Positions 1-64,000 of a stretch of 64,000 bases of DNA are shown here, piece by piece (position 1 is the first letter of the stretch; each line of letters opens with the position of its first letter). The position numbers and the translations under genes are program-made. The notes below the pieces were generated by a model. That model was not told the DNA's origin. It worked only from the letters and a program-made list of their open reading frames with translations, and did not search any database. The DNA is from Paenibacillus phyllosphaerae (lineage in GTDB: Bacteria; Bacillota; Bacilli; Paenibacillales; Paenibacillaceae): contig NZ_JACHXK010000001.1 in the NCBI RefSeq assembly GCF_014192105.1, positions 930,001 through 994,000 of the forward strand. Direction: 5' to 3'.

Positions 1-638
1 GCGAATTTGCTCAAGAGCGACAACGTGATGTAATACCCTTGCGGATAGATGCCGTCGTGGAACAGGATGCGGGCATTGATGTACTTCATCCAAGCCAGCG
101 TTACCGCCCCGTCCGACATGGCCGGCGCGGCGGAATGGAAGGCATCGTAGAACCGCATGTAGGCGCTGATGAGAATAACCGCGGCCAGCAGCAAAGCCGC
201 CGCCCACGCTCCCCGCGCCTGCTTGATGGACGACCTCCATTGCTTCGGCCGCCACTTGCGGGTAAGCCGCGGCCAATACGGCCCTTGCATCCACGCCGGC
301 TTCTCCAGCAGGGCGTAGAACCGCAAATTCAGCGCATGGGCCGCTTCTGCCCTTGCCCTTTGCGATCCCCGCTTCCAGAGCTGCCACGTCGCGATGAGCA
401 GCAGGACGGCTGTGAAAGCCATGAATTCGTACAGCTGCAGCAGCGTCAGCAGGTAAACGAGCACGATATAGATCGTCGCCGCCTTGCACAGACGCGCCGT
501 CACGTTGACGAACCGGTCTTCTCTGCCGCCCTCCGCGCCCTTCAGGAAGAATCGGGGCAGCACGAGATACAGCACCGCGAACGCGAACAGATAGTGTGCC
601 ATTGCATACAGCTGATTCGATAGCGATGCGTAGTTCAT
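1..638 (-). CDS. Polytopic membrane protein, GT-C/GT39-like (3' end cut by window edge)
   Basis: The reading frame opens at an ATG behind a strong AAGGAGGGG site and stays open for 212 codons to the left edge. It has several hydrophobic segments near the N-terminus (about residues 8-24 and 50-75), a basic cytoplasmic stretch, another membrane segment near 160, and then an acidic-aromatic region ending in HDGIYPQGYYITLS. A DG(I)YP-type loop after an early membrane helix is common in GT-C (GT39/PMT_2-like) sugar transferases that use lipid-linked donors. It is the last visible gene of the pel-like operon, 51 bases after pelG. Function in polymer synthesis or export is inferred from context. The family is uncertain because the C-terminus is missing. 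Confidence 0.6.
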   Translation of the reverse strand, partial: MNYASLSNQLYAMAHYLFAFAVLYLVLPRFFLKGAEGGREDRFVNVTARLCKAATIYIVLVYLLTLLQLYEFMAFTAVLLLIATWQLWKRGSQRARAEAAHALNLRFYALLEKPAWMQGPYWPRLTRKWRPKQWRSSIKQARGAWAAALLLAAVILISAYMRFYDAFHSAAPAMSDGAVTLAWMKYINARILFHDGIYPQGYYITLSLLSKF

Positions 639-689
639 GCCGCCCCTCCTTGTAAGAACGCCATCCGTCCGCACGGTGCCCATCGTGCG

Positions 690-2288
690 TTAAGACATGA
701 CGTACAAATAGTAATCCAGCTTGCCTAGTACCTGCCGCATCGAACGGTAAGACAGCAGCGTGAACACGACCGAACCGGCCAGCACGCCGAATACCGCCCA
801 TTCGTAGCCGATCCAACGGCTGAGCAGGAAACCGGTGACCATGTTGACGAGCAGCGCCCGTACGATGGCCTTGTTGATGAGCTCAGGCTGGGAGATCGCG
901 AATAACGTGACGGAATTCATCAGCCCGATCGCCAGGATGACATAGGAGAGCAACCCGATGACGAAGACGAACATCGTCGTGTTGCTGGCGATCAGATGCT
1001 CCCCGCGGCTGGCCAGATACATGCGGTCGAAGATGAGCATGAGGTAGAAGATGAGCGCGGCGCTCGCCGCGGACACCGCCGTCACGATGACGAGCATTCG
1101 GACGTAGATCTGCTGGAACCGCTCGTTCATCAGTCCCGCCTCGAAGCCCCAGTAGCGTTTGTAGCTGGCTTCGACCTCGAGCATCATTTTGTTCACCATG
1201 ACCTCGCAGACGCCAAGCGGGATCATGAGCGACAGCAGCGCGAAATCCAGCCCCAGCTCGTACTCGCCCCGGAACCAGATGAAGTACGGCATATACGACT
1301 CATTCGCCGACCAAGCCATCACCCGGTCCACGAACAGGAAGGTGAAATATAAGAAGCCGTAGATGAAATACGGCATGATTGCATAGACCGCGATGGGCAA
1401 GCGCGTCAGCTTCGGGGCAATGCCCTTCTCTTCCTTTTTCTCCGCCTGGTTGAAGTAATAGAGCACGAGCCCCATGCCCGCGACCGAGACGACGAGAATC
1501 GCGACGAGCTGCGAGAAGATGATGTCCCACCCTGCCACCTGGAACAACACGTATACGATCCCGATCCCGATCACGATCAGCCCGGTGAACGTCAGTTCGC
1601 GCCTTAAGATGTACATGACCGTCACCGACAGCCAGATCGACGTCAGGAAGAAGAAGTACAGGATGATGTACAGGAACATCGCCATCGGGAAAAGGTTAAA
1701 CACGACGTTGGCCACCAGGAGCAGCAGCCCGCAGACGCCGGCGGTCACATACCCGAAGCGAATGAATTGGAACGTCACTTTGCGCGCCATGTTGTAATAG
1801 CTCTGCGAGATATAGAAGAACCCTCTGCGGGCGATCGCCTGCGTGTACCCGCCGACCACGATGAAGCTGGCGATCGTGCCGATCGCGATGCAGGTCGCGA
1901 GCTCCACGGACAAGTTCTGGTACGACCAGAGCGAGAAGCGCAGCGTCAGCATCGAGATGACCGACAACGCCATCGGCAAGGCGAAGATAACGCCGCGCAG
2001 GAAGCTCTTGACGAGCTGCATCGTCGTCGCGGCTACGCCGGTCTGCTCATTGACGGCGAATGCCGTCGTGACGACGCGCCGCTTGATCGTCTCCCAGATC
2101 TCCGCGGCCAGCTCGAAAATATCCGCCACGCCGAACGCTTCCTGCGCCCGGCCGTCGTTCCAGCCCATCGATTCGAGCAGCGCCGCGATCTCATGGCGAT
2201 CCTCCGGCAGCATGTTCTTGTTCATGATCGCTTCGATGAGATGCGCGAAGCGGGTCTCGCGGTCGGTCGCTCCTAGCTGCATGCTCAT
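690..2288 (-). CDS. pelG: PelG-like exopolysaccharide exporter (MOP-type flippase)
   Basis: A 532-residue polytopic membrane protein. A soluble N-terminal segment of about 100 residues precedes about 12 hydrophobic helices. Length and layout fit PelG, the inner-membrane exporter of the Pel polysaccharide machinery, which works with PelF. The assignment rests mainly on membership in one operon with an unmistakable pelF. The start ATG overlaps the stop of the upstream coiled-coil gene (ATGA) and has a GGAGGAGGGG site, so translational coupling is likely. The N-terminal soluble extension is longer than I would expect for a bare PelG (usually about 450 residues). Expected role: passing nascent polymer across the membrane. 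Any other MOP-superfamily flippase is the alternative. Confidence 0.65.
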   Translation of the reverse strand: MSMQLGATDRETRFAHLIEAIMNKNMLPEDRHEIAALLESMGWNDGRAQEAFGVADIFELAAEIWETIKRRVVTTAFAVNEQTGVAATTMQLVKSFLRGVIFALPMALSVISMLTLRFSLWSYQNLSVELATCIAIGTIASFIVVGGYTQAIARRGFFYISQSYYNMARKVTFQFIRFGYVTAGVCGLLLLVANVVFNLFPMAMFLYIILYFFFLTSIWLSVTVMYILRRELTFTGLIVIGIGIVYVLFQVAGWDIIFSQLVAILVVSVAGMGLVLYYFNQAEKKEEKGIAPKLTRLPIAVYAIMPYFIYGFLYFTFLFVDRVMAWSANESYMPYFIWFRGEYELGLDFALLSLMIPLGVCEVMVNKMMLEVEASYKRYWGFEAGLMNERFQQIYVRMLVIVTAVSAASAALIFYLMLIFDRMYLASRGEHLIASNTTMFVFVIGLLSYVILAIGLMNSVTLFAISQPELINKAIVRALLVNMVTGFLLSRWIGYEWAVFGVLAGSVVFTLLSYRSMRQVLGKLDYYLYVMS

Positions 2289-3664
2289 CGTCCCCCTCCT
2301 CCCAAGGAGGGGATGATCATATGAACGATCAGCTCGGACAGCTTGCCGGCACGCTCCGCGGCCTGCACCGCCTCCAGCGTAATCGGCTCGCTTTTGGCGG
2401 CGATCAGGCTGCCGTCTTGCGCATAGACCGACTCGCCGGCAATTTTGCCGACGATATAGCGCAATTGTATCTGCTTAATCTCGTCTGTAAGCGCCGGGCT
2501 CGCCAACTCGGCTTGGGCAGGCCGATTCGTGAGCGTGTGTGCGGATGCCGGGACAGACGATGCAGTGGAGCGGGATGAGTCGGCAGCGGATACGATAGCA
2601 GAGCGCGAATAGGTTTCGGCCCCCTCTGCGGTAGCCTGAGATGTTGCTAGATGCAGCATGCCATGGGCACCGGTTTCGGCTGCTGCGCTTGCAGAGCCCG
2701 AAAGGGCAGGATGCGTCTCCGCAAGCATCGGCTCTGGGTCTGGCCAGTCCAGCTGGACGAGCGAAGACGGCTTCTTCTGCAGCGCCGGATCGTCTTTCCA
2801 ATAAGCAAGCAGCTCGGGATCGTCGACCTCGGTAAGGAAGAGGTCGATCTCGCCCCAACGCTCGGATGACGGCCGCTTGACGGCTGCCCGAGACACCTTC
2901 TCCGTCCATCGGCCGGCCGCTGCGGAGGCGCTGCTCGTGGCGGAAGTGTCGTCCGCGGTCACCGTGCCATGGAAACCGCCGGACTTTGCCTCCTCCATCG
3001 TCTTGAGCATCGATCTTAGCCGCAGCTCGATCACCTTCGCGTTCTTCACCGTCTGCGCTACCGATTCGTTCATTTGCGCAGCCTCCGGGTTAGACTGCAC
3101 GCTCGAATCCGGTTCCGCATGAAGCGGCTCCGGCAGCGTGCTCTCCAACTGAGCGGATGCAGCGGCCAACATTCGCGTGATCGTATCGGTTATCGGCATC
3201 GCGATTCCTTCGGCCTTGGCGGACCGGAGCGATTCGATGACCGCATCCGCTTCCTCCAGCAGCCGCTCGATGACCGCTTCGTATTCGGCCAGCTGCTTGT
3301 CGATCGCCTGCAACTGTGCCTTATGCTCCGCTTTTTGCCGAATCATCAGCTGCTCGAGCGCATTCGCCTCCGCTTCTCCCTGCCGGGTAATCGCCTCGAC
3401 GGATCGTCCTAACCGGTCCTGCAGCAGATGGGCGAACGCTTCCTCGGACGCCTCGATGCCGCCCGCCTGGCCTGCTTGCGCCGGAGAGAGCTCAGCGAGC
3501 CTCAGGCGCAGCTGCTCATGGCGAATGCGCTCTTTCTTCACGCGCTCCTCCAGCTCGTCGGCCACCCGGTTCTGCAAGGCGTCCAGCTTGCGGAAGAGCC
3601 GCTCCGTCTCCCTGCGGTGGCAGCCGAACCATACCTTCGGCAAATCCCGCACCTTCTTGCTCAA
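2285..3664 (-). CDS. Coiled-coil cytoplasmic protein between pelF and pelG (unknown function)
   Basis: 459 residues with a TTG start two bases after the previous stop and an AAGGAGGGATAG site. Residues 8-35 (VWFGCHRRETERLFRKLDAL) are followed by a long charged heptad-rich helix to about 165, a pattern reminiscent of DivIVA-like N-termini. The middle (about 170-385) is low-complexity, rich in Ala, Ser and Glu. The last 65 residues form a compact beta-rich segment (RYIVGKIAGESVYAQDGSLI) that resembles PRC-barrel-like or 'IVGK..G' modules. No signal peptide or membrane helix is present. It ends inside the pelG start. I do not recognise a named family. A scaffold or regulator for the Pel-like synthase is an inference from operon position. 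Confidence 0.75.
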   Translation of the reverse strand: MSKKVRDLPKVWFGCHRRETERLFRKLDALQNRVADELEERVKKERIRHEQLRLRLAELSPAQAGQAGGIEASEEAFAHLLQDRLGRSVEAITRQGEAEANALEQLMIRQKAEHKAQLQAIDKQLAEYEAVIERLLEEADAVIESLRSAKAEGIAMPITDTITRMLAAASAQLESTLPEPLHAEPDSSVQSNPEAAQMNESVAQTVKNAKVIELRLRSMLKTMEEAKSGGFHGTVTADDTSATSSASAAAGRWTEKVSRAAVKRPSSERWGEIDLFLTEVDDPELLAYWKDDPALQKKPSSLVQLDWPDPEPMLAETHPALSGSASAAAETGAHGMLHLATSQATAEGAETYSRSAIVSAADSSRSTASSVPASAHTLTNRPAQAELASPALTDEIKQIQLRYIVGKIAGESVYAQDGSLIAAKSEPITLEAVQAAERAGKLSELIVHMIIPSLGGGGR

Positions 3665-3666
3665 GG

Positions 3667-4086
3667 CTATCCCTCCTTCGCCTGAAACTGCTCGAACGCG
3701 TGCGCCAACCGCTCCTGAATCCGCGCCAGCACTTCGGTCCGCTGCGCTTCCTTCTCCGCGAGCTGTTGCCGCTGCTCCTCCTGCAGCGCCTCCAATTGCG
3801 CCATCAATTGGCCGATTCGTTTCGTCTGCTCATGATGCGCCGCCATCATCGCATCCTCGGCCGCCTCCACATAGCTGGGCTTGTCCGAATGGATCGTCTC
3901 GCTTGGCGTGAGCTTCGCGGTCAGCAGCTCCACCTCCACATGAAGCCGCTCGTTGTCCTCCTGCAGCATCAGCAGCTCCTCGTTCAAGCCGGCCATTCGT
4001 CTCTCGTGCAGCAGCTGCAGCTGCTGATAGGACTCCTTCACCGCTTTGGCCTCGTAGCCGCGTAACGATTTGCGTGGTACTTTCAT
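3667..4086 (-). CDS. Small coiled-coil protein, DivIVA-like N-terminus (unknown function)
   Basis: 139 residues. It starts five bases after the pelF stop, and its ribosome binding site (GGAGGAT) lies inside the pelF end. It begins KSLRGYEAKAVKESYQQL, which recalls the RGY..xEV...L signature of DivIVA/GpsB-type proteins, and then runs as an almost continuous amphipathic helix with heptads to the C-terminus. There is no enzyme motif, signal peptide or membrane span. Together with the following 459-residue gene it forms a pair of coiled-coil proteins inserted between the glycosyltransferase and the exporter of the pel-like operon. The DivIVA resemblance is weak and visual only. A polar or septal scaffold is a guess. 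Confidence 0.75.
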   Translation of the reverse strand: MKVPRKSLRGYEAKAVKESYQQLQLLHERRMAGLNEELLMLQEDNERLHVEVELLTAKLTPSETIHSDKPSYVEAAEDAMMAAHHEQTKRIGQLMAQLEALQEEQRQQLAEKEAQRTEVLARIQERLAHAFEQFQAKEG

Positions 4087-4090
4087 CGCG

Positions 4091-5869
4091 CTATCCGATC
4101 CTCCGATCTGCCGTGAGTGCCAGCATAATCTCGCAGCGCGTCAGCTCCGCAAGCGCCTCGTCGTATTCGCCAAGCCGGTTATGCAGCATCGCCAGCTCCG
4201 TCAGGATATACGGTGCCTGCGGGGAATCCGGCATCGCCGCGAGCGCCTGCCGGTACATCGCGATCGCTTCGCGCAGGCTGCCGCTCTTGCCGTGGCGTTC
4301 AGCTTCCCGAATCGCCTCTTCTTGCATGAGGCGCGGGGCCGCCTCTTCCCGGGCAGGCTGCGTTTCTTTTGCCCCGGCTGTCGTGGAAAGAACGCGCTCC
4401 TCCGCGCGGGTGGCCAGCTTGATGTAGCTTTTCAGATGCAGCTCCAATACCCGGTCGAGCGTAAAATACCCGAGCGCCCGCTCGCGCCCCTCCCGGCCGA
4501 TCTCCGCCCGCAGCTCCGGATTGCCGATATAGGCGAGCATGCCTTCCGCCAGCGCTTGCGGGTTGCGCGGCTCCACCAGAATGCCCGCGTCGCCGAGTGC
4601 CTCGGAGATGCCGCCTACATCGGTCGCCACGACCGGCTTGCCGGTCATCATCGCCTCGACGACCGAATACGGGAACGCTTCGGATATGCTCGAGAGCACG
4701 ATAATATCTCCGCTCTGGTAAGCGGCGGCCATCTGCGTCGCATGACCTGCGAAGATGAAAGCATTGCCGAGCTTCAGCTGCTTCTGCAGCTCGACGCATT
4801 CCTCGTAATAGGCCGGGACGCTCACCGAACCGTAGACGATGAACTTGGCGTCGGGCTGCAAGTCGAGCACGATCCGCGCCGCTTCCATGAATGTCTTGAT
4901 ATCCTTGATCGGGTCCACGCGGGCGACCATGACCATGACCGGCGCCCCGGGCCTGCGCGGCGGCGCTTCCTTGAACACCTCGGTGTCGATGCCGTTGTAG
5001 ATGACGTCGATTCGCCTTTTGGACACGCCGAACTGATGCTCCCAGCGCATATTGTATTGGCAGACCGGCGACACCTGGTCGGCGAACGCGTAATTGACGC
5101 TCGTGATCGAATGGATCATCCGAATGAGGAATTTGCTCATGAAGGTGGAATACCCCCGGTTCGACAGCGACAAATACTGCTCCCGCAGGTAGATGCCGTG
5201 CTCGGTCAGCATGTAAGGCGTCTGGTTCAGCTTTTTGGCCAAGATGCACGGAATGCCGCAAAAAGCCGCCGCCGAGGAATGCGCCACATGGACCGGCGGG
5301 ATCGGCGTATTGACGATGTTGAAGAACCGGTACACCCAGCCGAGGCTCTGCACCAGGCCGTATATATCCGGCTGGCTCAGTCCGGTTCGTTTGTCGGAGG
5401 CGGCCTTCAGGATCATTTTTTTGTAGTGCGCCCACACCTGCTCGTTTTTGAACGTCGCCTTATATTCGTAGCGCTCGAAGTAGAGATACAGGCCGAGCAG
5501 AATGTCCGCGAACCGGTACGGGTTCTTCACCTCCGCGATCAACTCTTCGATCATCGCCGTGAACAGCGGCAGAAAATGCTCGCGGACCGGTTGGTCGCCC
5601 GTCTCTAGCTTCTGCTGATAGGTGTGCGGGAAAGGGACGCTTAGGTGCTCGCTCGGCTCCTCGGTTCCCCACAGCGGCACCGCGTACAGCGTGCTGTCTG
5701 CCGGCAGGCGGAATTTCTGCGTCACGAACGGGTTCATCGTGATGCTGTAGACGATGAATTCCACGGCGCTCAGCCTGTTGACCAGAATGTCGCACCACGT
5801 GCTGACCCCTCCTTGATGGAACGGATAGGTCCCTTCGGTCGTGAGCATCACCTTTAGTTTGCCCTCCAT
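4091..5869 (-). CDS. pelF: PelF-type GT4 glycosyltransferase with C-terminal TPR
   Basis: 592 residues. The N-terminus TEGTYPFHQGGVSTWCD (about 11-27) is the hallmark of PelF (DUF3492 domain followed by GT4). The Rossmann C-domain carries VMVARVDPIKDIKTF and the retaining GT4 motif SEAFPYSVVEAM (E-x7-E), then TDVGGISEALGDAGILV. PelF polymerises the Pel polysaccharide from UDP-sugars in the cytoplasm and hands product to PelG. Residues about 520-592 add at least one TPR-like helical hairpin unit that ordinary PelF (about 500 residues) lacks. It is the first gene visible on this strand; the region upstream contains only repeats, so the operon promoter probably lies just above 5870. No pelA, pelD or pelE is in the window. 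Confidence 0.88.
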   Translation of the reverse strand: MEGKLKVMLTTEGTYPFHQGGVSTWCDILVNRLSAVEFIVYSITMNPFVTQKFRLPADSTLYAVPLWGTEEPSEHLSVPFPHTYQQKLETGDQPVREHFLPLFTAMIEELIAEVKNPYRFADILLGLYLYFERYEYKATFKNEQVWAHYKKMILKAASDKRTGLSQPDIYGLVQSLGWVYRFFNIVNTPIPPVHVAHSSAAAFCGIPCILAKKLNQTPYMLTEHGIYLREQYLSLSNRGYSTFMSKFLIRMIHSITSVNYAFADQVSPVCQYNMRWEHQFGVSKRRIDVIYNGIDTEVFKEAPPRRPGAPVMVMVARVDPIKDIKTFMEAARIVLDLQPDAKFIVYGSVSVPAYYEECVELQKQLKLGNAFIFAGHATQMAAAYQSGDIIVLSSISEAFPYSVVEAMMTGKPVVATDVGGISEALGDAGILVEPRNPQALAEGMLAYIGNPELRAEIGREGRERALGYFTLDRVLELHLKSYIKLATRAEERVLSTTAGAKETQPAREEAAPRLMQEEAIREAERHGKSGSLREAIAMYRQALAAMPDSPQAPYILTELAMLHNRLGEYDEALAELTRCEIMLALTADRRIG

Positions 5870-5937
5870 TGGTCTTCGCCCCCCCCTTTATTCCCAGTTG
5901 TGTTTAGGATGAGCAGGTGCGGCTAATTTTAGCCGGG

Positions 5938-6067
5938 AAACCAAGGGCTGCTGCCCTTGGAGCCCGCGAGCTAGGGCTGCCGCCCTTGTGACCCGCCTTG
6001 TTGCGTAGCTAGGGCTGCCGCCCTTGCGACCCGCTAATATTGTTTTAGGGCTGCGCCCTTTTGAACC
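5938..6067. repeat. Four tandem GC-rich hairpins of the AGGGC..GCCCT type
   Basis: Four short inverted repeats lie at about 5938-5967, 5970-5995, 6007-6033 and 6045-6067. Each is built as (C)AAGGGC or TAGGGC, a 2-4 base loop, GCCCTT, then a CCCG or ACC tail. The two middle copies are nearly identical (TAGGGCTGCCGCCCTTG). Related but longer hairpins occur at 6129-6161 and 19474-19588, in both cases just before the large structured repeat. They encode no protein. They resemble REP-like or terminator-like intergenic hairpins; their link to the larger element is by position. Confidence 0.75.
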
Positions 6068-6128
6068 TCTTTTTTTATCCTCGCCCCTTCACTACCTTTC
6101 TCCCTCGCCCCTTCCCCCTCCATTGGAG

Positions 6129-6161
6129 AGGAACCAGAGGGCAACTGCCCTCTGGACGCCC
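6129..6161. repeat. GGAACC-hairpin-GGACGCCC unit preceding structured repeat copy 1
   Basis: A perfect hairpin (CCAGAGGGC, short loop, GCCCTCTGG) flanked by GGAA and ACGCCC. The corresponding place in front of copy 2 has GTTCCGAGGGT...ACCCTCTGGACACCC (19558-19588), so this unit appears to travel with, or belong to, the large structured repeat that follows 17 bases downstream. Confidence 0.7.
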
Positions 6162-6177
6162 GTAAGGGGCTAGATTC

Positions 6178-6385
6178 GTGACGCGGCCGTCTTCGATCTG
6201 TCCTTTCGAGCGTGGAGACGCTTTTGTCCTTGCGGATTGCAGTAGTTATGCAATCTGCTATGGACAAAGCTCTGACTTCGAGCTTCGTTCGCGGCTTTTA
6301 TGCCTTGTGGTGGTGACCTGATTGTTCGGCGTTTGTGGCTTCATTCGAGCTGACTCTCGCTTGACGTCCACTACGTGGACACGCT
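6178..6385 (+). ncRNA. Structured ~208-nt repeat, copy 1 (candidate DUF3800-associated RNA)
   Basis: This stretch aligns end to end with 19606-19819. Shared blocks include ACGCGGCCGTCTTCGAT (6181-6197), GGACAAAGCTCT (6262-6273), a 22-base identity at 6277-6298, GGTGACCT (6312-6319) and TCGCTTGACGTCC (6357-6369). Between the blocks sequence differs but pairing is kept. TTTGTCC (6223-6229) pairs with GGACAAA (6262-6268), enclosing GATTGCA/TGCAATC (6235-6241 with 6249-6255). GTCCAC (6366-6371) pairs with GTGGAC (6375-6380). This is the signature of a conserved RNA fold rather than a coding sequence. The strand is assumed from the downstream DUF3800 gene. Structured RNA motifs associated with DUF3800 genes have been described by comparative genomics. 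Membership in one of them, or in HEARO/omega-RNA-like families, is unproven. Confidence 0.6.
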
Positions 6386-6569
6386 TACTGTATTGGGCTC
6401 AAACAAACTGGCATGATTATTCGTGAGAGGGGTTCGTAAGATAGTGGGGGAATTCAAGCAATATGTGATATCAGCAAGAAATATGTTAAAGATAAAATCA
6501 TAAAAAAGGAATATAATGAAATGAAGTACGGAGCTTGTTCAAGAAGAGGCGTTTCGAAAAAGGGGTATA

Positions 6570-6598
6570 AAAACAAAAAAACCACCTTGTAGGTAGTT
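6570..6598 (-). terminator. Rho-independent terminator of minus-strand small RNA
   Basis: Read on the minus strand: ACTACC, loop TACAA, GGTGGT, then a run of seven T. It does not follow any minus-strand protein gene, but it lies about 100 bases downstream of a near-consensus minus-strand promoter (6700-6728). Confidence 0.7.
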
Positions 6599-6693
6599 AG
6601 GGTTGTTCGAATGCTTTTGCGCGGCCTCTGGGACCGAGCTACTCACAGTTCTATGTACGTACCATCGCATCCGTGAATGAGACGTAACGTTGT
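6572..6693 (-). ncRNA. Putative ~120-nt small RNA divergent from the DUF3800 gene
   Basis: A minus-strand transcription unit without a convincing open frame. A near-perfect sigma-A promoter (TTGACA, 17 bases, TAATAT) points into it and a strong T-run terminator ends it. The predicted transcript is about 120 nt, contains a GC-rich central hairpin region (CGGTCCCAGAGGCCG) and ends in the terminator stem. The -35 box lies only 15 bases from the DUF3800 start codon, so the two units are divergent and their promoters must interact. The alternative is a leftover promoter-terminator pair from a decayed gene: a 60-codon frame covers 6539-6721, but it has no ribosome binding site and runs through the terminator. 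Confidence 0.55.
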
Positions 6694-6699
6694 ATTGAT

Positions 6700-6728
6700 A
6701 TATTAAACAAAAAACATACACTTGTCAA
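6700..6728 (-). promoter_or_regulatory. Near-consensus sigma-A promoter for the minus-strand small RNA
   Basis: Minus strand: TTGACA (6728-6723), 17-base spacer, TAATAT (6705-6700). Expected start is near 6693. It is one of the strongest vegetative promoters visible in the window, although no protein gene follows it. Confidence 0.75.
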
Positions 6729-6743
6729 ACGTAGGTGAGGAAA

Positions 6744-7547
6744 ATGGCCGAAGAAATTAAAACTGAAAAATTGAATATTTTCTTTGATGAGAGCGGAAAA
6801 CGAAAAGACAAACCTACGTTAATGGGCGGAATGTCTATACCTGCTGTTTTGTACAATACAGCACACTTTTCAAAAATGTCCCAAAAATTACGTGATGGCG
6901 AGATCAATTTGCACTGGAAAGAATATTCAGGCCACGCAACTACGCGGGAAAACATTAGGGATGCCATTTCGCTGATAACAAATCACGGAAAATTCATTAA
7001 ATGCACTGTAATTAATTATGACTTTTCCCTTATCGAGAAAAAAGGGTTTGCTTCTTTTATGGCCGAGCAGATGATATACACAAAGTTCCCGGAACGGATC
7101 ATTTACGGACTATTGAGAAGATACGGTAAGAATCTATACATTGAAGCTGACATCAAAGTCGAAAAGTCCCGAGAGTACGAAGACTTTAAACTTAACGAAG
7201 TCATGAAAGAGCAGCTCAACATCCAATCTATTTATCGTGGAGAACAGTTCATCATTAAAGAGAGTGAGCTTATTCCCAAAAGAGAGGAGATTGGCATTGA
7301 GTTGACGGACCTCCTTTTGGGATTAATGAGGACGGTAATATTAAATAAACCAAGCAGTTTTTCGAACACAGTTAGGTTCAAGAATGAACTAGTCATCGAC
7401 CTTATCAAGAACGATAAATTCTATTCATTCCTAGAGAATATTCGTTTCTTTGAATGGACTCACTCAAGAGAACTAACGGAAGTGAACTTTAGCGATTATC
7501 TCCAATTATTTATTGCCAACAACTACGATCAATATTTAATGCAATAA
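6744..7547 (+). CDS. DUF3800 domain protein
   Basis: 267 residues. It starts at an ATG six bases after AGGTG; a GTG nine bases upstream is the alternative. The N-terminus LNIFFDESGKRKDKPTLMGG matches the DUF3800 opening, in which the DES aspartate begins an RNase H-like fold. A later IEADIKV strand and ELTDLLLGLM helix (near residues 138 and 195) supply the other conserved acidic positions. The biochemical role of the family is not established; members are often found in mobile or defence islands and next to structured RNAs. Codon use is clearly more AT-rich than in the flanking operons, which suggests acquisition. It stands alone, with the structured repeat and the small RNA on its 5' side and a bidirectional terminator on its 3' side. 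Confidence 0.85.
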   Translation: MAEEIKTEKLNIFFDESGKRKDKPTLMGGMSIPAVLYNTAHFSKMSQKLRDGEINLHWKEYSGHATTRENIRDAISLITNHGKFIKCTVINYDFSLIEKKGFASFMAEQMIYTKFPERIIYGLLRRYGKNLYIEADIKVEKSREYEDFKLNEVMKEQLNIQSIYRGEQFIIKESELIPKREEIGIELTDLLLGLMRTVILNKPSSFSNTVRFKNELVIDLIKNDKFYSFLENIRFFEWTHSRELTEVNFSDYLQLFIANNYDQYLMQ

Positions 7548-7602
7548 TTACTCCTTAAGAAGATCATGCACGTCGTGCCCTCGTTCAACTCCAGACGCAA
7601 TT

Positions 7603-7634
7603 AAAGAAGCCTCCCTAGTCTGGGAGGCCTTGTT
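7603..7634. terminator. Bidirectional terminator between DUF3800 and the WsfD-like operon
   Basis: GCCTCCC (7609-7615) pairs with GGGAGGC (7622-7628). T-rich tracts lie on both sides (CTTGTT on plus, TTCTTTAA on minus), serving convergent genes. Confidence 0.75.
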
Positions 7635-7636
7635 CA

Positions 7637-9070
7637 TTAGTTATAAGATGCCCTTCTGCCACGAACCAACTTCTCGGCGTAGAATGCCGCGTAGGCGATC
7701 GCGGTAACGATCATCATATCGAAACAAACGTTGAACAAGAACAGATGCTTGGCCATGTCCGCCTGACCGTCGCCGAGGATCGGGATCAGGAAGGAGAAGA
7801 TGCCCACCAAGCCGATTAGCATGAACAGCTCCACTGCCCTTCGGCTGCGGACTTGCGGACGGCGCAAGTATTCGTACGCCGCGGCGGCGTAGTAGAGCAG
7901 ATAGACCAGCGCGATGAACCATAGCTTGTTCGGCAGCTGGTGCAGCTTGAATTCGCTCCAGACGCTGTACACAGACGTGACCGCTCCCGGCGGCTTGCCC
8001 GCTTCCTTCTCGTAGTTCCCGAGGTAATAGGGACGGATCGTCATCCCATTCTCGGCGGCGTATTCCATCTTGTCGATGAGCCGCCCCGGATGCTTCAGGT
8101 AGAACAGCAGGATATCCTTATGCGAGATCCGGTCGTAGAAATCCGGCTTGAGTGAAGGGTCATTTTGCTTAATGGCGGTATCCGTCTGAAAATAATTCGT
8201 GCCAGCCAGCACCGATAATCTCGGTGGCAGCCCCAGCTCCTCCAGATCCCCTTCGACGTCGGGCGAACCGTTCATCACGCCGAAGAAGACCGTCTGGTAC
8301 AGATTGATATGCTTCAGATCCTTCGGCGCCGCGACATACATGATCACGGCGATCAAGAAAAGGGCCGCCGACCAGCCGTACGCCAGCTTCCGCCAGCGGA
8401 TGTCCCGGCCGAGTCCGGCGAATCGCAAGCCGATGATGGCGAACGCGCCCCCGATCGGGGCATTCTGAATCTTCGAACAGGCCAGGAACAGCGTCGAGAG
8501 GAAGAACAGCACGAGCAGCTTCCGCGACGGCCGCTCTTGGCGGGTCAGCAGCAGCCCAAGCCCGATGGTCAGCAGCATGAAGACGTAGGAGACCGGCTCC
8601 CCGAAGAAGGAATTGAAATAGGCCAAATACCCGATATCGCACAACATGACGAAAGCGCATAACGCAACGGCAATCCCCGTCCAGCGCGACAGCTTGCTCC
8701 CGTACCGGACGAGGCAGTAGATCGCTGCCGTCATAAGCACGATGTAGAACGCGCCGAGAATGCGCACGTCAAAAGCCGAGGGATGGAACACCGCCCCGAT
8801 CACTCGCGCGGCCAGCACCAGAATGATCTGGGTCGACACGTATGCGCCCCGGAAGAAGGAATCGTAGCTGAACTGCGCATGGGCGTATTTGAAAAACTGA
8901 TCGTCGTATGAAGCCGATGGATCGCCGTAATTGAGCCCTACCGTACCCATGACGCGCAAAAAATCGCCATTGTCCGCTACGCCGACGAATGGCCGGACCA
9001 GCAGCAGCACGATCATCAACACAGCAGCGGCCGCAGCCGTAATAGCTGCAAGTGAAGCCAACTTTCTCAT
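7637..9070 (-). CDS. WsfD-like membrane glycosyltransferase
   Basis: 477 residues with about 10-12 hydrophobic helices. A large extracytoplasmic loop (about residues 250-390) contains VFFGVMNGSPDVEGDLEELG and LKHPGRLIDKMEYAAENGM. This matches the 'glycan biosynthesis hexose transferase WsfD' group, polytopic enzymes that decorate secondary cell-wall or S-layer glycans in Paenibacillaceae. An early ADNGDFLRVMG loop fits a GT-C type active-site aspartate. I set the start at the ATG overlapping the GtrA stop (ATGA); the longer frame would add 17 residues inside gtrA. It is the last gene of a three-gene operon whose GT2 and GtrA partners make and flip the lipid-linked sugar donor. The substrate is unknown. 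Confidence 0.7.
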   Translation of the reverse strand: MRKLASLAAITAAAAAVLMIVLLLVRPFVGVADNGDFLRVMGTVGLNYGDPSASYDDQFFKYAHAQFSYDSFFRGAYVSTQIILVLAARVIGAVFHPSAFDVRILGAFYIVLMTAAIYCLVRYGSKLSRWTGIAVALCAFVMLCDIGYLAYFNSFFGEPVSYVFMLLTIGLGLLLTRQERPSRKLLVLFFLSTLFLACSKIQNAPIGGAFAIIGLRFAGLGRDIRWRKLAYGWSAALFLIAVIMYVAAPKDLKHINLYQTVFFGVMNGSPDVEGDLEELGLPPRLSVLAGTNYFQTDTAIKQNDPSLKPDFYDRISHKDILLFYLKHPGRLIDKMEYAAENGMTIRPYYLGNYEKEAGKPPGAVTSVYSVWSEFKLHQLPNKLWFIALVYLLYYAAAAYEYLRRPQVRSRRAVELFMLIGLVGIFSFLIPILGDGQADMAKHLFLFNVCFDMMIVTAIAYAAFYAEKLVRGRRASYN

Positions 9071-9522
9071 CTCACGCTCTCCCACTCTATCTTTTCTTTG
9101 GCCTTGCGGAACACGAGCCATCTTGAGCCGATATACCCCAGAATCGTGTAGAGCCCGCTTCCGGCCAAGGCCGCGATATTATGTATCGTCCGCTCCGTCA
9201 TCTCCATCTGCAGTCCGGGCAGCAGCTGCCTGGCCAGCACCTCCGCCCCCTTGTCCGCCAAGCCGTAAGCAAGAAGCCAGCAGCCGAGGGTCAGCAACGC
9301 GAATCGCCAAGCCGTGCTCGCGATACCGCTCCCGGAGCGGAACGTGAAGCTCCGGTTCATGAAGAAACTGTTCACCGCTCCGAGCGTGTTGCCGATGAAG
9401 GTCGACGCCCAATAGCCGAACCCCAGCCAGTTGAGGCAGATGTAGATGAGCGTCAGGCCGATCAACGTATTCATAATGCCGACCAGCACGAACCGGACGA
9501 AGCTGTGCTGCAGCAGCTTCAT
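9067..9522 (-). CDS. GtrA family membrane protein
   Basis: 151 residues with four hydrophobic helices. FVRFVLVGIMNTLIGLTLIY starts near residue 8, and NSFFMNRSFTFRSG lies in the first loop, as is typical of GtrA/DPMS accessory proteins. GtrA-type proteins are thought to help move undecaprenyl-phosphate-linked sugars across the membrane. Its ATG overlaps the stop of the GT2 gene and its stop overlaps the start of the WsfD-like gene, both by ATGA, so the three products are translationally coupled. Confidence 0.9.
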   Translation of the reverse strand: MKLLQHSFVRFVLVGIMNTLIGLTLIYICLNWLGFGYWASTFIGNTLGAVNSFFMNRSFTFRSGSGIASTAWRFALLTLGCWLLAYGLADKGAEVLARQLLPGLQMEMTERTIHNIAALAGSGLYTILGYIGSRWLVFRKAKEKIEWESVR

Positions 9523-10502
9523 GGCGCAACCCTGCTATGCTGCAGCGATTCGGGCAACAGCTCCGTCTCGACCGTATAGAGCGGACGGCGCTTCACTTCC
9601 CGGTAGATTTTGCCGACGTATTCCCCGATCAGCCCGAGCGACACGAGCTGCACGCCCCCGATGAACCAGATCGAGACGATCAGCGACGTCCAGCCGGAGA
9701 CGGCTTCCCCCGTCAACTTCGCGATGATCGCATAGAGCGCAGCCAGCAGACTGACGCCGAACATGATGAACCCCGCCGCCGTCACGAGCCGGATCGGGCG
9801 GATGCTGAGCGACGTAATCCCTTCCAGCGCAAAAGCGATCATCCGCCGCAGCGGATATTTGGACTCCCCGGCGAACCGTTCCAACCGGTCGTAATACACG
9901 CTCGTGCTGCGGAATCCGATCATCGGGACGAGTCCCCGCAGGAACAGATTCACTTCCTTGAACCGCTCGAGCTCATCGAGCGCCCTTCGGCTCATGAGGC
10001 GGTAATCGGCGTGGTTGTTCACGACCTTCACGCCCATCCGATCCATGAACCGGTAGAAGCCAAGCGCCGTCGTCCGCTTGAACCAGGTATCGGTGTCCCG
10101 GCTGCGCCGCACGCCGTAGACGATCTCGAAGCCTTCGATATATTTGAGGACAAAATCCCGGATCACGCGCACGTCGTCCTGCAGATCCGCGTCGATCGAG
10201 ATGACGCAGTCCGCAAGCACCCTCGCCTCCATCAGCCCGGCAAGCAAGGCGCTCTGATGCCCGACGTTCCCCGCCAGCTTCAGGCCCGCCACATGCGGAT
10301 GAAACGCGCGATGCTCGGCGATCAGCTCCCAGGTGCGGTCCTTGCTACCGTCGTCCACGAACAGCATGAAGCTGCGCCCCGAGATCAGCTCCTCGGCGAT
10401 CAAGGCGGACAGCACCGCGTCAAGCTGGGCGATCGTCTCTCCCAGCACCGCCTCCTCGTTATAGCACGGAACAACGATCCCGAGCACTGGACGTTCCTTC
10501 AT
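9519..10502 (-). CDS. GT2 polyprenyl-phosphate glycosyltransferase (GtrB/DPM-like)
   Basis: 327 residues from the ATG preceded by AAAGGAAG; a frame eight codons longer lacks a good site. The N-terminal GT-A domain shows VVPCYNEEAVL, FVDDGSKDRTWELI, GNVGHQSALLAGLMEA and ISIDADLQDD (DXD-like). Two C-terminal membrane helices (about 232-255 and 268-295) end in GLIGEYVGKIYREVKRRP. This is the standard GtrB/DPM1-with-anchor layout: it transfers a sugar from a nucleotide donor to undecaprenyl phosphate on the cytoplasmic face. First gene of the GT2-GtrA-WsfD operon. Confidence 0.9.
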   Translation of the reverse strand: MKERPVLGIVVPCYNEEAVLGETIAQLDAVLSALIAEELISGRSFMLFVDDGSKDRTWELIAEHRAFHPHVAGLKLAGNVGHQSALLAGLMEARVLADCVISIDADLQDDVRVIRDFVLKYIEGFEIVYGVRRSRDTDTWFKRTTALGFYRFMDRMGVKVVNNHADYRLMSRRALDELERFKEVNLFLRGLVPMIGFRSTSVYYDRLERFAGESKYPLRRMIAFALEGITSLSIRPIRLVTAAGFIMFGVSLLAALYAIIAKLTGEAVSGWTSLIVSIWFIGGVQLVSLGLIGEYVGKIYREVKRRPLYTVETELLPESLQHSRVAP

Positions 10503-10544
10503 TGCACGTTCACTTCCTTTCCTCATTGCTCACGCACCTATTTA

Positions 10545-10637
10545 CTTTACTAGTTTTACCCTATTTTTCCACATTCGATCAAGTTCGTGCCCCGAAACGC
10601 TACAAAAAATTCATATCCTCGAACGCTGCTAGTAAAG
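10545..10637. repeat. 9-base inverted repeat bracketing 75 bases in a divergent promoter region
   Basis: CTTTACTAG (10545-10553) and CTAGTAAAG (10629-10637) face each other in the 247-base gap between the GT2 operon and the SDR gene. It could be paired operator half-sites or chance. No other element was seen in this gap. Confidence 0.3.
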
Positions 10638-10749
10638 AAGACGATGTTGTCCCGAAAGTAGTTGCGTTAGAAACATGGTTCATCTCGCTTCAACGCATAC
10701 TAAGGGCATGTTGGCAAACCTAGGCGAGCTTGGAAAGGTGGACGAATGC

Positions 10750-11541
10750 ATGACAGAGCAACAGCAGCAGATTGTGCTCATTAACGGAGCCGGCTGCGAG
10801 GTCGGACGCGCGGCCGCGAAGATGTTCGCCATGGAGGACGCGATCGTCATTCTATGCGATCAGGAGTCGGAGACGCTGCAGGAGATTACGAACGAGATTT
10901 TTCGGGCAGGCAAGCAAGCGACGATCTTCTTCACCGATGTGACGCAGCCGCTGGAGGTAAGCGCGATGGTGCAGCAGGTGATCGAGGAATACGGCGTGAT
11001 CGACGTGCTGGTGAACAATACGACCAACCATGTCCGGCGCGCGGAGAAGGAGCGGGCATTCGAGTATTACACGCAGTTCTTCGAGGATCTCGTGACGAGC
11101 GTGTCGCTGGTAACCGCGTCTGTCCTTCCGTACATGCGGGAGCGGAAGTCCGGCCGGGTCGTGCACATCATGCCCGGGGTTATCCACGTCGGCGAGAATG
11201 GCTTCCCGGCCTATGCCGTCGCCCAGTCGAGTCTGCACAAAATGACCCAGGTGGCCGCAGCTTCCGAACGCGAGCACGGCATTCTGATCAATATTCTGAA
11301 CCCCGGCGCGATCCGCACCGAACTGAATCCGTTCTACGGGGAAGAGCCGGAGACCATTCTCCCGATGCTCGGCAAGCTGGCTTCGCTCCCGGCAGGCAGC
11401 AGCAGCGGCATGTTGTTCAACGTGAACATCATGGATCATTTAGGCCAAATCTATCTGGAGAATCTATTCGATGACGAGGAAGTCGCGTACATGGACGATC
11501 CGGATGGCGCGCTCGATATGGAGGAAGGCATGAAACGATAA
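10750..11541 (+). CDS. Atypical short-chain dehydrogenase fold protein lacking the catalytic Ser and Lys
   Basis: 263 residues, ATG after GGAAAGGTGG. It has an SDR Rossmann fold with a glycine-rich loop (INGAGCEVGRAAAKMF), a cofactor-site aspartate (FFTDVTQ), VLVNNTTNH in place of NNAG, and a helix after YAVAQSSLHKM. The catalytic pattern is broken. The Lys of YxxxK is Gln (YAVAQ), and the usual Ser before it is replaced by MPGVIH. The Tyr is kept. The protein may therefore be a non-catalytic or redox-sensing member, or a pseudoenzyme. The C-terminus adds an acidic tail (DDEEVAYMDDPDGALDMEEG). It stands alone, divergent from the GT2 operon. Confidence 0.8.
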   Translation: MTEQQQQIVLINGAGCEVGRAAAKMFAMEDAIVILCDQESETLQEITNEIFRAGKQATIFFTDVTQPLEVSAMVQQVIEEYGVIDVLVNNTTNHVRRAEKERAFEYYTQFFEDLVTSVSLVTASVLPYMRERKSGRVVHIMPGVIHVGENGFPAYAVAQSSLHKMTQVAAASEREHGILINILNPGAIRTELNPFYGEEPETILPMLGKLASLPAGSSSGMLFNVNIMDHLGQIYLENLFDDEEVAYMDDPDGALDMEEGMKR

Positions 11542-11650
11542 CAAACAACCTCGTATGCGGCAAATCGAGGGAAAAGGATTGGCGGATAGCTACTATACTG
11601 CAGGGAAGTTGGTATGCGCGGATACATTACGTGATAAACATTTCAGTACT

Positions 11651-11679
11651 GTTAGTCCCGATGCCTACTGGACTATAAT
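11651..11679 (+). promoter_or_regulatory. Candidate promoter of the aldo/keto reductase gene
   Basis: TATAAT at 11674-11679 with a poor -35 (GTTAGT) 17 bases upstream, about 45 bases before the start codon. Confidence 0.4.
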
Positions 11680-11725
11680 GGAAATGCAGTCCAAACTATT
11701 ACGCCATTCCGGAGGTCTTGTCCTT

Positions 11726-12703
11726 ATGAAACCGATCCCTCTTGAGCAACGCGATATAACGAACAGCCGGCTTGTGCTCGGTTGCATGCGCTTCGGCGGC
11801 AACTGGGACGCCGCAACTCCTCTCACCGACGAACACTACCGGGAAGGACATGCCGCAGTCGACGCGGCGCTGGAGATCGGCATCCAGATGTTCGACCATG
11901 CCGACATCTATACCCGCGGCAAAGCGGAGCGCGTCTTCGGCCAGATTCTGAAAGATCGGCCGGGGCTGCGCGAACAGATCGTTATCCAGTCCAAAGTCGG
12001 CATCCGCTTGCACGAAAGCGACGAAAACCCGCATCAGTTCGATTTCTCCGAGCGGCATATTCTATCCAGCGTTGACGGCATTCTCGAGCGGCTGGGCACC
12101 GAGTACATCGACATTCTGCTCCTTCACCGTCCTGATCCGCTAGTAGACCCAGAAGAAGTCGCAAGCGCGATTGAGCGGCTGAAGTCATCCGGCAAGGTGC
12201 GGCACTTCGGCGTCTCCAACATGAGCGAGGGGCAGATCAAGCTGCTGCAGGCTTACACGGACGAGCCGTTCATCGTTAACCAGCTGGAATTGAGTTTGCT
12301 CAAAAACAGCTTTGTCGAAGCCGGCATCCATCTGAATCAGGAAGCGGCCAAGGAGACGATTTTCCCAGAGGGAACCATTGAGTTCTGCCGCCTGAACAAA
12401 ATTCAGCTGCAATCGTGGGGTCCGCTCGCCCAAGGAATCTACTCCGGACGCGATCTGGAGGGCAAGCCGGAGAATATTGTCCGCACCGCCAAGCTCGTCC
12501 AGCAGCTGGCGGAGGAGAAGAATACGACGGCCGAAGCGATCGTGCTCGCCTGGCTCATGCGCCATCCAGCGGGCATCCAGCCGGTCATCGGCTCGATCAA
12601 TCCGGACCGCATCCGCGCTTGCAAGGATGCCTCCTCGATCGAGCTGTCGCGCGCGGAATGGTACAGGCTGCTTATCAGCCAACGCGGCAAGAATATGCCG
12701 TAA
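11726..12703 (+). CDS. Aldo/keto reductase
   Basis: 325 residues from an ATG 11 bases after CGGAGG. It is an NADPH-type AKR TIM barrel with the full catalytic tetrad: Asp and Tyr in FDHADIY, Lys in IQSKVGI, His in LLLHRPD. LVLGCMRFGGNW lies at the N-terminus, and GSINPDRIRACKDA is the C-terminal cofactor loop. It is most like the YdhF/oxidoreductase-type AKRs of bacteria, reducing an aldehyde or ketone of unknown identity. Single gene with its own promoter and a terminator shared with the convergent KDPG aldolase. Confidence 0.9.
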   Translation: MKPIPLEQRDITNSRLVLGCMRFGGNWDAATPLTDEHYREGHAAVDAALEIGIQMFDHADIYTRGKAERVFGQILKDRPGLREQIVIQSKVGIRLHESDENPHQFDFSERHILSSVDGILERLGTEYIDILLLHRPDPLVDPEEVASAIERLKSSGKVRHFGVSNMSEGQIKLLQAYTDEPFIVNQLELSLLKNSFVEAGIHLNQEAAKETIFPEGTIEFCRLNKIQLQSWGPLAQGIYSGRDLEGKPENIVRTAKLVQQLAEEKNTTAEAIVLAWLMRHPAGIQPVIGSINPDRIRACKDASSIELSRAEWYRLLISQRGKNMP

Positions 12704-12721
12704 GCAACCAATTCTATAGGC

Positions 12722-12772
12722 AAAAAAACAAGCCGATCCCCTCCAGCAAGGAGAGAATCGGCTTGTTTGTTA
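12722..12772. terminator. Bidirectional terminator between AKR and KDPG aldolase genes
   Basis: ACAAGCCGAT pairs with ATCGGCTTGT, with A-run on one side and TTTGTTATT on the other. Confidence 0.85.
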
Positions 12773-12790
12773 TTCACGCGGCGTATGCGA

Positions 12791-13459
12791 TTAGTTCAAG
12801 CTTTTCGCGGCGCGATAGGCTGCGACGTATTGCGCCGAACGCTGCGCGATCAGATTATAATTGCGCTGCTTGACCGCTTCGGTCGTCAGGTCGGAGCCGA
12901 TACCTACGGCTACCGCTCCCGCCTTAATCCATTCGCCAAGGTTGTCGAGGGTCACGCCGCCGGTTGGCATAATGTTCGCCTGCGGCAACGGGCCTTTGAT
13001 CGCCTTGATCATCGACGGCGAGTAGAGATTGCCTGGGAACAGCTTGACGATGTCGACGCCGAGCTCCAGCGCTTCTTGAATTTCCTTAATGGTCATGACC
13101 CCTGGCATAATCGGCACGCGGTAGCGGTTGCACAGCGCGACGGTGGCCGGGTTCAGCGATGGGCCGACGACGAATTCCGCGCCGCTGAGAATCGCTGCGC
13201 GCGCCGTCTCGGGATCCAATGCGGTGCCGACGCCGATAATCGCATATTTGGACGGGTCCTGCGTGTCGCTCGAATACGTCTTGGCCAGACGCTCGATCGC
13301 TTGCAGCGCGAAAGGTACGGTCATCGTCACTTCGATGACTTTGATACCGCCCTCGATACATTGGGTCGCCATCTCGAATACATCTTCAGGCGATTCGCCG
13401 CGTAATACGGCTACGACGCCTTCTTGCGATACTTGTTGAAGCAGCTTCAGTTTCTTCAT
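12791..13459 (-). CDS. eda: KDPG/KHG aldolase
   Basis: 222 residues, full length for class I 2-keto-3-deoxy-6-phosphogluconate/4-hydroxy-2-oxoglutarate aldolase. Diagnostic residues are present: GGIKVIEVTMTVP with the catalytic Glu, VGPSLNP, MPGVMT, the Schiff-base Lys in DIVKLFPG, and MPTGGVTLDN. It cleaves KDPG to pyruvate and glyceraldehyde-3-phosphate, or the KHG analogue, the last step of hexuronate and gluconate breakdown. Alone in this position it probably serves sugar-acid catabolism together with genes elsewhere, and it fits the pectin/arabinan theme of the GH43 and the uronate-dehydrogenase-like gene. Confidence 0.92.
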   Translation of the reverse strand: MKKLKLLQQVSQEGVVAVLRGESPEDVFEMATQCIEGGIKVIEVTMTVPFALQAIERLAKTYSSDTQDPSKYAIIGVGTALDPETARAAILSGAEFVVGPSLNPATVALCNRYRVPIMPGVMTIKEIQEALELGVDIVKLFPGNLYSPSMIKAIKGPLPQANIMPTGGVTLDNLGEWIKAGAVAVGIGSDLTTEAVKQRNYNLIAQRSAQYVAAYRAAKSLN

Positions 13460-13841
13460 TGCTCGTGTAAGTCCCCTTTACCGATAAGTTCAGATGGCAA
13501 GCTCGCTGCCATTCATCTGGTCCTGCATCAGTCGTGCTCACCTTGCACTTGCCGATCTGCTTAGATCATCCTCCTACTTCTTCGTCAGCGGGGAAGCGAT
13601 TTCCTGCCCTTCCAAATGAACATCTCACAGCCGGAACATGCTCATTCCGTTCATTTGCCCGCATTCGCGACGATCTTACGATGGCCGGATTGACGCGATT
13701 TCCCATCGTATCCAATCGTTTTCAGAGCGATTATCGCTTTTTCAATAAAAATATAAGAAAACGCGTTTATTTGTCCTTGAAGGAACCTATTAATATTTGT
13801 ATGATTGATTTGTAAATATACGAATTTCTTTCGGAGGGCTC
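13460..13841. other. Divergent intergenic region between eda and the ArsR-type regulator
   Basis: 382 bases. The left two thirds is GC-rich with no gene I can support. The right third turns abruptly AT-rich and should hold the regulator promoter (for example TATTAATATTTGTATGAT near 13788-13805) and the palindrome listed separately. Confidence 0.5.
13759..13768. promoter_or_regulatory. Palindromic operator-like site AAACGCGTTT
   Basis: A perfect 10-base palindrome in the AT-rich part of the eda/regulator intergenic region. It resembles the CG-centred core of LacI/CcpA-family operators. It lies about 75 bases before the regulator start, so a role in control of that gene is possible. Confidence 0.35.
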
Positions 13842-14792
13842 ATGCGAATAGATGTCACGCAGAAATGGCTGCCCGTGTACGAAGCACTGGCCAGTAACGT
13901 TCGGATCGAAATGATACAACTGCTCGCCAAGCAGAATATGAATATTAAAGAACTGGCGCAAGCTCTCAGCTTGAGCAGCGCCATTATGACCATGCATGTC
14001 AAGAAACTCGAGAAAGCCGGACTGATCCGCACAACGATGGTATCGGGCAAGGGCGGCGCGAAGAAGGTTTGTACGCTTATTACCGATTTCATTGAAATCG
14101 ATTTCCCGACCCGCGATGAGGCAGTACCTCGCGAGTACCATTTGACGGAAGTATCGGTCGGCCATTACACCGATTTCAACGTTGAGCCGACCTGCGGCCT
14201 TGCGACGACGGAGAAAGTAATCGGGATCTTCGACGAGCCCCGCTACTTCCTCGATCCTGAGCGGGTCAACGCTAAGATTCTATGGTTCGGGCAAGGCTAT
14301 GTGGAATATCGCGTGCCGAACTTCCTGCTCAAGAACGAGGATCCGATGGAGCTTGAAGTATCGATGGAGATTTCGTCCGAGGCGCCTTATGCGAACGAGA
14401 ACTGGCCGTCGGACATTCACTTCATGCTCAACGGCTTTCATGTTGGCACATGGACAAGCCCCGGCGACTTCGGCGGCGGCAACCGTGGCAAGTACACCCC
14501 GGAATGGTGGTGGGACGAGATCAACCAATACGGCTTGCTCAAGGTGCTGAAGATCAACGACAAAGGAACGTTCATCGACGGACAGCAGATGTCCGACGTG
14601 ACGTTAGAGCAGCTGGACATCAAGCGCAAGCAGTGGACGTTCCGGATGTCCGTCCTCGAGGATGCGGCGAATGTAGGGGGCCTGACCCTCTTCGGATCCG
14701 GCTACGGCAACTACAATCAGGATATTCAATTCAAGCTGTATTACAAGAAGGACACCACTCCGCGCGGCGAAGCCGCAGCAGTCGAGAGCTAG
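13842..14792 (+). CDS. ArsR-type HTH regulator with carbohydrate-sensing-like C-terminal domain
   Basis: 316 residues, ATG after TTCGGAGGGCTC. Residues 8-85 are a winged HTH of the ArsR class: LASNVRIEMIQLLAKQN, then MNIKELAQALSLSSAIMTMH as the helix-turn-helix. No metal-binding Cys/His set follows. The long C-terminus (about 90-310) is beta-rich with many Trp and Gly (PEWWWDEINQYGLLKVLKI), resembling jelly-roll sugar-binding modules. Regulators of this layout are frequent beside arabinan/xylan hydrolases in Paenibacillus. The convergent GH43 arabinanase gene is the obvious target, and sensing of a sugar or oligosaccharide is inferred. Confidence 0.8.
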   Translation: MRIDVTQKWLPVYEALASNVRIEMIQLLAKQNMNIKELAQALSLSSAIMTMHVKKLEKAGLIRTTMVSGKGGAKKVCTLITDFIEIDFPTRDEAVPREYHLTEVSVGHYTDFNVEPTCGLATTEKVIGIFDEPRYFLDPERVNAKILWFGQGYVEYRVPNFLLKNEDPMELEVSMEISSEAPYANENWPSDIHFMLNGFHVGTWTSPGDFGGGNRGKYTPEWWWDEINQYGLLKVLKINDKGTFIDGQQMSDVTLEQLDIKRKQWTFRMSVLEDAANVGGLTLFGSGYGNYNQDIQFKLYYKKDTTPRGEAAAVES

Positions 14793-14811
14793 ATTGTTCG
14801 GACAAACAAAC

Positions 14812-14851
14812 GGCTAGGGCGATGAGCGCAAGCGCCTATTGCGCCCTAGCC
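14812..14851 (+). terminator. Hairpin downstream of the ArsR-type regulator
   Basis: GGCTAGGGCG pairs with CGCCCTAGCC 20 bases later. The T tract is poor, so it may be an RNA-stabilising hairpin rather than a full terminator. Confidence 0.45.
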
Positions 14852-14904
14852 ATCCTCTCCATCAAGAGAGGCTAGTTATATCGACCGCTGACTCTCTAAG
14901 TAAG

Positions 14905-14955
14905 CCAGAAGCCTCCGGGCGCTGCCGTATGGCAGCCCCGGAGGCTTCTCTTGTC
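14905..14955. terminator. Terminator between the regulator and GH43
   Basis: AGAAGCCTCCGGG (14907-14919) pairs with CCCGGAGGCTTCT (14937-14949), followed on plus by CTTGTCT. Confidence 0.7.
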
Positions 14956-14972
14956 TATCGATCTGCTTAAGG

Positions 14973-16304
14973 CTACTTGCGCTTGCCCCATACCGCCGTA
15001 CCGCGCTGATCGAGTCCCGAGAATAGCAGCGTCTCGCAGCGCTGGCTCCAGTCGTAGCCGCGGAACACCGCTCCTTTGACGATGATCGGCTCTCCGCTCA
15101 GTTCGTACACTTTGTTCCAACGCACGGTCAGCTCCGTATCGCGCCATTCGTAACGGCCATGCCCGTTCGCGAGGCTGCCGCCCGGCAGGAGCCGGATCAT
15201 CTCCGAGGCTGCCAATCCATCCGACTGCCGTAGATGAACGAGGAACTCCCAGGCGCCAGGAAGCTCGGACGATCGTACCGAACGCCGGTACACGCCGGAA
15301 TAACGCTCAGGCGATACGACCGGCCAACCCTCAAGCGTCCAATGGATCTCGCGCACCTGCATCGCGAAATGTTTCGGCGACTGCTCGGAACGCTCATGAT
15401 GTACGATATAGTAGCGGCTGCCCTCGCGCAGAATGGAGTTGTGGCCGGGTGCGAGCACGCCGGCCTCCCCCCGGAAGCGGTAGCCGCCCATCAGCTTTGT
15501 TCCGATCTCATGCGGAGGCAAGCGGTCAATATCGGTCAGCTCGTGGCCGTTATAATCGACGTAAGGGCCGGTAATCTGCTTGGAGCGGCCTACGCGCACA
15601 TTGTAATTCGAGAATAAGGAATCATAGGAGACGAACAAATAGTAATAGTCATGCTCCGGATGGTAGATGACGTAGGGTCCTTCCACCGCTCCCTCGCGGG
15701 TTTTATCCCTGCGGGCGATGAGCGTCCCGAAGCCCGGCAGCAGCAGCTTGCCGGTTGCCCGGTTCAGCTCCGCCGCGTAGATGCCCCCGAAGAAGGAACC
15801 GTAGACAAGCCACAATCGGCCTTCCCGGTCGTCCACAAGGTTCGGATCGATCGCATTGGGCGCGTCGGCCGGACTCGTCTTGACGACCTCGCCCAGATCC
15901 GTCCAAGGGCCTTCGATCGATGAGCTCACCGCCACGCCGATGAAGGATTGGTTCTTGCCGAACTGCGAGGCGCAATAATACAGATAATACAGATCGCCGA
16001 TCTTGCATACTTCGGGTGCCCACATGCCGACTGCGCCTGTCCATGATTTGGCATCGGCCGGTACGCCGTCCATCGCATAGCCGACCCAATCCCAATGGAT
16101 AAGATCGGAAGAGCGCCGCACCTGGATCCCACCGCGAAACGTGAACCCCTGCATGTCGCCAGCCACCGTGTCCGTCGAGAACACATAATACAAATCGCCA
16201 TCCTTGAAGATCGACGGGTCATGCGTATTATAGATGCCCCAATTACGCTCCTCGAGATCAAGCGAAGTATCAGCCAGCAGCCGCTTATAGTTAAGCGCTT
16301 CCAT
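14973..16304 (-). CDS. GH43 endo-arabinanase-like glycoside hydrolase (no signal peptide)
   Basis: 443 residues, a five-bladed propeller of GH43. The catalytic set is visible: the base Asp in YNTHDPSIFKDGDLYYVFST, the pKa-modulating Asp in PNAIDPNLVDD, and the acid Glu in GAVEGPYVIYHP. LAPGHNSILREGSRYYIVHH closes the propeller. A C-terminal beta domain (about 330-443) matches the lipocalin-like tail of arabinan endo-1,5-alpha-L-arabinosidases. No signal peptide is present, so it would act on imported arabino-oligosaccharides, unlike secreted AbnA. A promoter lies about 90 bases upstream. Regulation by the convergent ArsR-type gene is likely but inferred. Confidence 0.85.
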   Translation of the reverse strand: MEALNYKRLLADTSLDLEERNWGIYNTHDPSIFKDGDLYYVFSTDTVAGDMQGFTFRGGIQVRRSSDLIHWDWVGYAMDGVPADAKSWTGAVGMWAPEVCKIGDLYYLYYCASQFGKNQSFIGVAVSSSIEGPWTDLGEVVKTSPADAPNAIDPNLVDDREGRLWLVYGSFFGGIYAAELNRATGKLLLPGFGTLIARRDKTREGAVEGPYVIYHPEHDYYYLFVSYDSLFSNYNVRVGRSKQITGPYVDYNGHELTDIDRLPPHEIGTKLMGGYRFRGEAGVLAPGHNSILREGSRYYIVHHERSEQSPKHFAMQVREIHWTLEGWPVVSPERYSGVYRRSVRSSELPGAWEFLVHLRQSDGLAASEMIRLLPGGSLANGHGRYEWRDTELTVRWNKVYELSGEPIIVKGAVFRGYDWSQRCETLLFSGLDQRGTAVWGKRK

Positions 16305-16391
16305 TATAAGATCAATCCCCCCGCAGCATAATCAGACCAACAAGCTTTCTCAGTGGATAATTAATAATTATGTTATTCGCTTAGTAAATTT

Positions 16392-16421
16392 ATTATATAC
16401 CTAAGAAAGGGGTTTCATCAA
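16392..16421 (-). promoter_or_regulatory. Candidate sigma-A promoter of the GH43 gene
   Basis: Minus strand TTGATG (16421-16416), 18-base spacer, TATAAT (16397-16392). It sits in a markedly AT-rich patch upstream of the GH43 gene that also contains CTTAG...CTAAG. Confidence 0.55.
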
Positions 16422-16491
16422 CTCCCGTTTGTAAAAAGTTCCCTGCTCCCGCATGAATTGCCACCCGTACCGCCCACTCGCAAAAGACAAA

Positions 16492-16547
16492 CAAGCCTCG
16501 CCTGCGGCCCCGAAGAGATCCTCTTCAAAGACGTCAGGCGAAGCTTG
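16492..16547 (-). terminator. Long terminator hairpin (second of two) after the chemoreceptor operon
   Basis: CAAGCCTCGCCTG pairs with CAGGCGAAGCTTG, with an inner GAAGAG/CTCTTC hairpin. On the minus strand it is followed by TTTGTCTTTT. Confidence 0.65.
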
Positions 16548-16574
16548 CCAAGCAGGGGAAAAATCTAGCTAAAC

Positions 16575-16622
16575 GCATAATCCCCCTGCTCTAATGCGAC
16601 AAGAGCAGGGGGATCATTATGC
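16575..16622 (-). terminator. First terminator hairpin after the chemoreceptor operon
   Basis: GCATAATCCCCCTGCTC and GAGCAGGGGGATCATTATGC form a very stable stem about 85 bases after the chemoreceptor stop. Apart from the two hairpins and the GH43 promoter, the 401-base gap 16305-16705 shows nothing. Confidence 0.65.
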
Positions 16623-16705
16623 GATGCGAGTCTTATAGTCGTGACTTACTTATTGCCACAGGCAGTCGGATCGGCATAGCCGCCATGCCGCAAGTCGGAG
16701 GCCGC

Positions 16706-18400
16706 TTACGTACGCAGCTGGCCTAATGCACGCTGGAGTTCGGCGGCCATAACCGCCAGGTCGTCCGCCGAGGCTTCAAAATCGACGACCGATTGCTTTT
16801 GCTTCACGGCCGCATCCGAGACGAATTCCGCTCCCGATGCCGTCTGCGACGAAATCGAAGCGACCATTTTCATCGAATCGGAGATTTCCTCCGTGCTTGC
16901 CGTAATCTCTTCGATCGCCGCGGATACCTGCTGAATCTGGCCGGATACCTCGTCGATCGCCTGCTGGATGTTCGTGAAGGAGTGCCCCGCATCCTTGGCG
17001 ATCGTCATCCCCTGCTCTACCTGCTGCCAGCTCGCATCCATAACGGAGGAGGCATGGGCAGCCTCGGACTGCATGGCCATGACACGTTCTTGCACACGCT
17101 CGGCCGACTGCGTGGAGCGCTCGGCGAGCTTCTTCACTTCGCCGGCCACGACGGCGAAGCCGCGGCCTTGATCGCCGGCGCGAGCCGCCTCGATGGAGGC
17201 ATTAAGCGCGAGCAAATTCGTCTGCGTTGCAATCTCGGACATCTCATTCATAATCTGCCTAATATCCTTCGAACGGTCGACGAAGCCGTTGATGACGCCC
17301 GACAACGCCTGGATCGACTCGTGAATGGTCGTCATCTGGCGGACGACCGCTTCCACGTTCGCTTTGCCGTCACCGGCCAAGTTCGCGGATTGGATCGAGT
17401 GGCCGGTTACGGCCTCCATGTTTTGGGCGATATGCCCAATGCCTAGCGCAATCTCGGCCACTGCCTGCACATTACGGCTCAAGTCTTCGACCTGCTTGTC
17501 CGTCCCGATCGCAACCTCGCGCATCGTGCCTGTAATCGACTCGGATGCTTCGCGGGTCGTCTTGGCGCTTTCCTTCAATCGGCCGGAGGAATCCGTAATC
17601 TGCTCCGATGTTACGCTGATGCTCGTAATCATGCCCCCAAGTTTCTCGAGCATCTGATTGAAATGCTGCGCCATCTCGCCGACCTCATCCTTCGATTTGA
17701 CGCTTAGACGCTGCGACAGATCGGCATCGCCCTCGGCAATCTGCTTCAGCTGTCGGCCCACGAGCTGAATCGGCTTCGTGATGCGCTTGGTCAAACCGAA
17801 CGCAATGATAATCGCCGCGACGATCGCGGCTGCCGTAATGCTCAGACTGGCGATCATCGTGAAGCTCCGGTACGTCTCGATATTGGCTTGCTTCGTATCG
17901 ATCTCCGTTTTGAGCGTACCTTGCAGCTCATCCAAGCTTGCAAGCACGTCGTCGGCTGACATTTGGGCAAGCAGCGTCTCTGCGGATGCCTCGCCGCTTG
18001 CGCTGTAGCTGTCGATCGCGGCCGTCAGCTGGTCCAGATACGTCTGCCAGTTTTGTTCCAGCTCCTCGACGGCAGCCAGCTCGGACGTTGTCAGGCTTTC
18101 ATCGCTCTTATACATATCGAAGAAGCTGCTCATTCTCTCCACGCTGCTGTCGTACGTCGCCCGCTCCTCTTCGCCCCCGGTGAGCAAATACCGCACCGCG
18201 TGGTCATCGACCTGACGGACGAGATTGGTCATGTATTGGAAGCTCGACAGCTGGTCCAGCTGACGATTCACTTCATCTGTCGTCATCGTTACTTTCGTTT
18301 GCACCAGGCTGCTGCCTGCAATGGCGGCCACGAATAGCAGCGTCACGCCTAGGAAGCCGCTAATGATTTTTCCTCGTATCGAACGCAATCGTTGTGTCAT
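16706..18400 (-). CDS. Methyl-accepting chemotaxis protein, four-helix-bundle sensor
   Basis: 564 residues. The N-terminus holds a membrane helix (about 12-32), a periplasmic-type all-helical domain of about 150 residues (4HB_MCP-like), and a second helix (about 188-210). A HAMP ([25 protein letters not shown]) and the signalling hairpin with [20 protein letters not shown] at the tip follow. It relays an unknown stimulus to CheA/CheW. Its ATG overlaps the end of the HD-GYP gene by four bases, with GAGGAGG inside that gene, so receptor and c-di-GMP hydrolase are made together. Two terminators follow. Confidence 0.92.
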
Positions 18401-19362
18401 GATGCTTCCTCCTCTTCCTGCCGGTATGGTATGCGAAGCTCCTCCAGCCCTTTGCCGCTGCGGAGCATGCCGATGAATACATCGGCGATTGCCGGATCGA
18501 ACTGCGTGCCTTTGCCCTTCTCGATCTCGTGGATGGCCTGCTCGAGCCCGAAGCTGCGCTCGCGGTAGACCCGCTTCGAGACCATCGCATCGAACGAATC
18601 GGCGACGGCCATGATTCGCGCCGTCAGCGGGATCTGCTCGCCCGAAAGCCCCTTGGGGTACCCGCCGCCATCGTAGCGCTCATGATGGTGCAGGACCATA
18701 TCCAGAATCCCGTTATCCTTCAGCTGCGGGATATGCTTCAGAATGTCGTAGCCTTTGGCGCTGTGCGATTTAATCGTCTGGTACTCCAGATCGGTCAGTC
18801 GCGAAGGCTTCTGGAGCACGGCCTCCGGTATGCCGATCTTGCCGATATCGTGCAGCAGCCCGCCGATATAGATCGACTCGAGCTGCTTCTTCGGCAATCC
18901 CATCTCGCGCGCAATCTCGGTCGCCAGCCTGGCGACATGGTCCGAGTGGCTGGCGGTATACGGGTCTCGCGAGTCGAGCGACTTCGACATCGCCAGAACG
19001 ATATCGAGCGTATTTTGCCTGGCGTGGATGTAATTCTTCGCTTGCCCCCGGGAGACGGTCATGAGCAGGAAGCTCAGCGGCAGCTCCATCGTCAGGAATG
19101 CGAAGAGCGGCATCCCGTGCTCCCGGAATCCATGGTGGATGGCCACCGTCAGCAGCACGATCGCGCCCGCTACCCAAGCCGGCTGGCGATAGAACGTAAT
19201 GCCCGCCGCCACGATCGTTAAGGTATAAAGCAGATACAGCACCAGCTGCTCCGCTTGCATGATACTCAAACTCATATGAATCACGAAAAATCCACAAGTC
19301 AACACTCTCATCAACACAGGATGATCGACCCATTTGGCAATGCCGATCGACGATAAATTCAT
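18397..19362 (-). CDS. Membrane HD-GYP domain protein, predicted c-di-GMP phosphodiesterase
   Basis: 321 residues from the ATG ten bases after GAGGGG; an alternative GTG lies 18 bases upstream. Four to five hydrophobic helices (about 12-110) anchor an HD-GYP domain. Its metal residues are seen in [38 protein letters not shown] and [15 protein letters not shown] enzymes hydrolyse c-di-GMP. The gene is first in an operon with a chemoreceptor, and a pel-like biosynthesis locus lies 13 kb away, so it may tune motility versus matrix formation. The sensor part has no recognisable ligand domain. Confidence 0.9.
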
Positions 19363-19473
19363 CCGCCTTACGCCCCTCACGCTGTCATTTCCCTAGTTCC
19401 GTTGAACCAAGCATAAAGGCTGAATCTGAAATGAACCTGAAATGAAAGTGAGCGGCGGGTAAATTTCTCCCCG

Positions 19474-19588
19474 AGCCCCTCCCTTTGGAGGGAACCAAGG
19501 GCTTCGCCCTCTGGACACCCCTTTATTTCGCCTCCCCCAAGCCCCCTCCTCCGAGGGGGTTCCGAGGGTTATCACCCTCTGGACACCC
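19474..19588. repeat. Two GC-rich hairpin units preceding structured repeat copy 2
   Basis: Two consecutive units (about 19474-19521 and 19543-19588) each contain a CCCTCC...GGAGGG-type stem, an ACC or TCC link, an AGGGC..GCCCT or GAGGGT..ACCCTC stem, and then TGGACACCC. They match the unit at 6129-6161 and resemble the four shorter hairpins at 5938-6067. Confidence 0.7.
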
Positions 19589-19605
19589 ATAATCAGCGTC
19601 GCTCG

Positions 19606-19819
19606 TTACGCGGCCGTCTTCGATGTGTCCTTTAGATGGTAGCCCGCTTTTGTCCTGGCAGGTGGCATGCTTATGATGCATGCCACCTGCCGCTTGGACA
19701 AAGCTCTTGGTTCGAGCTTCGTTCGCGGCTTTGATGCCTCGTGGAGGTGACCTCAACGTGGTGCGGACAGCCTAGCTGCGTGCTGGGCTTCGCTTGACGT
19801 CCCCTGCGGGGACACGCTT
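19606..19819 (+). ncRNA. Structured ~214-nt repeat, copy 2 (no DUF3800 gene nearby)
   Basis: Same orientation and block order as 6178-6385. The helices differ in sequence but stay paired. TTTGTCC (19649-19655) with GGACAAA (19696-19702) encloses a perfect 14-base stem at 19657-19670 with 19678-19691, where copy 1 has only a 7-base stem of unrelated sequence. GTCCCC (19799-19804) pairs with GGGGAC (19808-19813), replacing the A-T pair of copy 1 by C-G. There is no open frame. It sits in the 604-base gap between the HD-GYP operon and a phosphotransferase gene, ending about 60 bases before that gene's promoter. It could be an independent small RNA or a mobile element remnant. Confidence 0.6.
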
Positions 19820-19876
19820 TACGTAACCAAGTAACAAAACCGTCGTTTCACTCCTTGATCGGTTTGCTCTTTTTCA

Positions 19877-19905
19877 TTGACTGTCAAAACTTGGGTCACT
19901 AAGAT
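19877..19905 (+). promoter_or_regulatory. Sigma-A promoter of the phosphotransferase/NUDIX operon
   Basis: TTGACT (19877-19882), 17-base spacer, TAAGAT (19900-19905), about 60 bases before the start codon. Confidence 0.6.
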
Positions 19906-19966
19906 AGCTATAGAGATTGAGGTGACTTTTTTCAACACAGCTCAGAACGATAGATAAGGAGGCCCC

Positions 19967-20971
19967 ATGGACCCCACCACAAAATCAAACTTTCTAGACC
20001 ACCATGCCGCGGCAGGCGCTGCTCGATTCGGGATCAGTCCCGCCGACCTGACGTTTATTGGCGGCTTTCAGAACTTTATTTATGCCTACATGCGGGACGG
20101 GCTGAAGTATATGCTTCGTTTTACTCCGAGCACGCTTCGCACTTTAGAAGGGATTGCGGCTGAGCTCGAATGGATTCGTTATGTGGCAGAACATGGGTTG
20201 TCGGTCTCGGTGCCCGTGCCGTCGGTAGGCGAGGAGGATATCGAACGAATCCAAGGCGTAGGGATCGACTTCTACGCGACCTCCTTTACTTACGCCCCCG
20301 GTCGTAAAATCGGATACCCGGAATGCCTGGGGAACTCCAGCCTGTATGAACAATGCGGGCGCATGACCGGTCGGCTCCATGAACTGTCCAAGGGCTACCA
20401 GCCTCGAGCACGTAGACATACCTGGGAGCACAATGCCTACCTCTTGCAGGCAAGAGCTTATATCCCGGCTGAGCAGGAGGACGTTTTGCTGGCCCTTGAT
20501 GAACTTCTAGCCGAGGTGGCTTGCTTGCCTGTGACGGATTTTGCTTTCGGCCTTATTCACGGCGATATCAATGTGGGGAATTTCACGGTGGATGAATCAG
20601 GCGAGCTGACGCTCTTCGACTTTGACGAATGCCAGTATAGCTGGTATGCCGAAGACATCGCCGTCCAGCTCTATTATTTGTTATATGTATTCGGGGAAGA
20701 TTCGAAGGCCGAGCGGCTGGTGCAGTACGAACTGTTCAAGGACCATTTTGAAAAAGGCTATACCGAGGAGGGCCGCCAGTTGCCTGATGGTTGGTTAGCT
20801 CAGCTCCCGCTCTTCCTGCGGCTGCGCGATATGATCGTGTACGTCGGGATGCACCGAAGCTGGGATTTAAGCCAGCCCGATGATTGGACCAGCGACTTTC
20901 TGCGAGATTGCCGCATGCGGATTACGAGCGGAATTTCATTGATAGACGGGTTAAACGGAACCACTTCATAA
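19967..20971 (+). CDS. Aminoglycoside-phosphotransferase-fold kinase
   Basis: 334 residues, ATG after ATAAGGAGGCCCC. APH/choline-kinase fold: N-lobe FIGGFQNFIYAYMRDGLKYM..RF with the ATP-site strand, then LIHGDINVGNFTVDESG (catalytic loop HGDxxxxN) and LTLFDFDECQ (metal-binding Asp, DFD). Such stand-alone members phosphorylate small molecules (homoserine, choline, sugars or antibiotics); the substrate cannot be told. It is followed after 30 bases by a NUDIX hydrolase, likely co-transcribed. Antibiotic resistance should not be assumed. Confidence 0.85.
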   Translation: MDPTTKSNFLDHHAAAGAARFGISPADLTFIGGFQNFIYAYMRDGLKYMLRFTPSTLRTLEGIAAELEWIRYVAEHGLSVSVPVPSVGEEDIERIQGVGIDFYATSFTYAPGRKIGYPECLGNSSLYEQCGRMTGRLHELSKGYQPRARRHTWEHNAYLLQARAYIPAEQEDVLLALDELLAEVACLPVTDFAFGLIHGDINVGNFTVDESGELTLFDFDECQYSWYAEDIAVQLYYLLYVFGEDSKAERLVQYELFKDHFEKGYTEEGRQLPDGWLAQLPLFLRLRDMIVYVGMHRSWDLSQPDDWTSDFLRDCRMRITSGISLIDGLNGTTS

Positions 20972-21001
20972 GGAATTGTTCACGGACATAGGAGGAAAGA
21001 A

Positions 21002-21487
21002 ATGCCGGCTAAAAATGATTGCGGCTTATACACGATGTGCATCGCACAAGACGGGGACCGGATCTTATTGCTCAACCGCCCCGACGAACGGGGCTTTCCC
21101 GGCTATATCGGTCCGGGCGGGAAAGTCGACTTTCCCGAAAGCATAACCGAAGGGGCCGTACGCGAGCTGCGGGAAGAAACCGGATTAATCGCTGAACCGG
21201 AGGACCTCGTCTTCAAAGGCATCGACGAATATGTCGTGCCGGCAACGAATTACCGCTATATGGTCTTTAATTATCTCGTCCCCTCATTCGAGGGGGAATT
21301 GCTTACCGATCCTCCGGAAGGCGAGTTGCATTGGGTCACGGTCGGCGAGGCGATGGACTTGCCGATGCAGCCATGGTTCAAGCGCAGACTGCCGCTCTTT
21401 TTCGAGGAAGGGACCTTCGAAATATCGGTCGTATGGGACGAGGAACGCGATTGCGCGATTGAAGACAAGCTGAGAAGGCTGGGCTAG
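21002..21487 (+). CDS. NUDIX hydrolase, 8-oxo-dGTP-diphosphatase-like
   Basis: 161 residues, ATG after GGAGGAAAGAA. A complete NUDIX box spans about residues 38-60: GG then KVDFPESITEGAVRELREET, with the REL.EE metal-binding core. The upstream GFPGYIGPGGKV and downstream YRYMVFNYLVP fit the MutT/8-oxo-dGTP group. It would hydrolyse a nucleoside diphosphate linked to another group, possibly sanitising oxidised nucleotides. Second gene of a two-gene operon with the kinase. Confidence 0.88.
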   Translation: MPAKNDCGLYTMCIAQDGDRILLLNRPDERGFPGYIGPGGKVDFPESITEGAVRELREETGLIAEPEDLVFKGIDEYVVPATNYRYMVFNYLVPSFEGELLTDPPEGELHWVTVGEAMDLPMQPWFKRRLPLFFEEGTFEISVVWDEERDCAIEDKLRRLG

Positions 21488-21504
21488 CCGTTTCAAGCTA
21501 CGCT

Positions 21505-21540
21505 AAAGGGCTGATATCCCCAGCGGATATCAGCCCTTTG
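21505..21540. terminator. Terminator after the NUDIX gene
   Basis: AAAGGGCTGATATCC pairs perfectly with GGATATCAGCCCTTT. It is symmetric and serves the convergent AraC-type gene too. Confidence 0.85.
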
Positions 21541-21558
21541 TCGTTTCACGCGCTCGGC

Positions 21559-22578
21559 CTACGAGCCCTTCAGCTCTATCTCGCGGCTCCGATACTGGCC
21601 GGGAGTGAGTCCCGTCCATTTTTTGAATGCGTTCTGGAAAGCGCTCGGTTCGGAGAAATGGAGCAAGTACGCGATCTCGCTCACGGAATGGGCGTTCCTA
21701 CCCAGATAGCTGACCGCCAGCTCCTTGCGGACGCGCGCGGACAAATCGTTGTAGGAGGTCTGCTCCTCGCTCAGCTTGCTCTGCAGCGTCCTCGTGCTCA
21801 TGTTGAAATTCACGGCCGTCTCCTGCAGCGTCGGGAACGAGGCCGGCATGCACCGCATCATCCATTGGAACACCTGATCGGACAGCGCATTCCCGTGGAT
21901 CAGCCTCTCCTTGGTTTCGTCCGCCAGCTGTTCGAACAGTACGAGCAGCTTCGGATCGGCGTACAGAATCGGATACTCCAGCACCTCCTTGCCAAGAACG
22001 AGCACATTATCGCCGCAGCCGAAACGAGGCGTGACTCCGAATGCCGCCCTGTAGGGCTCTATCGCGGCAGGCGCCTCGTGCATGAACTGCACCTCATGCA
22101 GCGCGATGCGCCGGTTGCTGAGCTTCCCCATCAGCCGATACAGCGACGCTGCCATATCTTCGATACAGTGGCGCGACAATCGGATCGCCGAATTGCTCGC
22201 GTACAGCCGGATCCGCACCGCTTCCCCATGCTCCGCCCACTCCAAGTTAAAACCGTTCACCAAAATCACATTGTATCTCCGATAAGCCGCCAGCGCGTCC
22301 TTCACCTGCTGGGAGTGCATCATGACATACCCGAGAATGCCCATATCCGCGATGTCCATCAGCTGCCCTTGATGAAGGCCGAAACACTCGTCGCCGGTAT
22401 AGGCCGCTGCGGCGATCGTCAGCCGTTCAAGCTCCCGTCCGGATATGCGTGCTTCCGGGTCCTGCAGCAGGCCGGAATCGAAACCGGCATAGTCGAAGAA
22501 CGCCTCGACCTCGAGCCCCTTATGAACGATCGTTTTCACGATCGGATAGATCATCGATATGGCCACTTCCTGTTCCAC
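21559..22578 (-). CDS. AraC family regulator with Arabinose_bd-like N-terminal domain
   Basis: 339 residues from a GTG with GGGGAGGGA seven bases upstream; the longest frame would add 20 residues without a site. The N-terminal about 200 residues match the OruR/ArgR-type 'Arabinose_bd' domain (GLEVEAFFDYAGFD, LGYVMMHSQQVKDAL, YRRYNVILVNGFNL). The C-terminal AraC HTH shows FNMSTRTLQSKLSEEQTSYN and HSVSEIAYLLHFSEPSAFQN, then FKKWTGLTPGQYR. It is divergent from a flavodoxin-fold oxidoreductase, its likely target, and a palindrome lies between them. Confidence 0.88.
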   Translation of the reverse strand: MEQEVAISMIYPIVKTIVHKGLEVEAFFDYAGFDSGLLQDPEARISGRELERLTIAAAAYTGDECFGLHQGQLMDIADMGILGYVMMHSQQVKDALAAYRRYNVILVNGFNLEWAEHGEAVRIRLYASNSAIRLSRHCIEDMAASLYRLMGKLSNRRIALHEVQFMHEAPAAIEPYRAAFGVTPRFGCGDNVLVLGKEVLEYPILYADPKLLVLFEQLADETKERLIHGNALSDQVFQWMMRCMPASFPTLQETAVNFNMSTRTLQSKLSEEQTSYNDLSARVRKELAVSYLGRNAHSVSEIAYLLHFSEPSAFQNAFKKWTGLTPGQYRSREIELKGS

Positions 22579-22660
22579 GATCGTCCCTCCCCTCTCCCTA
22601 TTTGCGCATTTGCTCACGATTCTTGCGCCATCCATCACTTCGCGCTGCGCTGCCGTCCGT

Positions 22661-22678
22661 TATGCTAAATACAGCATA
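22661..22678. promoter_or_regulatory. Operator-like palindrome between the AraC regulator and the oxidoreductase
   Basis: TATGCT-AAATAC-AGCATA, a perfect 6+6 inverted repeat 27 bases before the oxidoreductase start. It may overlap that gene's -10 region. Confidence 0.45.
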
Positions 22679-22704
22679 TCACCATCAGATGGAGGAGAGA
22701 ACGC

Positions 22705-23286
22705 ATGAAATCGAAAATTCTAATCCTTAACGGCCATCCCGACGCGCTTAGCTTCTGCGCGGCGCTGTCAGCGGCTTACGCCGAAGGGGCACGCACCACG
22801 AACGCCGAAGTCCGCACGCTCGCCGTCGGCGAACTTGCCTTCGAGATCAATCTGAAGCACGGCTTCAGGCAGCGGACCGAGCTCGAGCCGGATCTGCTGC
22901 GCGCGCAGGAATGGATCCGGTGGGCCGACCATATCGTGATCGTCTACCCGACCTGGTGGGGCACTTTGCCGGCCGTGCTCAAAGGATTCTTCGACCGCAC
23001 CTTGCTGCCGGGGTTCGCTTTCCGTTACAAAGATAACGGCATGTTGCCCGAGAAGCTGCTGGGCGGGAAGAGCGCCCGCGTCATCGTCACGAGCGACACG
23101 CCCTCCTGGGTCAACCGTCTCTTCTACAAGCAAGCCGGCATTCGGGTCATCAAGCAGCACATTCTGCAATTCTGCGGGATCACTCCGGTGCGCATCACGT
23201 ACTTCAGTCCGGTCACCAAATCCGCGGAGAGCCCGCGCGCCAGCTGGCTGGCGCAGGTGAGAAAACTCGGCGAGAAGCTGGCGTAG
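22705..23286 (+). CDS. NAD(P)H-dependent flavodoxin-fold oxidoreductase
   Basis: 193 residues, ATG after GATGGAGGAGAGAACGC. Flavodoxin_2 fold of the MdaB/KefF/NQO type: ILILNGHPDALSFCAAL (FMN phosphate loop), VIVYPTWWGTLPAVLKGFFD (flavin-binding W-G-x-P motif), and LPGFAFRYKDNG. It would reduce quinones or similar electrophiles by two electrons. Divergent from the AraC gene, so probably induced by the regulator's effector. Confidence 0.9.
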   Translation: MKSKILILNGHPDALSFCAALSAAYAEGARTTNAEVRTLAVGELAFEINLKHGFRQRTELEPDLLRAQEWIRWADHIVIVYPTWWGTLPAVLKGFFDRTLLPGFAFRYKDNGMLPEKLLGGKSARVIVTSDTPSWVNRLFYKQAGIRVIKQHILQFCGITPVRITYFSPVTKSAESPRASWLAQVRKLGEKLA

Positions 23287-23335
23287 GACGGCATGCCCAT
23301 TCGTGTTGCTATCTCTTTTGCGGGCCATGCCGCAA

Positions 23336-23378
23336 CAAAAGGGTATCCCAGGCCATCGAGACGGCTCTGAGATACCCT
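23336..23378 (-). terminator. Terminator of the GHL10/DUF2809 operon
   Basis: Minus strand AGGGTATC...GATACCC followed by TTTTGTTG. Confidence 0.75.
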
Positions 23379-23384
23379 ATTCCG

Positions 23385-23768
23385 TTACATTCGCCTCCGA
23401 TGCCATAAGCAATCTCCTCCGGCGGCGATTCCGATGCCCGCCGCATACCGCAGCAGGTCAACAGGGAGAAATCCGTGACCGAGCACGAGCGCGCCTGGCG
23501 TGGTGGCCCGGATCGCATTCATCCAGTCCGCTTGATAAAGCTGGCTGCATTCGATCGCCGCGGAGAAAACGCTGCTCCAAATCACGCTAGCCAGAATGGG
23601 GCGATGAGCGAGCAGCATCCGGAATCCGGCATACACCATCGCGGCCCACAGCGCGTCGCCGGCATGGCTCGCTATGAATGCCGGCAGCTGCCCGCCCATG
23701 GCTCGGACAGCTAGCCCCAAGCCGATAAGCACGCAGACCGCGCAAGCATAGCCGAACCGTTGAGTCAT
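23385..23768 (-). CDS. DUF2809 small membrane protein
   Basis: 127 residues with four hydrophobic helices. The pattern HAGDALWAAMVYAGFRMLL, IECSQLYQADWMNAIRATTPGALVLGHGFLPVDLLRYAAG is the DUF2809 signature. Function of the family is unknown. Its ATG overlaps the stop of the GHL10 hydrolase gene (ATGA), so it is co-expressed with that gene. Confidence 0.88.
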   Translation of the reverse strand: MTQRFGYACAVCVLIGLGLAVRAMGGQLPAFIASHAGDALWAAMVYAGFRMLLAHRPILASVIWSSVFSAAIECSQLYQADWMNAIRATTPGALVLGHGFLPVDLLRYAAGIGIAAGGDCLWHRRRM

Positions 23769-25381
23769 GAAGCCGCTCCGTAATATTGCCGGAGCGCAGC
23801 GATTAAGCCCAGCGGATTGCGGCGGAGATCTTTGGCGCTGAAGAAGATGTCGCCCGCTACCTCATCGACCTGCTCGTTGTACCGCAGCTGGCTAATGATC
23901 TCCTGCGCGCTCTGCCAGCCCGCTTCCGTCGTGCCGACCTTATACGGCGAGTGGCCGATATAGAGATCTACGTCCGTGCCGCGAACCTCCCTTGCCCACC
24001 AATCGACGAGCGTATCGTAGCGAGCGGCGCTGAAGGAGAGGCTCCAGTAAATTTGCGGGGCGACATAATCGATATACTCCTGCTTAATCCACGTACGGAC
24101 ATCCGCGTACATGTTATCGTAGGCGGTCACGCCGGCCTTCGTATCGGACCCTGTCGCATCAACGGATTTGTTGCGCCATACGCCGAACGGACTGATGCCG
24201 TATTGCACGTCCGGCTTCGCCTGATGCACCGCCTCGCCGAGCTCGCGCACGAACGTATTGATGTTGTTCCGGCGCCAATCCCCTTTGCTTAGCATGCCGC
24301 TCGCATTATACATGGCGAATGTCGCATCATCCGGGAACGTGCCGCTCGAAGGGTAGAAGTAATCGTCCAGATGCACGCCATCGACCGCATAGCCATTCAC
24401 GACCTCCATCACGGTGTCGATGATGTGCTGACGCGCGGCCGGGATTCCAGGGTTAATATACAGCTTGCCGCCGGATTCCACGATCCACTCGGGATGCGTG
24501 TTGGCCACATGCAGCGGATCAAGCGCGTCGACCTTCTGGTCGACAGTCGCGCGGAACGGATTGAACCAGGCATGGAAGGTCATCCCCCGCTTATGGGTCT
24601 CCTCAATCATGAAGGCGAGCGGGTCGTAATCCGGCGCTTTCCCTTGGGTGCCCGTCAAATATTTCGACCACGGCACGAGCGCCGAGGGGTACAGGGCATC
24701 GCCTGAAGGCCGCAACTGGACGAATACCGCATTGAGCCCCATCCCCTGCAGATCATCCAGCAAAGCGATGTACTCCGCCTTCTGCTGCTCCGACTTCCCG
24801 TATGAGCTCGTCGACGGCCAATCCAGGCTGTAGACCGTCGATACCCAGGCCCCCCGCAGCTCCTCCGGCTGCGTCCCGCCGCCCGTTCCCGCGTCTGGTT
24901 CGACCGGCACGGGCGATGGCCCTGTCGGGCTCAGCAAGGTAATGATCTGATCCTTCTGATTCCACAGCACCGTCAGACCCAGCTGCTCGCTGACGAAGCG
25001 CAGCGGCACCATAATCCGTCCTGCCCGTGACTGGACGGTCGCATCGAGCGCTATCGCGCGGCCATTGACGCTCGCCGTACCCGCTCCGCTCGTCATCGTA
25101 ATGGTCGAGCTGCCATCGATAATCGTGACAGTCTTCGATTGCTGATCCCAGGCGATGCCCGCACCGATCCCTTCGCTGATGAACCGAAGCGGCACCATCG
25201 TCACGTTCAGCTTCGGCACGACATAAGGGGCGACATCTGCCTCCACCAGTACCCCGTCCAAATAAATGCGAATCTCTGCCGCTGCTCTTGCCTGCCCGGC
25301 AGCTCCCCCAAGTCCTGCGACAATCCCAATGCAAGAGATAAGCATCAGCATGAGCCATTGGCGTGTTCCCTTGAACTTCAT
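23765..25381 (-). CDS. Secreted GHL10 (DUF187) glycoside hydrolase with copper-amine-oxidase-like domain
   Basis: 538 residues. A signal peptide (about 1-34, ending AGQARA) precedes a stalk domain of the copper amine oxidase N-terminal type (YVVPKLNVTMVPLRFISEGIG, RIMVPLRFVSEQLGL) that binds the envelope in Paenibacillus proteins. After a Pro-rich linker the GHL10 TIM barrel begins (LRGAWVSTVYSLDWPS, VFVQLRPSGDALYPS, FHAWFNPFRAT, DGVHLDDYFYP, YGISPFGVWRN, YVAPQIYWSL). GHL10 enzymes are thought to cleave exopolysaccharide or peptidoglycan-linked glycans. The acidic HLDDY and QIYW strands are plausible active-site positions. First gene of an operon with DUF2809. Confidence 0.9.
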   Translation of the reverse strand: MKFKGTRQWLMLMLISCIGIVAGLGGAAGQARAAAEIRIYLDGVLVEADVAPYVVPKLNVTMVPLRFISEGIGAGIAWDQQSKTVTIIDGSSTITMTSGAGTASVNGRAIALDATVQSRAGRIMVPLRFVSEQLGLTVLWNQKDQIITLLSPTGPSPVPVEPDAGTGGGTQPEELRGAWVSTVYSLDWPSTSSYGKSEQQKAEYIALLDDLQGMGLNAVFVQLRPSGDALYPSALVPWSKYLTGTQGKAPDYDPLAFMIEETHKRGMTFHAWFNPFRATVDQKVDALDPLHVANTHPEWIVESGGKLYINPGIPAARQHIIDTVMEVVNGYAVDGVHLDDYFYPSSGTFPDDATFAMYNASGMLSKGDWRRNNINTFVRELGEAVHQAKPDVQYGISPFGVWRNKSVDATGSDTKAGVTAYDNMYADVRTWIKQEYIDYVAPQIYWSLSFSAARYDTLVDWWAREVRGTDVDLYIGHSPYKVGTTEAGWQSAQEIISQLRYNEQVDEVAGDIFFSAKDLRRNPLGLIAALRQYYGAAS

Positions 25382-25513
25382 TGCTCCTCGTTCCTCCCAC
25401 TTTCACTTTCCAGTTATTGCTTCCTAGCACCTTTAGACGCTCCATAGCGGGTGTTTGTTGCGCGCCAGGCTCTTTTCTCCCTCATGCCTGCTCCTCTCTA
25501 TTATCCAAGCGAA

Positions 25514-25565
25514 GTAAAAAAGCCCCGATCCCAGGCTCGCAATAGGCGATACCGGAATCGAGGCT
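25514..25565 (-). terminator. Terminator of the ltaS-like gene
   Basis: Minus strand AGCCTCGATTCC...GGGATCGGGGCT followed by TTTTTT. Confidence 0.8.
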
Positions 25566-25592
25566 ATGGTTCGATTATCAAACGTATAATGG

Positions 25593-27449
25593 CTATTTGT
25601 AAGGCAAGTGCTCGACGTAGCTGTCCGACAGATGGAGCAGCTCGAGCGCGCGCTCCGATTCATCCTCGGTTGCACCGTCCGCTTCAACCGCATTGTCTTC
25701 GACGCTATAATTGGTGCCATCCTCGAACGAGATGCCCGGAAGGAACATCACGCTGTCATTCACGAATGACCCGGTTGGCAGGAAGTGGCGCATGGGCAGG
25801 ATATTCGATGTGGCATTCAGCAGATCCTGGCCAAAGTGAATTTGGTTATCCAAGGAAATGCCCACCAAATTCGCAACCGTCGGCAGGATGTCGATCTGAC
25901 CGCCCGCTTGTTCCAGCTTCGCCGGGTAGGTAACCCCTGGCGCGTGCATAATGAGCGGAATGTTGAACATGTCGGTATAGCCGTACTCGCGGTCCATGAC
26001 CTCGTTCATCAGTTCCTTCTCATGATCGTCGAGCGCATAGAGCGAGACGCCTTGATGGTCGCCGTAGAACAGCACGATGCTGTCCTCCCATAGACCGCTT
26101 GTTTTCAAGTCTTCAATGAACTGGCCGATCGCCCAATCCGCATAGTTCTGGGCGCGGATATAGTTGCCGACCAGCGTGTCTTCGAAGCGCTCCGGCAGCT
26201 CCATCTTATATTTCGCCTCTGGCAGATGGAACGGATGGTGCGCGCTCATCGAGATCACCATCGAATAGAACGGCTTGTCGGCCTGATCCATCTCCGTCAG
26301 CTTCTCGATCGTCTTAGGGAAGAGCACTTCATCGGATGCGCCGAAGGCGATATGGTCCTCGTCGCCGTAGAAGCTCTTGTCGTAATAACGATCCCAACCG
26401 AGCGCGTCATACAGCTCGGTCCGGTTCCAGAAAGACACGTCGTTCGTATGGAACGTAGCCGTGTCATAGCCATTGGCCTTCATCATTTTCGGCAAGCTCG
26501 GCAGCGCCTTCTCCACATATTTCTCGGTCGCCGCGCCATGCTTCGGAATATAGAGCGACGTATTGACCACATATTCAGCGTCGGATGTCGTGCCTTGGCC
26601 GACCATCGTATAGAAGTTGTTGTAGTGGAACTCTTCCTTGGCGAGCTTGTTGATGTTCGGCGTAATCTCCTTGCCGTCGATCTTCAAGTCGATCAGGAAG
26701 TTCTGGAACGATTCCATCTGGATGATGATGACGTTCTTGCCTTTGGCCGCCCCGAAGTTCGCTGGCGTCTGCGTCGCCGACAGCCCTTTAAGCTGATCGA
26801 TGTTGGCTTGCGTTATCTCGCCCGCCGGCGCAGGATCTTCATCATCGGTCGTATCGGCAAAAATCGTAAAGACCTCGTAATTGAGAATCCCCATCTCTTC
26901 GGCTTGCTTCTTCTCATTCATGCTGGCGCGGTTCGGCCAAATGTTAAAGATGCAGAGCGCAATCGAGAGCACGAACATAACGCCGATGACCGGCTTCGCG
27001 ATCGGCGCCACCTGCAGCGGGCGATTCAGCTTCGTCGACTTGCGGCGAACCCAGATCAATACGGCTGCAATGACGATAATATCGACGAAAATAAGCAAAT
27101 AATAAGGGTCCATGAGCGAGTACGTGCTGTCCCCGACCTGGGTAACCTTGCCAGCTTGCGTAATCGCATGATAGGTCACGATAATGCCATAATATTTGTA
27201 ATACATGAGTACGGTGAAATAGAGCAACGTGAACAATAAATTGACTAGGGTGTAGTAGAGCATCTTCCGTTTCTTCGCGAACCATTCAATCAGACAGAAT
27301 ACAACCCAGAAGAACGGAATTTCTGTCCACAGCGTCAGCCAAGAGGGGCCATCCTCGAATACGACGAACCAAGCGAGTGCGCCCTTAAGCACGAGAATCA
27401 GCGTGAATAGCAATATCCGCCGATTACCAAGCTTCATGACCAGTGACAT
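25593..27449 (-). CDS. LtaS-type lipoteichoic acid synthase / phosphoglycerol transferase
   Basis: 618 residues. Five N-terminal membrane helices (to about 175) lead into an extracellular sulfatase-fold domain. Metal and nucleophile motifs: KGNVIIIQMESFQNFL (Glu), VGQGTTSDAEYVVNTSLY (nucleophile Thr in GQGTTSD), ATFHTNDVSFWNR, YGDHQGVS. LtaS polymerises glycerol phosphate from phosphatidylglycerol onto a lipid anchor. I chose the ATG ten bases after AAAGGATG. The longest frame begins 99 bases upstream, but that stretch is occupied by a non-coding repeat also found elsewhere, so it is leader. A candidate promoter near 27751-27779 gives a leader of about 300 bases. The C-terminus carries an acidic tail. 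Confidence 0.88.
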   Translation of the reverse strand: MSLVMKLGNRRILLFTLILVLKGALAWFVVFEDGPSWLTLWTEIPFFWVVFCLIEWFAKKRKMLYYTLVNLLFTLLYFTVLMYYKYYGIIVTYHAITQAGKVTQVGDSTYSLMDPYYLLIFVDIIVIAAVLIWVRRKSTKLNRPLQVAPIAKPVIGVMFVLSIALCIFNIWPNRASMNEKKQAEEMGILNYEVFTIFADTTDDEDPAPAGEITQANIDQLKGLSATQTPANFGAAKGKNVIIIQMESFQNFLIDLKIDGKEITPNINKLAKEEFHYNNFYTMVGQGTTSDAEYVVNTSLYIPKHGAATEKYVEKALPSLPKMMKANGYDTATFHTNDVSFWNRTELYDALGWDRYYDKSFYGDEDHIAFGASDEVLFPKTIEKLTEMDQADKPFYSMVISMSAHHPFHLPEAKYKMELPERFEDTLVGNYIRAQNYADWAIGQFIEDLKTSGLWEDSIVLFYGDHQGVSLYALDDHEKELMNEVMDREYGYTDMFNIPLIMHAPGVTYPAKLEQAGGQIDILPTVANLVGISLDNQIHFGQDLLNATSNILPMRHFLPTGSFVNDSVMFLPGISFEDGTNYSVEDNAVEADGATEDESERALELLHLSDSYVEHLPYK

Positions 27450-27474
27450 GGTGTTTTTCATCCTTTCTGTCATG

Positions 27475-27556
27475 GCGCAAGTGAAAGGGCTAACGCCGTC
27501 TATAATGGCGAGAGCGCGATTCATTCCGTAGAAATAGAAGAAATTCATCCTATTTC
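27475..27556. repeat. Structured intergenic repeat, copy B (in the ltaS leader)
   Basis: Shares TAACGCCGTCT, AGCGCG-TTCATTCCG and GAAATA-AAGA with copies A (50061-50164) and C (27841-27912). Hairpins: CGCC/GGCG upstream of AGCGCG, and GAAATAG/CTATTTC downstream. In copy A the same helix is AAATACAAGA/TCTTGTATTT, so at least one pair has changed on both sides. It is on the opposite strand to ltaS when read in the orientation of copy A. Confidence 0.6.
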
Positions 27557-27750
27557 AAATAAGGCAGCCCAGCAAGAGATGCCCTGTCTTACGCCTTATA
27601 ATGAACCTTTGATGCTTGCTGCTGCAGGCTGTCGATCGAGATCCGCCCGCCCGCTTAATGCCCATCTCCCCTTATACTCACTTACCCTCGAACAGGTTCC
27701 ATCCAAGCGAACGTGAAATAAAGTACAATCATACAAACAACATAAAATCA

Positions 27751-27779
27751 ACCTTACTCCCGTTACATTTGAATGTCAA
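27751..27779 (-). promoter_or_regulatory. Candidate promoter of the ltaS-like gene
   Basis: Minus strand TTGACA (27779-27774), 17-base spacer, TAAGGT (27756-27751). The same -10 hexamer is seen for the SGNH hydrolase (45447-45452). Confidence 0.45.
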
Positions 27780-27840
27780 GACGATAACATTACCTCCCAA
27801 TAATTAGTAATTAACTTCCAATTGTCGACGGCTTTTCCCA

Positions 27841-27912
27841 AGATGTCGCCATCCTCTGGCGACGCAGCGCGGTTCATTCCGGAGACATACAAGACGCTTT
27901 ATAAGCGTGCAA
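27841..27912. repeat. Structured intergenic repeat, copy C
   Basis: A GTCGCC/GGCGAC hairpin, then AGCGCGGTTCATTCCGGAGA, ATACAAGA and an ACGC-TTTATAA-GCGT hairpin. Copies A and B have the same order with different stem sequences. It lies between a terminator (27934-27977) and the ltaS promoter. No gene was found in 27450-28015 apart from the promoter, terminator and two repeats. Confidence 0.6.
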
Positions 27913-27933
27913 CTCAAACCTTCCCTGCAGGTG

Positions 27934-27977
27934 ACAAAAAAAGTTCCCCGGCATTGCCCAAGCAACCGGAGAACTTC
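27934..27977 (-). terminator. Terminator of the epimerase/GT2/LAB_N operon
   Basis: Minus strand AAGTTCTCCGG...CCGGGGAACTT followed by TTTTT. Confidence 0.85.
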
Positions 27978-28015
27978 CATTTAGATGTTACTATCCGTTA
28001 CCGCGAAACGTGAGC

Positions 28016-28336
28016 TTACTGAACGACGCCTTCTTCCTGCTGCTCGCCCTGCAGCGCCTGGCTCTTCTCGTTATTGCGCATGATGACCAGATTGCGGCAA
28101 TAAATAAGGATGCCCGGCACCTGGCCGACAATGAACACCGGATCCCTGCGGTAGATCGCATAGATCGACAGCATGGCGCTGCCCAGTATGCTGAACGTCC
28201 AGAACGATTTGGTCACGATGCTGCGCTTGGCCTTCTCGCTGGCAATCCACTGCACGACGAAACGGCCGGTAAACATCAGCTGCCCGATCATGCCGAAGAC
28301 GATCCAGAGCAGCTCGCCAGTACGTAGTCCCCACAT
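28016..28336 (-). CDS. LAB_N (lipid-A-disaccharide synthase N-terminal domain-like) small membrane protein
   Basis: 106 residues from an ATG two bases after the GT2 stop; a longer frame lies inside the GT2 gene. Three hydrophobic helices carry the LAB_N pattern: ELLWIVFGMIGQLMFTGRFVVQWIASE (about 6-32), FWTFSILGSAMLSIYAIYRRDPVFIVGQ, and ILIYCRNLVI. In Gram-negatives the domain is fused to LpxB; as a free small protein it commonly accompanies polyprenyl-phosphate glycosyltransferases. Here it closes an operon with a GT2 and a nucleotide-sugar epimerase, so a role in handling or flipping the lipid-linked sugar is inferred. Confidence 0.85.
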   Translation of the reverse strand: MWGLRTGELLWIVFGMIGQLMFTGRFVVQWIASEKAKRSIVTKSFWTFSILGSAMLSIYAIYRRDPVFIVGQVPGILIYCRNLVIMRNNEKSQALQGEQQEEGVVQ

Positions 28337-28337
28337 C

Positions 28338-29045
28338 TTAATCGCCTCGAATCGTATACCGGATGACACGTTTGCGGAGCCAGCCGATGACGATCGCATC
28401 CATCAGCCCGACGAAGGCGCGATTCAGCACCCCGTATTTGCTCGTTCCGAATTCCCGTTCGCGATGATCTACAGGCACCTCGACGACGGAGAAGCCATTC
28501 ATGCGGGCCAGCGTAGGCAGGAACCGATGGAATCCTTCGTACAAATAATAGCTGACGGCCACTTCTTTCTTGAACAGCTTCATCGGGCAGCCGGTATCGG
28601 TAATCGCGTCCCCCGTAATCCAATTGCGCACCCCGTTGCCGATTCGCGAGGAGACCTTCTTCACCAGACTGTCCTGCCGTTTCGTCCGCGTCCCGTTCGC
28701 GAAGTCATAGGCCTTCATATAAGGCATCAGCGTGAAAATATCCCGCGGATCGGTCTGCAGATCGGCGTCAATGAGCGCGATAAATTGGCCGGAGGCCCGC
28801 TTGATGCCGGCATAGATCGCCGAGGTCTGCCCGCAGTTGCGTTCAAAATGGATGACGGTCACATGCGGATCCTTCGCCGCGAGTTCATCGAGCAGCGGCC
28901 CGCTCCCGTCCGAGCTCCCGTCGTCCACCAGCACCAGCTCATAATCGTCCACCTGAGCCTGCACCGCTTCGGTTACCGCCGCATGCAGCCGGTCGATATT
29001 ATCCCTTTCGTTATACACCGGGGCCACAACCGTCAGCTCGATCAT
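28338..29045 (-). CDS. GT2 glycosyltransferase (undecaprenyl-phosphate type)
   Basis: 235 residues from the ATG overlapping the epimerase stop (ATGA), with AGGAGGTCAGGT upstream. GT-A fold: VVAPVYNERDNIDRL, LVDDGSSDGSGPLL, FERNCGQTSAIYAGIKRA, ALIDADLQTDPRDI, TGCPMKLFKKEV. It lacks the two C-terminal membrane helices of the other GT2 in this window, ending IGWLRKRVIRYTIRGD. It would load a sugar onto undecaprenyl phosphate, with the sugar probably supplied by the upstream epimerase. Confidence 0.88.
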   Translation of the reverse strand: MIELTVVAPVYNERDNIDRLHAAVTEAVQAQVDDYELVLVDDGSSDGSGPLLDELAAKDPHVTVIHFERNCGQTSAIYAGIKRASGQFIALIDADLQTDPRDIFTLMPYMKAYDFANGTRTKRQDSLVKKVSSRIGNGVRNWITGDAITDTGCPMKLFKKEVAVSYYLYEGFHRFLPTLARMNGFSVVEVPVDHREREFGTSKYGVLNRAFVGLMDAIVIGWLRKRVIRYTIRGD

Positions 29046-30082
29046 TGGACCTGACCTCCTTTGTACCATGCAATGAATCGCTCAAGGCCCGACTCGAACG
29101 AAGTCTTCGGCGCATAGCCAAGCAGCTTCTCCGCCTTGGCGATATCCGCATCGGTCCGCTCGACATCCCCAGGCTGCTTCGGCAGCCGATCGAGCACGGC
29201 CTTCCTGCCGAGCTTCTCCTCCAGCAGCTCGACCATGCGGCGAAGGGTGATTGGCGCACTGCCGCCCAGGTTAATGATCTCATAGACCCCGCTTCTGCCT
29301 TCCACGTAGTTCAGCGCGCGGAGCGTCCCGTCGATAATGTCCCCGATATACGTGTAGTCCCGCATCGTCTCTCCATCGCCGAAGAACGGGATCGGCTCAT
29401 CCTGCTCCATCAACCGCACGAACTTGTGAATGGCCAGGTCTGGCCTCTGCCGCTCGCCGAATACGGTGAAGAACCGCAGCATGACCGTATCGATGCCATA
29501 CAGATGGTGGTACGTATACCCGAGCAACTCGCAGCTCTTCTTCGTCGCGGCATAGACCGAGATCGGCGCATCCACCGGAGCCGACTCATTGAAGGGCGCC
29601 TTGCTGCTATTCCCGTACACGGATGAAGAAGAAGCGCACACCCATTTGCCGATCCCATGGTCTCTCATGGTTTCAAGGATCTGCAGCGTCCCGTCCACAT
29701 TGACTTCCTGAAACAAAAGCGGCTGCAGCCCCGACGCGCGAACGCCAGGCAGCGCAGCCAAATGAACGACAGCCTCAATTCGCTCCTGCGCGCAAATACG
29801 CGCAAGCGCCTCACGGTCCCGGATATCCGCCACTTCCAGCCGATAGTCGGCCGAGCGGACGAGCTCGGACAGCCGGCGCAGATCCGCCTCCTTATACCGA
29901 AAGTCGAACACAGACTTGCAGCCGGTCGCGGCCAGCACATTGCGAATCTTGGCCCGGTAATCGTACAGATCGGTAAAGACGTCAACATTAATGACACGAT
30001 GGCCTTGCTGCAGAAGGGCATAACTGAGATGGGAGCCGATGAATCCTGCTCCGCCCGTGATCAAATAGGTCGCCACGCCCAT
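29042..30082 (-). CDS. NAD-dependent nucleotide-sugar epimerase (UDP-glucuronate 4-epimerase-like)
   Basis: 346 residues, extended SDR. LITGGAGFIGSHLSYALLQQG binds NAD; the catalytic Ser lies in CASSSSVYGN and the Tyr/Lys pair in VYAATKKSCELL. MLRFFTVFGERQRPDLAIHK and FGDGETMRDYTYIGDI are typical of UDP-glucuronate/UDP-galacturonate epimerases, though UDP-glucose epimerases are close. It supplies an activated sugar for the GT2 and LAB_N partners in the same operon. An unusual stretch near residues 48-75 (YRAKIRNVLAATGC) varies among family members. Confidence 0.88.
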   Translation of the reverse strand: MGVATYLITGGAGFIGSHLSYALLQQGHRVINVDVFTDLYDYRAKIRNVLAATGCKSVFDFRYKEADLRRLSELVRSADYRLEVADIRDREALARICAQERIEAVVHLAALPGVRASGLQPLLFQEVNVDGTLQILETMRDHGIGKWVCASSSSVYGNSSKAPFNESAPVDAPISVYAATKKSCELLGYTYHHLYGIDTVMLRFFTVFGERQRPDLAIHKFVRLMEQDEPIPFFGDGETMRDYTYIGDIIDGTLRALNYVEGRSGVYEIINLGGSAPITLRRMVELLEEKLGRKAVLDRLPKQPGDVERTDADIAKAEKLLGYAPKTSFESGLERFIAWYKGGQVQ

Positions 30083-30159
30083 CTTCCCCTCTCGCCATTG
30101 GAATCTTCTTTATCGCCGTACTATACGTTTACTTGCCCTTCATGAAAAATATACGCAAA

Positions 30160-30190
30160 TACCCGGCAGATCCATGAAGATCGCCGGGTA
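30160..30190 (-). terminator. Hairpin between the chemoreceptor gene and the epimerase operon
   Basis: Minus strand TACCCGGC...GCCGGGTA followed by TTTGCGTATATTTTT. It follows the chemoreceptor stop at 30231. Confidence 0.6.
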
Positions 30191-30230
30191 TCGATTCGAT
30201 ATTCGCTTGCGGTCAAGCCGTCCTAGCCGC

Positions 30231-32285
30231 TTATGTTCCCGAGAGCTTGAAGGCGCCGACCGATTCGATCAGATCCTCCGCCATCTTCGTCAGCATAGCC
30301 GAAGCGGAAGCAACCTCTTCCATGGACGCATTCTGCTGCTCGGCGGATGAGGCGACCGTATTCGTGCTGTCTGCCGATTCCCGCGCGATCTTGGCGATTC
30401 CGTTAATCGCGTCGACCAGTTCGTGCATCTGACTGTGGACGTGCAGGATGCGTTCCTGAGCTTGTTGGGTCTGGTCCGTAAGCTGCTCAATCGATCCGCG
30501 GATGCCTTCGAACGCTTCGCCGGTCTGATGGACCTTCGAGATTCCGTCGGTCAGCGCCGCGTTGCCTTCCGAGACCGCGCTGACGGCACGCTTCGTGTCG
30601 GACTGGATGTCGGTAATGATCTTGCGGATCTGCTCGGCGGCTTCCGTGGATTCATCCGCCAGCTTGCGGACTTCGTCCGCGACGACGGCGAATTCCCGGC
30701 CGTAGTCGCCGGCGCGCGCCGCTTCGATCGCGGCGTTGAGCGCAAGCAGATGCGTCTGGCCCGAGATATCCGTAATAATCGTGACGATCCCGTCGATTTG
30801 TTTCGATTTGCTGCCGAGCGTATCGATAATCCGGGACATCGCCTGAATTCGCTGTTCGATGACGTTCATCTGATCGACCGCGGCATGGACAACGCCGCTG
30901 CCGCTCAGCGCCTCCTCCTTCGTCTGGACGGAAGCTTGCGTAACCTCGTCGACATTGCTTGCCACCTCGCTCACCGTTGCCGAGACAATAGCGGCAATCT
31001 CCGCGCCGTGCGTCGTCTGCTCCACTTGCTGCGCAGAGCCTTCGGCGATCTCCGCGATCGATTCGGCGATCTGCTCGGTTGCCCTGCTCGTCTGATCGGC
31101 ACTGGCGCTAAGCTGCTGCGAGGTCGCGGCGACGGTATGGGAGTTCTGAATAACCCGCCCGAGCGTTCGTTCCAGCGAATCCATCGTCGTATTGAAATTA
31201 CGCGCGATCTGGCCGAACTCGTCTCGACCTTTCTCTTGGAGACGGTACGAGAGGTCGCCTTCGGCGAGCGACCGGGACAAGCGGTTAATGTTCCGCGCCT
31301 GTTTGGCAACGCTGCGGCCGAAGAGCACAATGGCCGTGGCCAGAATGAGCAAGACGACTGCGCTAAGGATCAGCATCGTATTGCGCAGATCCGTGACCGG
31401 TTTCGTCCACTCTGCATCCGGCACCACGAGCGCAAGGGTCCAGCCGAGCTCCGGTATCTTCTGATAGAAGACCTGATTGAGCCCTTTCTCATCGGTGAAC
31501 CGGCCCGTGCCTTGTTCGGAGGCCAGCATCGATTTCCCGAGCTCGGCAAGGTCAGCCCGCTCTTCTTCCGTGACTTTCACCTTCATCATTTTGTCCGTGT
31601 TCGGATGTCCCAGATAGTCGCCCTTCGAATCGATCAGGAATGCCCAGCCTGAATCGCCGACGGTGATCTGGCTGACGTAAGCCTGCAGATTGTTGAGATT
31701 GATATCGCCCATCGCGGCCCCTATCCGTTTCTTGGACTCATCGAAGAACGGGGCGCTGAAGGTGACGAGCGTGGATTGGGTCGGTTCGTCAAAGTAAGGG
31801 TCGCTGATCACGACCGTTTTGTCCGTGGACATCGCTTCCTTGTACAGTTCCAAATTCGTATAATCGTTAGCCGGTTCATTGTAAGCCTCCGTGAACGTAA
31901 TGTCGGAATCTGCTTTATAGCCATAAACCGAGTAGAGTTTTTTCTCCGGATCGTACGCATAAGGAATATAGAAGAAGCCAAGCCCGAACGAGTCCCCATT
32001 CACCGGCAAGACGGCCTTCACCATGTTCTGCAGCTCGTCTTTCGAACGGTATGGATTATTCTCAAGCTCACGGGCCATCGATTCAACCAGCTTGTTATGC
32101 GCATTGATATCGATCATCATCTGGTTGATGACGCGGTTGGTCCCGTTGTCCATGCTCTTCTTCGTCTCTTCATAGAGCGTAGCCTGCTGCTCATGGCTGA
32201 TGTACCAGGCAAGCCCGATCAATGTCAGCAGAACGATCGGCAGCAGCGTAGCCAACATGCGCGAATTAATGCTCCTAAACCCCAT
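30231..32285 (-). CDS. Methyl-accepting chemotaxis protein with dCache sensor
   Basis: 684 residues from the ATG after AAGGAGGAGCGGC; the longest frame would add 43 residues through the promoter. First helix about 9-31, then a roughly 290-residue extracellular double-Cache domain (PYAYDPEKKLYSVYGYKA, VVISDPYFDEPTQSTLVTFS, GDSGWAFLIDSKGDYLGHPN), second helix about 315-335, HAMP (SVAKQARNINRLSRSLAEGD) and a signalling tip ITDISGQTHLLALNAAIEAA. dCache domains bind amino acids, organic acids or other small ligands. A candidate sigma-D promoter lies just upstream, typical for motility genes. Confidence 0.92.
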   Translation of the reverse strand: MGFRSINSRMLATLLPIVLLTLIGLAWYISHEQQATLYEETKKSMDNGTNRVINQMMIDINAHNKLVESMARELENNPYRSKDELQNMVKAVLPVNGDSFGLGFFYIPYAYDPEKKLYSVYGYKADSDITFTEAYNEPANDYTNLELYKEAMSTDKTVVISDPYFDEPTQSTLVTFSAPFFDESKKRIGAAMGDINLNNLQAYVSQITVGDSGWAFLIDSKGDYLGHPNTDKMMKVKVTEEERADLAELGKSMLASEQGTGRFTDEKGLNQVFYQKIPELGWTLALVVPDAEWTKPVTDLRNTMLILSAVVLLILATAIVLFGRSVAKQARNINRLSRSLAEGDLSYRLQEKGRDEFGQIARNFNTTMDSLERTLGRVIQNSHTVAATSQQLSASADQTSRATEQIAESIAEIAEGSAQQVEQTTHGAEIAAIVSATVSEVASNVDEVTQASVQTKEEALSGSGVVHAAVDQMNVIEQRIQAMSRIIDTLGSKSKQIDGIVTIITDISGQTHLLALNAAIEAARAGDYGREFAVVADEVRKLADESTEAAEQIRKIITDIQSDTKRAVSAVSEGNAALTDGISKVHQTGEAFEGIRGSIEQLTDQTQQAQERILHVHSQMHELVDAINGIAKIARESADSTNTVASSAEQQNASMEEVASASAMLTKMAEDLIESVGAFKLSGT

Positions 32286-32307
32286 GCCGCTCCTCCTTAA
32301 CGTGTCT

Positions 32308-32334
32308 CTATTGGCCGGTATATAACAAAGTTGA
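32308..32334 (-). promoter_or_regulatory. Candidate sigma-D (motility) promoter of the dCache chemoreceptor
   Basis: Minus strand TCAA (32334-32331), 15-base spacer, GCCAATAG (32315-32308). The known sigma-D pattern is TAAA-N15-GCCGATAT. Confidence 0.45.
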
Positions 32335-32385
32335 CATTTTATTGTGACCGTCTCCCTAACAAAACATGCGATTAGGATGCAGCGC

Positions 32386-32425
32386 AAAAAAACAAGCACG
32401 CCGGATTCATGCATCCGCGTGCTTG
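32386..32425 (-). terminator. Terminator of the upstream chemoreceptor gene
   Basis: Minus strand CAAGCACGC...GCGTGCTTG followed by seven T, 12 bases after the stop at 32437. Confidence 0.85.
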
Positions 32426-32436
32426 CTTCGTTAAGC

Positions 32437-34500
32437 TTATAGTTTGAACTTCGCCGCGTTGACCGCCAGTTCCTTGGTCAGTTCGTCGATCGTCTCGACC
32501 ATGAGAGCCAGCTGCTTCACCATGCCCGACTGCTCCTGCACCGTAGCCGTTACCTGTTCGACCGAAGCGGAGATTTCTTCGCCCGAAGCAGACAGCTGCT
32601 GGGCCGATACAAGCACGACATCCTTGTCCTTCTCCATGCGCTCAAGCTCGCCGGCCATGCCTTTGATCTGCTCGACGATATCCATCACATTGTCCAAGAT
32701 CGACTGGAACGCTTCCTTCGTCTGGCCGACGTATTGGTCCTGTTGCGCCGCGATATCCCGGATGCCGCGGACGCTCTGGTTGTTGTCGGACACGAATCCG
32801 AGCGTCTGGCCGATAATCGTTTGAATCTCGCTCGACTGCTTCGCGCTCTGCTCGGCCAGTTTGCGGATTTCCTGCGCGACGACCGCGAAGCCGCGGCCAT
32901 GCTCGCCGGCGCGCGCCGCTTCGATCGACGCGTTCAGCGCCAGCAGATTCGTCTGGCTGGCCAGCGTCGTGATCGCGGCCGTGATCGTCCCGATCTGGCT
33001 CGCGCTTTGTTCGAGTTGCTCCGTAATGCCGGAGATTTTGCGAACTTCGCTCTCGTTCTGGCTGTTGATATCGATCAGATGGTCCACGACCGCTTTGCTC
33101 GTGTGGAACACGTCGACGATCCGGTCGGCGCGGTCGCGCACGGATTGCGCCATTCCGCTAACCGTATTGACGCGGTCGCCGAAGCCCGAGAAGCTGTCCA
33201 CGATATGCTCGGTATCGAACGATTGCGATTCGATGGCCGTCGCGATCTCCATCGTTGTCGAAGACGTCTCGCTAATCGAACGGGCCGTCTGCTTCGAGGA
33301 GGCTTCCAGCTGCAGCGTGCTGGAGGTCAGGACCTCGATCGATCCGTTCATGTTCGCGATCAACTCCCGGTTGTTATCCGCCATCGTGTTGAAACTGGAT
33401 GCCAGCTGCTCGAATTCGCCGCGGTACGTTCCTTCGGCCTTCACCGTCAAGTCGCCCTCCGCCAGTCGCTTGAACAATCCGGTCAGTCGAATGATCGGCG
33501 TCGTAATGAGCATCGACAGCACGATGCCTACGCCAACGGCCAGTACGAGCGCAATGGCAACGACGAGCGCGATCTGGTTCAACAGACGGCCGAGCGGACG
33601 ATTAATATCCTCGTAACTGTCCGTGACGAACACATTCCAGTCCGCTTCCGGGATTTTCGTAAAGCGCATATAGCTGCCGCCCATGTCGAACCCGTCCTGG
33701 ATGACCGTGTCCTCCGCCTTCTGCGCCAAGAATGCTTCGACGCCTTCGCCTTCCAACTGCTGTCCCGCCTGTTCCGGATGAGCAGAGTTGTACATCGTAA
33801 TGCCGGAGCGGCTGTAGATGCTGATGACCCCTTCGGCGTTAATCCGAATATCTTTCAGCTTCTCAGTGAAGAAATCCGCGCCGAAGGTAGCGACGAACGC
33901 GCCTACAATGCTGCCGTCATTCGCTTTGATCGGCTCGGAGATCGCGATGAGCAGCCCCCCGGTCGATTTGGACACGATCGCATCGCTGACGAAGCTCTCG
34001 CCGGCGATCGCCTTCTGGAAGTATTCGCGGTCGGCGCGCGATTCGCCGATGCTGTCCGGATTGCTGTTAGCCAAGATCGTGCCTGCTTGGTCGACGACCA
34101 TGAAGTTGTTGACGCTCTTCGCCCCGGCCAGGCTTTCCGTCAGAATATCATTGGCTTTCGCGAACAACGGATTGGCATCCGAGAAGAAAACCGAATCCTC
34201 CATCGTCTTCGCATCGTGTGCCTCAATTAGTTCCTCGAACGTGTTATGGATCGACACCATATGGACCGTCTGCTGCTGCAGGTTAACGGTCGTCCACATT
34301 TCTTCGCCGATCCGGTTCGCATTCGCGGTCATCTCATCCTTGCTCTTCTGCAACAGCAGATCCGAGCCGAATTGATACGTCGCGATACCCGTACCGAGCA
34401 GCACGATCAGCACCAGGATGCCGATCATTAGCGGAAGTCGCACGCGTAGCGAGAGGCTGCCTTTCTTCTTTTTCTCTTGACTCTTCCTCTTCTTGAACAC
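32437..34500 (-). CDS. Methyl-accepting chemotaxis protein, second Cache-type receptor
   Basis: 687 residues, GTG start after AGAGGGGC. A short basic N-terminus ([11 protein letters not shown]) precedes the first helix (about 21-45). A Cache-like extracellular domain follows ([54 protein letters not shown]), then a second helix (about 310-335), HAMP, and the tip [20 protein letters not shown]. It is a neighbour of, and same direction as, the other chemoreceptor, but has its own sigma-D-like promoter and terminator. Ligand unknown. Confidence 0.92.
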
Positions 34501-34534
34501 GTTGTACGCCCCTCTACCATCATTAATAGCTAAG

Positions 34535-34562
34535 ATATCGGTAGATTAGTGGCACAATTGTA
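34535..34562 (-). promoter_or_regulatory. Candidate sigma-D promoter of the second chemoreceptor
   Basis: Minus strand TACA (34562-34559), 16-base spacer, ACCGATAT (34542-34535), seven of eight bases matching the sigma-D -10. The rest of the gap 34501-34738 shows only a GCTAACGC/GCGATTAGC-type imperfect hairpin near 34640-34670. Confidence 0.5.
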
Positions 34563-34738
34563 GATTAATGTCGAAAGATGTAATATATTAAATAATTTTG
34601 TCGATCGAGGAGGAAATGATAGGTAAACCAGATGTATAGCGAGCTAACGCTAACGCCGAAGAGCGATTAGCGCCACGCCATTATTTCTTCCTTCCTGGGT
34701 ATATTACAAGTAACAGGATGTAAGAGGAGGGACTTGTG

Positions 34739-35521
34739 ATGGTTATGAAACGAAAGCTGCTCATTACCGGTGCTGCCGGCGTGATCGGGGGCGCCGTGAC
34801 GGCCGGACTCCGCACGCTAGAGCGCTATGACATTACCGCAGCCGATGTGCGTCCGGATGAAGCCCGGGGCATCGCCTCGCTCGACGTAACCGATGCGCAG
34901 AGAATGGAGGAGTTAACGACAGGCGTAGATACGGTGCTGCATTTTGCATGGGCCAAGGACCAGGATGACTTTCTTGGCAAAGTGCTCCCGATCAACGTGA
35001 CCGGCGCCTACCATCTCTACGAGGCTGCCCGCCGGAACGGGGTGAAGCGAATCATCTTCGCCAGCTCCAACCATGCCACCGGCTTCTACAAGGTCGGCGA
35101 GAAGATCGAAGCGACCGATCCGTATCGCCCCGACAGCTTCTATGGCCTGAGCAAATGCTATATCGAGCTGCTCGGACAGCTCTATGCGGACAAGCACGGG
35201 ATCTCGTCGATCAATATCCGTATTGGCAACTTCCCCGGAGACGACCGCCCGCATTCCGACCGGGCCGCCCATATTTGGATCTCGGCCCGCGACATGGTGC
35301 AGTTGGCCGAACGCTGCATCGAGGCGGACGAGAATATCCCGTTCCTATGCCTCTACGGAACTTCGGCGAACACCGATAACTACTATGATATCGGCTACCT
35401 GAAGGAGCTGATCGGCTACGATCCGCAAGACGACGCTGCGCGGCTGATGGATGAGGCCGAGCGTCGGCATCAGCCGATCAAGCACGACGAGACGGCCTAT
35501 CAGGGCGGCGTGACGAAGTAA
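34739..35521 (+). CDS. NAD-dependent uronate dehydrogenase-like protein (extended SDR)
   Basis: 260 residues from the ATG seven bases after AGAGGAGGG; a GTG immediately upstream and an ATG two codons downstream are alternatives. LLITGAAGVIGGAVTAGL binds NAD; FASSNHATGFYKVGE closely matches the SSNH.IGFY element of uronate dehydrogenases; the catalytic Tyr/Lys are in FYGLSKCYIELL. The family oxidises galacturonate or glucuronate to the aldarolactone. It is a single gene. It fits a pectin-sugar economy together with eda and GH43, but the substrate is inferred from motif similarity only. Confidence 0.8.
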   Translation: MVMKRKLLITGAAGVIGGAVTAGLRTLERYDITAADVRPDEARGIASLDVTDAQRMEELTTGVDTVLHFAWAKDQDDFLGKVLPINVTGAYHLYEAARRNGVKRIIFASSNHATGFYKVGEKIEATDPYRPDSFYGLSKCYIELLGQLYADKHGISSINIRIGNFPGDDRPHSDRAAHIWISARDMVQLAERCIEADENIPFLCLYGTSANTDNYYDIGYLKELIGYDPQDDAARLMDEAERRHQPIKHDETAYQGGVTK

Positions 35522-35584
35522 TCTTGCGCCGAGTCAGCACGGCAGCGCTTGCTGCTGATGGTTCGATACGCTCCTTCGCGTAGT

Positions 35585-35620
35585 AAAAAGCCGGCCAATT
35601 GGACAATTGGCCGGCTTTTT
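35585..35620. terminator. Perfect bidirectional terminator
   Basis: AAAAAGCCGGCCAATT pairs with AATTGGCCGGCTTTTT around GGAC; it serves the convergent SDR and the giant secreted protein gene. Confidence 0.92.
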
Positions 35621-35627
35621 CCCCTTG

Positions 35628-38600
35628 TTACTGAACGTTATCCAGAATCTTGCGCGCCAGATAAACCAGATCTTCAATACCGATTGAACCGTCCTCGTTG
35701 AAGTCGAATTCCTTCACTTCACTCCAATCCGCCGATGTGCTGTCCTTGCCATACGCGGCTGCGACGATGGCCAGGTCGCCGATGCTCACTTGGCCGTTGC
35801 CGTTCACGTCGCTTGGCGACTTCTTAATGATCAGGCTGCGGAAATGACCCTCCGCTCCCGCTAATGCCGCAGAAGCAGACGCGATCTGCTCGTCGGTTGC
35901 ATATGCGTTATCGGCCACTGTGCTTGCCGCGTCGATCGCGGCTTGCAGCGCGGCTTTGCTACCAGCCGGGTATTGGCCGACGGCTTTGCCTTCTACCGAC
36001 GCATCATGCAACGCCTGCGCTTCGGCGATCGCGGCAACGAGCGCGGTACGGTCCGCGACGTCTACGGTGATCAGGTGAGCAGCCCCGCCGATGACCCGCT
36101 CTTGCCCATCCTCAAGTCCGATGACGGCGTTGCTGATCGAGATATAAGTCTCGCCCTGCAAGCCGCGGGCTTTGAAGCCCAGCTGAAGCAGACGTTCGTT
36201 GGATCCATTGGCCTCGCCGCTCAAGTCAACGGCTACGAACCTGACTTGGCCTGGCTCTTCCTCATGCTCCACCACTTGCACGCCTTCCTTCAGCACATCC
36301 CCGAAGCCGGTAAATTCGGCGCGCTCCGGATCGTAGTTCACCGTAATATCCTGCGCGATGACCTGTCCCTTCAGGCCGAGAATGCCATAGGTCAGGTCGA
36401 ACGATTCCCCGGCTTGCACCGGTCCAGCTTGATCGGTGAAGTGCGGACTTACGAACGGCTCGGGATCTTCCTTGGCCAGTTCGAATGTGTCGACGACGCG
36501 GCCGCCGATCGTCTTGGTCGTGACCGTCAAGCTGCCTTGGGTAATATCGACCGACGCATACATCTGCGTGTTCTCGTCGTCGATAATTTGCTGCCATGGG
36601 CGCTCCGTCTGCTCGTAGAATTTCGGACCGGTCGCGCCCGGAATGATATACGTTGTGCCTTGACCTTCCGCAACCGGCGAACCGCCTTTCATCGGGTACG
36701 TACGCAGATAAATATGATCATGGCCGTTCATCACGACGTCTACGCCATACTCGTCCAATATCGGCGTCCACGCTTCGCGCACGTTCGCGGAGTCGTAGAT
36801 GCTGCCGTACGGACCGCGGTGGAAGAACACCATTTTCCACTTCTTCGACGTTGACCCAAGGTCGGTCCGCAGCCATTCCTTCTGCTTATCCAACTCGTAC
36901 TCGCTGTTGAGAACGGCGATATGGACATTCTCGTAATCGAACGAATAGTTCGTTCCCTTCTGGCTGTCCACCCCGTTCTGCGGATGGTTGAAGTGCGCGA
37001 GGAAATCCCCGTTCAACTTCGTGCCGGTCACCTCATGGTTGCCGACGAGCGATACGGTCGTCGTGCTCATCAGCTGCTCCTGCGCCTTCGCGAACCACCA
37101 GTTCCACTCCTGCTCCTTGAACCCGTTATCGACGATATCGCCCAGGTGCACAATGAATTCGGAATCCGGCCGGTCGGTAAGCGCCGTCTTCAGCGTGTCG
37201 CCCCACAGTTTGAAACCCGCTTCATCGGAAGCCTGCGAATCCCCGAGCACCAGGAAGGATGTCTTCCCATCTTCGGTCTTCGCCGTCTCGAACGTACCTT
37301 GCGCACTGTACAGCCCTTCGCCATTGCCTACGCGATACACGTAGGCCGTGCCTGGCGCCAATCCTTCGGCTACTGCCTTATGCACCCGGATCGTGCCCAG
37401 ATCGAGCGTATTGTACAAATAGCTGGTACCTTCGATGCGCGTCACGTTCGGCTGATCGAAGCCCGCGAAATCCGCCTGCCGGACCAGCTCCACGACCGTC
37501 TTGTCCGTGCTCGGGTGAGTATGCCAGTTGAACCCTCTTGACTTCGCAGGATCCGCGCCCATCGAGACGCCGATGTTATAAGGCTCCGCCGAGCCTGCCA
37601 GCTTCGACGGCTTGAAGCTTACGACCGGACTATACTGCTCGCCCTTCACCGCCTGTACCTTATACTCCTTAATCACTTCGGTTAGCGCGGATGTCTGCAG
37701 CTTCCCGTCTTCGTCCGTTACCAACGTGCCGTTTCCAACATCTACGCCATCCGCCAGCAAGCTTGCAGCTGCAACCGGTTCTCCTGCAGCATCCGTTACC
37801 TTGAAAGTGGTCGCGAAGCCTTGGCCGATGTTGTCGTCCCATGTCAGCTGGAGCTCCTGCTGGATCACCGATTGCAGGGAAGGTCCGTTGAATGTCTTGA
37901 CGGTCTGGCCTTCGCCAGCAAGGAGCGCAGATCCGGAACGGAACGTGACGGCATTCGTTCCCGCCGCGTCGCCTTTAACTCGATACTTGATCTGAGCCAA
38001 CGTGTCGGCGTCTGTCAGACCGAGCGAGTCCAGATCGCTGAAAGTTATGCGAGCGATGCCCGTACTTGCATCCAACTGGGTCTCCAGGCTGTCCTCCGGA
38101 ATCATAGCGCCGCGAACGACCTGAAGCTCAGCCGTCTTCGACAGATCGAAGGCGAATTCCAGATGGCCGCTCTTCAGCTTCGCTGCCTGCATGCCGGTGA
38201 TGTCCACGCTATACGAATGCCCTGCGAATACCTTCATCGGCGTCGTATAAGCCAGCTTCGCCGCGCCGGTCTCCACCGTGAAGCTCCATTCCTGAATCGT
38301 CTGGTTCCCGGCCAGATCGCGAATAGCAGCCTTCACCGTATGAATGCCGTCGTCAAGGGCGGCCGAAGGCTTGTACGAGACGCGTCCCTGCGGCGGATAG
38401 AAGCCGTACTGCACCTGCTGACCGTCGACGTACAGACGGATTTTCGCCGGATCGATCAGCGTCGTTCCCGGGCTGGTCACCGGATCGTAGCCGTCATCCT
38501 CGCCGATGAAGCGGATCTCAGGCGTACCCGTATTGACGACCGCGCCATTGGCCGGAGCCGGCTGCTTGATCAGCGGAGGCGTCCGATCCTCGCTGAGCGG

Positions 38601-40802
38601 GCCGTACACGGCACGGATCCCATCGATGTAGATCGCGCCGCTCGTTTTGTTGGTATTGCTCGTTTCCATATAACGGACCGGCAGATCCATCGTGAGCGGA
38701 ACGGCTTTGCCCTTCGGCACCGTTGCTTCGACATACTTCCACCCTGTCCAGTTGACGCCGCTCGTCTGATCGGTGAAATCGATCGCGAACGCGGCGTTAT
38801 TGCCGTCGCGCATTTGTCCGCGGAGCCAATGCTTCTGGCCGTCGCCGTACACCCACATGCCGATCTTCTCCGGATAGCCGGTCACCTGGATGCGCTGGGC
38901 AGTAGACTTCGCGCTCAAGTAGGCGCCGGAAGTTCCCGTCTTGCCGACGAAGTCATAGCTCAGCTTCAGCGAGCTTGCCCCGGTGCGGACGAAATCCTCA
39001 TTCGTCTCCTGATCGATCTTCACGGTGTTATAGGCCGCGCCGCTGGCGTTGTAGTTCCCGAGTCCGCCTTCAAAATCCTCCAGCACGACCGGCGGAACGC
39101 CGATGCTCACCTCCATCGAAGTCTGCACGTCGCCGTAGCTGACGATGATCTTGCCTTGCCTGTCATTGGCATCGACCGCTTGGAAGACGCCATTGGCATC
39201 GATCGTTCCGATCTCGCCCTCCACGCGCCAAGTGAAGCTGTCGTTGCTGGCCTGAATGACTTGGCCATCGCGCAGCGCCTTCACGGACAGCGCGCTCTGC
39301 TGACCGGACGTGAAGGATTTCACCGCATCCGGGAACGCAAGCGCTGTCAGTTGGTCGACGACCTCGATCGTGCTGCTGCCCGTAAGCTCCCCTGCGCTTG
39401 CTTGCACCTGCCCCGTCCCTGCCTCGCTGCCGGCCGTGAAGCTGCCATCTGCGTGAGCGGTGCCGATAGCCGGGTCGGCCGTCCACGCTATTGCATCCGC
39501 TACCGTTGCTGGATGGCCGTTCGCATCAATGCCTGCCGCCTTCAACGAGATCGTAGCGCCGGTGAGCACGCGCTCCATCGCCGGCTGGACGGCCAGCTTC
39601 GCCGCCTCGCCTTCAGGCGCCGTGTTAATGAGCAGCAGCCCGTTGCCCGTCTGGCGCTCGCCGCCGTCGGAGCCGCGGTTAAGCATCTTGCGGGCCGTCT
39701 CGCCAGGCATCTTGGTCACGAACGTCGAAGACCCGCCGCCATCGAGATTCATCGCATCGACGACGCCAAGATCTTCCATTAGCTCGCCCAGCTCTTCCGT
39801 CTCGACCCCTTCGCTGAAGCCCGGCGCTCGCCCGTCGATTTCGAACAGGACGATCGATCCGTCTGCCTTCGTGCCGATTGCCGTACGCGGGTGCACGCCG
39901 GTCGGGCCCACGTTCGTCTGAATGTCGCCGTCTTTGATCAACGGGCCCTGGCCGCCGATCGCCAACTCCGCTTCCGCCCATTCGCCAGCCAGCGCGAAGC
40001 TGGCCGTCACCGTGTCGCCGATCTGAAGTCCAACAAGCACATCACGGGCTGTCCCTGCTGCGGACAGGACGACCCTTCCATCCGTCAGTGGCGAATCGCC
40101 AAGCCCTTTGCGCACCTCAACGACCTTCAACTGCATCGTCTCGCCGTTCTTGACCGCTCCCGATTCAACCGCGAGCACGACTTCGTCGCCGGTATTCGCC
40201 GTCTTCGTGGACGCATTGTAATCGGCCGTGAAGAGAACGAGCTGGTTGTTATCCCGGTAGCGGTTAATGTGCGTCAAATTCGATGTCTTCCCGCCGATCG
40301 TCACCGTCTTGGTCAGCTTCGGCGATCCGTACAACGATTGCCCGTCAGCGGTCAGGCCGAACGCGAAGCTGCTGGTGGAACTGTTCAGAATGCGCCCCTC
40401 GTCCATGAAGAGACCGTCCGGCACGCCGGTCGCGTAGCCGGAGATATCGTAGAAGTCGCCGTTGATGCCGGCAATAACCCGGTTGCCCGGCTTGTCCGCG
40501 TAGTTCGCCATCTGCGTAACGCCCTGCATCCCGTACACTTTGCCGCTCTTCGTGCCTGCCCGCAGCGCAAGGTTCGGGTTCTTGGGGTCGAATTCCACGA
40601 CATGCATCTTCTCCGCGCCGCGGCCGATCTGCATATCATACCAGCTGTACGCCGCGCCCGGCGCCAGCTCCATCGTACGGGAATCTATGATTGTGCCGTA
40701 AGGCTGCGCCTCGAGCGCAGCGAAGGCTTGTCCAGCCGGGCTAATCGCCGAAGCGAGCACCAGCATCGCCGCCAAGCCTTTGAATTGCCGATTCCATTTC
40801 AT
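35628..40802 (-). CDS. Giant secreted protein: phosphodiester glycosidase, metallophosphatase, cohesins and dockerin
   Basis: 1,724 residues, ATG after CCGGAGGG. Signal peptide (about 1-29, AGQAFA). An NAGPA-type phosphodiester glycosidase domain follows to about 395 (VIAGINGDFYDISG, GVHPRTAIGTKADG, MNLDGGGSSTF). Then Ig-like repeats (about 405-575), a carbohydrate-binding-like jelly roll opening VVLEDFEGGLGNYN (about 580-745), another Ig-like domain and a cohesin-like domain (about 855-975). A purple-acid-phosphatase module comes next: fibronectin-like part (RGFNWHTHPSTDKTVVELV), then metal motifs LGDSQ, HLGDIVDN, LVGNHE, FFHRGPYG and MNGHDHIYLR. A second cohesin-like domain (about 1430-1570), a FIVAR-like helical segment, and a C-terminal dockerin with two Ca loops (DVNGNGQVSIGDLA, DFNEDGSIGIEDLV) complete it. 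Possible role: removing phosphodiester-linked sugars and phosphate from wall polymers, anchored or self-assembled through cohesin-dockerin contacts (inference). Confidence 0.85.
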   Translation of the reverse strand: MKWNRQFKGLAAMLVLASAISPAGQAFAALEAQPYGTIIDSRTMELAPGAAYSWYDMQIGRGAEKMHVVEFDPKNPNLALRAGTKSGKVYGMQGVTQMANYADKPGNRVIAGINGDFYDISGYATGVPDGLFMDEGRILNSSTSSFAFGLTADGQSLYGSPKLTKTVTIGGKTSNLTHINRYRDNNQLVLFTADYNASTKTANTGDEVVLAVESGAVKNGETMQLKVVEVRKGLGDSPLTDGRVVLSAAGTARDVLVGLQIGDTVTASFALAGEWAEAELAIGGQGPLIKDGDIQTNVGPTGVHPRTAIGTKADGSIVLFEIDGRAPGFSEGVETEELGELMEDLGVVDAMNLDGGGSSTFVTKMPGETARKMLNRGSDGGERQTGNGLLLINTAPEGEAAKLAVQPAMERVLTGATISLKAAGIDANGHPATVADAIAWTADPAIGTAHADGSFTAGSEAGTGQVQASAGELTGSSTIEVVDQLTALAFPDAVKSFTSGQQSALSVKALRDGQVIQASNDSFTWRVEGEIGTIDANGVFQAVDANDRQGKIIVSYGDVQTSMEVSIGVPPVVLEDFEGGLGNYNASGAAYNTVKIDQETNEDFVRTGASSLKLSYDFVGKTGTSGAYLSAKSTAQRIQVTGYPEKIGMWVYGDGQKHWLRGQMRDGNNAAFAIDFTDQTSGVNWTGWKYVEATVPKGKAVPLTMDLPVRYMETSNTNKTSGAIYIDGIRAVYGPLSEDRTPPLIKQPAPANGAVVNTGTPEIRFIGEDDGYDPVTSPGTTLIDPAKIRLYVDGQQVQYGFYPPQGRVSYKPSAALDDGIHTVKAAIRDLAGNQTIQEWSFTVETGAAKLAYTTPMKVFAGHSYSVDITGMQAAKLKSGHLEFAFDLSKTAELQVVRGAMIPEDSLETQLDASTGIARITFSDLDSLGLTDADTLAQIKYRVKGDAAGTNAVTFRSGSALLAGEGQTVKTFNGPSLQSVIQQELQLTWDDNIGQGFATTFKVTDAAGEPVAAASLLADGVDVGNGTLVTDEDGKLQTSALTEVIKEYKVQAVKGEQYSPVVSFKPSKLAGSAEPYNIGVSMGADPAKSRGFNWHTHPSTDKTVVELVRQADFAGFDQPNVTRIEGTSYLYNTLDLGTIRVHKAVAEGLAPGTAYVYRVGNGEGLYSAQGTFETAKTEDGKTSFLVLGDSQASDEAGFKLWGDTLKTALTDRPDSEFIVHLGDIVDNGFKEQEWNWWFAKAQEQLMSTTTVSLVGNHEVTGTKLNGDFLAHFNHPQNGVDSQKGTNYSFDYENVHIAVLNSEYELDKQKEWLRTDLGSTSKKWKMVFFHRGPYGSIYDSANVREAWTPILDEYGVDVVMNGHDHIYLRTYPMKGGSPVAEGQGTTYIIPGATGPKFYEQTERPWQQIIDDENTQMYASVDITQGSLTVTTKTIGGRVVDTFELAKEDPEPFVSPHFTDQAGPVQAGESFDLTYGILGLKGQVIAQDITVNYDPERAEFTGFGDVLKEGVQVVEHEEEPGQVRFVAVDLSGEANGSNERLLQLGFKARGLQGETYISISNAVIGLEDGQERVIGGAAHLITVDVADRTALVAAIAEAQALHDASVEGKAVGQYPAGSKAALQAAIDAASTVADNAYATDEQIASASAALAGAEGHFRSLIIKKSPSDVNGNGQVSIGDLAIVAAAYGKDSTSADWSEVKEFDFNEDGSIGIEDLVYLARKILDNVQ

Positions 40803-41026
40803 TTGGTTCTAACCCTCCGGTATGCTAGGAATGCGCGCCGTATACTATTAGAAATGGGTTGAATCTCCCAATCTTGCGTGTGTTGCCCGAGCCCCTGTCG
40901 ATACCCCCTGCCTAGTCGAAATTGAAACTTACGACGCACTGGCTCCATCATGTAGCTTCAATGTTCGGATCATGTTCGAAATCGTTGAAATGTTCGTAAA
41001 TTCGTTACTCCTTGTATCATTGGATA

Positions 41027-41066
41027 TAAAAAAGAGCCCTGACGAAAACTCTCGTCAAGACTCTAC
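41027..41066 (-). terminator. Terminator of the GNAT gene
   Basis: Minus strand AGAGTCTTGACGAGAG...CGTCAGGGCTCT followed by TTTTTT. Apart from this, the 312-base gap 40803-41114 shows only the giant gene's ribosome binding site. Confidence 0.75.
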
Positions 41067-41114
41067 TGAATGGAAGGACAACGAGACTCGCATATCTCCC
41101 TCATCCTCGTGTGC

Positions 41115-41531
41115 TTAGCTCCCGCGACGATTCATGAGCCGCTCATTCTGCCGGAAACCGTATTGTTCATACAAGCCGTGCGCGTCTAACGTGCCCAACA
41201 GCCCATGCAGCCCGCCATATTGCTCGATGATGCATGCCATAAGCTGCTTCCCGAGTCCGTTGCCCCGATGGGCCTCGTCGATAATGACATCGCATAAATA
41301 AAAAACGGTAGCGTAATCGGTAACGACTCGCGCAAAGCCGACTTGGCGCTCCCCCTCATAGATGCCATAGCACACGGAATTCGCAATCGATTGGGCGATC
41401 ACATCCGCCGCTCGCTGCTTCGCCCAGTAGCTGGTCGAGAGGAGCTGGCCGATCCGATCGAGGTCCAGCCGAGCCTTGTCATCACTAATTACATAAGCGC
41501 CAACTTGTCTTTCCATGCGCATCACATCCAC
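41115..41531 (-). CDS. GNAT family N-acetyltransferase
   Basis: 138 residues; the start may instead be the sixth codon (MERQVG). GNAT fold: SVCYGIYEGERQVGFARVVTD, the acceptor strand YLCDVIIDEAHRGNGLGKQLM with the acetyl-CoA pyrophosphate loop (R-G-N-G-L-G), and LGTLDAHGLYEQYGF at the C-terminus. The acceptor is unknown. Single gene followed by its own terminator. Confidence 0.9.
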   Translation of the reverse strand: MDVMRMERQVGAYVISDDKARLDLDRIGQLLSTSYWAKQRAADVIAQSIANSVCYGIYEGERQVGFARVVTDYATVFYLCDVIIDEAHRGNGLGKQLMACIIEQYGGLHGLLGTLDAHGLYEQYGFRQNERLMNRRGS

Positions 41532-41594
41532 TTTTTGTCAGATATTATAAGGATATTCTCGCTACCGTACAACCCTGAATTTCTGGATCCACAC

Positions 41595-41628
41595 AAAAAA
41601 CCTGCAGCCTCAATCGGCCGCAGGTTCT
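41595..41628 (-). terminator. Terminator of the sugar ABC importer operon
   Basis: Minus strand AACCTGC...GCAGGTT followed by TTTTTT, just after the binding-protein stop. Confidence 0.85.
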
Positions 41629-41639
41629 CTTATCGCAAT

Positions 41640-43355
41640 TTATTGAATGCCTTTCTTCTTCAAATCTTCCAGGTGGCGCTCATACATCACTTTCTCGACA
41701 TCCTTCGCACCGACCTTATCCATCTGCGAGATAAACTCTTCGTAGACGCTGTTGAACTCGTCATCCGACTTCGCCAGAACCAGCTTCGGAATCGTTTTGT
41801 TCCATAGGTCTTTGACCTTCACGTTAATGACGCCTTCGGCCGTGGAGCCTTCCGGCTCGAGATTCTCCATGCCGAGCGGATACACGTCATAGTTGTATTT
41901 CTCGAGCAGCTTCTTCGCTTCGAACTGCTCCGGCTGATCCTTCATGAAGTCACGCGTAGCCGCCTTGTCGATCACCGTGCCGGAACGCCACAGCAGCGTG
42001 GAAGCGGTGAGGCCGTATTTGGCATACCAAGCATTGTTGTCCGTGAGCATCAGATCGCGTACTTCCGGCTTGTATTGCGGGAGACCGTCGACCATCTCGT
42101 ACGTCTCGCCTTCCTTGCCGTAGAGGAAGTCGAGCTGCCCTTCGTCCGACCAAGCGTATTCGGCGAACCGGATAATCCGCTCCGGATCTTTGGCCTTCTT
42201 CGTGACGAAGAAGCCCTGCCAGCCCATCAGGCGGGAAGCCGGGTAGCGCGGCGTCTGGCCGTTGGCCTTGATGCCATCGAGCACCACGTACTCCTTATCC
42301 GCGCCGAGCGTGCTCTCGATCTTCGGATTGTAGCGGGTATACATGCCGTCCATGAATTGCGACGCCACGGCATACTGCGCGCCATACAATTTCTCCTCGT
42401 ATTGCTCCTGCTTATAGATGAGCAGCTGCGGATCGAACAACCCTTCGCGGCTCAGCGTGTTGAGATATTTGAACGCGTCGATGAAGCCTTTGTTGCGCAT
42501 CGGGTACTCGACCAGCTTCTCGTTGTCCTTGATCCGCTCCTCCAACAGGTTCGGCGAGAACGAATAGATCAGATAGTCCATGGACAAGCTGCCCTCGAAG
42601 CCGTTCTTCGCCACGTCGAAGAACTCGACGCCGACGGGGTTAATGTCCGGGAACTTGGCCTTCGCCTGTTTCAGCGCCGCGAGCAGATCGTCGGTCGACT
42701 CGATCTTCGGACTGCCGATCGCTTCGTAGATGTCCTTGCGGATGAACCATGGCCGGATCGGCGTAATCGGCACGCCGCTCGTCAGACGGTCCTTCGTCTC
42801 AAAATAGTTCGGGAGATACCACAGCTTGCCGTCAACCGAGTGGTACTTCACCATCTCCGGATCAAGCATATCCTTCAGGTCGGGCGCGTATTTCTCGATC
42901 AGCTCGTCGATGGAATAGACCATGCCGTTCTTGATCAGCTTGGAGACGGCCGGATTGTTCCAGTCCAGCATGATCGTATCCGGCAGATCGCCCGACGCGA
43001 TCATCGTATTCAGGTAATCGTCGTCGCTGCCCGTTGCGAGCTTCCGGTCGATCGTAACGCCCGTCTTCTCGGTGATCAGCTTCATCGCGAATTGATCTTT
43101 CCACAGGTAGTTGGACGCCCAGTTGCCGTAGAAATACTGCGTGAATGTGAATGGCGACGTATCTTGCTTCCAGGCAGGACCCGCAGCGGTATTCGTCTGC
43201 GCGTTCCCTTCTGCCGTGTTCGTTGCCGCGTTGTTGTTGCCTTTGTTGCCGTTATTCGCCTCGGTCTGCGGCGTATTGGCATTCGAGCTGCAGCCCGCCA
43301 GAACGGCGAGCGCGATCGCTAGGCTAGCCCCTGCTTTGAACCGTTTGCTGATCAT
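41640..43355 (-). CDS. Sugar ABC transporter substrate-binding lipoprotein (LplA/YtcQ type)
   Basis: 571 residues, ATG after GGGGAGG. Lipoprotein signal with lipobox LAVLAGC (Cys at about residue 22), then an Asn/Thr-rich linker. The mature part is of the large (about 500-residue) CUT1 binding-protein class seen with LplB/LplC permeases (SPFTFTQYFYGNWASNYLWKD opens the domain; YAWSDEGQLDFLYGKEGETYE is in the C-lobe). It captures an oligosaccharide outside the cell for the two permeases encoded upstream in the same operon. The ligand is unknown; the neighbouring SGNH esterase suggests a decorated plant oligomer. Confidence 0.9.
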   Translation of the reverse strand: MISKRFKAGASLAIALAVLAGCSSNANTPQTEANNGNKGNNNAATNTAEGNAQTNTAAGPAWKQDTSPFTFTQYFYGNWASNYLWKDQFAMKLITEKTGVTIDRKLATGSDDDYLNTMIASGDLPDTIMLDWNNPAVSKLIKNGMVYSIDELIEKYAPDLKDMLDPEMVKYHSVDGKLWYLPNYFETKDRLTSGVPITPIRPWFIRKDIYEAIGSPKIESTDDLLAALKQAKAKFPDINPVGVEFFDVAKNGFEGSLSMDYLIYSFSPNLLEERIKDNEKLVEYPMRNKGFIDAFKYLNTLSREGLFDPQLLIYKQEQYEEKLYGAQYAVASQFMDGMYTRYNPKIESTLGADKEYVVLDGIKANGQTPRYPASRLMGWQGFFVTKKAKDPERIIRFAEYAWSDEGQLDFLYGKEGETYEMVDGLPQYKPEVRDLMLTDNNAWYAKYGLTASTLLWRSGTVIDKAATRDFMKDQPEQFEAKKLLEKYNYDVYPLGMENLEPEGSTAEGVINVKVKDLWNKTIPKLVLAKSDDEFNSVYEEFISQMDKVGAKDVEKVMYERHLEDLKKKGIQ

Positions 43356-43421
43356 ATCTATTACCTCCCCTTGGATATCGACGCCTTATTCAATCCGATG
43401 TGTGAATCCGCCTTATCAGGC

Positions 43422-44300
43422 CTATCCCTTCACAGAGCCGATCATCACCCCTTGGACAAAATACTTCTGCACGAACGGATACGTCAGCACGATCGGCACC
43501 GTGGTGATTACCATCGTCGCCAGCTTGAGCGAAGCCGCGGTGACGTTACCGAGCCCCAGATTGCTCGCGGCCAGGCTGACATTGCTGTTGGAGCTAATGA
43601 TCTGCATCAGAATCTGCTGCAGCGTCACCAGCTGCTCGCTGCCGAACAACATCGCATCGTACCAGGAGTTCCAATGGAACACCGCATTGTAGAGCGCGAC
43701 GGTGGCAAGCACGGGCTTCGAGACCGGCAGGATGAGCTGGAAGAAAATGCGCAGCTCGTTGGCGCCGTCGATTTTGGCCGACTCCTCGATTTCCTTCGGG
43801 AGCCCTTTGAAGAACGTCAGCATGATGATGGCATTAAAGACGCTGAACAAATTCGGGATGATGTAAGCGAGAAACGTTCCTTTGAGATGCAAATATTTGG
43901 CGACGAGCAAGTAGTATGGAATGATGCCGCCGCTGAAATACATCGTGAAGATCGCCATCAAGAGGAACACGCGGCGTCCCATCAGTTCGTTCTTGGACAC
44001 GCCGTAGGCGAAGGCCGCTGTGAATACGACGGCCGTTGCCGTGCCGATGACGGTCCGCCCGATCGTGACGATGAAGGCCCGAATGATGTTGTCGTCTTGG
44101 AACACCATCCGGTAGTTCTCGATCGAGAACTGGCGGGGCCATAACGTAATGCCTCCACGGGCGGCGTCGGTCGGATCATTGAACGATGTGATGACGATGT
44201 TATAGAACGGATAGAGCGTAATGATACATAGGCCGAGCATGAGCAAGGCGTTCAGCCAATCGAAGCTCCGTTCGCCGAAGCTGCGCGAATGCGTAAACAT
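43422..44300 (-). CDS. Carbohydrate ABC transporter permease (LplC/YtcP type)
   Basis: 292 residues, six membrane helices, opening FDWLNALLMLGLCIITLYPFYN. The EAA loop that docks the ATPase reads EIEESAKIDGANELRIFFQL. The C-terminal PFVQKYFVQGVMIGSVKG is the usual end of MalG-like permeases. Middle gene of the permease-permease-binding protein operon. No ATPase gene is present, as is common when a shared MsmX/UgpC-type ATPase energises several importers. Confidence 0.92.
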   Translation of the reverse strand: MFTHSRSFGERSFDWLNALLMLGLCIITLYPFYNIVITSFNDPTDAARGGITLWPRQFSIENYRMVFQDDNIIRAFIVTIGRTVIGTATAVVFTAAFAYGVSKNELMGRRVFLLMAIFTMYFSGGIIPYYLLVAKYLHLKGTFLAYIIPNLFSVFNAIIMLTFFKGLPKEIEESAKIDGANELRIFFQLILPVSKPVLATVALYNAVFHWNSWYDAMLFGSEQLVTLQQILMQIISSNSNVSLAASNLGLGNVTAASLKLATMVITTVPIVLTYPFVQKYFVQGVMIGSVKG

Positions 44301-44324
44301 GGCGTTCTTAAGCCTCCTTTCCTT

Positions 44325-45260
44325 CTAGAACAGACTCTCTTTGGTGAGCTTGCGCGAGCCGTAGTTCGCGGCATACATCAGGATGAAGGCGACCACGGAC
44401 TGGAACACGCCGACCGCCGTACCGTAGGAGAATCTGCCGAGCACGAGACCCATTTTGTACGAGTAGACGGATAATACATTCGCGGCATCCTGCGTCATGG
44501 AGTTCTGCATCAGATACATCTGGTCAAAGTTCGAGTTAACCAGCCCGCCGATCGAGAGGATCAGCAGAATGACGATCGTGGGCTTCAGCGCCGGCAGCGT
44601 AATGTGCCAGATGCGCTGGAACCGGTTCGCGCCATCCATGACGCCCGCCTCGTACAGCTGCGGGTCGATGCCCGCGATCGCCGCCAGATAGATGATCGAG
44701 TTCCAGCCGATATTCTTCCACACCTCGGTGAACACCACCAGCGGCAGGAAGGCATCCGGATCGCCCATGAGCATCGTGTCCGGTCCGATCAGGCCAAGGC
44801 TCTCGAGCATCTTGCTGATGACGCCGTTCTCCGGATCGAGCAGCGTGTACATGAACCCGACGACCAGCACCCAGGATACGAAGTGCGGCAAATACGTCAG
44901 CGATTGCACGATACGCTTGAACCGTTTGTAGACGAGCTCGTTGAGCAGCAGCGCGAGCACGATCGGCGCCGGGAATCCGAACAGCAGCTTGGCGATGCTG
45001 ATCTTGAACGTATTGGTCAGCGATTCCGTGAAGGTCGGATCATTGAACAGCTCGCGGAAGTTCGCAAGCCCGATCCATGGACTGTGCAGGAATCCTTGGA
45101 ACGGGGTATATTCCTGAAATGCGATCACGATGCCGTACATCGGGATATAGTTGAAGACAATCATCCAGAGCACAGCCGGCAGCGTCAGGATCATCAAGTA
45201 CCGCTGCAGCCAGAATCGCTTGGCGAAAGATCGCCCGTGGGACGCTTGCCCAGCACGCAT
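44325..45260 (-). CDS. Carbohydrate ABC transporter permease (LplB/YteP type)
   Basis: 311 residues from the ATG after AAAGGAGGTGCTTACG; a longer frame upstream would run through the promoter. Six helices: LMILTLPAVLWMIVFNYIPMYG, then the EAA loop LYEAGVMDGANRFQRIWHITLP and the C-terminal FILMYAANYGSRKL. It pairs with the following LplC-like permease. First gene of the importer operon, divergent from an SGNH hydrolase. Confidence 0.92.
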   Translation of the reverse strand: MRAGQASHGRSFAKRFWLQRYLMILTLPAVLWMIVFNYIPMYGIVIAFQEYTPFQGFLHSPWIGLANFRELFNDPTFTESLTNTFKISIAKLLFGFPAPIVLALLLNELVYKRFKRIVQSLTYLPHFVSWVLVVGFMYTLLDPENGVISKMLESLGLIGPDTMLMGDPDAFLPLVVFTEVWKNIGWNSIIYLAAIAGIDPQLYEAGVMDGANRFQRIWHITLPALKPTIVILLILSIGGLVNSNFDQMYLMQNSMTQDAANVLSVYSYKMGLVLGRFSYGTAVGVFQSVVAFILMYAANYGSRKLTKESLF

Positions 45261-45302
45261 CGTAAGCACCTCCTTTGTCGTAAGCGCTGTCTTTTCAAGT
45301 GA

Positions 45303-45317
45303 AGAATGCGCTTTCAT
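45303..45317 (-). promoter_or_regulatory. Possible CcpA (cre) site in front of the importer operon
   Basis: Minus strand TATGAAAGCGCATTC matches most of the cre consensus (TGNAANCGNTNNCA). It lies about 15 bases beyond a TATAAT box (45338-45333) and about 45 bases before the first gene, a position that would repress. Confidence 0.3.
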
Positions 45318-45423
45318 ATTGGGTATAGGCTTATTATAGAAGACCGCTCCGCCTCGCCGATATGCAAAAATTCCACGCCAATGCCACAATCCCACGATGT
45401 TTGCATGAGGTATCGGAATCGCT

Positions 45424-45452
45424 TTGACAGCGCTCGCAACTGTTGATAAGGT
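45424..45452 (+). promoter_or_regulatory. Promoter of the SGNH hydrolase gene
   Basis: TTGACA (45424-45429), 17-base spacer, TAAGGT (45447-45452). Confidence 0.5.
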
Positions 45453-45498
45453 AGCAGCAAGCAAGCTCTACCTTATTATGAGAGAGGAGACAATCGAG

Positions 45499-46155
45499 AT
45501 GTTTCCACATCACGCAACCGTCTTGTTCCAAGGCGATTCCATTACGGACGGCAATCGGGGGCGCGACGGCGATCCCAATCATGACATGGGCCACGGCTAC
45601 GCCTTCGCCATTGCAAGTCTGGTCGGCGACCAATATCCCGAGCGCCGGATCCAGTTCCTCAATCGCGGCAACAGCGGCGACCGCGTCGTCGATCTGTACG
45701 CACGGTGGCGAGAAGATGCGCTTAACCTGCAGCCGGACGTCATCAGCATCCTTGTCGGCGTCAACGATCTGCATCGCGAATTCGCGAACGGGTCGGGCGT
45801 TCCCGCCGATCGTTATGAGCGCGTCTACCGGATGCTCATCGAAGAGTCGAAGGCCGCGCTGCCTGACGTCACCATTGTCCTATGCGAGCCGTTCATTTTG
45901 CCGGTCGGGCAAGTCTCCGCGAACTGGGATGCTTGGCATAGCGGCATTCGCGAGCGTCAGCAGCTCGTGCAGCAGCTTGCCGAACAGACCGGCAGTATCT
46001 TCGTCCGCCTCCAAGCGTCATTCGATGCAGCCGCCGAGCTGGCGCCGCCGGAATATTGGCTGTGGGACGGCTTTCATCCAACGCCGGCCGGTCACGGCTT
46101 GCTCGCAAGAGAGTGGATGAAGCAGGTGGCCGAGGCGATAGCGCGAACTGAATAG
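45499..46155 (+). CDS. SGNH/GDSL hydrolase, probable carbohydrate esterase
   Basis: 218 residues from the ATG ten bases after GAGAGGAG. All four SGNH blocks are present: block I FQGDSITDG (Ser), block II Gly/Asn RGNSGDRV, block III VGVNDLH (Asn), block V DGFHPTPAGH (Asp and His). There is no signal peptide, so it acts inside the cell, probably removing acetyl groups from imported oligosaccharides. It is divergent from the LplBC importer and near the YesNM system, consistent with use of an acetylated plant polymer fragment. Confidence 0.9.
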   Translation: MFPHHATVLFQGDSITDGNRGRDGDPNHDMGHGYAFAIASLVGDQYPERRIQFLNRGNSGDRVVDLYARWREDALNLQPDVISILVGVNDLHREFANGSGVPADRYERVYRMLIEESKAALPDVTIVLCEPFILPVGQVSANWDAWHSGIRERQQLVQQLAEQTGSIFVRLQASFDAAAELAPPEYWLWDGFHPTPAGHGLLAREWMKQVAEAIARTE

Positions 46156-46165
46156 GCCGCATGCC

Positions 46166-46203
46166 AAAGAAGGAGAACGCAGCTGCGTCTCCTTCTTCTT
46201 TTG
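46166..46203 (+). terminator. Terminator of the SGNH hydrolase gene
   Basis: AAGAAGGAGA...TCTCCTTCTT followed by CTTTT. Confidence 0.85.
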
Positions 46204-46238
46204 CCCTCGATGGACATTCGCACCCGCCACGCATAGGC

Positions 46239-47756
46239 TCATCTCCGCTGCATCATCTCTTGATATTCGCCCGGCGTCATGCCGTATGCCTGCTTGAACA
46301 GCGAACAGAAGTACGACGTGTTCGGAATCCCTACCTCCGACGCGATCGCGGCCACCTTGCGCTTGCTCATCCGCAATTGCTCCTCCGCCTTCGCCATTCG
46401 CACCGCCGTAATGTATTCGTGCACGGTTTTCCCCATCGCTTTCTTGAACACGACGCCCAAATGGTTCACGGACAGGAACACCGCTTCTGCCAGCATCGTC
46501 AGACTGAGCTCGTTCGAGCCATACTGCGCTTCGACGATCTGGGTCACTTTGCGAATGACCGACTCGTCCTTATTCGTCCGCTTCTCCTCCAGCCGGGCCA
46601 TCCATTCGCTCATATACCGGCGGACGGCTTCCTCCAGCTGCTTCAAGCTGTCATAGGCGAGCAGTCTGTTCGACCGTACCGCCTCCGGCAGCTCATGCTC
46701 GCCCGACAACAGCGTCAGCTCCGTCAAGAGCACGTTCAGCATCGTTGCCGGGAACGCTTGGCCAGCACCGGGCTCCGACCGGAACTTGGCGAACAGTTCA
46801 TCGAGCAGCTGCGTTACTTTATCCGGCTTCCCCGCCGCGCCCTGAACCCGAATCTCGCGAACAAGTTCTTGGCAGCTGCGCGTCACCTCTGCGGCGCGAG
46901 GGGCAAAAGCGTGCTTGGCCAGCGCCTCCTCCGCGGCGTCGATCATACCGCTTCTCCCGTAGAAACGCGCATGGCGGGCCGTGCCGACCGCTTCCCGGTA
47001 ACGGTCCGGCAGCTCGGCAAGCGTTGCTTGACCGCTGCTGACCAAGATGGCGGACTCGGCTAGCGTAACCCGCAGCCGCTGTTCGAGCACCTCGACGTTC
47101 TCCTCTTGCTGCAGCGGAGCTATGAATACGCCTGCTTCCTCCAGTTCCTTGCACGGGAGCACGTAGGCAGATCGATGGATCGTGGACGGCAGCTCTGGAT
47201 CTACAGGAAGCAGCGGGAGGATCACGGCAGCCAGATACGCGGCGTTATCCCCGAAGACGGTCGCTAACTCTTGCCAGATGCTATCCGGGTCGCCGGTGCC
47301 TTGCAGCAGGTCTGTCAGCATATCTTCGGCCTCTCTTCGTTTGTTCGCTGCCTCCGGCGACGCACTTCGCTGCTCGAGCAGCACTTTGCATTCCGCAGCG
47401 ACTTTGGCGATCGTGCGCCTCAACTCCTCATCCTCGACCGGCTTCAGCACATAATCCGCGGCGTTGAACCGGATCGCCTCACGGGCGAAGCGAAAGTCAT
47501 CGTACCCGGTTAAGACAATAATGCGCACGTCCGGCAGCTGCTCGCGAATCTGCTTCGACATCTCGATTCCGTCCATGCCCGGCATGCGGATATCCGTGAT
47601 GATAATGTCCGGCGAGACCGCTAGCGCTTTCTCCAATCCGTCGATGCCGTCGACGGCCGTATCGATCCGGGTGATGCCGAATTGCTGCCAATCCCAGAAT
47701 TCGACCAGCCCTTCCCGCTCCCAGCGTTCATCCTCAACGATCAATAGACGCAGCAT
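46239..47756 (-). CDS. YesN-type response regulator with AraC DNA-binding domain
   Basis: 505 residues from the ATG after AAAGGAGGAGAGGACA. Receiver domain: LLIVEDERWEREGL with acidic pocket, phospho-Asp in DIIITDIRMPGMDGIEM, Lys in YVLKPV. A helical central region of about 270 residues leads to a C-terminal AraC pair of HTHs (LSLTMLAEAVFLSVNHLGVV, KVAAIASEVGIPNTSYFCSL, FKQAYGMTPGEYQ). It overlaps the end of the kinase gene by 23 bases. It should activate the adjacent importer operon and perhaps the esterase in response to the kinase. Confidence 0.92.
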   Translation of the reverse strand: MLRLLIVEDERWEREGLVEFWDWQQFGITRIDTAVDGIDGLEKALAVSPDIIITDIRMPGMDGIEMSKQIREQLPDVRIIVLTGYDDFRFAREAIRFNAADYVLKPVEDEELRRTIAKVAAECKVLLEQRSASPEAANKRREAEDMLTDLLQGTGDPDSIWQELATVFGDNAAYLAAVILPLLPVDPELPSTIHRSAYVLPCKELEEAGVFIAPLQQEENVEVLEQRLRVTLAESAILVSSGQATLAELPDRYREAVGTARHARFYGRSGMIDAAEEALAKHAFAPRAAEVTRSCQELVREIRVQGAAGKPDKVTQLLDELFAKFRSEPGAGQAFPATMLNVLLTELTLLSGEHELPEAVRSNRLLAYDSLKQLEEAVRRYMSEWMARLEEKRTNKDESVIRKVTQIVEAQYGSNELSLTMLAEAVFLSVNHLGVVFKKAMGKTVHEYITAVRMAKAEEQLRMSKRKVAAIASEVGIPNTSYFCSLFKQAYGMTPGEYQEMMQRR

Positions 47757-49563
47757 TGTCCTCTCCTCCTTTTGGCAAACAGACGGTGACCGCCGTACCG
47801 ATCCCCGGACGGCTATACAGCTCGAACCGGTGCCGACTCCCATAATACGCCGCAAGGCGTTCTCGAATATTGCGAATCGCATACCCGCTTCCGCTTGATT
47901 CGAATGTGCCCGCGTTGATCGCCCGCAGCCGCTCCTCGCTGATTCCGACACCGTCGTCGATCACCTGGATGATCAGATTGCGTTCATCCATGGCCGTCTT
48001 AATAATGAGTGTGCCGTGGGACCGCTTCGGTTCAATGCCGTGCGCGAGCGCATTCTCGACCAGCGGCTGCACGATATTCTTGGCGGCTACGCAATCGAAC
48101 GTCCGCTCATCCAGCTCATAGACGACATCGAATCGCTCCTCGAACCGGAACTTCTGAATTTGCAGATACGCCTTCACCATCTCGATCTCCCCGCCGATGG
48201 TCGATTCCGAGCTTCCCTTGTTGAGCACCAACCGGTAAAACTTCGCCAGGGCATTCGAGATTTGCGTAATCTCCGGCGCATCCGCCTTCCTCGCCGCCCA
48301 CGAGATCGTCGCGAGCGTATTGTATAGAAAATGCGGGTTGATCTGCGATTCCAGCGCGCGCAGCTCCGCTTCCTTCTCCATAATCTCGATCTTGTACACC
48401 TTCTCGACAAGCTCATGGATGCGGCCGGTCATATGATTGAAGCTGAGCGCCATCTGCGAGAACTCATCGTTCGAGGTCACCGGAACGGAGACATCGAGCG
48501 AGCCTTCCCTCACCTTCTTCATCGCGCGGAGCAGCAGCTTCATGCGGGCCAGCAGCTTCGTCGTCACGAAGTAGACGAGCAGGCTCAGCAGCAGTAAAGC
48601 GCCGAGCAGAATGAGCGCCATCATTTTGAGCGAGGACGTCACCTTATCGTTGAAGTGGCGGATCGGATAGACGCCGACAAGCCGCAGGTCCGCGCCTTCC
48701 AGCGGCAGCGAGATCAGAATCGCGCGCTCGCCGTCGATCTTGCGGATTTCGCTCAGCTTGCTGCCCTGCGGCAGCTCGCCAAGCCCGAGCTCAGGCAGCT
48801 TTTTCTTATAGAGGGCGGCATCGTTATTCGAGATGACCATCCCATCCCGATCGATGACCAACACGCGGCCGAGCCCGGCGGAGACCGGCTCCTCCAGCGC
48901 TTCGAACAGCACGTCCCGTTTCACCTCGATCTCCAGCAGACCCGCCATATTGACGTATCGGGACGAAAAAATTTTGCGGTCATACGCGAATACCTCTTCG
49001 TCATTGTCCGCAATGCCGAATCTGTTCGTCATCGTCTTCTCCGCTTGAAGCCCGCTCCACGCCGTCTGCACTTTGCGGTCGCCGATGAAGTCCTTGTAGT
49101 AGTCGTCATCCCGAATGCGAGCGAGATGATAGAACCCGTCGTACAGTTCGGGAATCGTCTCGTTGGCCATATAGATCCGGGAGGAATGGATATACGCATT
49201 CTGGCGCATGACGTTCTCCAGGATCGGGAAGATCGTGGAACGGTAATCCTCCAGTTGGAACGGTTCATTAATGAAAACGCTACCAAGAAACGTTTGAATA
49301 CGGGTATCGAAAGCGATGATCTGCGAGAGATTCTCGACCAGCTTCACCTTTTCCTCGATGCTGTCCTTCGTTTGCAGCAAATTTTGTTCCATGACGGCCT
49401 GGGCTTGCTCGATCGTCGAGCGCGAAGCCTGGACATATAGCATGCAGCCGGTCACCGCCAACGACAACGTAAGAATCGACAGATAGATCGCGACAAACTT
49501 CGTCGTCACGCTCATGCCATTGGTCATTCGAATGAACCGCATCGTGCTATCCGCGCCTTTCAC
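47734..49563 (-). CDS. YesM-type sensor histidine kinase
   Basis: 609 residues, GTG start after GAAGGAAAA. One helix (about 22-45), an extracellular Cache-like sensor to about 300, a second helix, HAMP (MKKVREGSLDVSVPVTSNDE) and a His_kinase domain with phospho-acceptor in ESQINPHFLYNTLATISW. The ATPase shows NIVQPLVENALAHGIEP (N box) and VIDDGVGI (G1). It pairs with YesN-type regulators to control sugar uptake. Partner of the overlapping regulator gene. Confidence 0.92.
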   Translation of the reverse strand: MKGADSTMRFIRMTNGMSVTTKFVAIYLSILTLSLAVTGCMLYVQASRSTIEQAQAVMEQNLLQTKDSIEEKVKLVENLSQIIAFDTRIQTFLGSVFINEPFQLEDYRSTIFPILENVMRQNAYIHSSRIYMANETIPELYDGFYHLARIRDDDYYKDFIGDRKVQTAWSGLQAEKTMTNRFGIADNDEEVFAYDRKIFSSRYVNMAGLLEIEVKRDVLFEALEEPVSAGLGRVLVIDRDGMVISNNDAALYKKKLPELGLGELPQGSKLSEIRKIDGERAILISLPLEGADLRLVGVYPIRHFNDKVTSSLKMMALILLGALLLLSLLVYFVTTKLLARMKLLLRAMKKVREGSLDVSVPVTSNDEFSQMALSFNHMTGRIHELVEKVYKIEIMEKEAELRALESQINPHFLYNTLATISWAARKADAPEITQISNALAKFYRLVLNKGSSESTIGGEIEMVKAYLQIQKFRFEERFDVVYELDERTFDCVAAKNIVQPLVENALAHGIEPKRSHGTLIIKTAMDERNLIIQVIDDGVGISEERLRAINAGTFESSGSGYAIRNIRERLAAYYGSRHRFELYSRPGIGTAVTVCLPKGGEDNAASIDR

Positions 49564-49789
49564 AAGCGTTTTCCTTCTATCATAACACGGGGACCCGAAT
49601 CGGTAACAGCAGGCAGTTTAGCGCATTTCTCATGGCATAAACAGTGATCTGGCTTGGCTTAAAGCGGCGTAACGGCCTAGCTTTTGCGGCTTGGGCAACA
49701 TCTTGATTTTCCCTACCACACTTCTAAATCTAGCCCCATCCCATCGCGTGTCGAATATGGTATAGTTCCTGTTAACAAATTCCGGTAAA

Positions 49790-49996
49790 GTGGTGAAATC
49801 ATTGCAATTGAATACCGATTCTTTTTTCTGCATACTCTGCAAAACTGTTCAACCTCGCCGTCATGGGGAGCTAATCCTGACCACCGGGTGGGTCTGCGTC
49901 GGCAGCGTCCAGCACGCGGTCGGGTTCTGCAGCTCTTGCGCGCCGCAATCGCAGCGGCAAGGTAAAACACCGTGGCTTCATCTATCGTCGTGCTAG
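49790..49996 (+). CDS. Possible small Cys-rich protein
   Basis: A frame of up to 68 codons (GTG at 49790, or a TTG at about 49802 preceded by GGTGA). It contains FFCILCKTVQP near the start and two further cysteines in pairs (WVC.. and FCSSC), a spacing reminiscent of a zinc ribbon but with GSV where a second CxxC would be expected. A TATAGT box lies about 25 bases upstream. It could be a decayed zinc-ribbon gene. I do not recognise a family and no operon partner supports it. Confidence 0.3.
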   Translation: MVKSLQLNTDSFFCILCKTVQPRRHGELILTTGWVCVGSVQHAVGFCSSCAPQSQRQGKTPWLHLSSC

Positions 49997-50060
49997 TCAT
50001 CATTGGAAACAATTAGACATCATGAATCGGTTCATCTCCATCCATAATAAAACAATAAAG

Positions 50061-50164
50061 GCAAGGTGAAACGGCTAACGCCGTCTTTAAAGGCGAAGCG
50101 CGTTTCATTCCGGAGAAATACAAGATGCCTTTGTGAGGCGAGACCCTTATATAGTCTTGTATTT
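50061..50164. repeat. Structured intergenic repeat, copy A
   Basis: CGGC/GCCG and GCC/GGC hairpins, then AGCGCGTTTCATTCCGGAGA, then a long hairpin AAATACAAGA (50116-50125) with TCTTGTATTT (50155-50164) enclosing a GCC-TTTGTGA-GGC stem. Copies B and C in the ltaS upstream region share the unpaired blocks but have different stem sequences. It ends 40 bases before the CBO0543 gene. Apart from this and the small Cys-rich frame, the gap 49564-50203 holds nothing I can support. Confidence 0.65.
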
Positions 50165-50203
50165 GAACTAGACCTGAGCCGAACCATTGGGGAGAAGATG
50201 AAC

Positions 50204-50821
50204 ATGAACTTTGAAGAAGGCCTGCAAAAGGTCAGCAAGGCTAATGAGCAAATCGTGGATGCGAACCAAATGGTCGCCGATGTTATCATGAATGTCTACT
50301 TATTCACCTGGAGATGGTGGATCGGTCTGGCTTTGATCGTTCTTCCGTGGGTAGCCTGGGTTATTCTTCGTGACAAACGAAGCACCGGGCGCCTGCTTTG
50401 CGCAGGTTTGTTCATTATGATTTTCTCCGCCGTATGGGATACGATCGGAATCGAAAATGGATTGTGGAGCTATCCCGTCAAGGTCGTCCCTTCGCCAACG
50501 TTAAGTTTCTCCTTCCGTCTTTCCGTGCTGCCGGTGCTGTGCATGTTGTTCATCCAATACATGCCCCGATTGCATGCGTCGATCAAGGGTCCTCTTTACG
50601 GCGCGATCGGCGCCTTTATCGGGATGCCCCTTCTAGCGTCGATCGATTTGTACAAGAAGTTGAATTGGGCCTATCCCTATTCGTTTTTTATTCTGACCGG
50701 GATGTATTGGATGGCTTATTGGCTCTACAATTTGAATAGTTTTGCCAGAGTCGAGGATGCCTCTCCGCAGCCAGCCGATCGTTGGAATGCCCCCTCTCGT
50801 AACAGGGAGAAGGCACGTTAG
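50204..50821 (+). CDS. CBO0543 family membrane protein
   Basis: 205 residues; the ATG nine bases after GGGGAG is preferred over one two codons upstream. About five to six hydrophobic helices with the family pattern: WWIGLALIVLPWVAWVILRDKRS, FSAVWDTIGIENGLWSYPVKVVP, VLPVLCMLFIQYMPRL, LASIDLYKKLNWAYPYSFF. The CBO0543 group is widespread in spore-forming Firmicutes and has no assigned function. A structured repeat lies in its 5' region. Confidence 0.8.
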   Translation: MNFEEGLQKVSKANEQIVDANQMVADVIMNVYLFTWRWWIGLALIVLPWVAWVILRDKRSTGRLLCAGLFIMIFSAVWDTIGIENGLWSYPVKVVPSPTLSFSFRLSVLPVLCMLFIQYMPRLHASIKGPLYGAIGAFIGMPLLASIDLYKKLNWAYPYSFFILTGMYWMAYWLYNLNSFARVEDASPQPADRWNAPSRNREKAR

Positions 50822-50949
50822 GCCGGCACGTACTTGGCGACATCTTCCTAGATCAGCCCATTCGCTCCGCTATACCACTTAATAAATGTTGGAAGCCAAA
50901 TGATTCCCTCACTCGTTCAATAAGTATCCGAGTGAAGGTGGGGGAATGG

Positions 50950-51483
50950 ATGAAGCGACGTATATTCCAGCTCGTTGGCATCAGTCTAGTGCTAGCCCTA
51001 TTAGGGGGACTCTACTACGTGGTGACCGAGCAAGAACGGATATCCAAGCGGTTCGCCGCTTCTTTGTACGCCTATCCGCTGCCCGAGCAGACAAGTCTGA
51101 TCGAACGCGACTACTTCTATGGCTATTCCTTCGTCCACCTGCTCGGAAGCGGCGGGGCAATGCCCGTGATCGTCTCTATGCAGCTCTCCACGACGCTGAG
51201 CCAAGACGAGGTTATCCGGTTCTATCAAGATGCAGCGCTATTCCCCTACCCGGGCAGCAAGCGGAGAGGCGTGGAGTTGGAGCTTTATTTTGAGGGCGAA
51301 TACGACTTCCACGAAGAGGCGGACGGCCACTACTATACGAATAAGAAGGACCGGCCGACAACGCTGAAAGATTATGCGAGCGAGCCTGGATCAACCAAGA
51401 CAACTGCACAAGCGACCGGTAAGGAACTCCGCTATATTTTACAGCTGAGCAGCGCGTTTGATTATGTGCTTAACATTGACTAG
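50950..51483 (+). CDS. Membrane-anchored hypothetical protein
   Basis: 177 residues, ATG after GGTGGGGG. One N-terminal helix (about 7-27) anchors a soluble extracytoplasmic domain with a mixed charge pattern (LSTTLSQDEVIRFYQDAALFPYPGSKRRGVELELYF) that reads like a small alpha/beta domain. No catalytic motif and no family recognised. It stands between the CBO0543 gene and a convergent DUF5662 gene. Confidence 0.7.
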   Translation: MKRRIFQLVGISLVLALLGGLYYVVTEQERISKRFAASLYAYPLPEQTSLIERDYFYGYSFVHLLGSGGAMPVIVSMQLSTTLSQDEVIRFYQDAALFPYPGSKRRGVELELYFEGEYDFHEEADGHYYTNKKDRPTTLKDYASEPGSTKTTAQATGKELRYILQLSSAFDYVLNID

Positions 51484-51495
51484 CCTGCGGGGCAA

Positions 51496-51942
51496 TTAGT
51501 TTTGTTTTACTGTCAAAGCCTCAAGCTCTCTCTTCGTCTCCGGATGCACTACGATGCTGTCGGTAAGGTTGAGGGTCGAATCCTTGACCTTTCTGCCCCA
51601 TTTCCTAGAGAAAGAGCGCCAGTCGCAGACCATCTCGATCACATACTTCTTTGGCATCGGCAATGCCTCTTTCGTATCGGGGTTGATCACCCAGTACTCC
51701 CAATGGTGCTTGTTATGGCGCTGATGATGGAGCCAGGCATATTTCCACTTTAGTTCGTCTTCAGAGCTTAATGGTTTTCCGGAGTAGAATTTTTTAGCAT
51801 AGGGGAAAAATTCGCTCGGCGAAAATTTCGACCAGTCGTGAATAACGCCTTGAACGTATAGGCCTTCTTTCCAACATTCCATCCACACATTCAATTTGTG
51901 ATTAAGGATGTACAAGAAATACTTCCAGTACGCTTTCAACAT
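51496..51942 (-). CDS. DUF5662 family protein
   Basis: 148 residues from the ATG after GGGGAGAATTCC. The His/Asp-rich pattern (GVIHDWSKFSPSEFFPYA, AWLHHQRHNKHHWEYWVI, MVCDWRSFSRKWG) is typical of DUF5662 and resembles an HD-like or other metal-binding helical fold. Many such genes are phage- or host-encoded with unknown function. Possible phosphohydrolase activity is inferred from the His/Asp spacing only. Confidence 0.8.
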   Translation of the reverse strand: MLKAYWKYFLYILNHKLNVWMECWKEGLYVQGVIHDWSKFSPSEFFPYAKKFYSGKPLSSEDELKWKYAWLHHQRHNKHHWEYWVINPDTKEALPMPKKYVIEMVCDWRSFSRKWGRKVKDSTLNLTDSIVVHPETKRELEALTVKQN

Positions 51943-52099
51943 TGGAATTCTCCCCTCGAGTACGCAGTAAGAACCCATTTTTCACTCAACTCTCCCAAAT
52001 TATTCTTCCACTATCATAAGGGTAAACGACAATTCCTAATATCCATTTACTAGAATTCTGAAGAACTTCTTAAGTTTTGCTGCATTCGTCGCTGCAACA

Positions 52100-52130
52100 C
52101 AAAAGAGCGGCTGCCGCAGCAAGCCACTCC
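52100..52130 (-). terminator. Terminator after the 162-residue hypothetical gene
   Basis: Minus strand GAGTGGCT...AGCCGCTC followed by TTTTGTG. Nothing else is seen in 51943-52164. Confidence 0.6.
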
Positions 52131-52164
52131 TTGGGATCGAATTTACGCTTATCTTCACATGCCC

Positions 52165-52653
52165 TTAACCTTTGATCTCTCGAATCCCTTGCGTGATCTG
52201 CTCCCTTTCAGACACGTTAAGCGAGTAGAGTCTAGGTGCCGAAGGAATCTCGAATTTCAGATGCGAATGCGGAATTTCCGTCAATAGTGTACCAATGGGC
52301 TGCCCGCTCTCTTTACTGCGAATCACATTCCAGAAGATCCGGGATCGATTTTCCTCGGTCCCCCATTTTTCAAGCGAGTTGCGGAATACCAGACATTGGC
52401 CGATGACGAAATCATCTTCGCTCAGGCGCTCCGCAGGATCGAATCCAGCGTGTGCAAGGCTATCGAATAGCGCCGGCATCAACTGGTCCAAGTACATCCC
52501 ATAGGCAGCATCCTCAATTTCGCCAAAAGCGATCGTTAGCTGCTCATGCATCGATTCGTGCAAGTTCCTCCATACCGATTCTATATACCGGTTGCCTGCT
52601 TCGCTAATCTCCTCAATCGTCATGTCGTGACGAAACACTGGTATCGTTGTCAT
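52165..52653 (-). CDS. Hypothetical protein divergent from a double-MerR regulator
   Basis: 162 residues from the ATG after AAGGAGGAGTAAGT. A mostly helical N-terminal half (MTIEEISEAGNRYIESVWRN, AYGMYLDQLMPALFDSLAHA) leads to a short beta-rich C-terminus (LTEIPHSHLKFEIPSAPRLY). It has no signal peptide, membrane helix or metal motif. I do not recognise it. Its divergent position makes it the likely target of the MerR-type gene. Confidence 0.7.
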   Translation of the reverse strand: MTTIPVFRHDMTIEEISEAGNRYIESVWRNLHESMHEQLTIAFGEIEDAAYGMYLDQLMPALFDSLAHAGFDPAERLSEDDFVIGQCLVFRNSLEKWGTEENRSRIFWNVIRSKESGQPIGTLLTEIPHSHLKFEIPSAPRLYSLNVSEREQITQGIREIKG

Positions 52654-52805
52654 ACTTACTCCTCCTTGAACCCGATTACTTCCAGCATACAACATGAAAG
52701 CCAATTGGAAGGTTGGAGAAGCATACTTGAAGCCAATCAAGAAAACATTCAGAATAACATTACAACCATTTTAAGGTTTATCCTATTGTTGCAAGGTGGA
52801 ATCGC

Positions 52806-53528
52806 ATGGATTATCGGCCCAAAAAACTAGCAGCGAAATTCAACCTGAGCCCCAACACATTGCGGAACTACGAAGCCAAGGGATTCATCCCTCCCGCCGA
52901 GCGATCCGCCAATGGATATCGCCTCTATACGGAACAGCATGAAGCTTACCTGGCCTGTTTGCAAGCGATGGCCCCTACGTTCGGGATGGACATGACGGCC
53001 GAGGTGCTGCATAAGCTGCAACGAAATGAGCTCGATCAAGCCTTATGGCTCGTAAGGGAACGGGAGGTTTTGCTGCACAAGGACATTGCTAGCTTGGAAC
53101 AACTGGTACTGGATTTGAAATCGTATGCCGAAACCAACCCGTCTTGCGACTTTGACCAACGCTTCAGCATCCATGAGGTTTCCAACCGCACCGGAGCCCC
53201 TAAGTCCGCCATCCGTTACTGGGAGACATGCGGTCTATTGACTTCTGAGCGGAATCCGGATAACGATTATCGGCTGTATCATGAAGCGCATCTGCTTAAG
53301 ATTCGAATGATTCTGGTACTGCAGAACGCGGTTTATTCCGAGGAAACAGTTAACTTGAAGCAATCTATTGCACAGCTCGAGATACGGAACCTGGAGCATG
53401 CGATGAGACTGGCTGACCGGATCCGATCTTACTTACGCCAGACGATCCAGCACCAAATGCGCGGCATCTACTTTCTCTATCGCTTGATTCAGAAGTTAGG
53501 CTTAGCGGAAACTGAACAACCGCGTTAA
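52806..53528 (+). CDS. MerR-family regulator with two tandem HTH domains
   Basis: 240 residues, ATG after AAGGTGGAATCGC. The first winged HTH (about 5-45) is RPKKLAAKFNLSPNTLRNYE with GFIPPAERSANGYRLYTEQH. A second complete MerR HTH follows a helical linker: FSIHEVSNRTGAPKSAIRYW (about 118-137), then CGLLTSERNPDNDYRLYHEA. The C-terminal coil (about 180-240) would dimerise. Classical MerR proteins have a single HTH and a C-terminal effector domain, so a duplicated DNA-binding head is unusual. No Cys-based metal site is seen. It shares a 152-base intergenic region with the hypothetical gene. Confidence 0.88.
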   Translation: MDYRPKKLAAKFNLSPNTLRNYEAKGFIPPAERSANGYRLYTEQHEAYLACLQAMAPTFGMDMTAEVLHKLQRNELDQALWLVREREVLLHKDIASLEQLVLDLKSYAETNPSCDFDQRFSIHEVSNRTGAPKSAIRYWETCGLLTSERNPDNDYRLYHEAHLLKIRMILVLQNAVYSEETVNLKQSIAQLEIRNLEHAMRLADRIRSYLRQTIQHQMRGIYFLYRLIQKLGLAETEQPR

Positions 53529-53565
53529 TTGTTGCTCCGGTGCTGCTTGTATGATAATCCGTCTC

Positions 53566-53627
53566 AAAAAAAAGAACCGCCCCCTGTCTTATCCTTAACG
53601 GATGAGCGCGGTGCGGTTCTTGCTTTT
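53566..53627. terminator. Terminator after the double-MerR gene
   Basis: AAGAACCGC (53572-53580) pairs with GCGGTTCTT (53613-53621), with A-run before and TGCTTTT after. Confidence 0.75.
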
Positions 53628-53643
53628 AAAATGGAAAGCAGAC

Positions 53644-53672
53644 TTTACATTTTTAGAGTTGCACGATATACT
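53644..53672 (+). promoter_or_regulatory. Sigma-A promoter of the XRE/membrane-protein operon
   Basis: TTTACA (53644-53649), 17-base spacer, TATACT (53667-53672). Confidence 0.75.
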
Positions 53673-53678
53673 CCCCTT

Positions 53679-53698
53679 ATGGAAAGTTAGCTTTCCAT
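53679..53698. promoter_or_regulatory. Operator palindrome at the transcription start of the XRE gene
   Basis: ATGGAAAG-TTAG-CTTTCCAT, a perfect 8+8 inverted repeat covering the expected transcription start and ending 17 bases before the GTG start. Autoregulation by the XRE protein is the simplest reading. Confidence 0.7.
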
Positions 53699-53715
53699 GA
53701 GGAGGACGAACACAC

Positions 53716-53922
53716 GTGAACAACCGTTTAGAAGAAATTCGCAAGCAACGCGGAATTAAGCAAGAAGAATTAGCGGCGGCTCTTGAAGTGTCCAGGCAAA
53801 CCATCGGTTCGCTAGAGAACGGACGATATAACCCATCGATCCTTTTAGCGTTCAGGATTGCTCGGTTCTTCGGTATGAGCATCGAAGAAATCTTCATTTA
53901 CGAGGAGGATGATCGGGTATGA
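53716..53922 (+). CDS. Small XRE-family HTH regulator (YozG-like)
   Basis: 68 residues, GTG start with ATGAGGAGG upstream. Almost the whole protein is the HTH: MNNRLEEIRKQRGIKQEELA, AALEVSRQTIGSLENGRYNP and SILLAFRIARFFGMSIEEIF, a Cro/C1 type of the YozG group. Its stop overlaps the start of the membrane-protein gene (ATGA). It most likely represses its own operon through the adjacent palindrome. Confidence 0.92.
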   Translation: MNNRLEEIRKQRGIKQEELAAALEVSRQTIGSLENGRYNPSILLAFRIARFFGMSIEEIFIYEEDDRV

Positions 53923-54350
53923 ACAAAATGATTTCGACTTATTTTATTACCGCTGTAGGGGTTATTTTACTCGTTGGTGGTCTGTACTTCCTCAAGACAG
54001 TTGAAGACCCACAAGGCATGCTGCGTGTATTGCCTGCTATCTGTTTTGGGCTTGGCTGTGGTATTTTCGGCCACGGTATGGGTGAAATCATTGTCCGTAG
54101 CGCTAAGAAGCGTAATCCCTCCGCTGCCAAGCAGCTGGAGATTGACCTGAAAGATGAGCGTAATGTGGCAATCGCTAATCGGGCCAAAGCGAAAGCATAC
54201 GATATGACGGTTTTTCTGTATGGAGCCTTCCTTATTGGAATTTCTTTAATGAAGGTAGACTTAACGTTACTATTGCTATTGGTTTGTTTCTATCTGTTCA
54301 TCATCGGATATAACACGTATTACCGTTACAAGTACTTCAAAGAGATGTAA
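53919..54350 (+). CDS. Four-helix membrane protein paired with the XRE regulator
   Basis: 143 residues with hydrophobic segments near 8-25, 38-55, 95-112 and 113-132. A conserved-looking cytoplasmic stretch (QLEIDLKDERNVAIANRAKAKAYDM) precedes the last two. Two-gene units of a small XRE regulator and a protein with this LKDERN..I..KA pattern are common in Firmicutes; the function is unknown. Overlapping start and stop indicate coupled translation. Confidence 0.82.
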   Translation: MNKMISTYFITAVGVILLVGGLYFLKTVEDPQGMLRVLPAICFGLGCGIFGHGMGEIIVRSAKKRNPSAAKQLEIDLKDERNVAIANRAKAKAYDMTVFLYGAFLIGISLMKVDLTLLLLLVCFYLFIIGYNTYYRYKYFKEM

Positions 54351-54483
54351 TTGAATCCATGTGCTCCTTTGGGAGTAATCCAAAGGTTGCTCCATTTTTC
54401 CATGCCGTCACCCCCGGCAATTCACAGCAAATCTTGCCGTTACTTGCGGTACGGTTCGGCATAACGGTCATAACGGCGAAACG

Positions 54484-54515
54484 GCAAGGGAGCTGCCTCG
54501 GCAGCTCCCTTGTGG
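54484..54515. terminator. Hairpin between convergent XRE operon and ABC exporter operon
   Basis: AAGGGAGCTGCC pairs with GGCAGCTCCCTT, a perfect stem with a CT loop. Confidence 0.75.
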
Positions 54516-54543
54516 TTGCTATAATTCTGACGCTGCCGCACCC

Positions 54544-55317
54544 TCACACCCGCCTTTTAAACGCCCTCATTGCGAAGAAATAAGCCACGAGCATAATTCC
54601 GACGCACCACGCAAGCGCGATCCATATATCATTGCCCACCGGCTGATCCGACAGCAGTGCGCGGATGGCTTCCACGATCGAGGTTACCGGCTGGTTGTCG
54701 GCAAAAGCGCGAACGACCTTCGGCATCGAATCGGTCGGCACAAAGGCCGAGCTGATAAACGGCAGGAAGATTAGCGGATAGGAAAACGCGCTTGCACCTT
54801 CTACCGATTTGGCGGACAGTCCGGCAATCGCCGCGATCCACGTTAGAGCAAGTGTAAACAGCACGAGTATTCCGGCTACGGCAAGCCACGACAGCACACC
54901 TGCTGACGAGCGAAAGCCCATAATGAGCGCGACGAGAATGATGACGACAAGAGAAATGACGTTGGATACCACCGAGGTCAATACATGCCCCCACAGTACG
55001 GCGGAACGCGCAATCGGCATCGTGTGGAATCGTTCAATGATGCCCCGTTGCTTATCCAAAAACAGACGGTAAGCTGTATAGGCTATTCCGCTTGCAATCG
55101 CAATCAGCAGGATACCGGGAAGCAGGTAGTTCACATAGTTATCCGTGCCCGTTTGAATGGCGCCGCCGAATACATAAACAAACAGCAGCATCATCGCAAT
55201 CGGAGTGATGCAGACCGTGACGATGGTGTCCATGCTGCGGAAAATATGGCGCATAGAACGTCCGAGCATAACCCCCATATCGCTGAAAAAGTGTTTCTTT
55301 ACCGTTTCCGTTTCCAT
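54544..55317 (-). CDS. ABC-2 type exporter permease (DrrB-like)
   Basis: 257 residues, six membrane helices. The family pattern includes YVNYLLPGILLIAIASGIAY, DKQRGIIERFHTMPIARSAV and PLIFLPFISSAFVPTDSMP, as in DrrB/daunorubicin-type permeases. It starts directly after the ATPase stop. It exports a drug-like or lipophilic substrate with the upstream ATPase. Third gene of the pentapeptide-ATPase-permease operon under TetR control. Confidence 0.92.
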   Translation of the reverse strand: METETVKKHFFSDMGVMLGRSMRHIFRSMDTIVTVCITPIAMMLLFVYVFGGAIQTGTDNYVNYLLPGILLIAIASGIAYTAYRLFLDKQRGIIERFHTMPIARSAVLWGHVLTSVVSNVISLVVIILVALIMGFRSSAGVLSWLAVAGILVLFTLALTWIAAIAGLSAKSVEGASAFSYPLIFLPFISSAFVPTDSMPKVVRAFADNQPVTSIVEAIRALLSDQPVGNDIWIALAWCVGIMLVAYFFAMRAFKRRV

Positions 55318-56088
55318 TTACATTGCCTCCTTTTTGCCGATGATTGCGAGGAATATTTCCTCCAATGTCGGCTGTTTTTCAACATACTCCACCTTTGCGG
55401 ATGGGAACAGCTTTTTCAGCTCCGAGAGCGTGCCGTTGGCGATAATCCTGCCTTCGTGCAGAATGGCAATTCGGTCGGCAAGCTGTTCAGCTTCCTCTAA
55501 ATATTGCGTGGTTAGGAATACCGTTGTACCGCCGCTCGCCAGCTCCTTGACAATTTTCCAAACCTCAATACGGGCCTCTGGGTCAAGCCCGGTAGTCGGC
55601 TCATCAAGGAAAACGATCTGCGGATTTCCCACAAGGCTCAAGGCGATATCGAGCCTCCGGCGCATTCCGCCCGAATAAGTAGATGCCTTTCGGTCCGCGG
55701 CATCCGTCAAGCCGAAGCGTTTAAGCATATCGTCCGCAACCTGACGCGGATTTTTGAGATGACGCAGCTTGGCGAGCATGACCAGATTCTCCCATCCGGT
55801 CAAAATCTCGTCAACTGCGGCGAATTGCCCGGTCAAACTGATAGACTGCCGCACATGGTCCGGCTTTGATGCAACATCAAAGCCACCTACGATCGCGGTT
55901 CCGCTGTCCGGTTTGAGCAGCGTGGTGAGGATCTTGACAGTCGTTGTCTTGCCCGCCCCGTTTGAGCCTAGCAGGGCGAAAATACTGCCCTTTTCCACCT
56001 CAAAATCTACGCCCTTCAGGACATGAAGCTGCTTGTAGGTTTTTTGCAATCCTTTTACTTGAATGGACTTGGTTTGCACGGTTTTCAT
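55318..56088 (-). CDS. ABC exporter ATPase (DrrA-like)
   Basis: 256 residues. Walker A LLGSNGAGKTTTVKIL, Q-loop SLTGQFAAVDEIL, signature YSGGMRRRLDIALSLV, Walker B IVFLDEPTTGLDPEARIEVW, H-loop LTTQYLEEAEQLADRIAIL. The SGGMRRRLD form is typical of DrrA-type drug exporters. It couples ATP hydrolysis to the ABC-2 permease immediately downstream, with no gap between the genes. Confidence 0.94.
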   Translation of the reverse strand: MKTVQTKSIQVKGLQKTYKQLHVLKGVDFEVEKGSIFALLGSNGAGKTTTVKILTTLLKPDSGTAIVGGFDVASKPDHVRQSISLTGQFAAVDEILTGWENLVMLAKLRHLKNPRQVADDMLKRFGLTDAADRKASTYSGGMRRRLDIALSLVGNPQIVFLDEPTTGLDPEARIEVWKIVKELASGGTTVFLTTQYLEEAEQLADRIAILHEGRIIANGTLSELKKLFPSAKVEYVEKQPTLEEIFLAIIGKKEAM

Positions 56089-56106
56089 TGGGTTGCCTCC
56101 CTTATA

Positions 56107-56778
56107 TTAAATGACGGTGACTTTTGACAAATCGGCTTCCATGCCTTTGAGCGCAGCATAGGTCAACTTATCCATCGTTGCGCCGTCAAAGCAGATGGTT
56201 TTGATCGAGCGATAGTACTTCTTAGTCAAAGTAAACCCCGGGTGGAAAGAAACATTTTTTAATGTAGCGCCCCTGAAAGAAGCATGGCTTAAAGCCGCTC
56301 GGTCAAACTTAACGCCGATAAACGTCTGTCCGTCGAAACGCTGCCCGCTCAGATCGGAGTACTTGAAGTCAACCCCATCAAACAAACAACCCGCAAAAAC
56401 CGTTGTTCTAAGATCGGTCGTCGTTAACATGACATCGGTCAGCCTGACTCCCGTGAATTTAGCTCCGTCAAGCTGGGAACTGTTGAAATTGGTTCGCACA
56501 AGTATCGACTTGTTGAAGCTTGCCTTCGAAAGGTCAAGCGCTAGGAAGCTGCAGTTCGTTAGATTCGCGCCGTCAAAATTGGCATTGCGTACATCGCTCC
56601 CCTTAAACGAACTGCCGGTCAAATCCGCGCCAGAAAAGTCGGAACCGTGCAGCGCGCTGCCGTTAAACTGTCCTTTATGGGCCGTAACGCCTCCAAGGTC
56701 GCTGCCCGCCAGGTTGCTTGCGCTAAAGTTGGTCACGACTTGCCGTTGCGGCGAGCGGGAGGTCATTTTCTGATTCAT
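56107..56778 (-). CDS. Pentapeptide repeat protein
   Basis: 223 residues from the ATG 11 bases after GAGGAG; an in-frame GTG nine bases upstream is too close to the site. Residues about 20-190 are a run of A(D/N)Lxx/F-type pentapeptides (FSGADLTGSSFKGSDVRNAN, FDGANLTNCSFLALDLSKAS), predicting a right-handed quadrilateral beta-helix. Such DNA-mimic-shaped proteins include Qnr/MfpA, which protect gyrase, but many have other roles. It precedes DrrAB-like exporter genes and carries the TetR operator upstream, so a part in resistance to a toxic compound is a fair guess. Confidence 0.9.
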   Translation of the reverse strand: MNQKMTSRSPQRQVVTNFSASNLAGSDLGGVTAHKGQFNGSALHGSDFSGADLTGSSFKGSDVRNANFDGANLTNCSFLALDLSKASFNKSILVRTNFNSSQLDGAKFTGVRLTDVMLTTTDLRTTVFAGCLFDGVDFKYSDLSGQRFDGQTFIGVKFDRAALSHASFRGATLKNVSFHPGFTLTKKYYRSIKTICFDGATMDKLTYAALKGMEADLSKVTVI

Positions 56779-56840
56779 AACATTCACATCTCCTCAAAAT
56801 GAGTTTTTTTAACATGCTCTTTGTACTTGGATCACCTATT

Positions 56841-56859
56841 CATACCGACCGATGGTATG
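56841..56859. promoter_or_regulatory. TetR operator upstream of the pentapeptide/exporter operon
   Basis: CATACCGACCGATGGTATG, an inverted repeat (CATACC/GGTATG). Its reverse complement matches 16 of 19 bases of the site in front of the tetR gene (57572-57590). Confidence 0.75.
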
Positions 56860-56868
56860 AATAGGGTT

Positions 56869-56901
56869 AAAAATAAGCTGCCTTTCGGCAGTTTATTTTT
56901 C
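56869..56901 (-). terminator. Terminator of the tetR gene
   Basis: Minus strand AACTGCC-GAAA-GGCAG-CTTATTTTT, overlapping the tetR stop. Confidence 0.7.
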
Positions 56902-57558
56902 GATGCTGACTTCTCTAGCTGACAAACGAAGCCATTCCTCGTATCGTTGAAACATTGGCTCATCGAACAGGTCAAGCCCCAGGCCCTTCAATATTTCATC
57001 GAAAAGCCTTAACTTGCGCAACACGATCTCGGGCGAAGCTGGGATAACCGTCGGGTTTAGCCAAATGTTGGTGAGAATCATTAACGCCTCGCTCAGCTCC
57101 CTTGGATAGTCGGTTCGGATCGAGCCGTCTCGCATACCCTGTTCGATGATGGGCTGGATATAAACGGGTACGGCTTTTTCGATAATGTTCTCAATTTGTG
57201 CCGCCAGCAGCTTCGGATTGCGTAAGAGGTTCGGCGCCGCCGATGCCATTTCGTTCTGGGCGGGATTGTCGAGAGAGACGCGAGAAATCTTGCGAAGCTT
57301 TTCCAGGCCGTTCAGCCCATTGTCGTCCCGGACACTGGACAGCATCTCTTCAACGCCTTTGAACATATGGTCGGTGACGGCCAGCATGATCTCCTCTTTC
57401 GACTTGAAGTGATGGTAAATTGCCCCTTTTGTCAGCCCGCCCAACTCGTTGATGATATCCTGAATGGAAGTCTGCTCGTATCCTTTTTGAATGAACAGGT
57501 TAAGAGCCACGGTTAGGATTTGGTTGATTGTTTCTTCAGGATATTTATTTCTTGCCAT
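56893..57558 (-). CDS. TetR family repressor of the exporter operon
   Basis: 221 residues, ATG after GAAAGGAGAAGCAA. N-terminal HTH: NQILTVALNLFIQKGYEQTS, IQDIINELGGLTKGAIYHHF and KSKEEIMLAV. The all-helical C-terminal ligand domain (about 65-215) resembles the TetR_C group around YfiR/AcrR-like regulators. Two near-identical inverted repeats sit before its own gene and before the pentapeptide gene, which directly suggests autoregulation and control of the neighbouring export operon. Confidence 0.92.
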   Translation of the reverse strand: MARNKYPEETINQILTVALNLFIQKGYEQTSIQDIINELGGLTKGAIYHHFKSKEEIMLAVTDHMFKGVEEMLSSVRDDNGLNGLEKLRKISRVSLDNPAQNEMASAAPNLLRNPKLLAAQIENIIEKAVPVYIQPIIEQGMRDGSIRTDYPRELSEALMILTNIWLNPTVIPASPEIVLRKLRLFDEILKGLGLDLFDEPMFQRYEEWLRLSAREVSIEK

Positions 57559-57571
57559 TTGCTTCTCCTTT

Positions 57572-57590
57572 CATACATTCGGTTGGTATG
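57572..57590. promoter_or_regulatory. TetR operator upstream of tetR
   Basis: CATACATTCGGTTGGTATG, set inside a wider TTTCATACA...TGTATGAAA inverted repeat. Compare the site at 56841-56859. Confidence 0.75.
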
Positions 57591-57741
57591 TATGAAATAT
57601 ATCCGATCAACCTTTTCATGTCAATCCCTCACAAGAACTTTTGGGCTAAACTTCGGTCGTTGGCGCTAGTAATCATAAGATAACTAAATCTTACTCAGAG
57701 AGCTCTATGAGCAACGCCACAACTACCTATACAACTCCTAC

Positions 57742-57790
57742 AAAAAAAATCGCACCATGCCCATCGTCTAAGCGATGAACACGGTACGGC
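57742..57790 (-). terminator. Terminator of the CUT1 permease operon
   Basis: Minus strand CGTACCGTGTTCATCG...CGATGGGCATGGTGCG followed by TTTTTTTT. Confidence 0.8.
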
Positions 57791-57829
57791 TCTTACCTCT
57801 TCCCTCTTACCAATAACGTAAGCCCAAAC

Positions 57830-58813
57830 CTACTCGCCCGCGATCCCCGTCCGCTCCACGCTCTCGACGAAGTAACGCTGCGTGAACAGGTACATAAGCA
57901 GGATCGGCGCGATCGTCAGCATGACGCCGGCCATAATCTGATTCTGCAGCGTCGGCGCCATGCCGAGCGCGTCGCTGGCGACCGAGACGCTGGCCGCGGC
58001 CTGCTGGACGTTCAGATTGGCGTTGCCGTTGAAGAACGCCATGCTTTGCGCCAGGTTGAAGTACTCCGGCACGAGCAGATACATATTCGGCTCGAACAGA
58101 TCGTTCCAGTGCCAGACGACCGAGAACAAAAAGACGACCAGCATGGCCGGTTTCGCCATCGGGAACATGATGCCCCAGTACGTGCGCATCGCGCCCGCTC
58201 CGTCGATCCGCGCCGCTTCTTCGAGCACGTTCGGCAGTCTGCGGTAGAACTGGATGAAGATGAGCACGAATAGCGCGCCCTTCAGCCCATGCCCCATCAG
58301 CGCCGGCACGACGAACGGCAGATGCGTGTTCACCCAGCCGAGGTCGAGGAAGAAGATGAACAGCGGAACCACGATCGTCTGCGGCGGGATGAGGAACGTG
58401 AAGACGACGAGCGCCAGGAAGATTCCCTGCCCCGGGAACCGGTATCTGGCGAATCCGTAGCCGATCAGCGAGCAGCTGAGCACCTGCAGAATGGCGCTGC
58501 CGAACGAGATGATGACGCTGTTGAGCAAGCCGTGCCAGAAGTCGAGGGCGACCATCGCCTCCTTGTAATTCTGCAGGCTGAACATCTTCGGCACCCAGCG
58601 AATGGTCGCGTCGGCGACATCCTGCGGCCGCATAAGCGACTTGGAAATCATGTACAGCAGCGGATACATGAAGACGAAGGACAAGCTGAGCAACACGAGA
58701 TAATAGATCGCGCTTCCGATGATCGACCGCCCGCGTTTGACCCAGGATACTTTCCATACGGCGTCCGCTTTCTCCCGGTACTCCGCAGCCCGATTTATTT
58801 TGACCGTTTCCAC
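57830..58813 (-). CDS. CUT1 sugar ABC transporter permease (MalG-like)
   Basis: 327 residues, GTG start after AAGGGGG. Six helices (LVLLSLSFVFMYPLLYMISKSL near 40-60); the EAA loop is LEEAARIDGAGAMRTYWGIM; the C-terminus LLMYLFTQRYFVESVERTGIAG is the MalG-type tail. It follows the MalF-like gene by five bases. Last gene of the visible NHL-Yip1-DUF5696-permease-permease operon. No binding protein or ATPase is in the window. Confidence 0.92.
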   Translation of the reverse strand: METVKINRAAEYREKADAVWKVSWVKRGRSIIGSAIYYLVLLSLSFVFMYPLLYMISKSLMRPQDVADATIRWVPKMFSLQNYKEAMVALDFWHGLLNSVIISFGSAILQVLSCSLIGYGFARYRFPGQGIFLALVVFTFLIPPQTIVVPLFIFFLDLGWVNTHLPFVVPALMGHGLKGALFVLIFIQFYRRLPNVLEEAARIDGAGAMRTYWGIMFPMAKPAMLVVFLFSVVWHWNDLFEPNMYLLVPEYFNLAQSMAFFNGNANLNVQQAAASVSVASDALGMAPTLQNQIMAGVMLTIAPILLMYLFTQRYFVESVERTGIAGE

Positions 58814-58818
58814 GTCTA

Positions 58819-59697
58819 TTACCCCCTTCCTTCCGTGGCAGCCATGCCCTTGCGGAAGATGGCGAACACGATGGCCAGCACGACCGCGATCAGCAGGAAA
58901 TAAATCCAGCCCATCGCCGAGCCATAGCCGTAATTGTTGTTGGCGAAAACGTTGTTCATGATGTAGTCCATCACCTGGTTATCCGCCTTCGTGAACGAGT
59001 TGACGATACTGTACAGCGTATTGACGAACAGCATCGGCACGATCATCGGGAACGTGACTTTCCAGAACGCCTCCCACTTCGTCGCCCCATCGCAGTGCGC
59101 CGCTTCATAGAGCGAAGGCGAGATCGTCTGCAGGCCGGCGATGAAGATCAGAATCTGCACGCCGGAATCCCACATGACGAGCGTTAGCGAATCCGCATAC
59201 TGCAGGAGCGGTTCCAGAATGTTCCCCGGAATGATGCCGCTCAATTTGTAATACAGATCGTTGTTGTAGAAAATCGGCAGCTGAGCAGCCCCTTGCTGCA
59301 GCAATTCCTTCAGAATCGCGCCGGATGCGATGATGACCGGAAGGAAGAAGATTCCCCGGAAGATGCCGCGCCCCTTGATCTTGCCGTTGAGCAGCAACGC
59401 GCTGAACATCGAGAAGATCAGGATGAGCGGCACCTGCGTCAGCATCGTCGTCATCGTCGTTTGGAGCAGCGGCACGAAGTCGACATCGGAGGTGAACGCC
59501 GCCCGGTAATGCGTCAGCCCCACATACGTGGCCACCAGACCGTTCTTGCTCATCTCCAAATTGTTTAGCGAATAGTACAGCGAGCGGCCGAGCGGGATCG
59601 CCATGAACAGGAAGAAGCCGATGATCCACAGCGATACGAAGGAATACCCTTCGAGAATATGGCGGCCCCTCATCGAAAGTCCGAATTTCTTTTTCAT
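58819..59697 (-). CDS. CUT1 sugar ABC transporter permease (MalF-like)
   Basis: 292 residues, six helices. The start is one base after the DUF5696 stop. FVSLWIIGFFLFMAIPLGRSLYYS is the opening helix and LYEAAHCDGATKWEAFWKVTFP is the EAA loop. It forms the channel with the MalG-like partner downstream. Confidence 0.92.
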   Translation of the reverse strand: MKKKFGLSMRGRHILEGYSFVSLWIIGFFLFMAIPLGRSLYYSLNNLEMSKNGLVATYVGLTHYRAAFTSDVDFVPLLQTTMTTMLTQVPLILIFSMFSALLLNGKIKGRGIFRGIFFLPVIIASGAILKELLQQGAAQLPIFYNNDLYYKLSGIIPGNILEPLLQYADSLTLVMWDSGVQILIFIAGLQTISPSLYEAAHCDGATKWEAFWKVTFPMIVPMLFVNTLYSIVNSFTKADNQVMDYIMNNVFANNNYGYGSAMGWIYFLLIAVVLAIVFAIFRKGMAATEGRG

Positions 59698-59698
59698 G

Positions 59699-62077
59699 TC
59701 AGTTCCCTCCGCCGCGGTACGCGAAGCTCTGCGCCGGCACCGTTACCCCGTCATGGCTGGCGTCCGAATCCCCGTAATTGACGAGCACCTGCGTGCCGCC
59801 TTCGTAGGTCGTCCGGTACACCTTGCGCGAGAGCTTCTCATGATTCGTGATCGCCTTGCCCGCAATGTGCTGGTACACTTCGGCGACCGCTTTGTATTCC
59901 TTCGCCGACGGCGCAAGCCAGCTGGAAGCTTCGGAACTCCACAGCCGCTCTTCCATCGTCCGCTGCATATTGCTGGTCGGTTCGCTTGTCAGCTCGAGCG
60001 ACGGCAGCGCGCCATATTCGAGCATGCGCAGCATTTCGCCGACCGAGTCATCGCGCAGATTCGCCGGCTTCGCCGTATAAGGGACCAGCCCGTGCATGAC
60101 GATCTGATAGAACGGAATGGTCTCATCCTCATAGATAAAATGGCTCGAATCCAGCGGCGCGTTATCGATCCGGTTCACGCGGCCGAGCATATACGCGAAG
60201 CCGTAGTCCACGGCGGTTCTTCCGACCGCGGATTGGATATCCGATGTCGCCTTGGCCCACGTCTCCGCCGTCTGGCTACGCTGCGTAACCGAATCCGGAT
60301 CGAGATCCGAATACAGCATCTCGCCCCAATACGACAGCTGAACCCCATCGATGCCGAGCTTCGCGTAGTCATCGAGCTCCTTGCTCACGTGATCGTTCAC
60401 GACCCGCTCCGGCTTGAGCAGATAGAACATCTGATCGTCGTTGTTCCACCGGTCGGACACGTAGAAGTTCGGATTCTCCTTCACTTCGCGGTCCATGCCG
60501 CGGATCGCGTCCTTCTTCTTGGCCAGCCCGTCGCTCTCGGAATACGCGCGCGCGTAATTGGCTTGCAGATAGAGCTCAGCGCCCTTCTGCTTCGCATACG
60601 CCGACAGTTCCTTCAATTCCTTCTCCCCGCCAAGCTTCTTCTCGACCGGAAAATGATCCGGCTGATCGCCGTACTTGCCGCCCTCGGACCATCCTTCGAA
60701 CGTCAGCTCCAGATCGGTAATGCCTTGCGCGGCATAATCGTCGATAATCGTCTTCGCCTGTTCGAACGTCGTCATCGACACGAAGGTCGTCCCGATCACG
60801 TCATCGCGCGTCAGGCCGCCATAGAGCCGGATGTTCAGCGGCACGCCGTCCTGCTTCACGGCCTTCACGTCTTGCTCTTCCTGCAAAAACTCGCGGTACG
60901 CCTTCGCCATGCCCACATAATTGGCATCCTCCCCTTGCAGCAGCAGATAGCGGATCTCGCGGTCGCCTTTCATGCGCTCCGCCTGGAAGAACGGAATCTG
61001 CCCGGAAGTGCCGATGAAGATGACATCCTGCTTCCGGTAGAGGAACTCCGTCGAGGTCCGATACAGGCTGATCGCCCGAATGCCGGACGGCGTCGCATTG
61101 ATCTTCGCGTCATATTGGCCGTTCTGGACGATGCCGAGCGACGCGATGCCGCCGCGGTAATTGCCGAACACCGGCAGGGCGATTTTTTCTTTCTTCCACA
61201 TCGCCTTGCGCCACTCATCGCTGAACACCTCGGTATAGTTCGCCTGATCGTAGTTGGTGTCCGCGCCGTAGATCGTTTCGGAGTAACCGGCAAAATATTG
61301 CGGGTGCTCCTTCTTGTACGTGATCAAAGCGCCCGATCCGTCCGGGATGAAGAGCGCGCCTTGCTCCTCCCCGGAGGCGGCGTTCCAGAACGGCAGCGCC
61401 TCGATGCTGACCAGCTTCGCCGTTCCCTTCTCCTTGATCGCTTTATCCGGAATCGTCACGGTCAAGCCGTCCTCGGTCAGCCGGTATTCGACCGCAACGG
61501 TCAGTTTCTCCTTCGTGAACGTGAACGTCACGCGGACCGAACCATCGTCCTGCTTTTTGATGGCCAGCTTATTCTTCGCTTCCTTCAGCGTGTACGTCTG
61601 CACGATGTCCGAGCCTTCGGTATACCGGACATGCACCGGCGAATCGATGAATTTCTTATTGTTGGGCATCGTCGTCCGCGGCACTTGCGGCGATCCGAGC
61701 CACTGGGCTGTCGTCCGCTTATCGACGACGCGGATGTTGCCCGTCTTCTCATCGATGTACAGCTCATATTGCTCGTTCTCGATCATCTTCTTCGTCGCCG
61801 TAATCGGCGTCAGGCTGACCGCCGGCGCAGCCGTTGCCGTATCTGTCGCTGCGGTTGTTCCAGCTGCAGCCGTGGTATCCGCTCCAGTAGTCGACGTTTC
61901 AGTTGTCCCTGCCGCTCCAGACGTCGACTCGCCAGCTGTTTCCGCCGTATTTGTCTCGGCCGCCTGCACTTCAGCCTGCCCTTCGCCGTTGCCCTCTGCC
62001 GCTCCCAAGATAGGATACGAGCTGACGACAAGAGCAAACGCTGCCGCAATGATGAGCCATTTTCGGTGTTTGAGCAT
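59699..62077 (-). CDS. Secreted DUF5696 domain protein (TIM-barrel, hydrolase-like)
   Basis: 792 residues. Signal peptide (about 1-27), then a low-complexity Ala/Thr/Glu linker (about 28-88), an N-terminal beta domain (ENEQYELYIDEKTGNIRVVD) and a beta/alpha barrel (LGIVQNGQYDAKINATPSGI; GITDLELTFEGWSEGGKYGD; GAELYLQANYARAYSESDGL; LGIDGVQLSYWGEMLYSDLD). This is DUF5696, repeatedly found with CUT1 permeases and Yip1 and NHL proteins in Paenibacillaceae. The barrel with acidic strand ends suggests a glycoside hydrolase, but activity has not been assigned as far as I know. Confidence 0.85.
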   Translation of the reverse strand: MLKHRKWLIIAAAFALVVSSYPILGAAEGNGEGQAEVQAAETNTAETAGESTSGAAGTTETSTTGADTTAAAGTTAATDTATAAPAVSLTPITATKKMIENEQYELYIDEKTGNIRVVDKRTTAQWLGSPQVPRTTMPNNKKFIDSPVHVRYTEGSDIVQTYTLKEAKNKLAIKKQDDGSVRVTFTFTKEKLTVAVEYRLTEDGLTVTIPDKAIKEKGTAKLVSIEALPFWNAASGEEQGALFIPDGSGALITYKKEHPQYFAGYSETIYGADTNYDQANYTEVFSDEWRKAMWKKEKIALPVFGNYRGGIASLGIVQNGQYDAKINATPSGIRAISLYRTSTEFLYRKQDVIFIGTSGQIPFFQAERMKGDREIRYLLLQGEDANYVGMAKAYREFLQEEQDVKAVKQDGVPLNIRLYGGLTRDDVIGTTFVSMTTFEQAKTIIDDYAAQGITDLELTFEGWSEGGKYGDQPDHFPVEKKLGGEKELKELSAYAKQKGAELYLQANYARAYSESDGLAKKKDAIRGMDREVKENPNFYVSDRWNNDDQMFYLLKPERVVNDHVSKELDDYAKLGIDGVQLSYWGEMLYSDLDPDSVTQRSQTAETWAKATSDIQSAVGRTAVDYGFAYMLGRVNRIDNAPLDSSHFIYEDETIPFYQIVMHGLVPYTAKPANLRDDSVGEMLRMLEYGALPSLELTSEPTSNMQRTMEERLWSSEASSWLAPSAKEYKAVAEVYQHIAGKAITNHEKLSRKVYRTTYEGGTQVLVNYGDSDASHDGVTVPAQSFAYRGGGN

Positions 62078-62092
62078 CTCTAACGCCCCTCC

Positions 62093-62710
62093 CTATCTTC
62101 GAAAGTTGACTTCCTGCACGATTTCCAGCACGAAGTTAATGAGTTGGTTGATCAGACCGAACATCAGGATGCCGATGAACCAAATGATCGCGATCCCCGC
62201 CAGCGTAAGCAGCGTGATCCAGACGACCTTGAGCGGCTCGAAATCGTGCACAATCTTGATCTTGACCAGCATCAGCCAGACCGACCAGCCGATCGTGAGA
62301 TTAAGCAGCAGCGTATAGATCGAGCTCTCGTCGAGCGCCAGTATATTGGTCAGCAGCGTGACCGGAATGATCAGCACCGCATAAGGGACGAGCGCATAGG
62401 CGCTGCCCACGAATACTTCCTTGAACTTGCCTTCGCCGTCGAGAATCGCGCTGACGCCCCAGTTCGCGATACACCAGGTCAGCCAAGGCACGATCAGCCA
62501 TACCATCTCGTGCATATACGAGATTTCGTAAGGCTCGCGCGTCTCATAGGCATAACCGGTCAGCAGAATCGAGACCATCCGCGCCAGATAGACGAGCGCA
62601 ATGACGATAAGGCCGTCGATCCAGCGGATGCGCCGCGGCTCCTGAATGTCGGAGTAGAAACTAAACGGATGTGCCAGTACCTGTCGCATCAGACGAAAGG
62701 TTTCGATCAC
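62093..62710 (-). CDS. Yip1 domain membrane protein
   Basis: 205 residues, GTG start after GGGAGGCGTCCACG. Five hydrophobic helices. The opening VLAHPFSFYSDIQEPRRIRW is the typical Yip1 lead-in, then SAILDGEGKFKEVFVGSAYALVPY. It overlaps the end of the NHL/TPR gene by 50 bases. The role in bacteria is unknown; its constant company with DUF5696 and sugar permeases suggests assembly or regulation of the importer. Confidence 0.85.
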   Translation of the reverse strand: MIETFRLMRQVLAHPFSFYSDIQEPRRIRWIDGLIVIALVYLARMVSILLTGYAYETREPYEISYMHEMVWLIVPWLTWCIANWGVSAILDGEGKFKEVFVGSAYALVPYAVLIIPVTLLTNILALDESSIYTLLLNLTIGWSVWLMLVKIKIVHDFEPLKVVWITLLTLAGIAIIWFIGILMFGLINQLINFVLEIVQEVNFRR

Positions 62711-64000
62711 CGTGGACGCCTCCCTTCAACGCTTTGCTTGCTTCCCGCTTCAGCCACTGCTTCTTCGCCAGACGCCACAGCAGCGGGAGCACGTAACGAA
62801 GCGCGATGAGGAGCAGGATGAGGCCGACGCAGATCATGGCGAAATGCTCGCGGGTGAACTCCTTGCGGAATTCCTTGAACGCCGCCGAATAATCGGCACG
62901 CGAATACGCCAGCTTGAAGTAGCGCATCGCATCCTCGTAATTCTCCGCTTTGTAATGCGCTTTGCCGATCGCCAGATACGCCAGTTCGTAATGGGAATTC
63001 TGGCGGATAACCTCCTGCCAGAGCCCTTCCGCCTCTGCGTAGCGACCTTCCACGTAATACTTGGACGCCTGCTGCACGAGCTTCGCGAACGGGGTCGCCT
63101 TGAAGATATCGATCCGGTTGCGCCCCTTATCGACGACGTAGATCGCGCCTTTGGACGTCTGGTCGATGCTGGAAGGTTGAACGAACAACCCGTTCTGATC
63201 CCCGAGTCCCCCGAAGGCGAACAAGAAGTTGCCCAGCTTATCGTATTGAAAAATCTTGCTCGTCTGCAGGTCCACCGCCGTCATAATGCCGTCGTTATCG
63301 ACGACGATATCGACGAAGGAAGGGACCGAGAACGGCGCGTCGCCGCTGACAAAATAATCGCCGTACACTTTGTTCGCCGGCAGCGTATCGACGCCGACCG
63401 GCGAGAGGCGTTTCAGCTGGTTGCGGTCCGTGCCGAGCGTCGTCGTATAGATGAACCCTTCCGAATCGAGAACCGCGTTGGAGAATTCGAGCGGCTTGAC
63501 CGTGGCGATCTTCGCCCGCTGTTCCTCCGTGGCGACGAGCTTCTGGAACAGGCGCACCCAGCTGAAGCCGATATGGTTCGCGCCGTAGAAGCCGCGGAAC
63601 ACGCCTTTGGGGTCGATTTGAATGAGACCTTGCGTATTGCCGTCGCTGACCACGAACATATACCCGCGCTTGTCGACGAGCAGCTTCGAAGGGGAATACG
63701 AGAACGTCTCGCCGAGCAGCGGGCTTTCGGGCTTGCCGAACTGCTGCACGAATTTCCCTTGCTGATCAAAAATCGCGATCCGCTGATTCTTCGTATCCGC
63801 GACATAGACCATGCCGTCATGCGTCACGAAGACGCCTTTCGGTTCGTTCAGCATGCCGTCGCCTTCAAGATCGCCGATCGTGCCGACGTAATTGCCGTCC
63901 GCATCCAGATGAATAACACGGCTGTTGCCGGAATCGACGATATAGATCGAATCGTCATCGGCGACGAACAGATCCTCCGGCGCGTTGAACGCGCCGGTCG
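62661..64000 (-). CDS. NHL-repeat protein with TPR and C-terminal membrane anchor (5' end cut by window edge)
   Basis: The frame is open to the right edge, so the start is missing; at least 446 codons are visible. NHL beta-propeller units appear as NAPEDLFVADDDSIYIVDSG, NEPKGVFVTHDGMVYVADTK, YSPSKLLVDKRGYMFVVSDG and ATDLQTSKIFQYDKLG-like blades. A TPR-like helical unit (YYVEGRYAEAEGLWQEVIRQ, YELAYLAIGKAHYKAENYED) follows, then one membrane helix (FAMICVGLILLLIALRYVLP) and a short basic tail. An extracellular propeller tethered to the membrane could display or sense glycans for the importer encoded downstream (inference). Confidence 0.85.
   Translation of the reverse strand, partial: TGAFNAPEDLFVADDDSIYIVDSGNSRVIHLDADGNYVGTIGDLEGDGMLNEPKGVFVTHDGMVYVADTKNQRIAIFDQQGKFVQQFGKPESPLLGETFSYSPSKLLVDKRGYMFVVSDGNTQGLIQIDPKGVFRGFYGANHIGFSWVRLFQKLVATEEQRAKIATVKPLEFSNAVLDSEGFIYTTTLGTDRNQLKRLSPVGVDTLPANKVYGDYFVSGDAPFSVPSFVDIVVDNDGIMTAVDLQTSKIFQYDKLGNFLFAFGGLGDQNGLFVQPSSIDQTSKGAIYVVDKGRNRIDIFKATPFAKLVQQASKYYVEGRYAEAEGLWQEVIRQNSHYELAYLAIGKAHYKAENYEDAMRYFKLAYSRADYSAAFKEFRKEFTREHFAMICVGLILLLIALRYVLPLLWRLAKKQWLKREASKALKGGVHGDRNLSSDATGTGTSV

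Follow-up and report, generated by a model that had tools for sequence, protein, structure and literature searches.

Structured repeats and neighbouring genes in the window

The window analysed here, a 64,000-nucleotide stretch of the Paenibacillus phyllosphaerae genome, carries two copies of a structured non-coding element, the first of which adjoins a gene for a DUF3800 protein (Table 1). Further downstream, a terminator-like hairpin, GCCTCCCTAGTCTGGGAGGC (~7608-7628), precedes the gene at 7637-9121 on the minus strand. The two look-alike copies described in the earlier note are present where it had placed them and both are real; their true 5' starts, however, lie ~75 nt earlier (6101 and 19528), and two copies proved far too few. 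Similarity between the pair is far above chance, and the genome holds ~80 occurrences. The stem exchange reported for the hypervariable hairpin, GATTGCA/TGCAATC in copy 1 for GGCAGGTGGCATGC/GCATGCCACCTGCC in copy 2 within an identical TTTGTCC/GGACAAA helix, was recovered, as was the compensatory change from A-T to C-G that distinguishes GTCCACTACGTGGAC (copy 1) from GTCCCCTGCGGGGAC (copy 2). Relative to dinucleotide shuffles, folding z-scores were -2.8 (copy 1) and -4.7 (copy 2) for the plus strand, and -3.7 and -6.1, respectively, for the minus strand. An array of short GC-rich hairpins (AGGGCTGCNGCCCTTGTGACCCGC units; 5920-6060) adjoins the 5' side of copy 1, and arrays resembling it also lie 5' of many other copies.

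Table 1. Coordinates of the element copies, their parts and the DUF3800 gene in the window.
Feature	Position	Strand	Evidence or remark
Element copy 1, whole	6101..6386	+	aligned with 62 other full-length copies from the same genome
Element copy 2, whole	19528..19819	+	same profile, 226 bits; DNA match at G000:C1:949603-949819
Copy 1, 5' unit: two hairpins, CCCCTCC/GGAGGGG-type and CCAGAGGGC/GCCCTCTGG	6115..6155	+	covariation helices 1 and 2
Copy 1, loop of second hairpin (6144-6146) and pseudoknot partner in CCCGTAA (6161-6163)	6144..6163	+	helix 3
Copy 1, near-invariant core block GACGCGGCCGTCTTCGATCTGTCCTTTCG	6180..6208	+	pattern found 80 times in own genome (G000); IS insertions
Copy 1, hypervariable hairpin, closing helix TTTGTCC/GGACAAA	6223..6268	+	helix 7; stems differ per copy
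Copy 2, hypervariable hairpin	19649..19702	+	
Copy 1, AAGCTC/GAGCTT hairpin	6267..6285	+	helix 8, 98.9% of cells paired
Copy 1, 3' module, terminal hairpin GTCCACTACGTGGAC at 6366-6380	6310..6386	+	helix 10
Copy 2, terminal hairpin GTCCCCTGCGGGGAC	19799..19813	+	
Partial second 5' unit, directly upstream of copy 2	19463..19523	+	nhmmer match L055:3764-3824
DUF3800 gene, outside the element	6744..7547	+	Pfam PF12686, E=4e-7

Modular architecture and covariation

Full copies of the element are ~240-340 nt long (typically ~290 nt) and share one layout. From 5' to 3', a double-hairpin unit and a loop pseudoknot are followed by the core block (consensus GCGGCCGTCTTCGATNTGTCCTTTCG), a hypervariable hairpin closed by the helix TTTGTCC/GGACAAAG, an AAGCTC/GAGCTT hairpin and finally a 3' module. 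This module ends in GTCCAC..GTGGACACGCTT, and tandem arrays of it reach four or five units (L048, L078, L087 (profile search) and L183). In the pseudoknot, the loop of the second hairpin pairs with the downstream CCCGTAA stretch; the version found in Paenibacillus methanolicus is TTAGCA/TGCTAA. No ORF was found inside the full copies, including 16 additional copies that were fetched, nor was an autonomous, ORF-bearing version encountered among these 16. In many copies (L043, L064, L092, L174, L175, L182), the 5' unit is split by a small inserted hairpin, AGCTTATGCTTCCGAAGTGAGTTTTCCNTTNGGAAAACTCT, which is present in P. methanolicus too.

Covariation across homologues, which had been named as the test of the proposed fold, is strong. 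In the 47 copies (alignment A1, drawn from 63 aligned full copies) on which it was computed, 94.6% of the cells of the named structure are paired. Fourteen pairs have changed on both sides against a shuffled mean of 6.5 (none of 500 shuffles scored as high), and 60 cells have done so against 12.1 in shuffles; because A1 was gathered via the conserved pattern and contains subfamilies, these counts are not formal probabilities. When the 3' partners were shifted as a control, at most 14 cells had changed on both sides. Among the pseudoknot pairs (helix 3), one position is A-U in 37 copies and C-G in 10, and another is C-G in 37 and U-A in 8, while one pair of helix 10 occurs as A-U (36), G-C (6) and C-G (3). 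A conserved non-coding fold with compensatory changes, as the earlier note had proposed from two copies, is supported on 47.

A high-copy family in two species

The two window copies belong to a larger repeat family. With up to two mismatches, the conserved mid-core block matches 80 times in the P. phyllosphaerae genome (7.9 Mb in 54 contigs) and 32 times in Paenibacillus methanolicus BL24; these counts are lower bounds, the family comprising at least 80 and at least 32 copies, respectively. A DNA similarity search of the P. phyllosphaerae genome scored 40 places, and a three-mismatch match on contig C15 was taken as chance. The pattern search returned no copies in the 21 other Paenibacillus genomes of the genus set of 23. 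Across 399 genomes of the order (own included), it gave only four isolated three-mismatch matches outside the own genome, none of which appears credible as a member of the family. Viral contigs yielded no match either, and a phage origin was rejected on this ground. Pairwise identity among copies has a median of 69%, and the best non-tandem pair, copy 1 and the L095 copy, whose flanks differ, reaches 83% (gapped alignment). Such identity levels suggest that the copies are old, with no sign of recent movement.

The 5' unit is more widespread than the complete element. It was found in 17 of the 23 genus genomes, usually joined to other interiors with a similar hairpin, CTCG..GTCC..GGACAC.CTT, after them. 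Elsewhere in the Paenibacillaceae it is present in few copies (26 of 151 genomes, own included). The window element is therefore a single subtype within a broader family of modular repeats. In other species, repeats with the 5' unit lie directly upstream of T-box leaders in 5 of 20 stretches (L192, L197, L201, L205, L208); no such adjacency was seen beside own-genome copies, and it was rejected as a general feature. Rfam scans of the element and further stretches gave no match to the element itself, only unrelated T-box leaders and riboswitches.

Replication-strand orientation and terminator hairpins

In 63 of 64 loci, the strand carrying the element has a negative GC skew, that is, it is C-rich and lagging; L092 is the sole exception. 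The rule also holds at L044, L045, L074 and L087, where most genes share the direction of the element, and pattern matches in P. phyllosphaerae show a single orientation per contig, except for one copy on C13. Orientation therefore tracks replication and not local gene direction. Neighbouring genes were called with a simple codon-usage caller at 63 loci. The arrangement gene < element > gene < occurs 39 times and gene > element > gene < 19 times, with five others, and the element's strand carries just 23% of the coding bases.

Of 68 places, 43 have a hairpin of at least 9 bp within 110 nt of the 3' end, its start 7-60 nt distant; the corresponding figures are 3 of 68 for control stretches further along and 8 of 340 for shuffled sequences. 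At L044, the element is situated between a plus-strand stop codon and the terminator of that same gene, suggesting that the terminator hairpin, rather than the direction of transcription, is the common factor.

Signs of mobility and of insertion into the element

The earlier suggestion that the element is possibly mobile is supported by several signs. Locus L053 holds three copies in a region that is syntenic across the genus. At two of these sites, which are empty in relatives, ~530-730 nt separate the flanking matches in P. phyllosphaerae, whereas relatives with an alignable site mostly have 130-380 nt and lack the element. Exceptions to this range are found at site A in L155 (673 nt; the flanking match begins at a greater distance) and at site B in L157 (1800 nt). 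At site A, a conserved terminator flanks the insert on one side and the promoter of the following gene on the other. At the border of the insert (L053, ~3740), the -35 region of this following gene is duplicated in inverted form, GGGGAGGGTTGTAAAG..CTTTACAACCCCTCCCC, the kind of trace expected from foldback or template switching. Of the L073 copies, the first has a counterpart in P. methanolicus, but the orthologous site there lacks the second. Several P. methanolicus loci share a composite in which a related unit is joined to the element.

Neither terminal inverted repeats nor a target-site duplication could be defined at the 70-80% identity of the relatives, and the exact ends are uncertain. 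Searches for a mobiliser gave no match to Y1 transposases (PF01797) in either P. phyllosphaerae or P. methanolicus. Five reverse transcriptase matches were obtained in P. phyllosphaerae and none (RVT_1) in P. methanolicus, which rules out reverse transcriptase as the only mobiliser. The search for Y2/IS91 transposases (PF04986) had no match, its control being silent as well.

The element is itself a target of insertion sequences. One sequence interrupts four copies (L083, L087, L102, L103) at an identical base, GTCCTTTC^G; in L083, an IS110-family transposase (PF02371) precedes this sequence. The insertion is a candidate for RNA-guided target choice. In two further copies (L099, L104), one sequence ending in AACCTGACAGCATTG adjoins the 5' hairpin at an identical position; in L104, a DDE_Tnp_1 (IS4-like) transposase precedes it. 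The same end sequence is also seen in many P. methanolicus copies. Specific insertion of IS elements into REP sequences is known (PMC1525189).

Comparison with known systems

Group IIC introns are structured RNAs that insert beside terminator hairpins. The element likewise lies beside terminator-like hairpins (43/68 against 3/68 in the control), but contains no Rfam intron domains, and P. methanolicus has no RVT_1 match. It differs from HEARO and IscB-TnpB guide RNAs in having neither an Rfam match nor a nuclease ORF in copies of ~240-340 nt. IS200/IS605 elements have a fork-set orientation and subterminal hairpins (PMC6006769); the element shares the fork-dependent orientation, judged by GC skew at 63 of 64 loci, but it has no Y1 transposase and no defined cleavage tetranucleotide, and its interior is long and variable.

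REP, BIME and REPIN sequences, associated with RAYT transposases, are extragenic palindromes that form arrays and serve as specific IS targets (PMC1525189, PMC2817692). The element resembles them in its ~80 extragenic palindromic copies, against about 100, and in harbouring IS110-type insertions in four copies and DDE-type insertions in two, each at a fixed base. It differs in being ~290 nt long, single-oriented and modular in a genome with no Y1/RAYT transposase. The bcr1-bcr18 repeats of the Bacillus cereus group are high-copy intergenic non-coding repeats, some MITE-like and some with conserved structure (PMC3446304). The element is likewise a high-copy, intergenic, non-coding and structured repeat of the Bacillota and, as in MITE- or bcr-like repeats, empty orthologous sites exist (two L053 copies, and one L073 copy relative to P. 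methanolicus). Set beside bcr by description, it differs in its near-absolute replication orientation and terminator adjacency, which the text considered does not describe for bcr (PMC3446304).

Alternative explanations

That the fold is conserved does not in itself identify the acting polymer or strand. The earlier reading of an RNA-like constraint without coding stands as far as the non-coding nature and the conserved fold are concerned; its RNA nature is not established, since G-T and A-C pairs are equally tolerated in the conserved helices (41:39) and counts for the hypervariable hairpin are mixed. On the plus strand, G-U exceeds A-C in this hairpin by 44:20, 66:53 or 32:13 in three counts, the last splitting into 24:13 for the own genome and 8:0 for P. 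methanolicus. The strand lean is thus limited to the hypervariable hairpin, and its size varies with the counting method; an RNAalifold-based count of 147:13 was discarded, as the predictor favours G-U. A family of functional ncRNAs or 3'-UTR elements, transcribed from the plus strand and affecting termination, mRNA stability or a partner in trans, with copies that spread but are retained for their function, would account for the conserved blocks and the compensatory changes in most copies. It also agrees with the 32:13 count, which is like that of real terminators in the same DNA scored in the same way (105:50 on the RNA strand), and with the 21 of 63 loci at which the element follows a same-strand gene. 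As a precedent, about half of the B. cereus bcr repeats are transcribed, many of them in UTRs (PMC3446304). At 42 of 63 loci, however, the 5'-side gene runs away from the element, which would then need its own promoter, and no promoter-like site was found in the intergenic region upstream of either window copy. The even counts in the conserved helices and the shrinking of the hairpin asymmetry to 66:53 by the looser count also speak against this account, and the replication-strand orientation is left unexplained. We consider it rather unlikely overall. Less probable still is that the covariation stems from mutation, template switching at the fork correcting imperfect palindromes and so maintaining them at the DNA level. 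The equal G-T and A-C tolerance of the conserved helices, the fork-oriented placement and the extra unrelated palindromes at element borders (for example at L053 site A) favour such a process, which could contribute; it cannot account for the unpaired blocks that do not vary, for the loop-flank pseudoknot or for the dispersal of the copies.

We also considered whether the element derives from, or is related to, a known mobile system (group IIC intron, IS200/IS605, REP-RAYT or an IscB/TnpB guide RNA). Group IIC introns and IS200/IS605 (PMC6006769 for the latter) share a preference for hairpins or for the lagging-strand template. The lack of an Rfam family, of a Y1 transposase in both genomes, of a reverse transcriptase in P. 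methanolicus and of an ORF in full copies, by contrast, has largely refuted this reading, to which we give little probability. The pairing of an RNA with the DUF3800 protein, as the earlier note had proposed from the proximity of copy 1 to the gene, is almost certainly wrong. Against ~80 element copies, the own genome has the window gene as its single PF12686 match, and none was obtained in P. methanolicus, where the element occurs at least 32 times. Searches against Rfam DUF3800 motifs and HEARO gave no match at the gathering threshold or at E up to 10. The element resembles the DUF3800 motifs in being structured and in adjoining such a gene at one of ~80 loci, but has neither a covariance-model match nor a recurring linkage. 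The neighbourhood is a coincidence. Copy 1 is one of five copies, among 63 loci, whose 3' neighbour does not run towards the element. The position of the GCCTCCCTAGTCTGGGAGGC hairpin would fit an arrival of the DUF3800 gene between copy 1 and that terminator.

A probable non-autonomous mobile repeat

We conclude that the element is probably a non-autonomous, modular, non-coding mobile repeat of the REP or bcr kind, and not a DUF3800-associated RNA. This reading draws on the copy number and sporadic distribution, the empty sites, the orientation, the 3' hairpins and the structure, as well as on the composite units in P. methanolicus and the IS elements at fixed bases, as in REP. Copies would have been inserted at the replication fork, beside a terminator hairpin formed on the lagging-strand template, with the conserved fold possibly acting as the recognition feature for a putative mobilising enzyme; any host function, such as an effect on 3' ends or mRNA, would be secondary. 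Against mobility stand the lack of a mobilising enzyme among our matches and of definable terminal inverted repeats or target-site duplications, and the apparent age of the copies. Since blocks are kept in nearly all copies, each copy could also be selected for a host function.

A recognisable transposase usually accompanies bacterial interspersed repeats. The present family, by contrast, comprises at least 80 structured copies that are oriented with replication at 63 of 64 loci and cluster beside terminator-like hairpins, yet the usual single-strand transposases are lacking. It is tempting, if distinctly speculative, to regard these copies as a new fork-dependent mobile class: structured, enzyme-less units set on one replication strand beside terminator hairpins, mobilised by neither Y1/HUH enzymes nor reverse transcriptase, within a modular family whose 5' head is shared across Paenibacillaceae. 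A mobiliser, if found, would represent a new route of single-strand insertion; if none exists, fork-driven copying would be suggested. As a natural IS110-type target, the element also offers test sequences for RNA-guided target choice.
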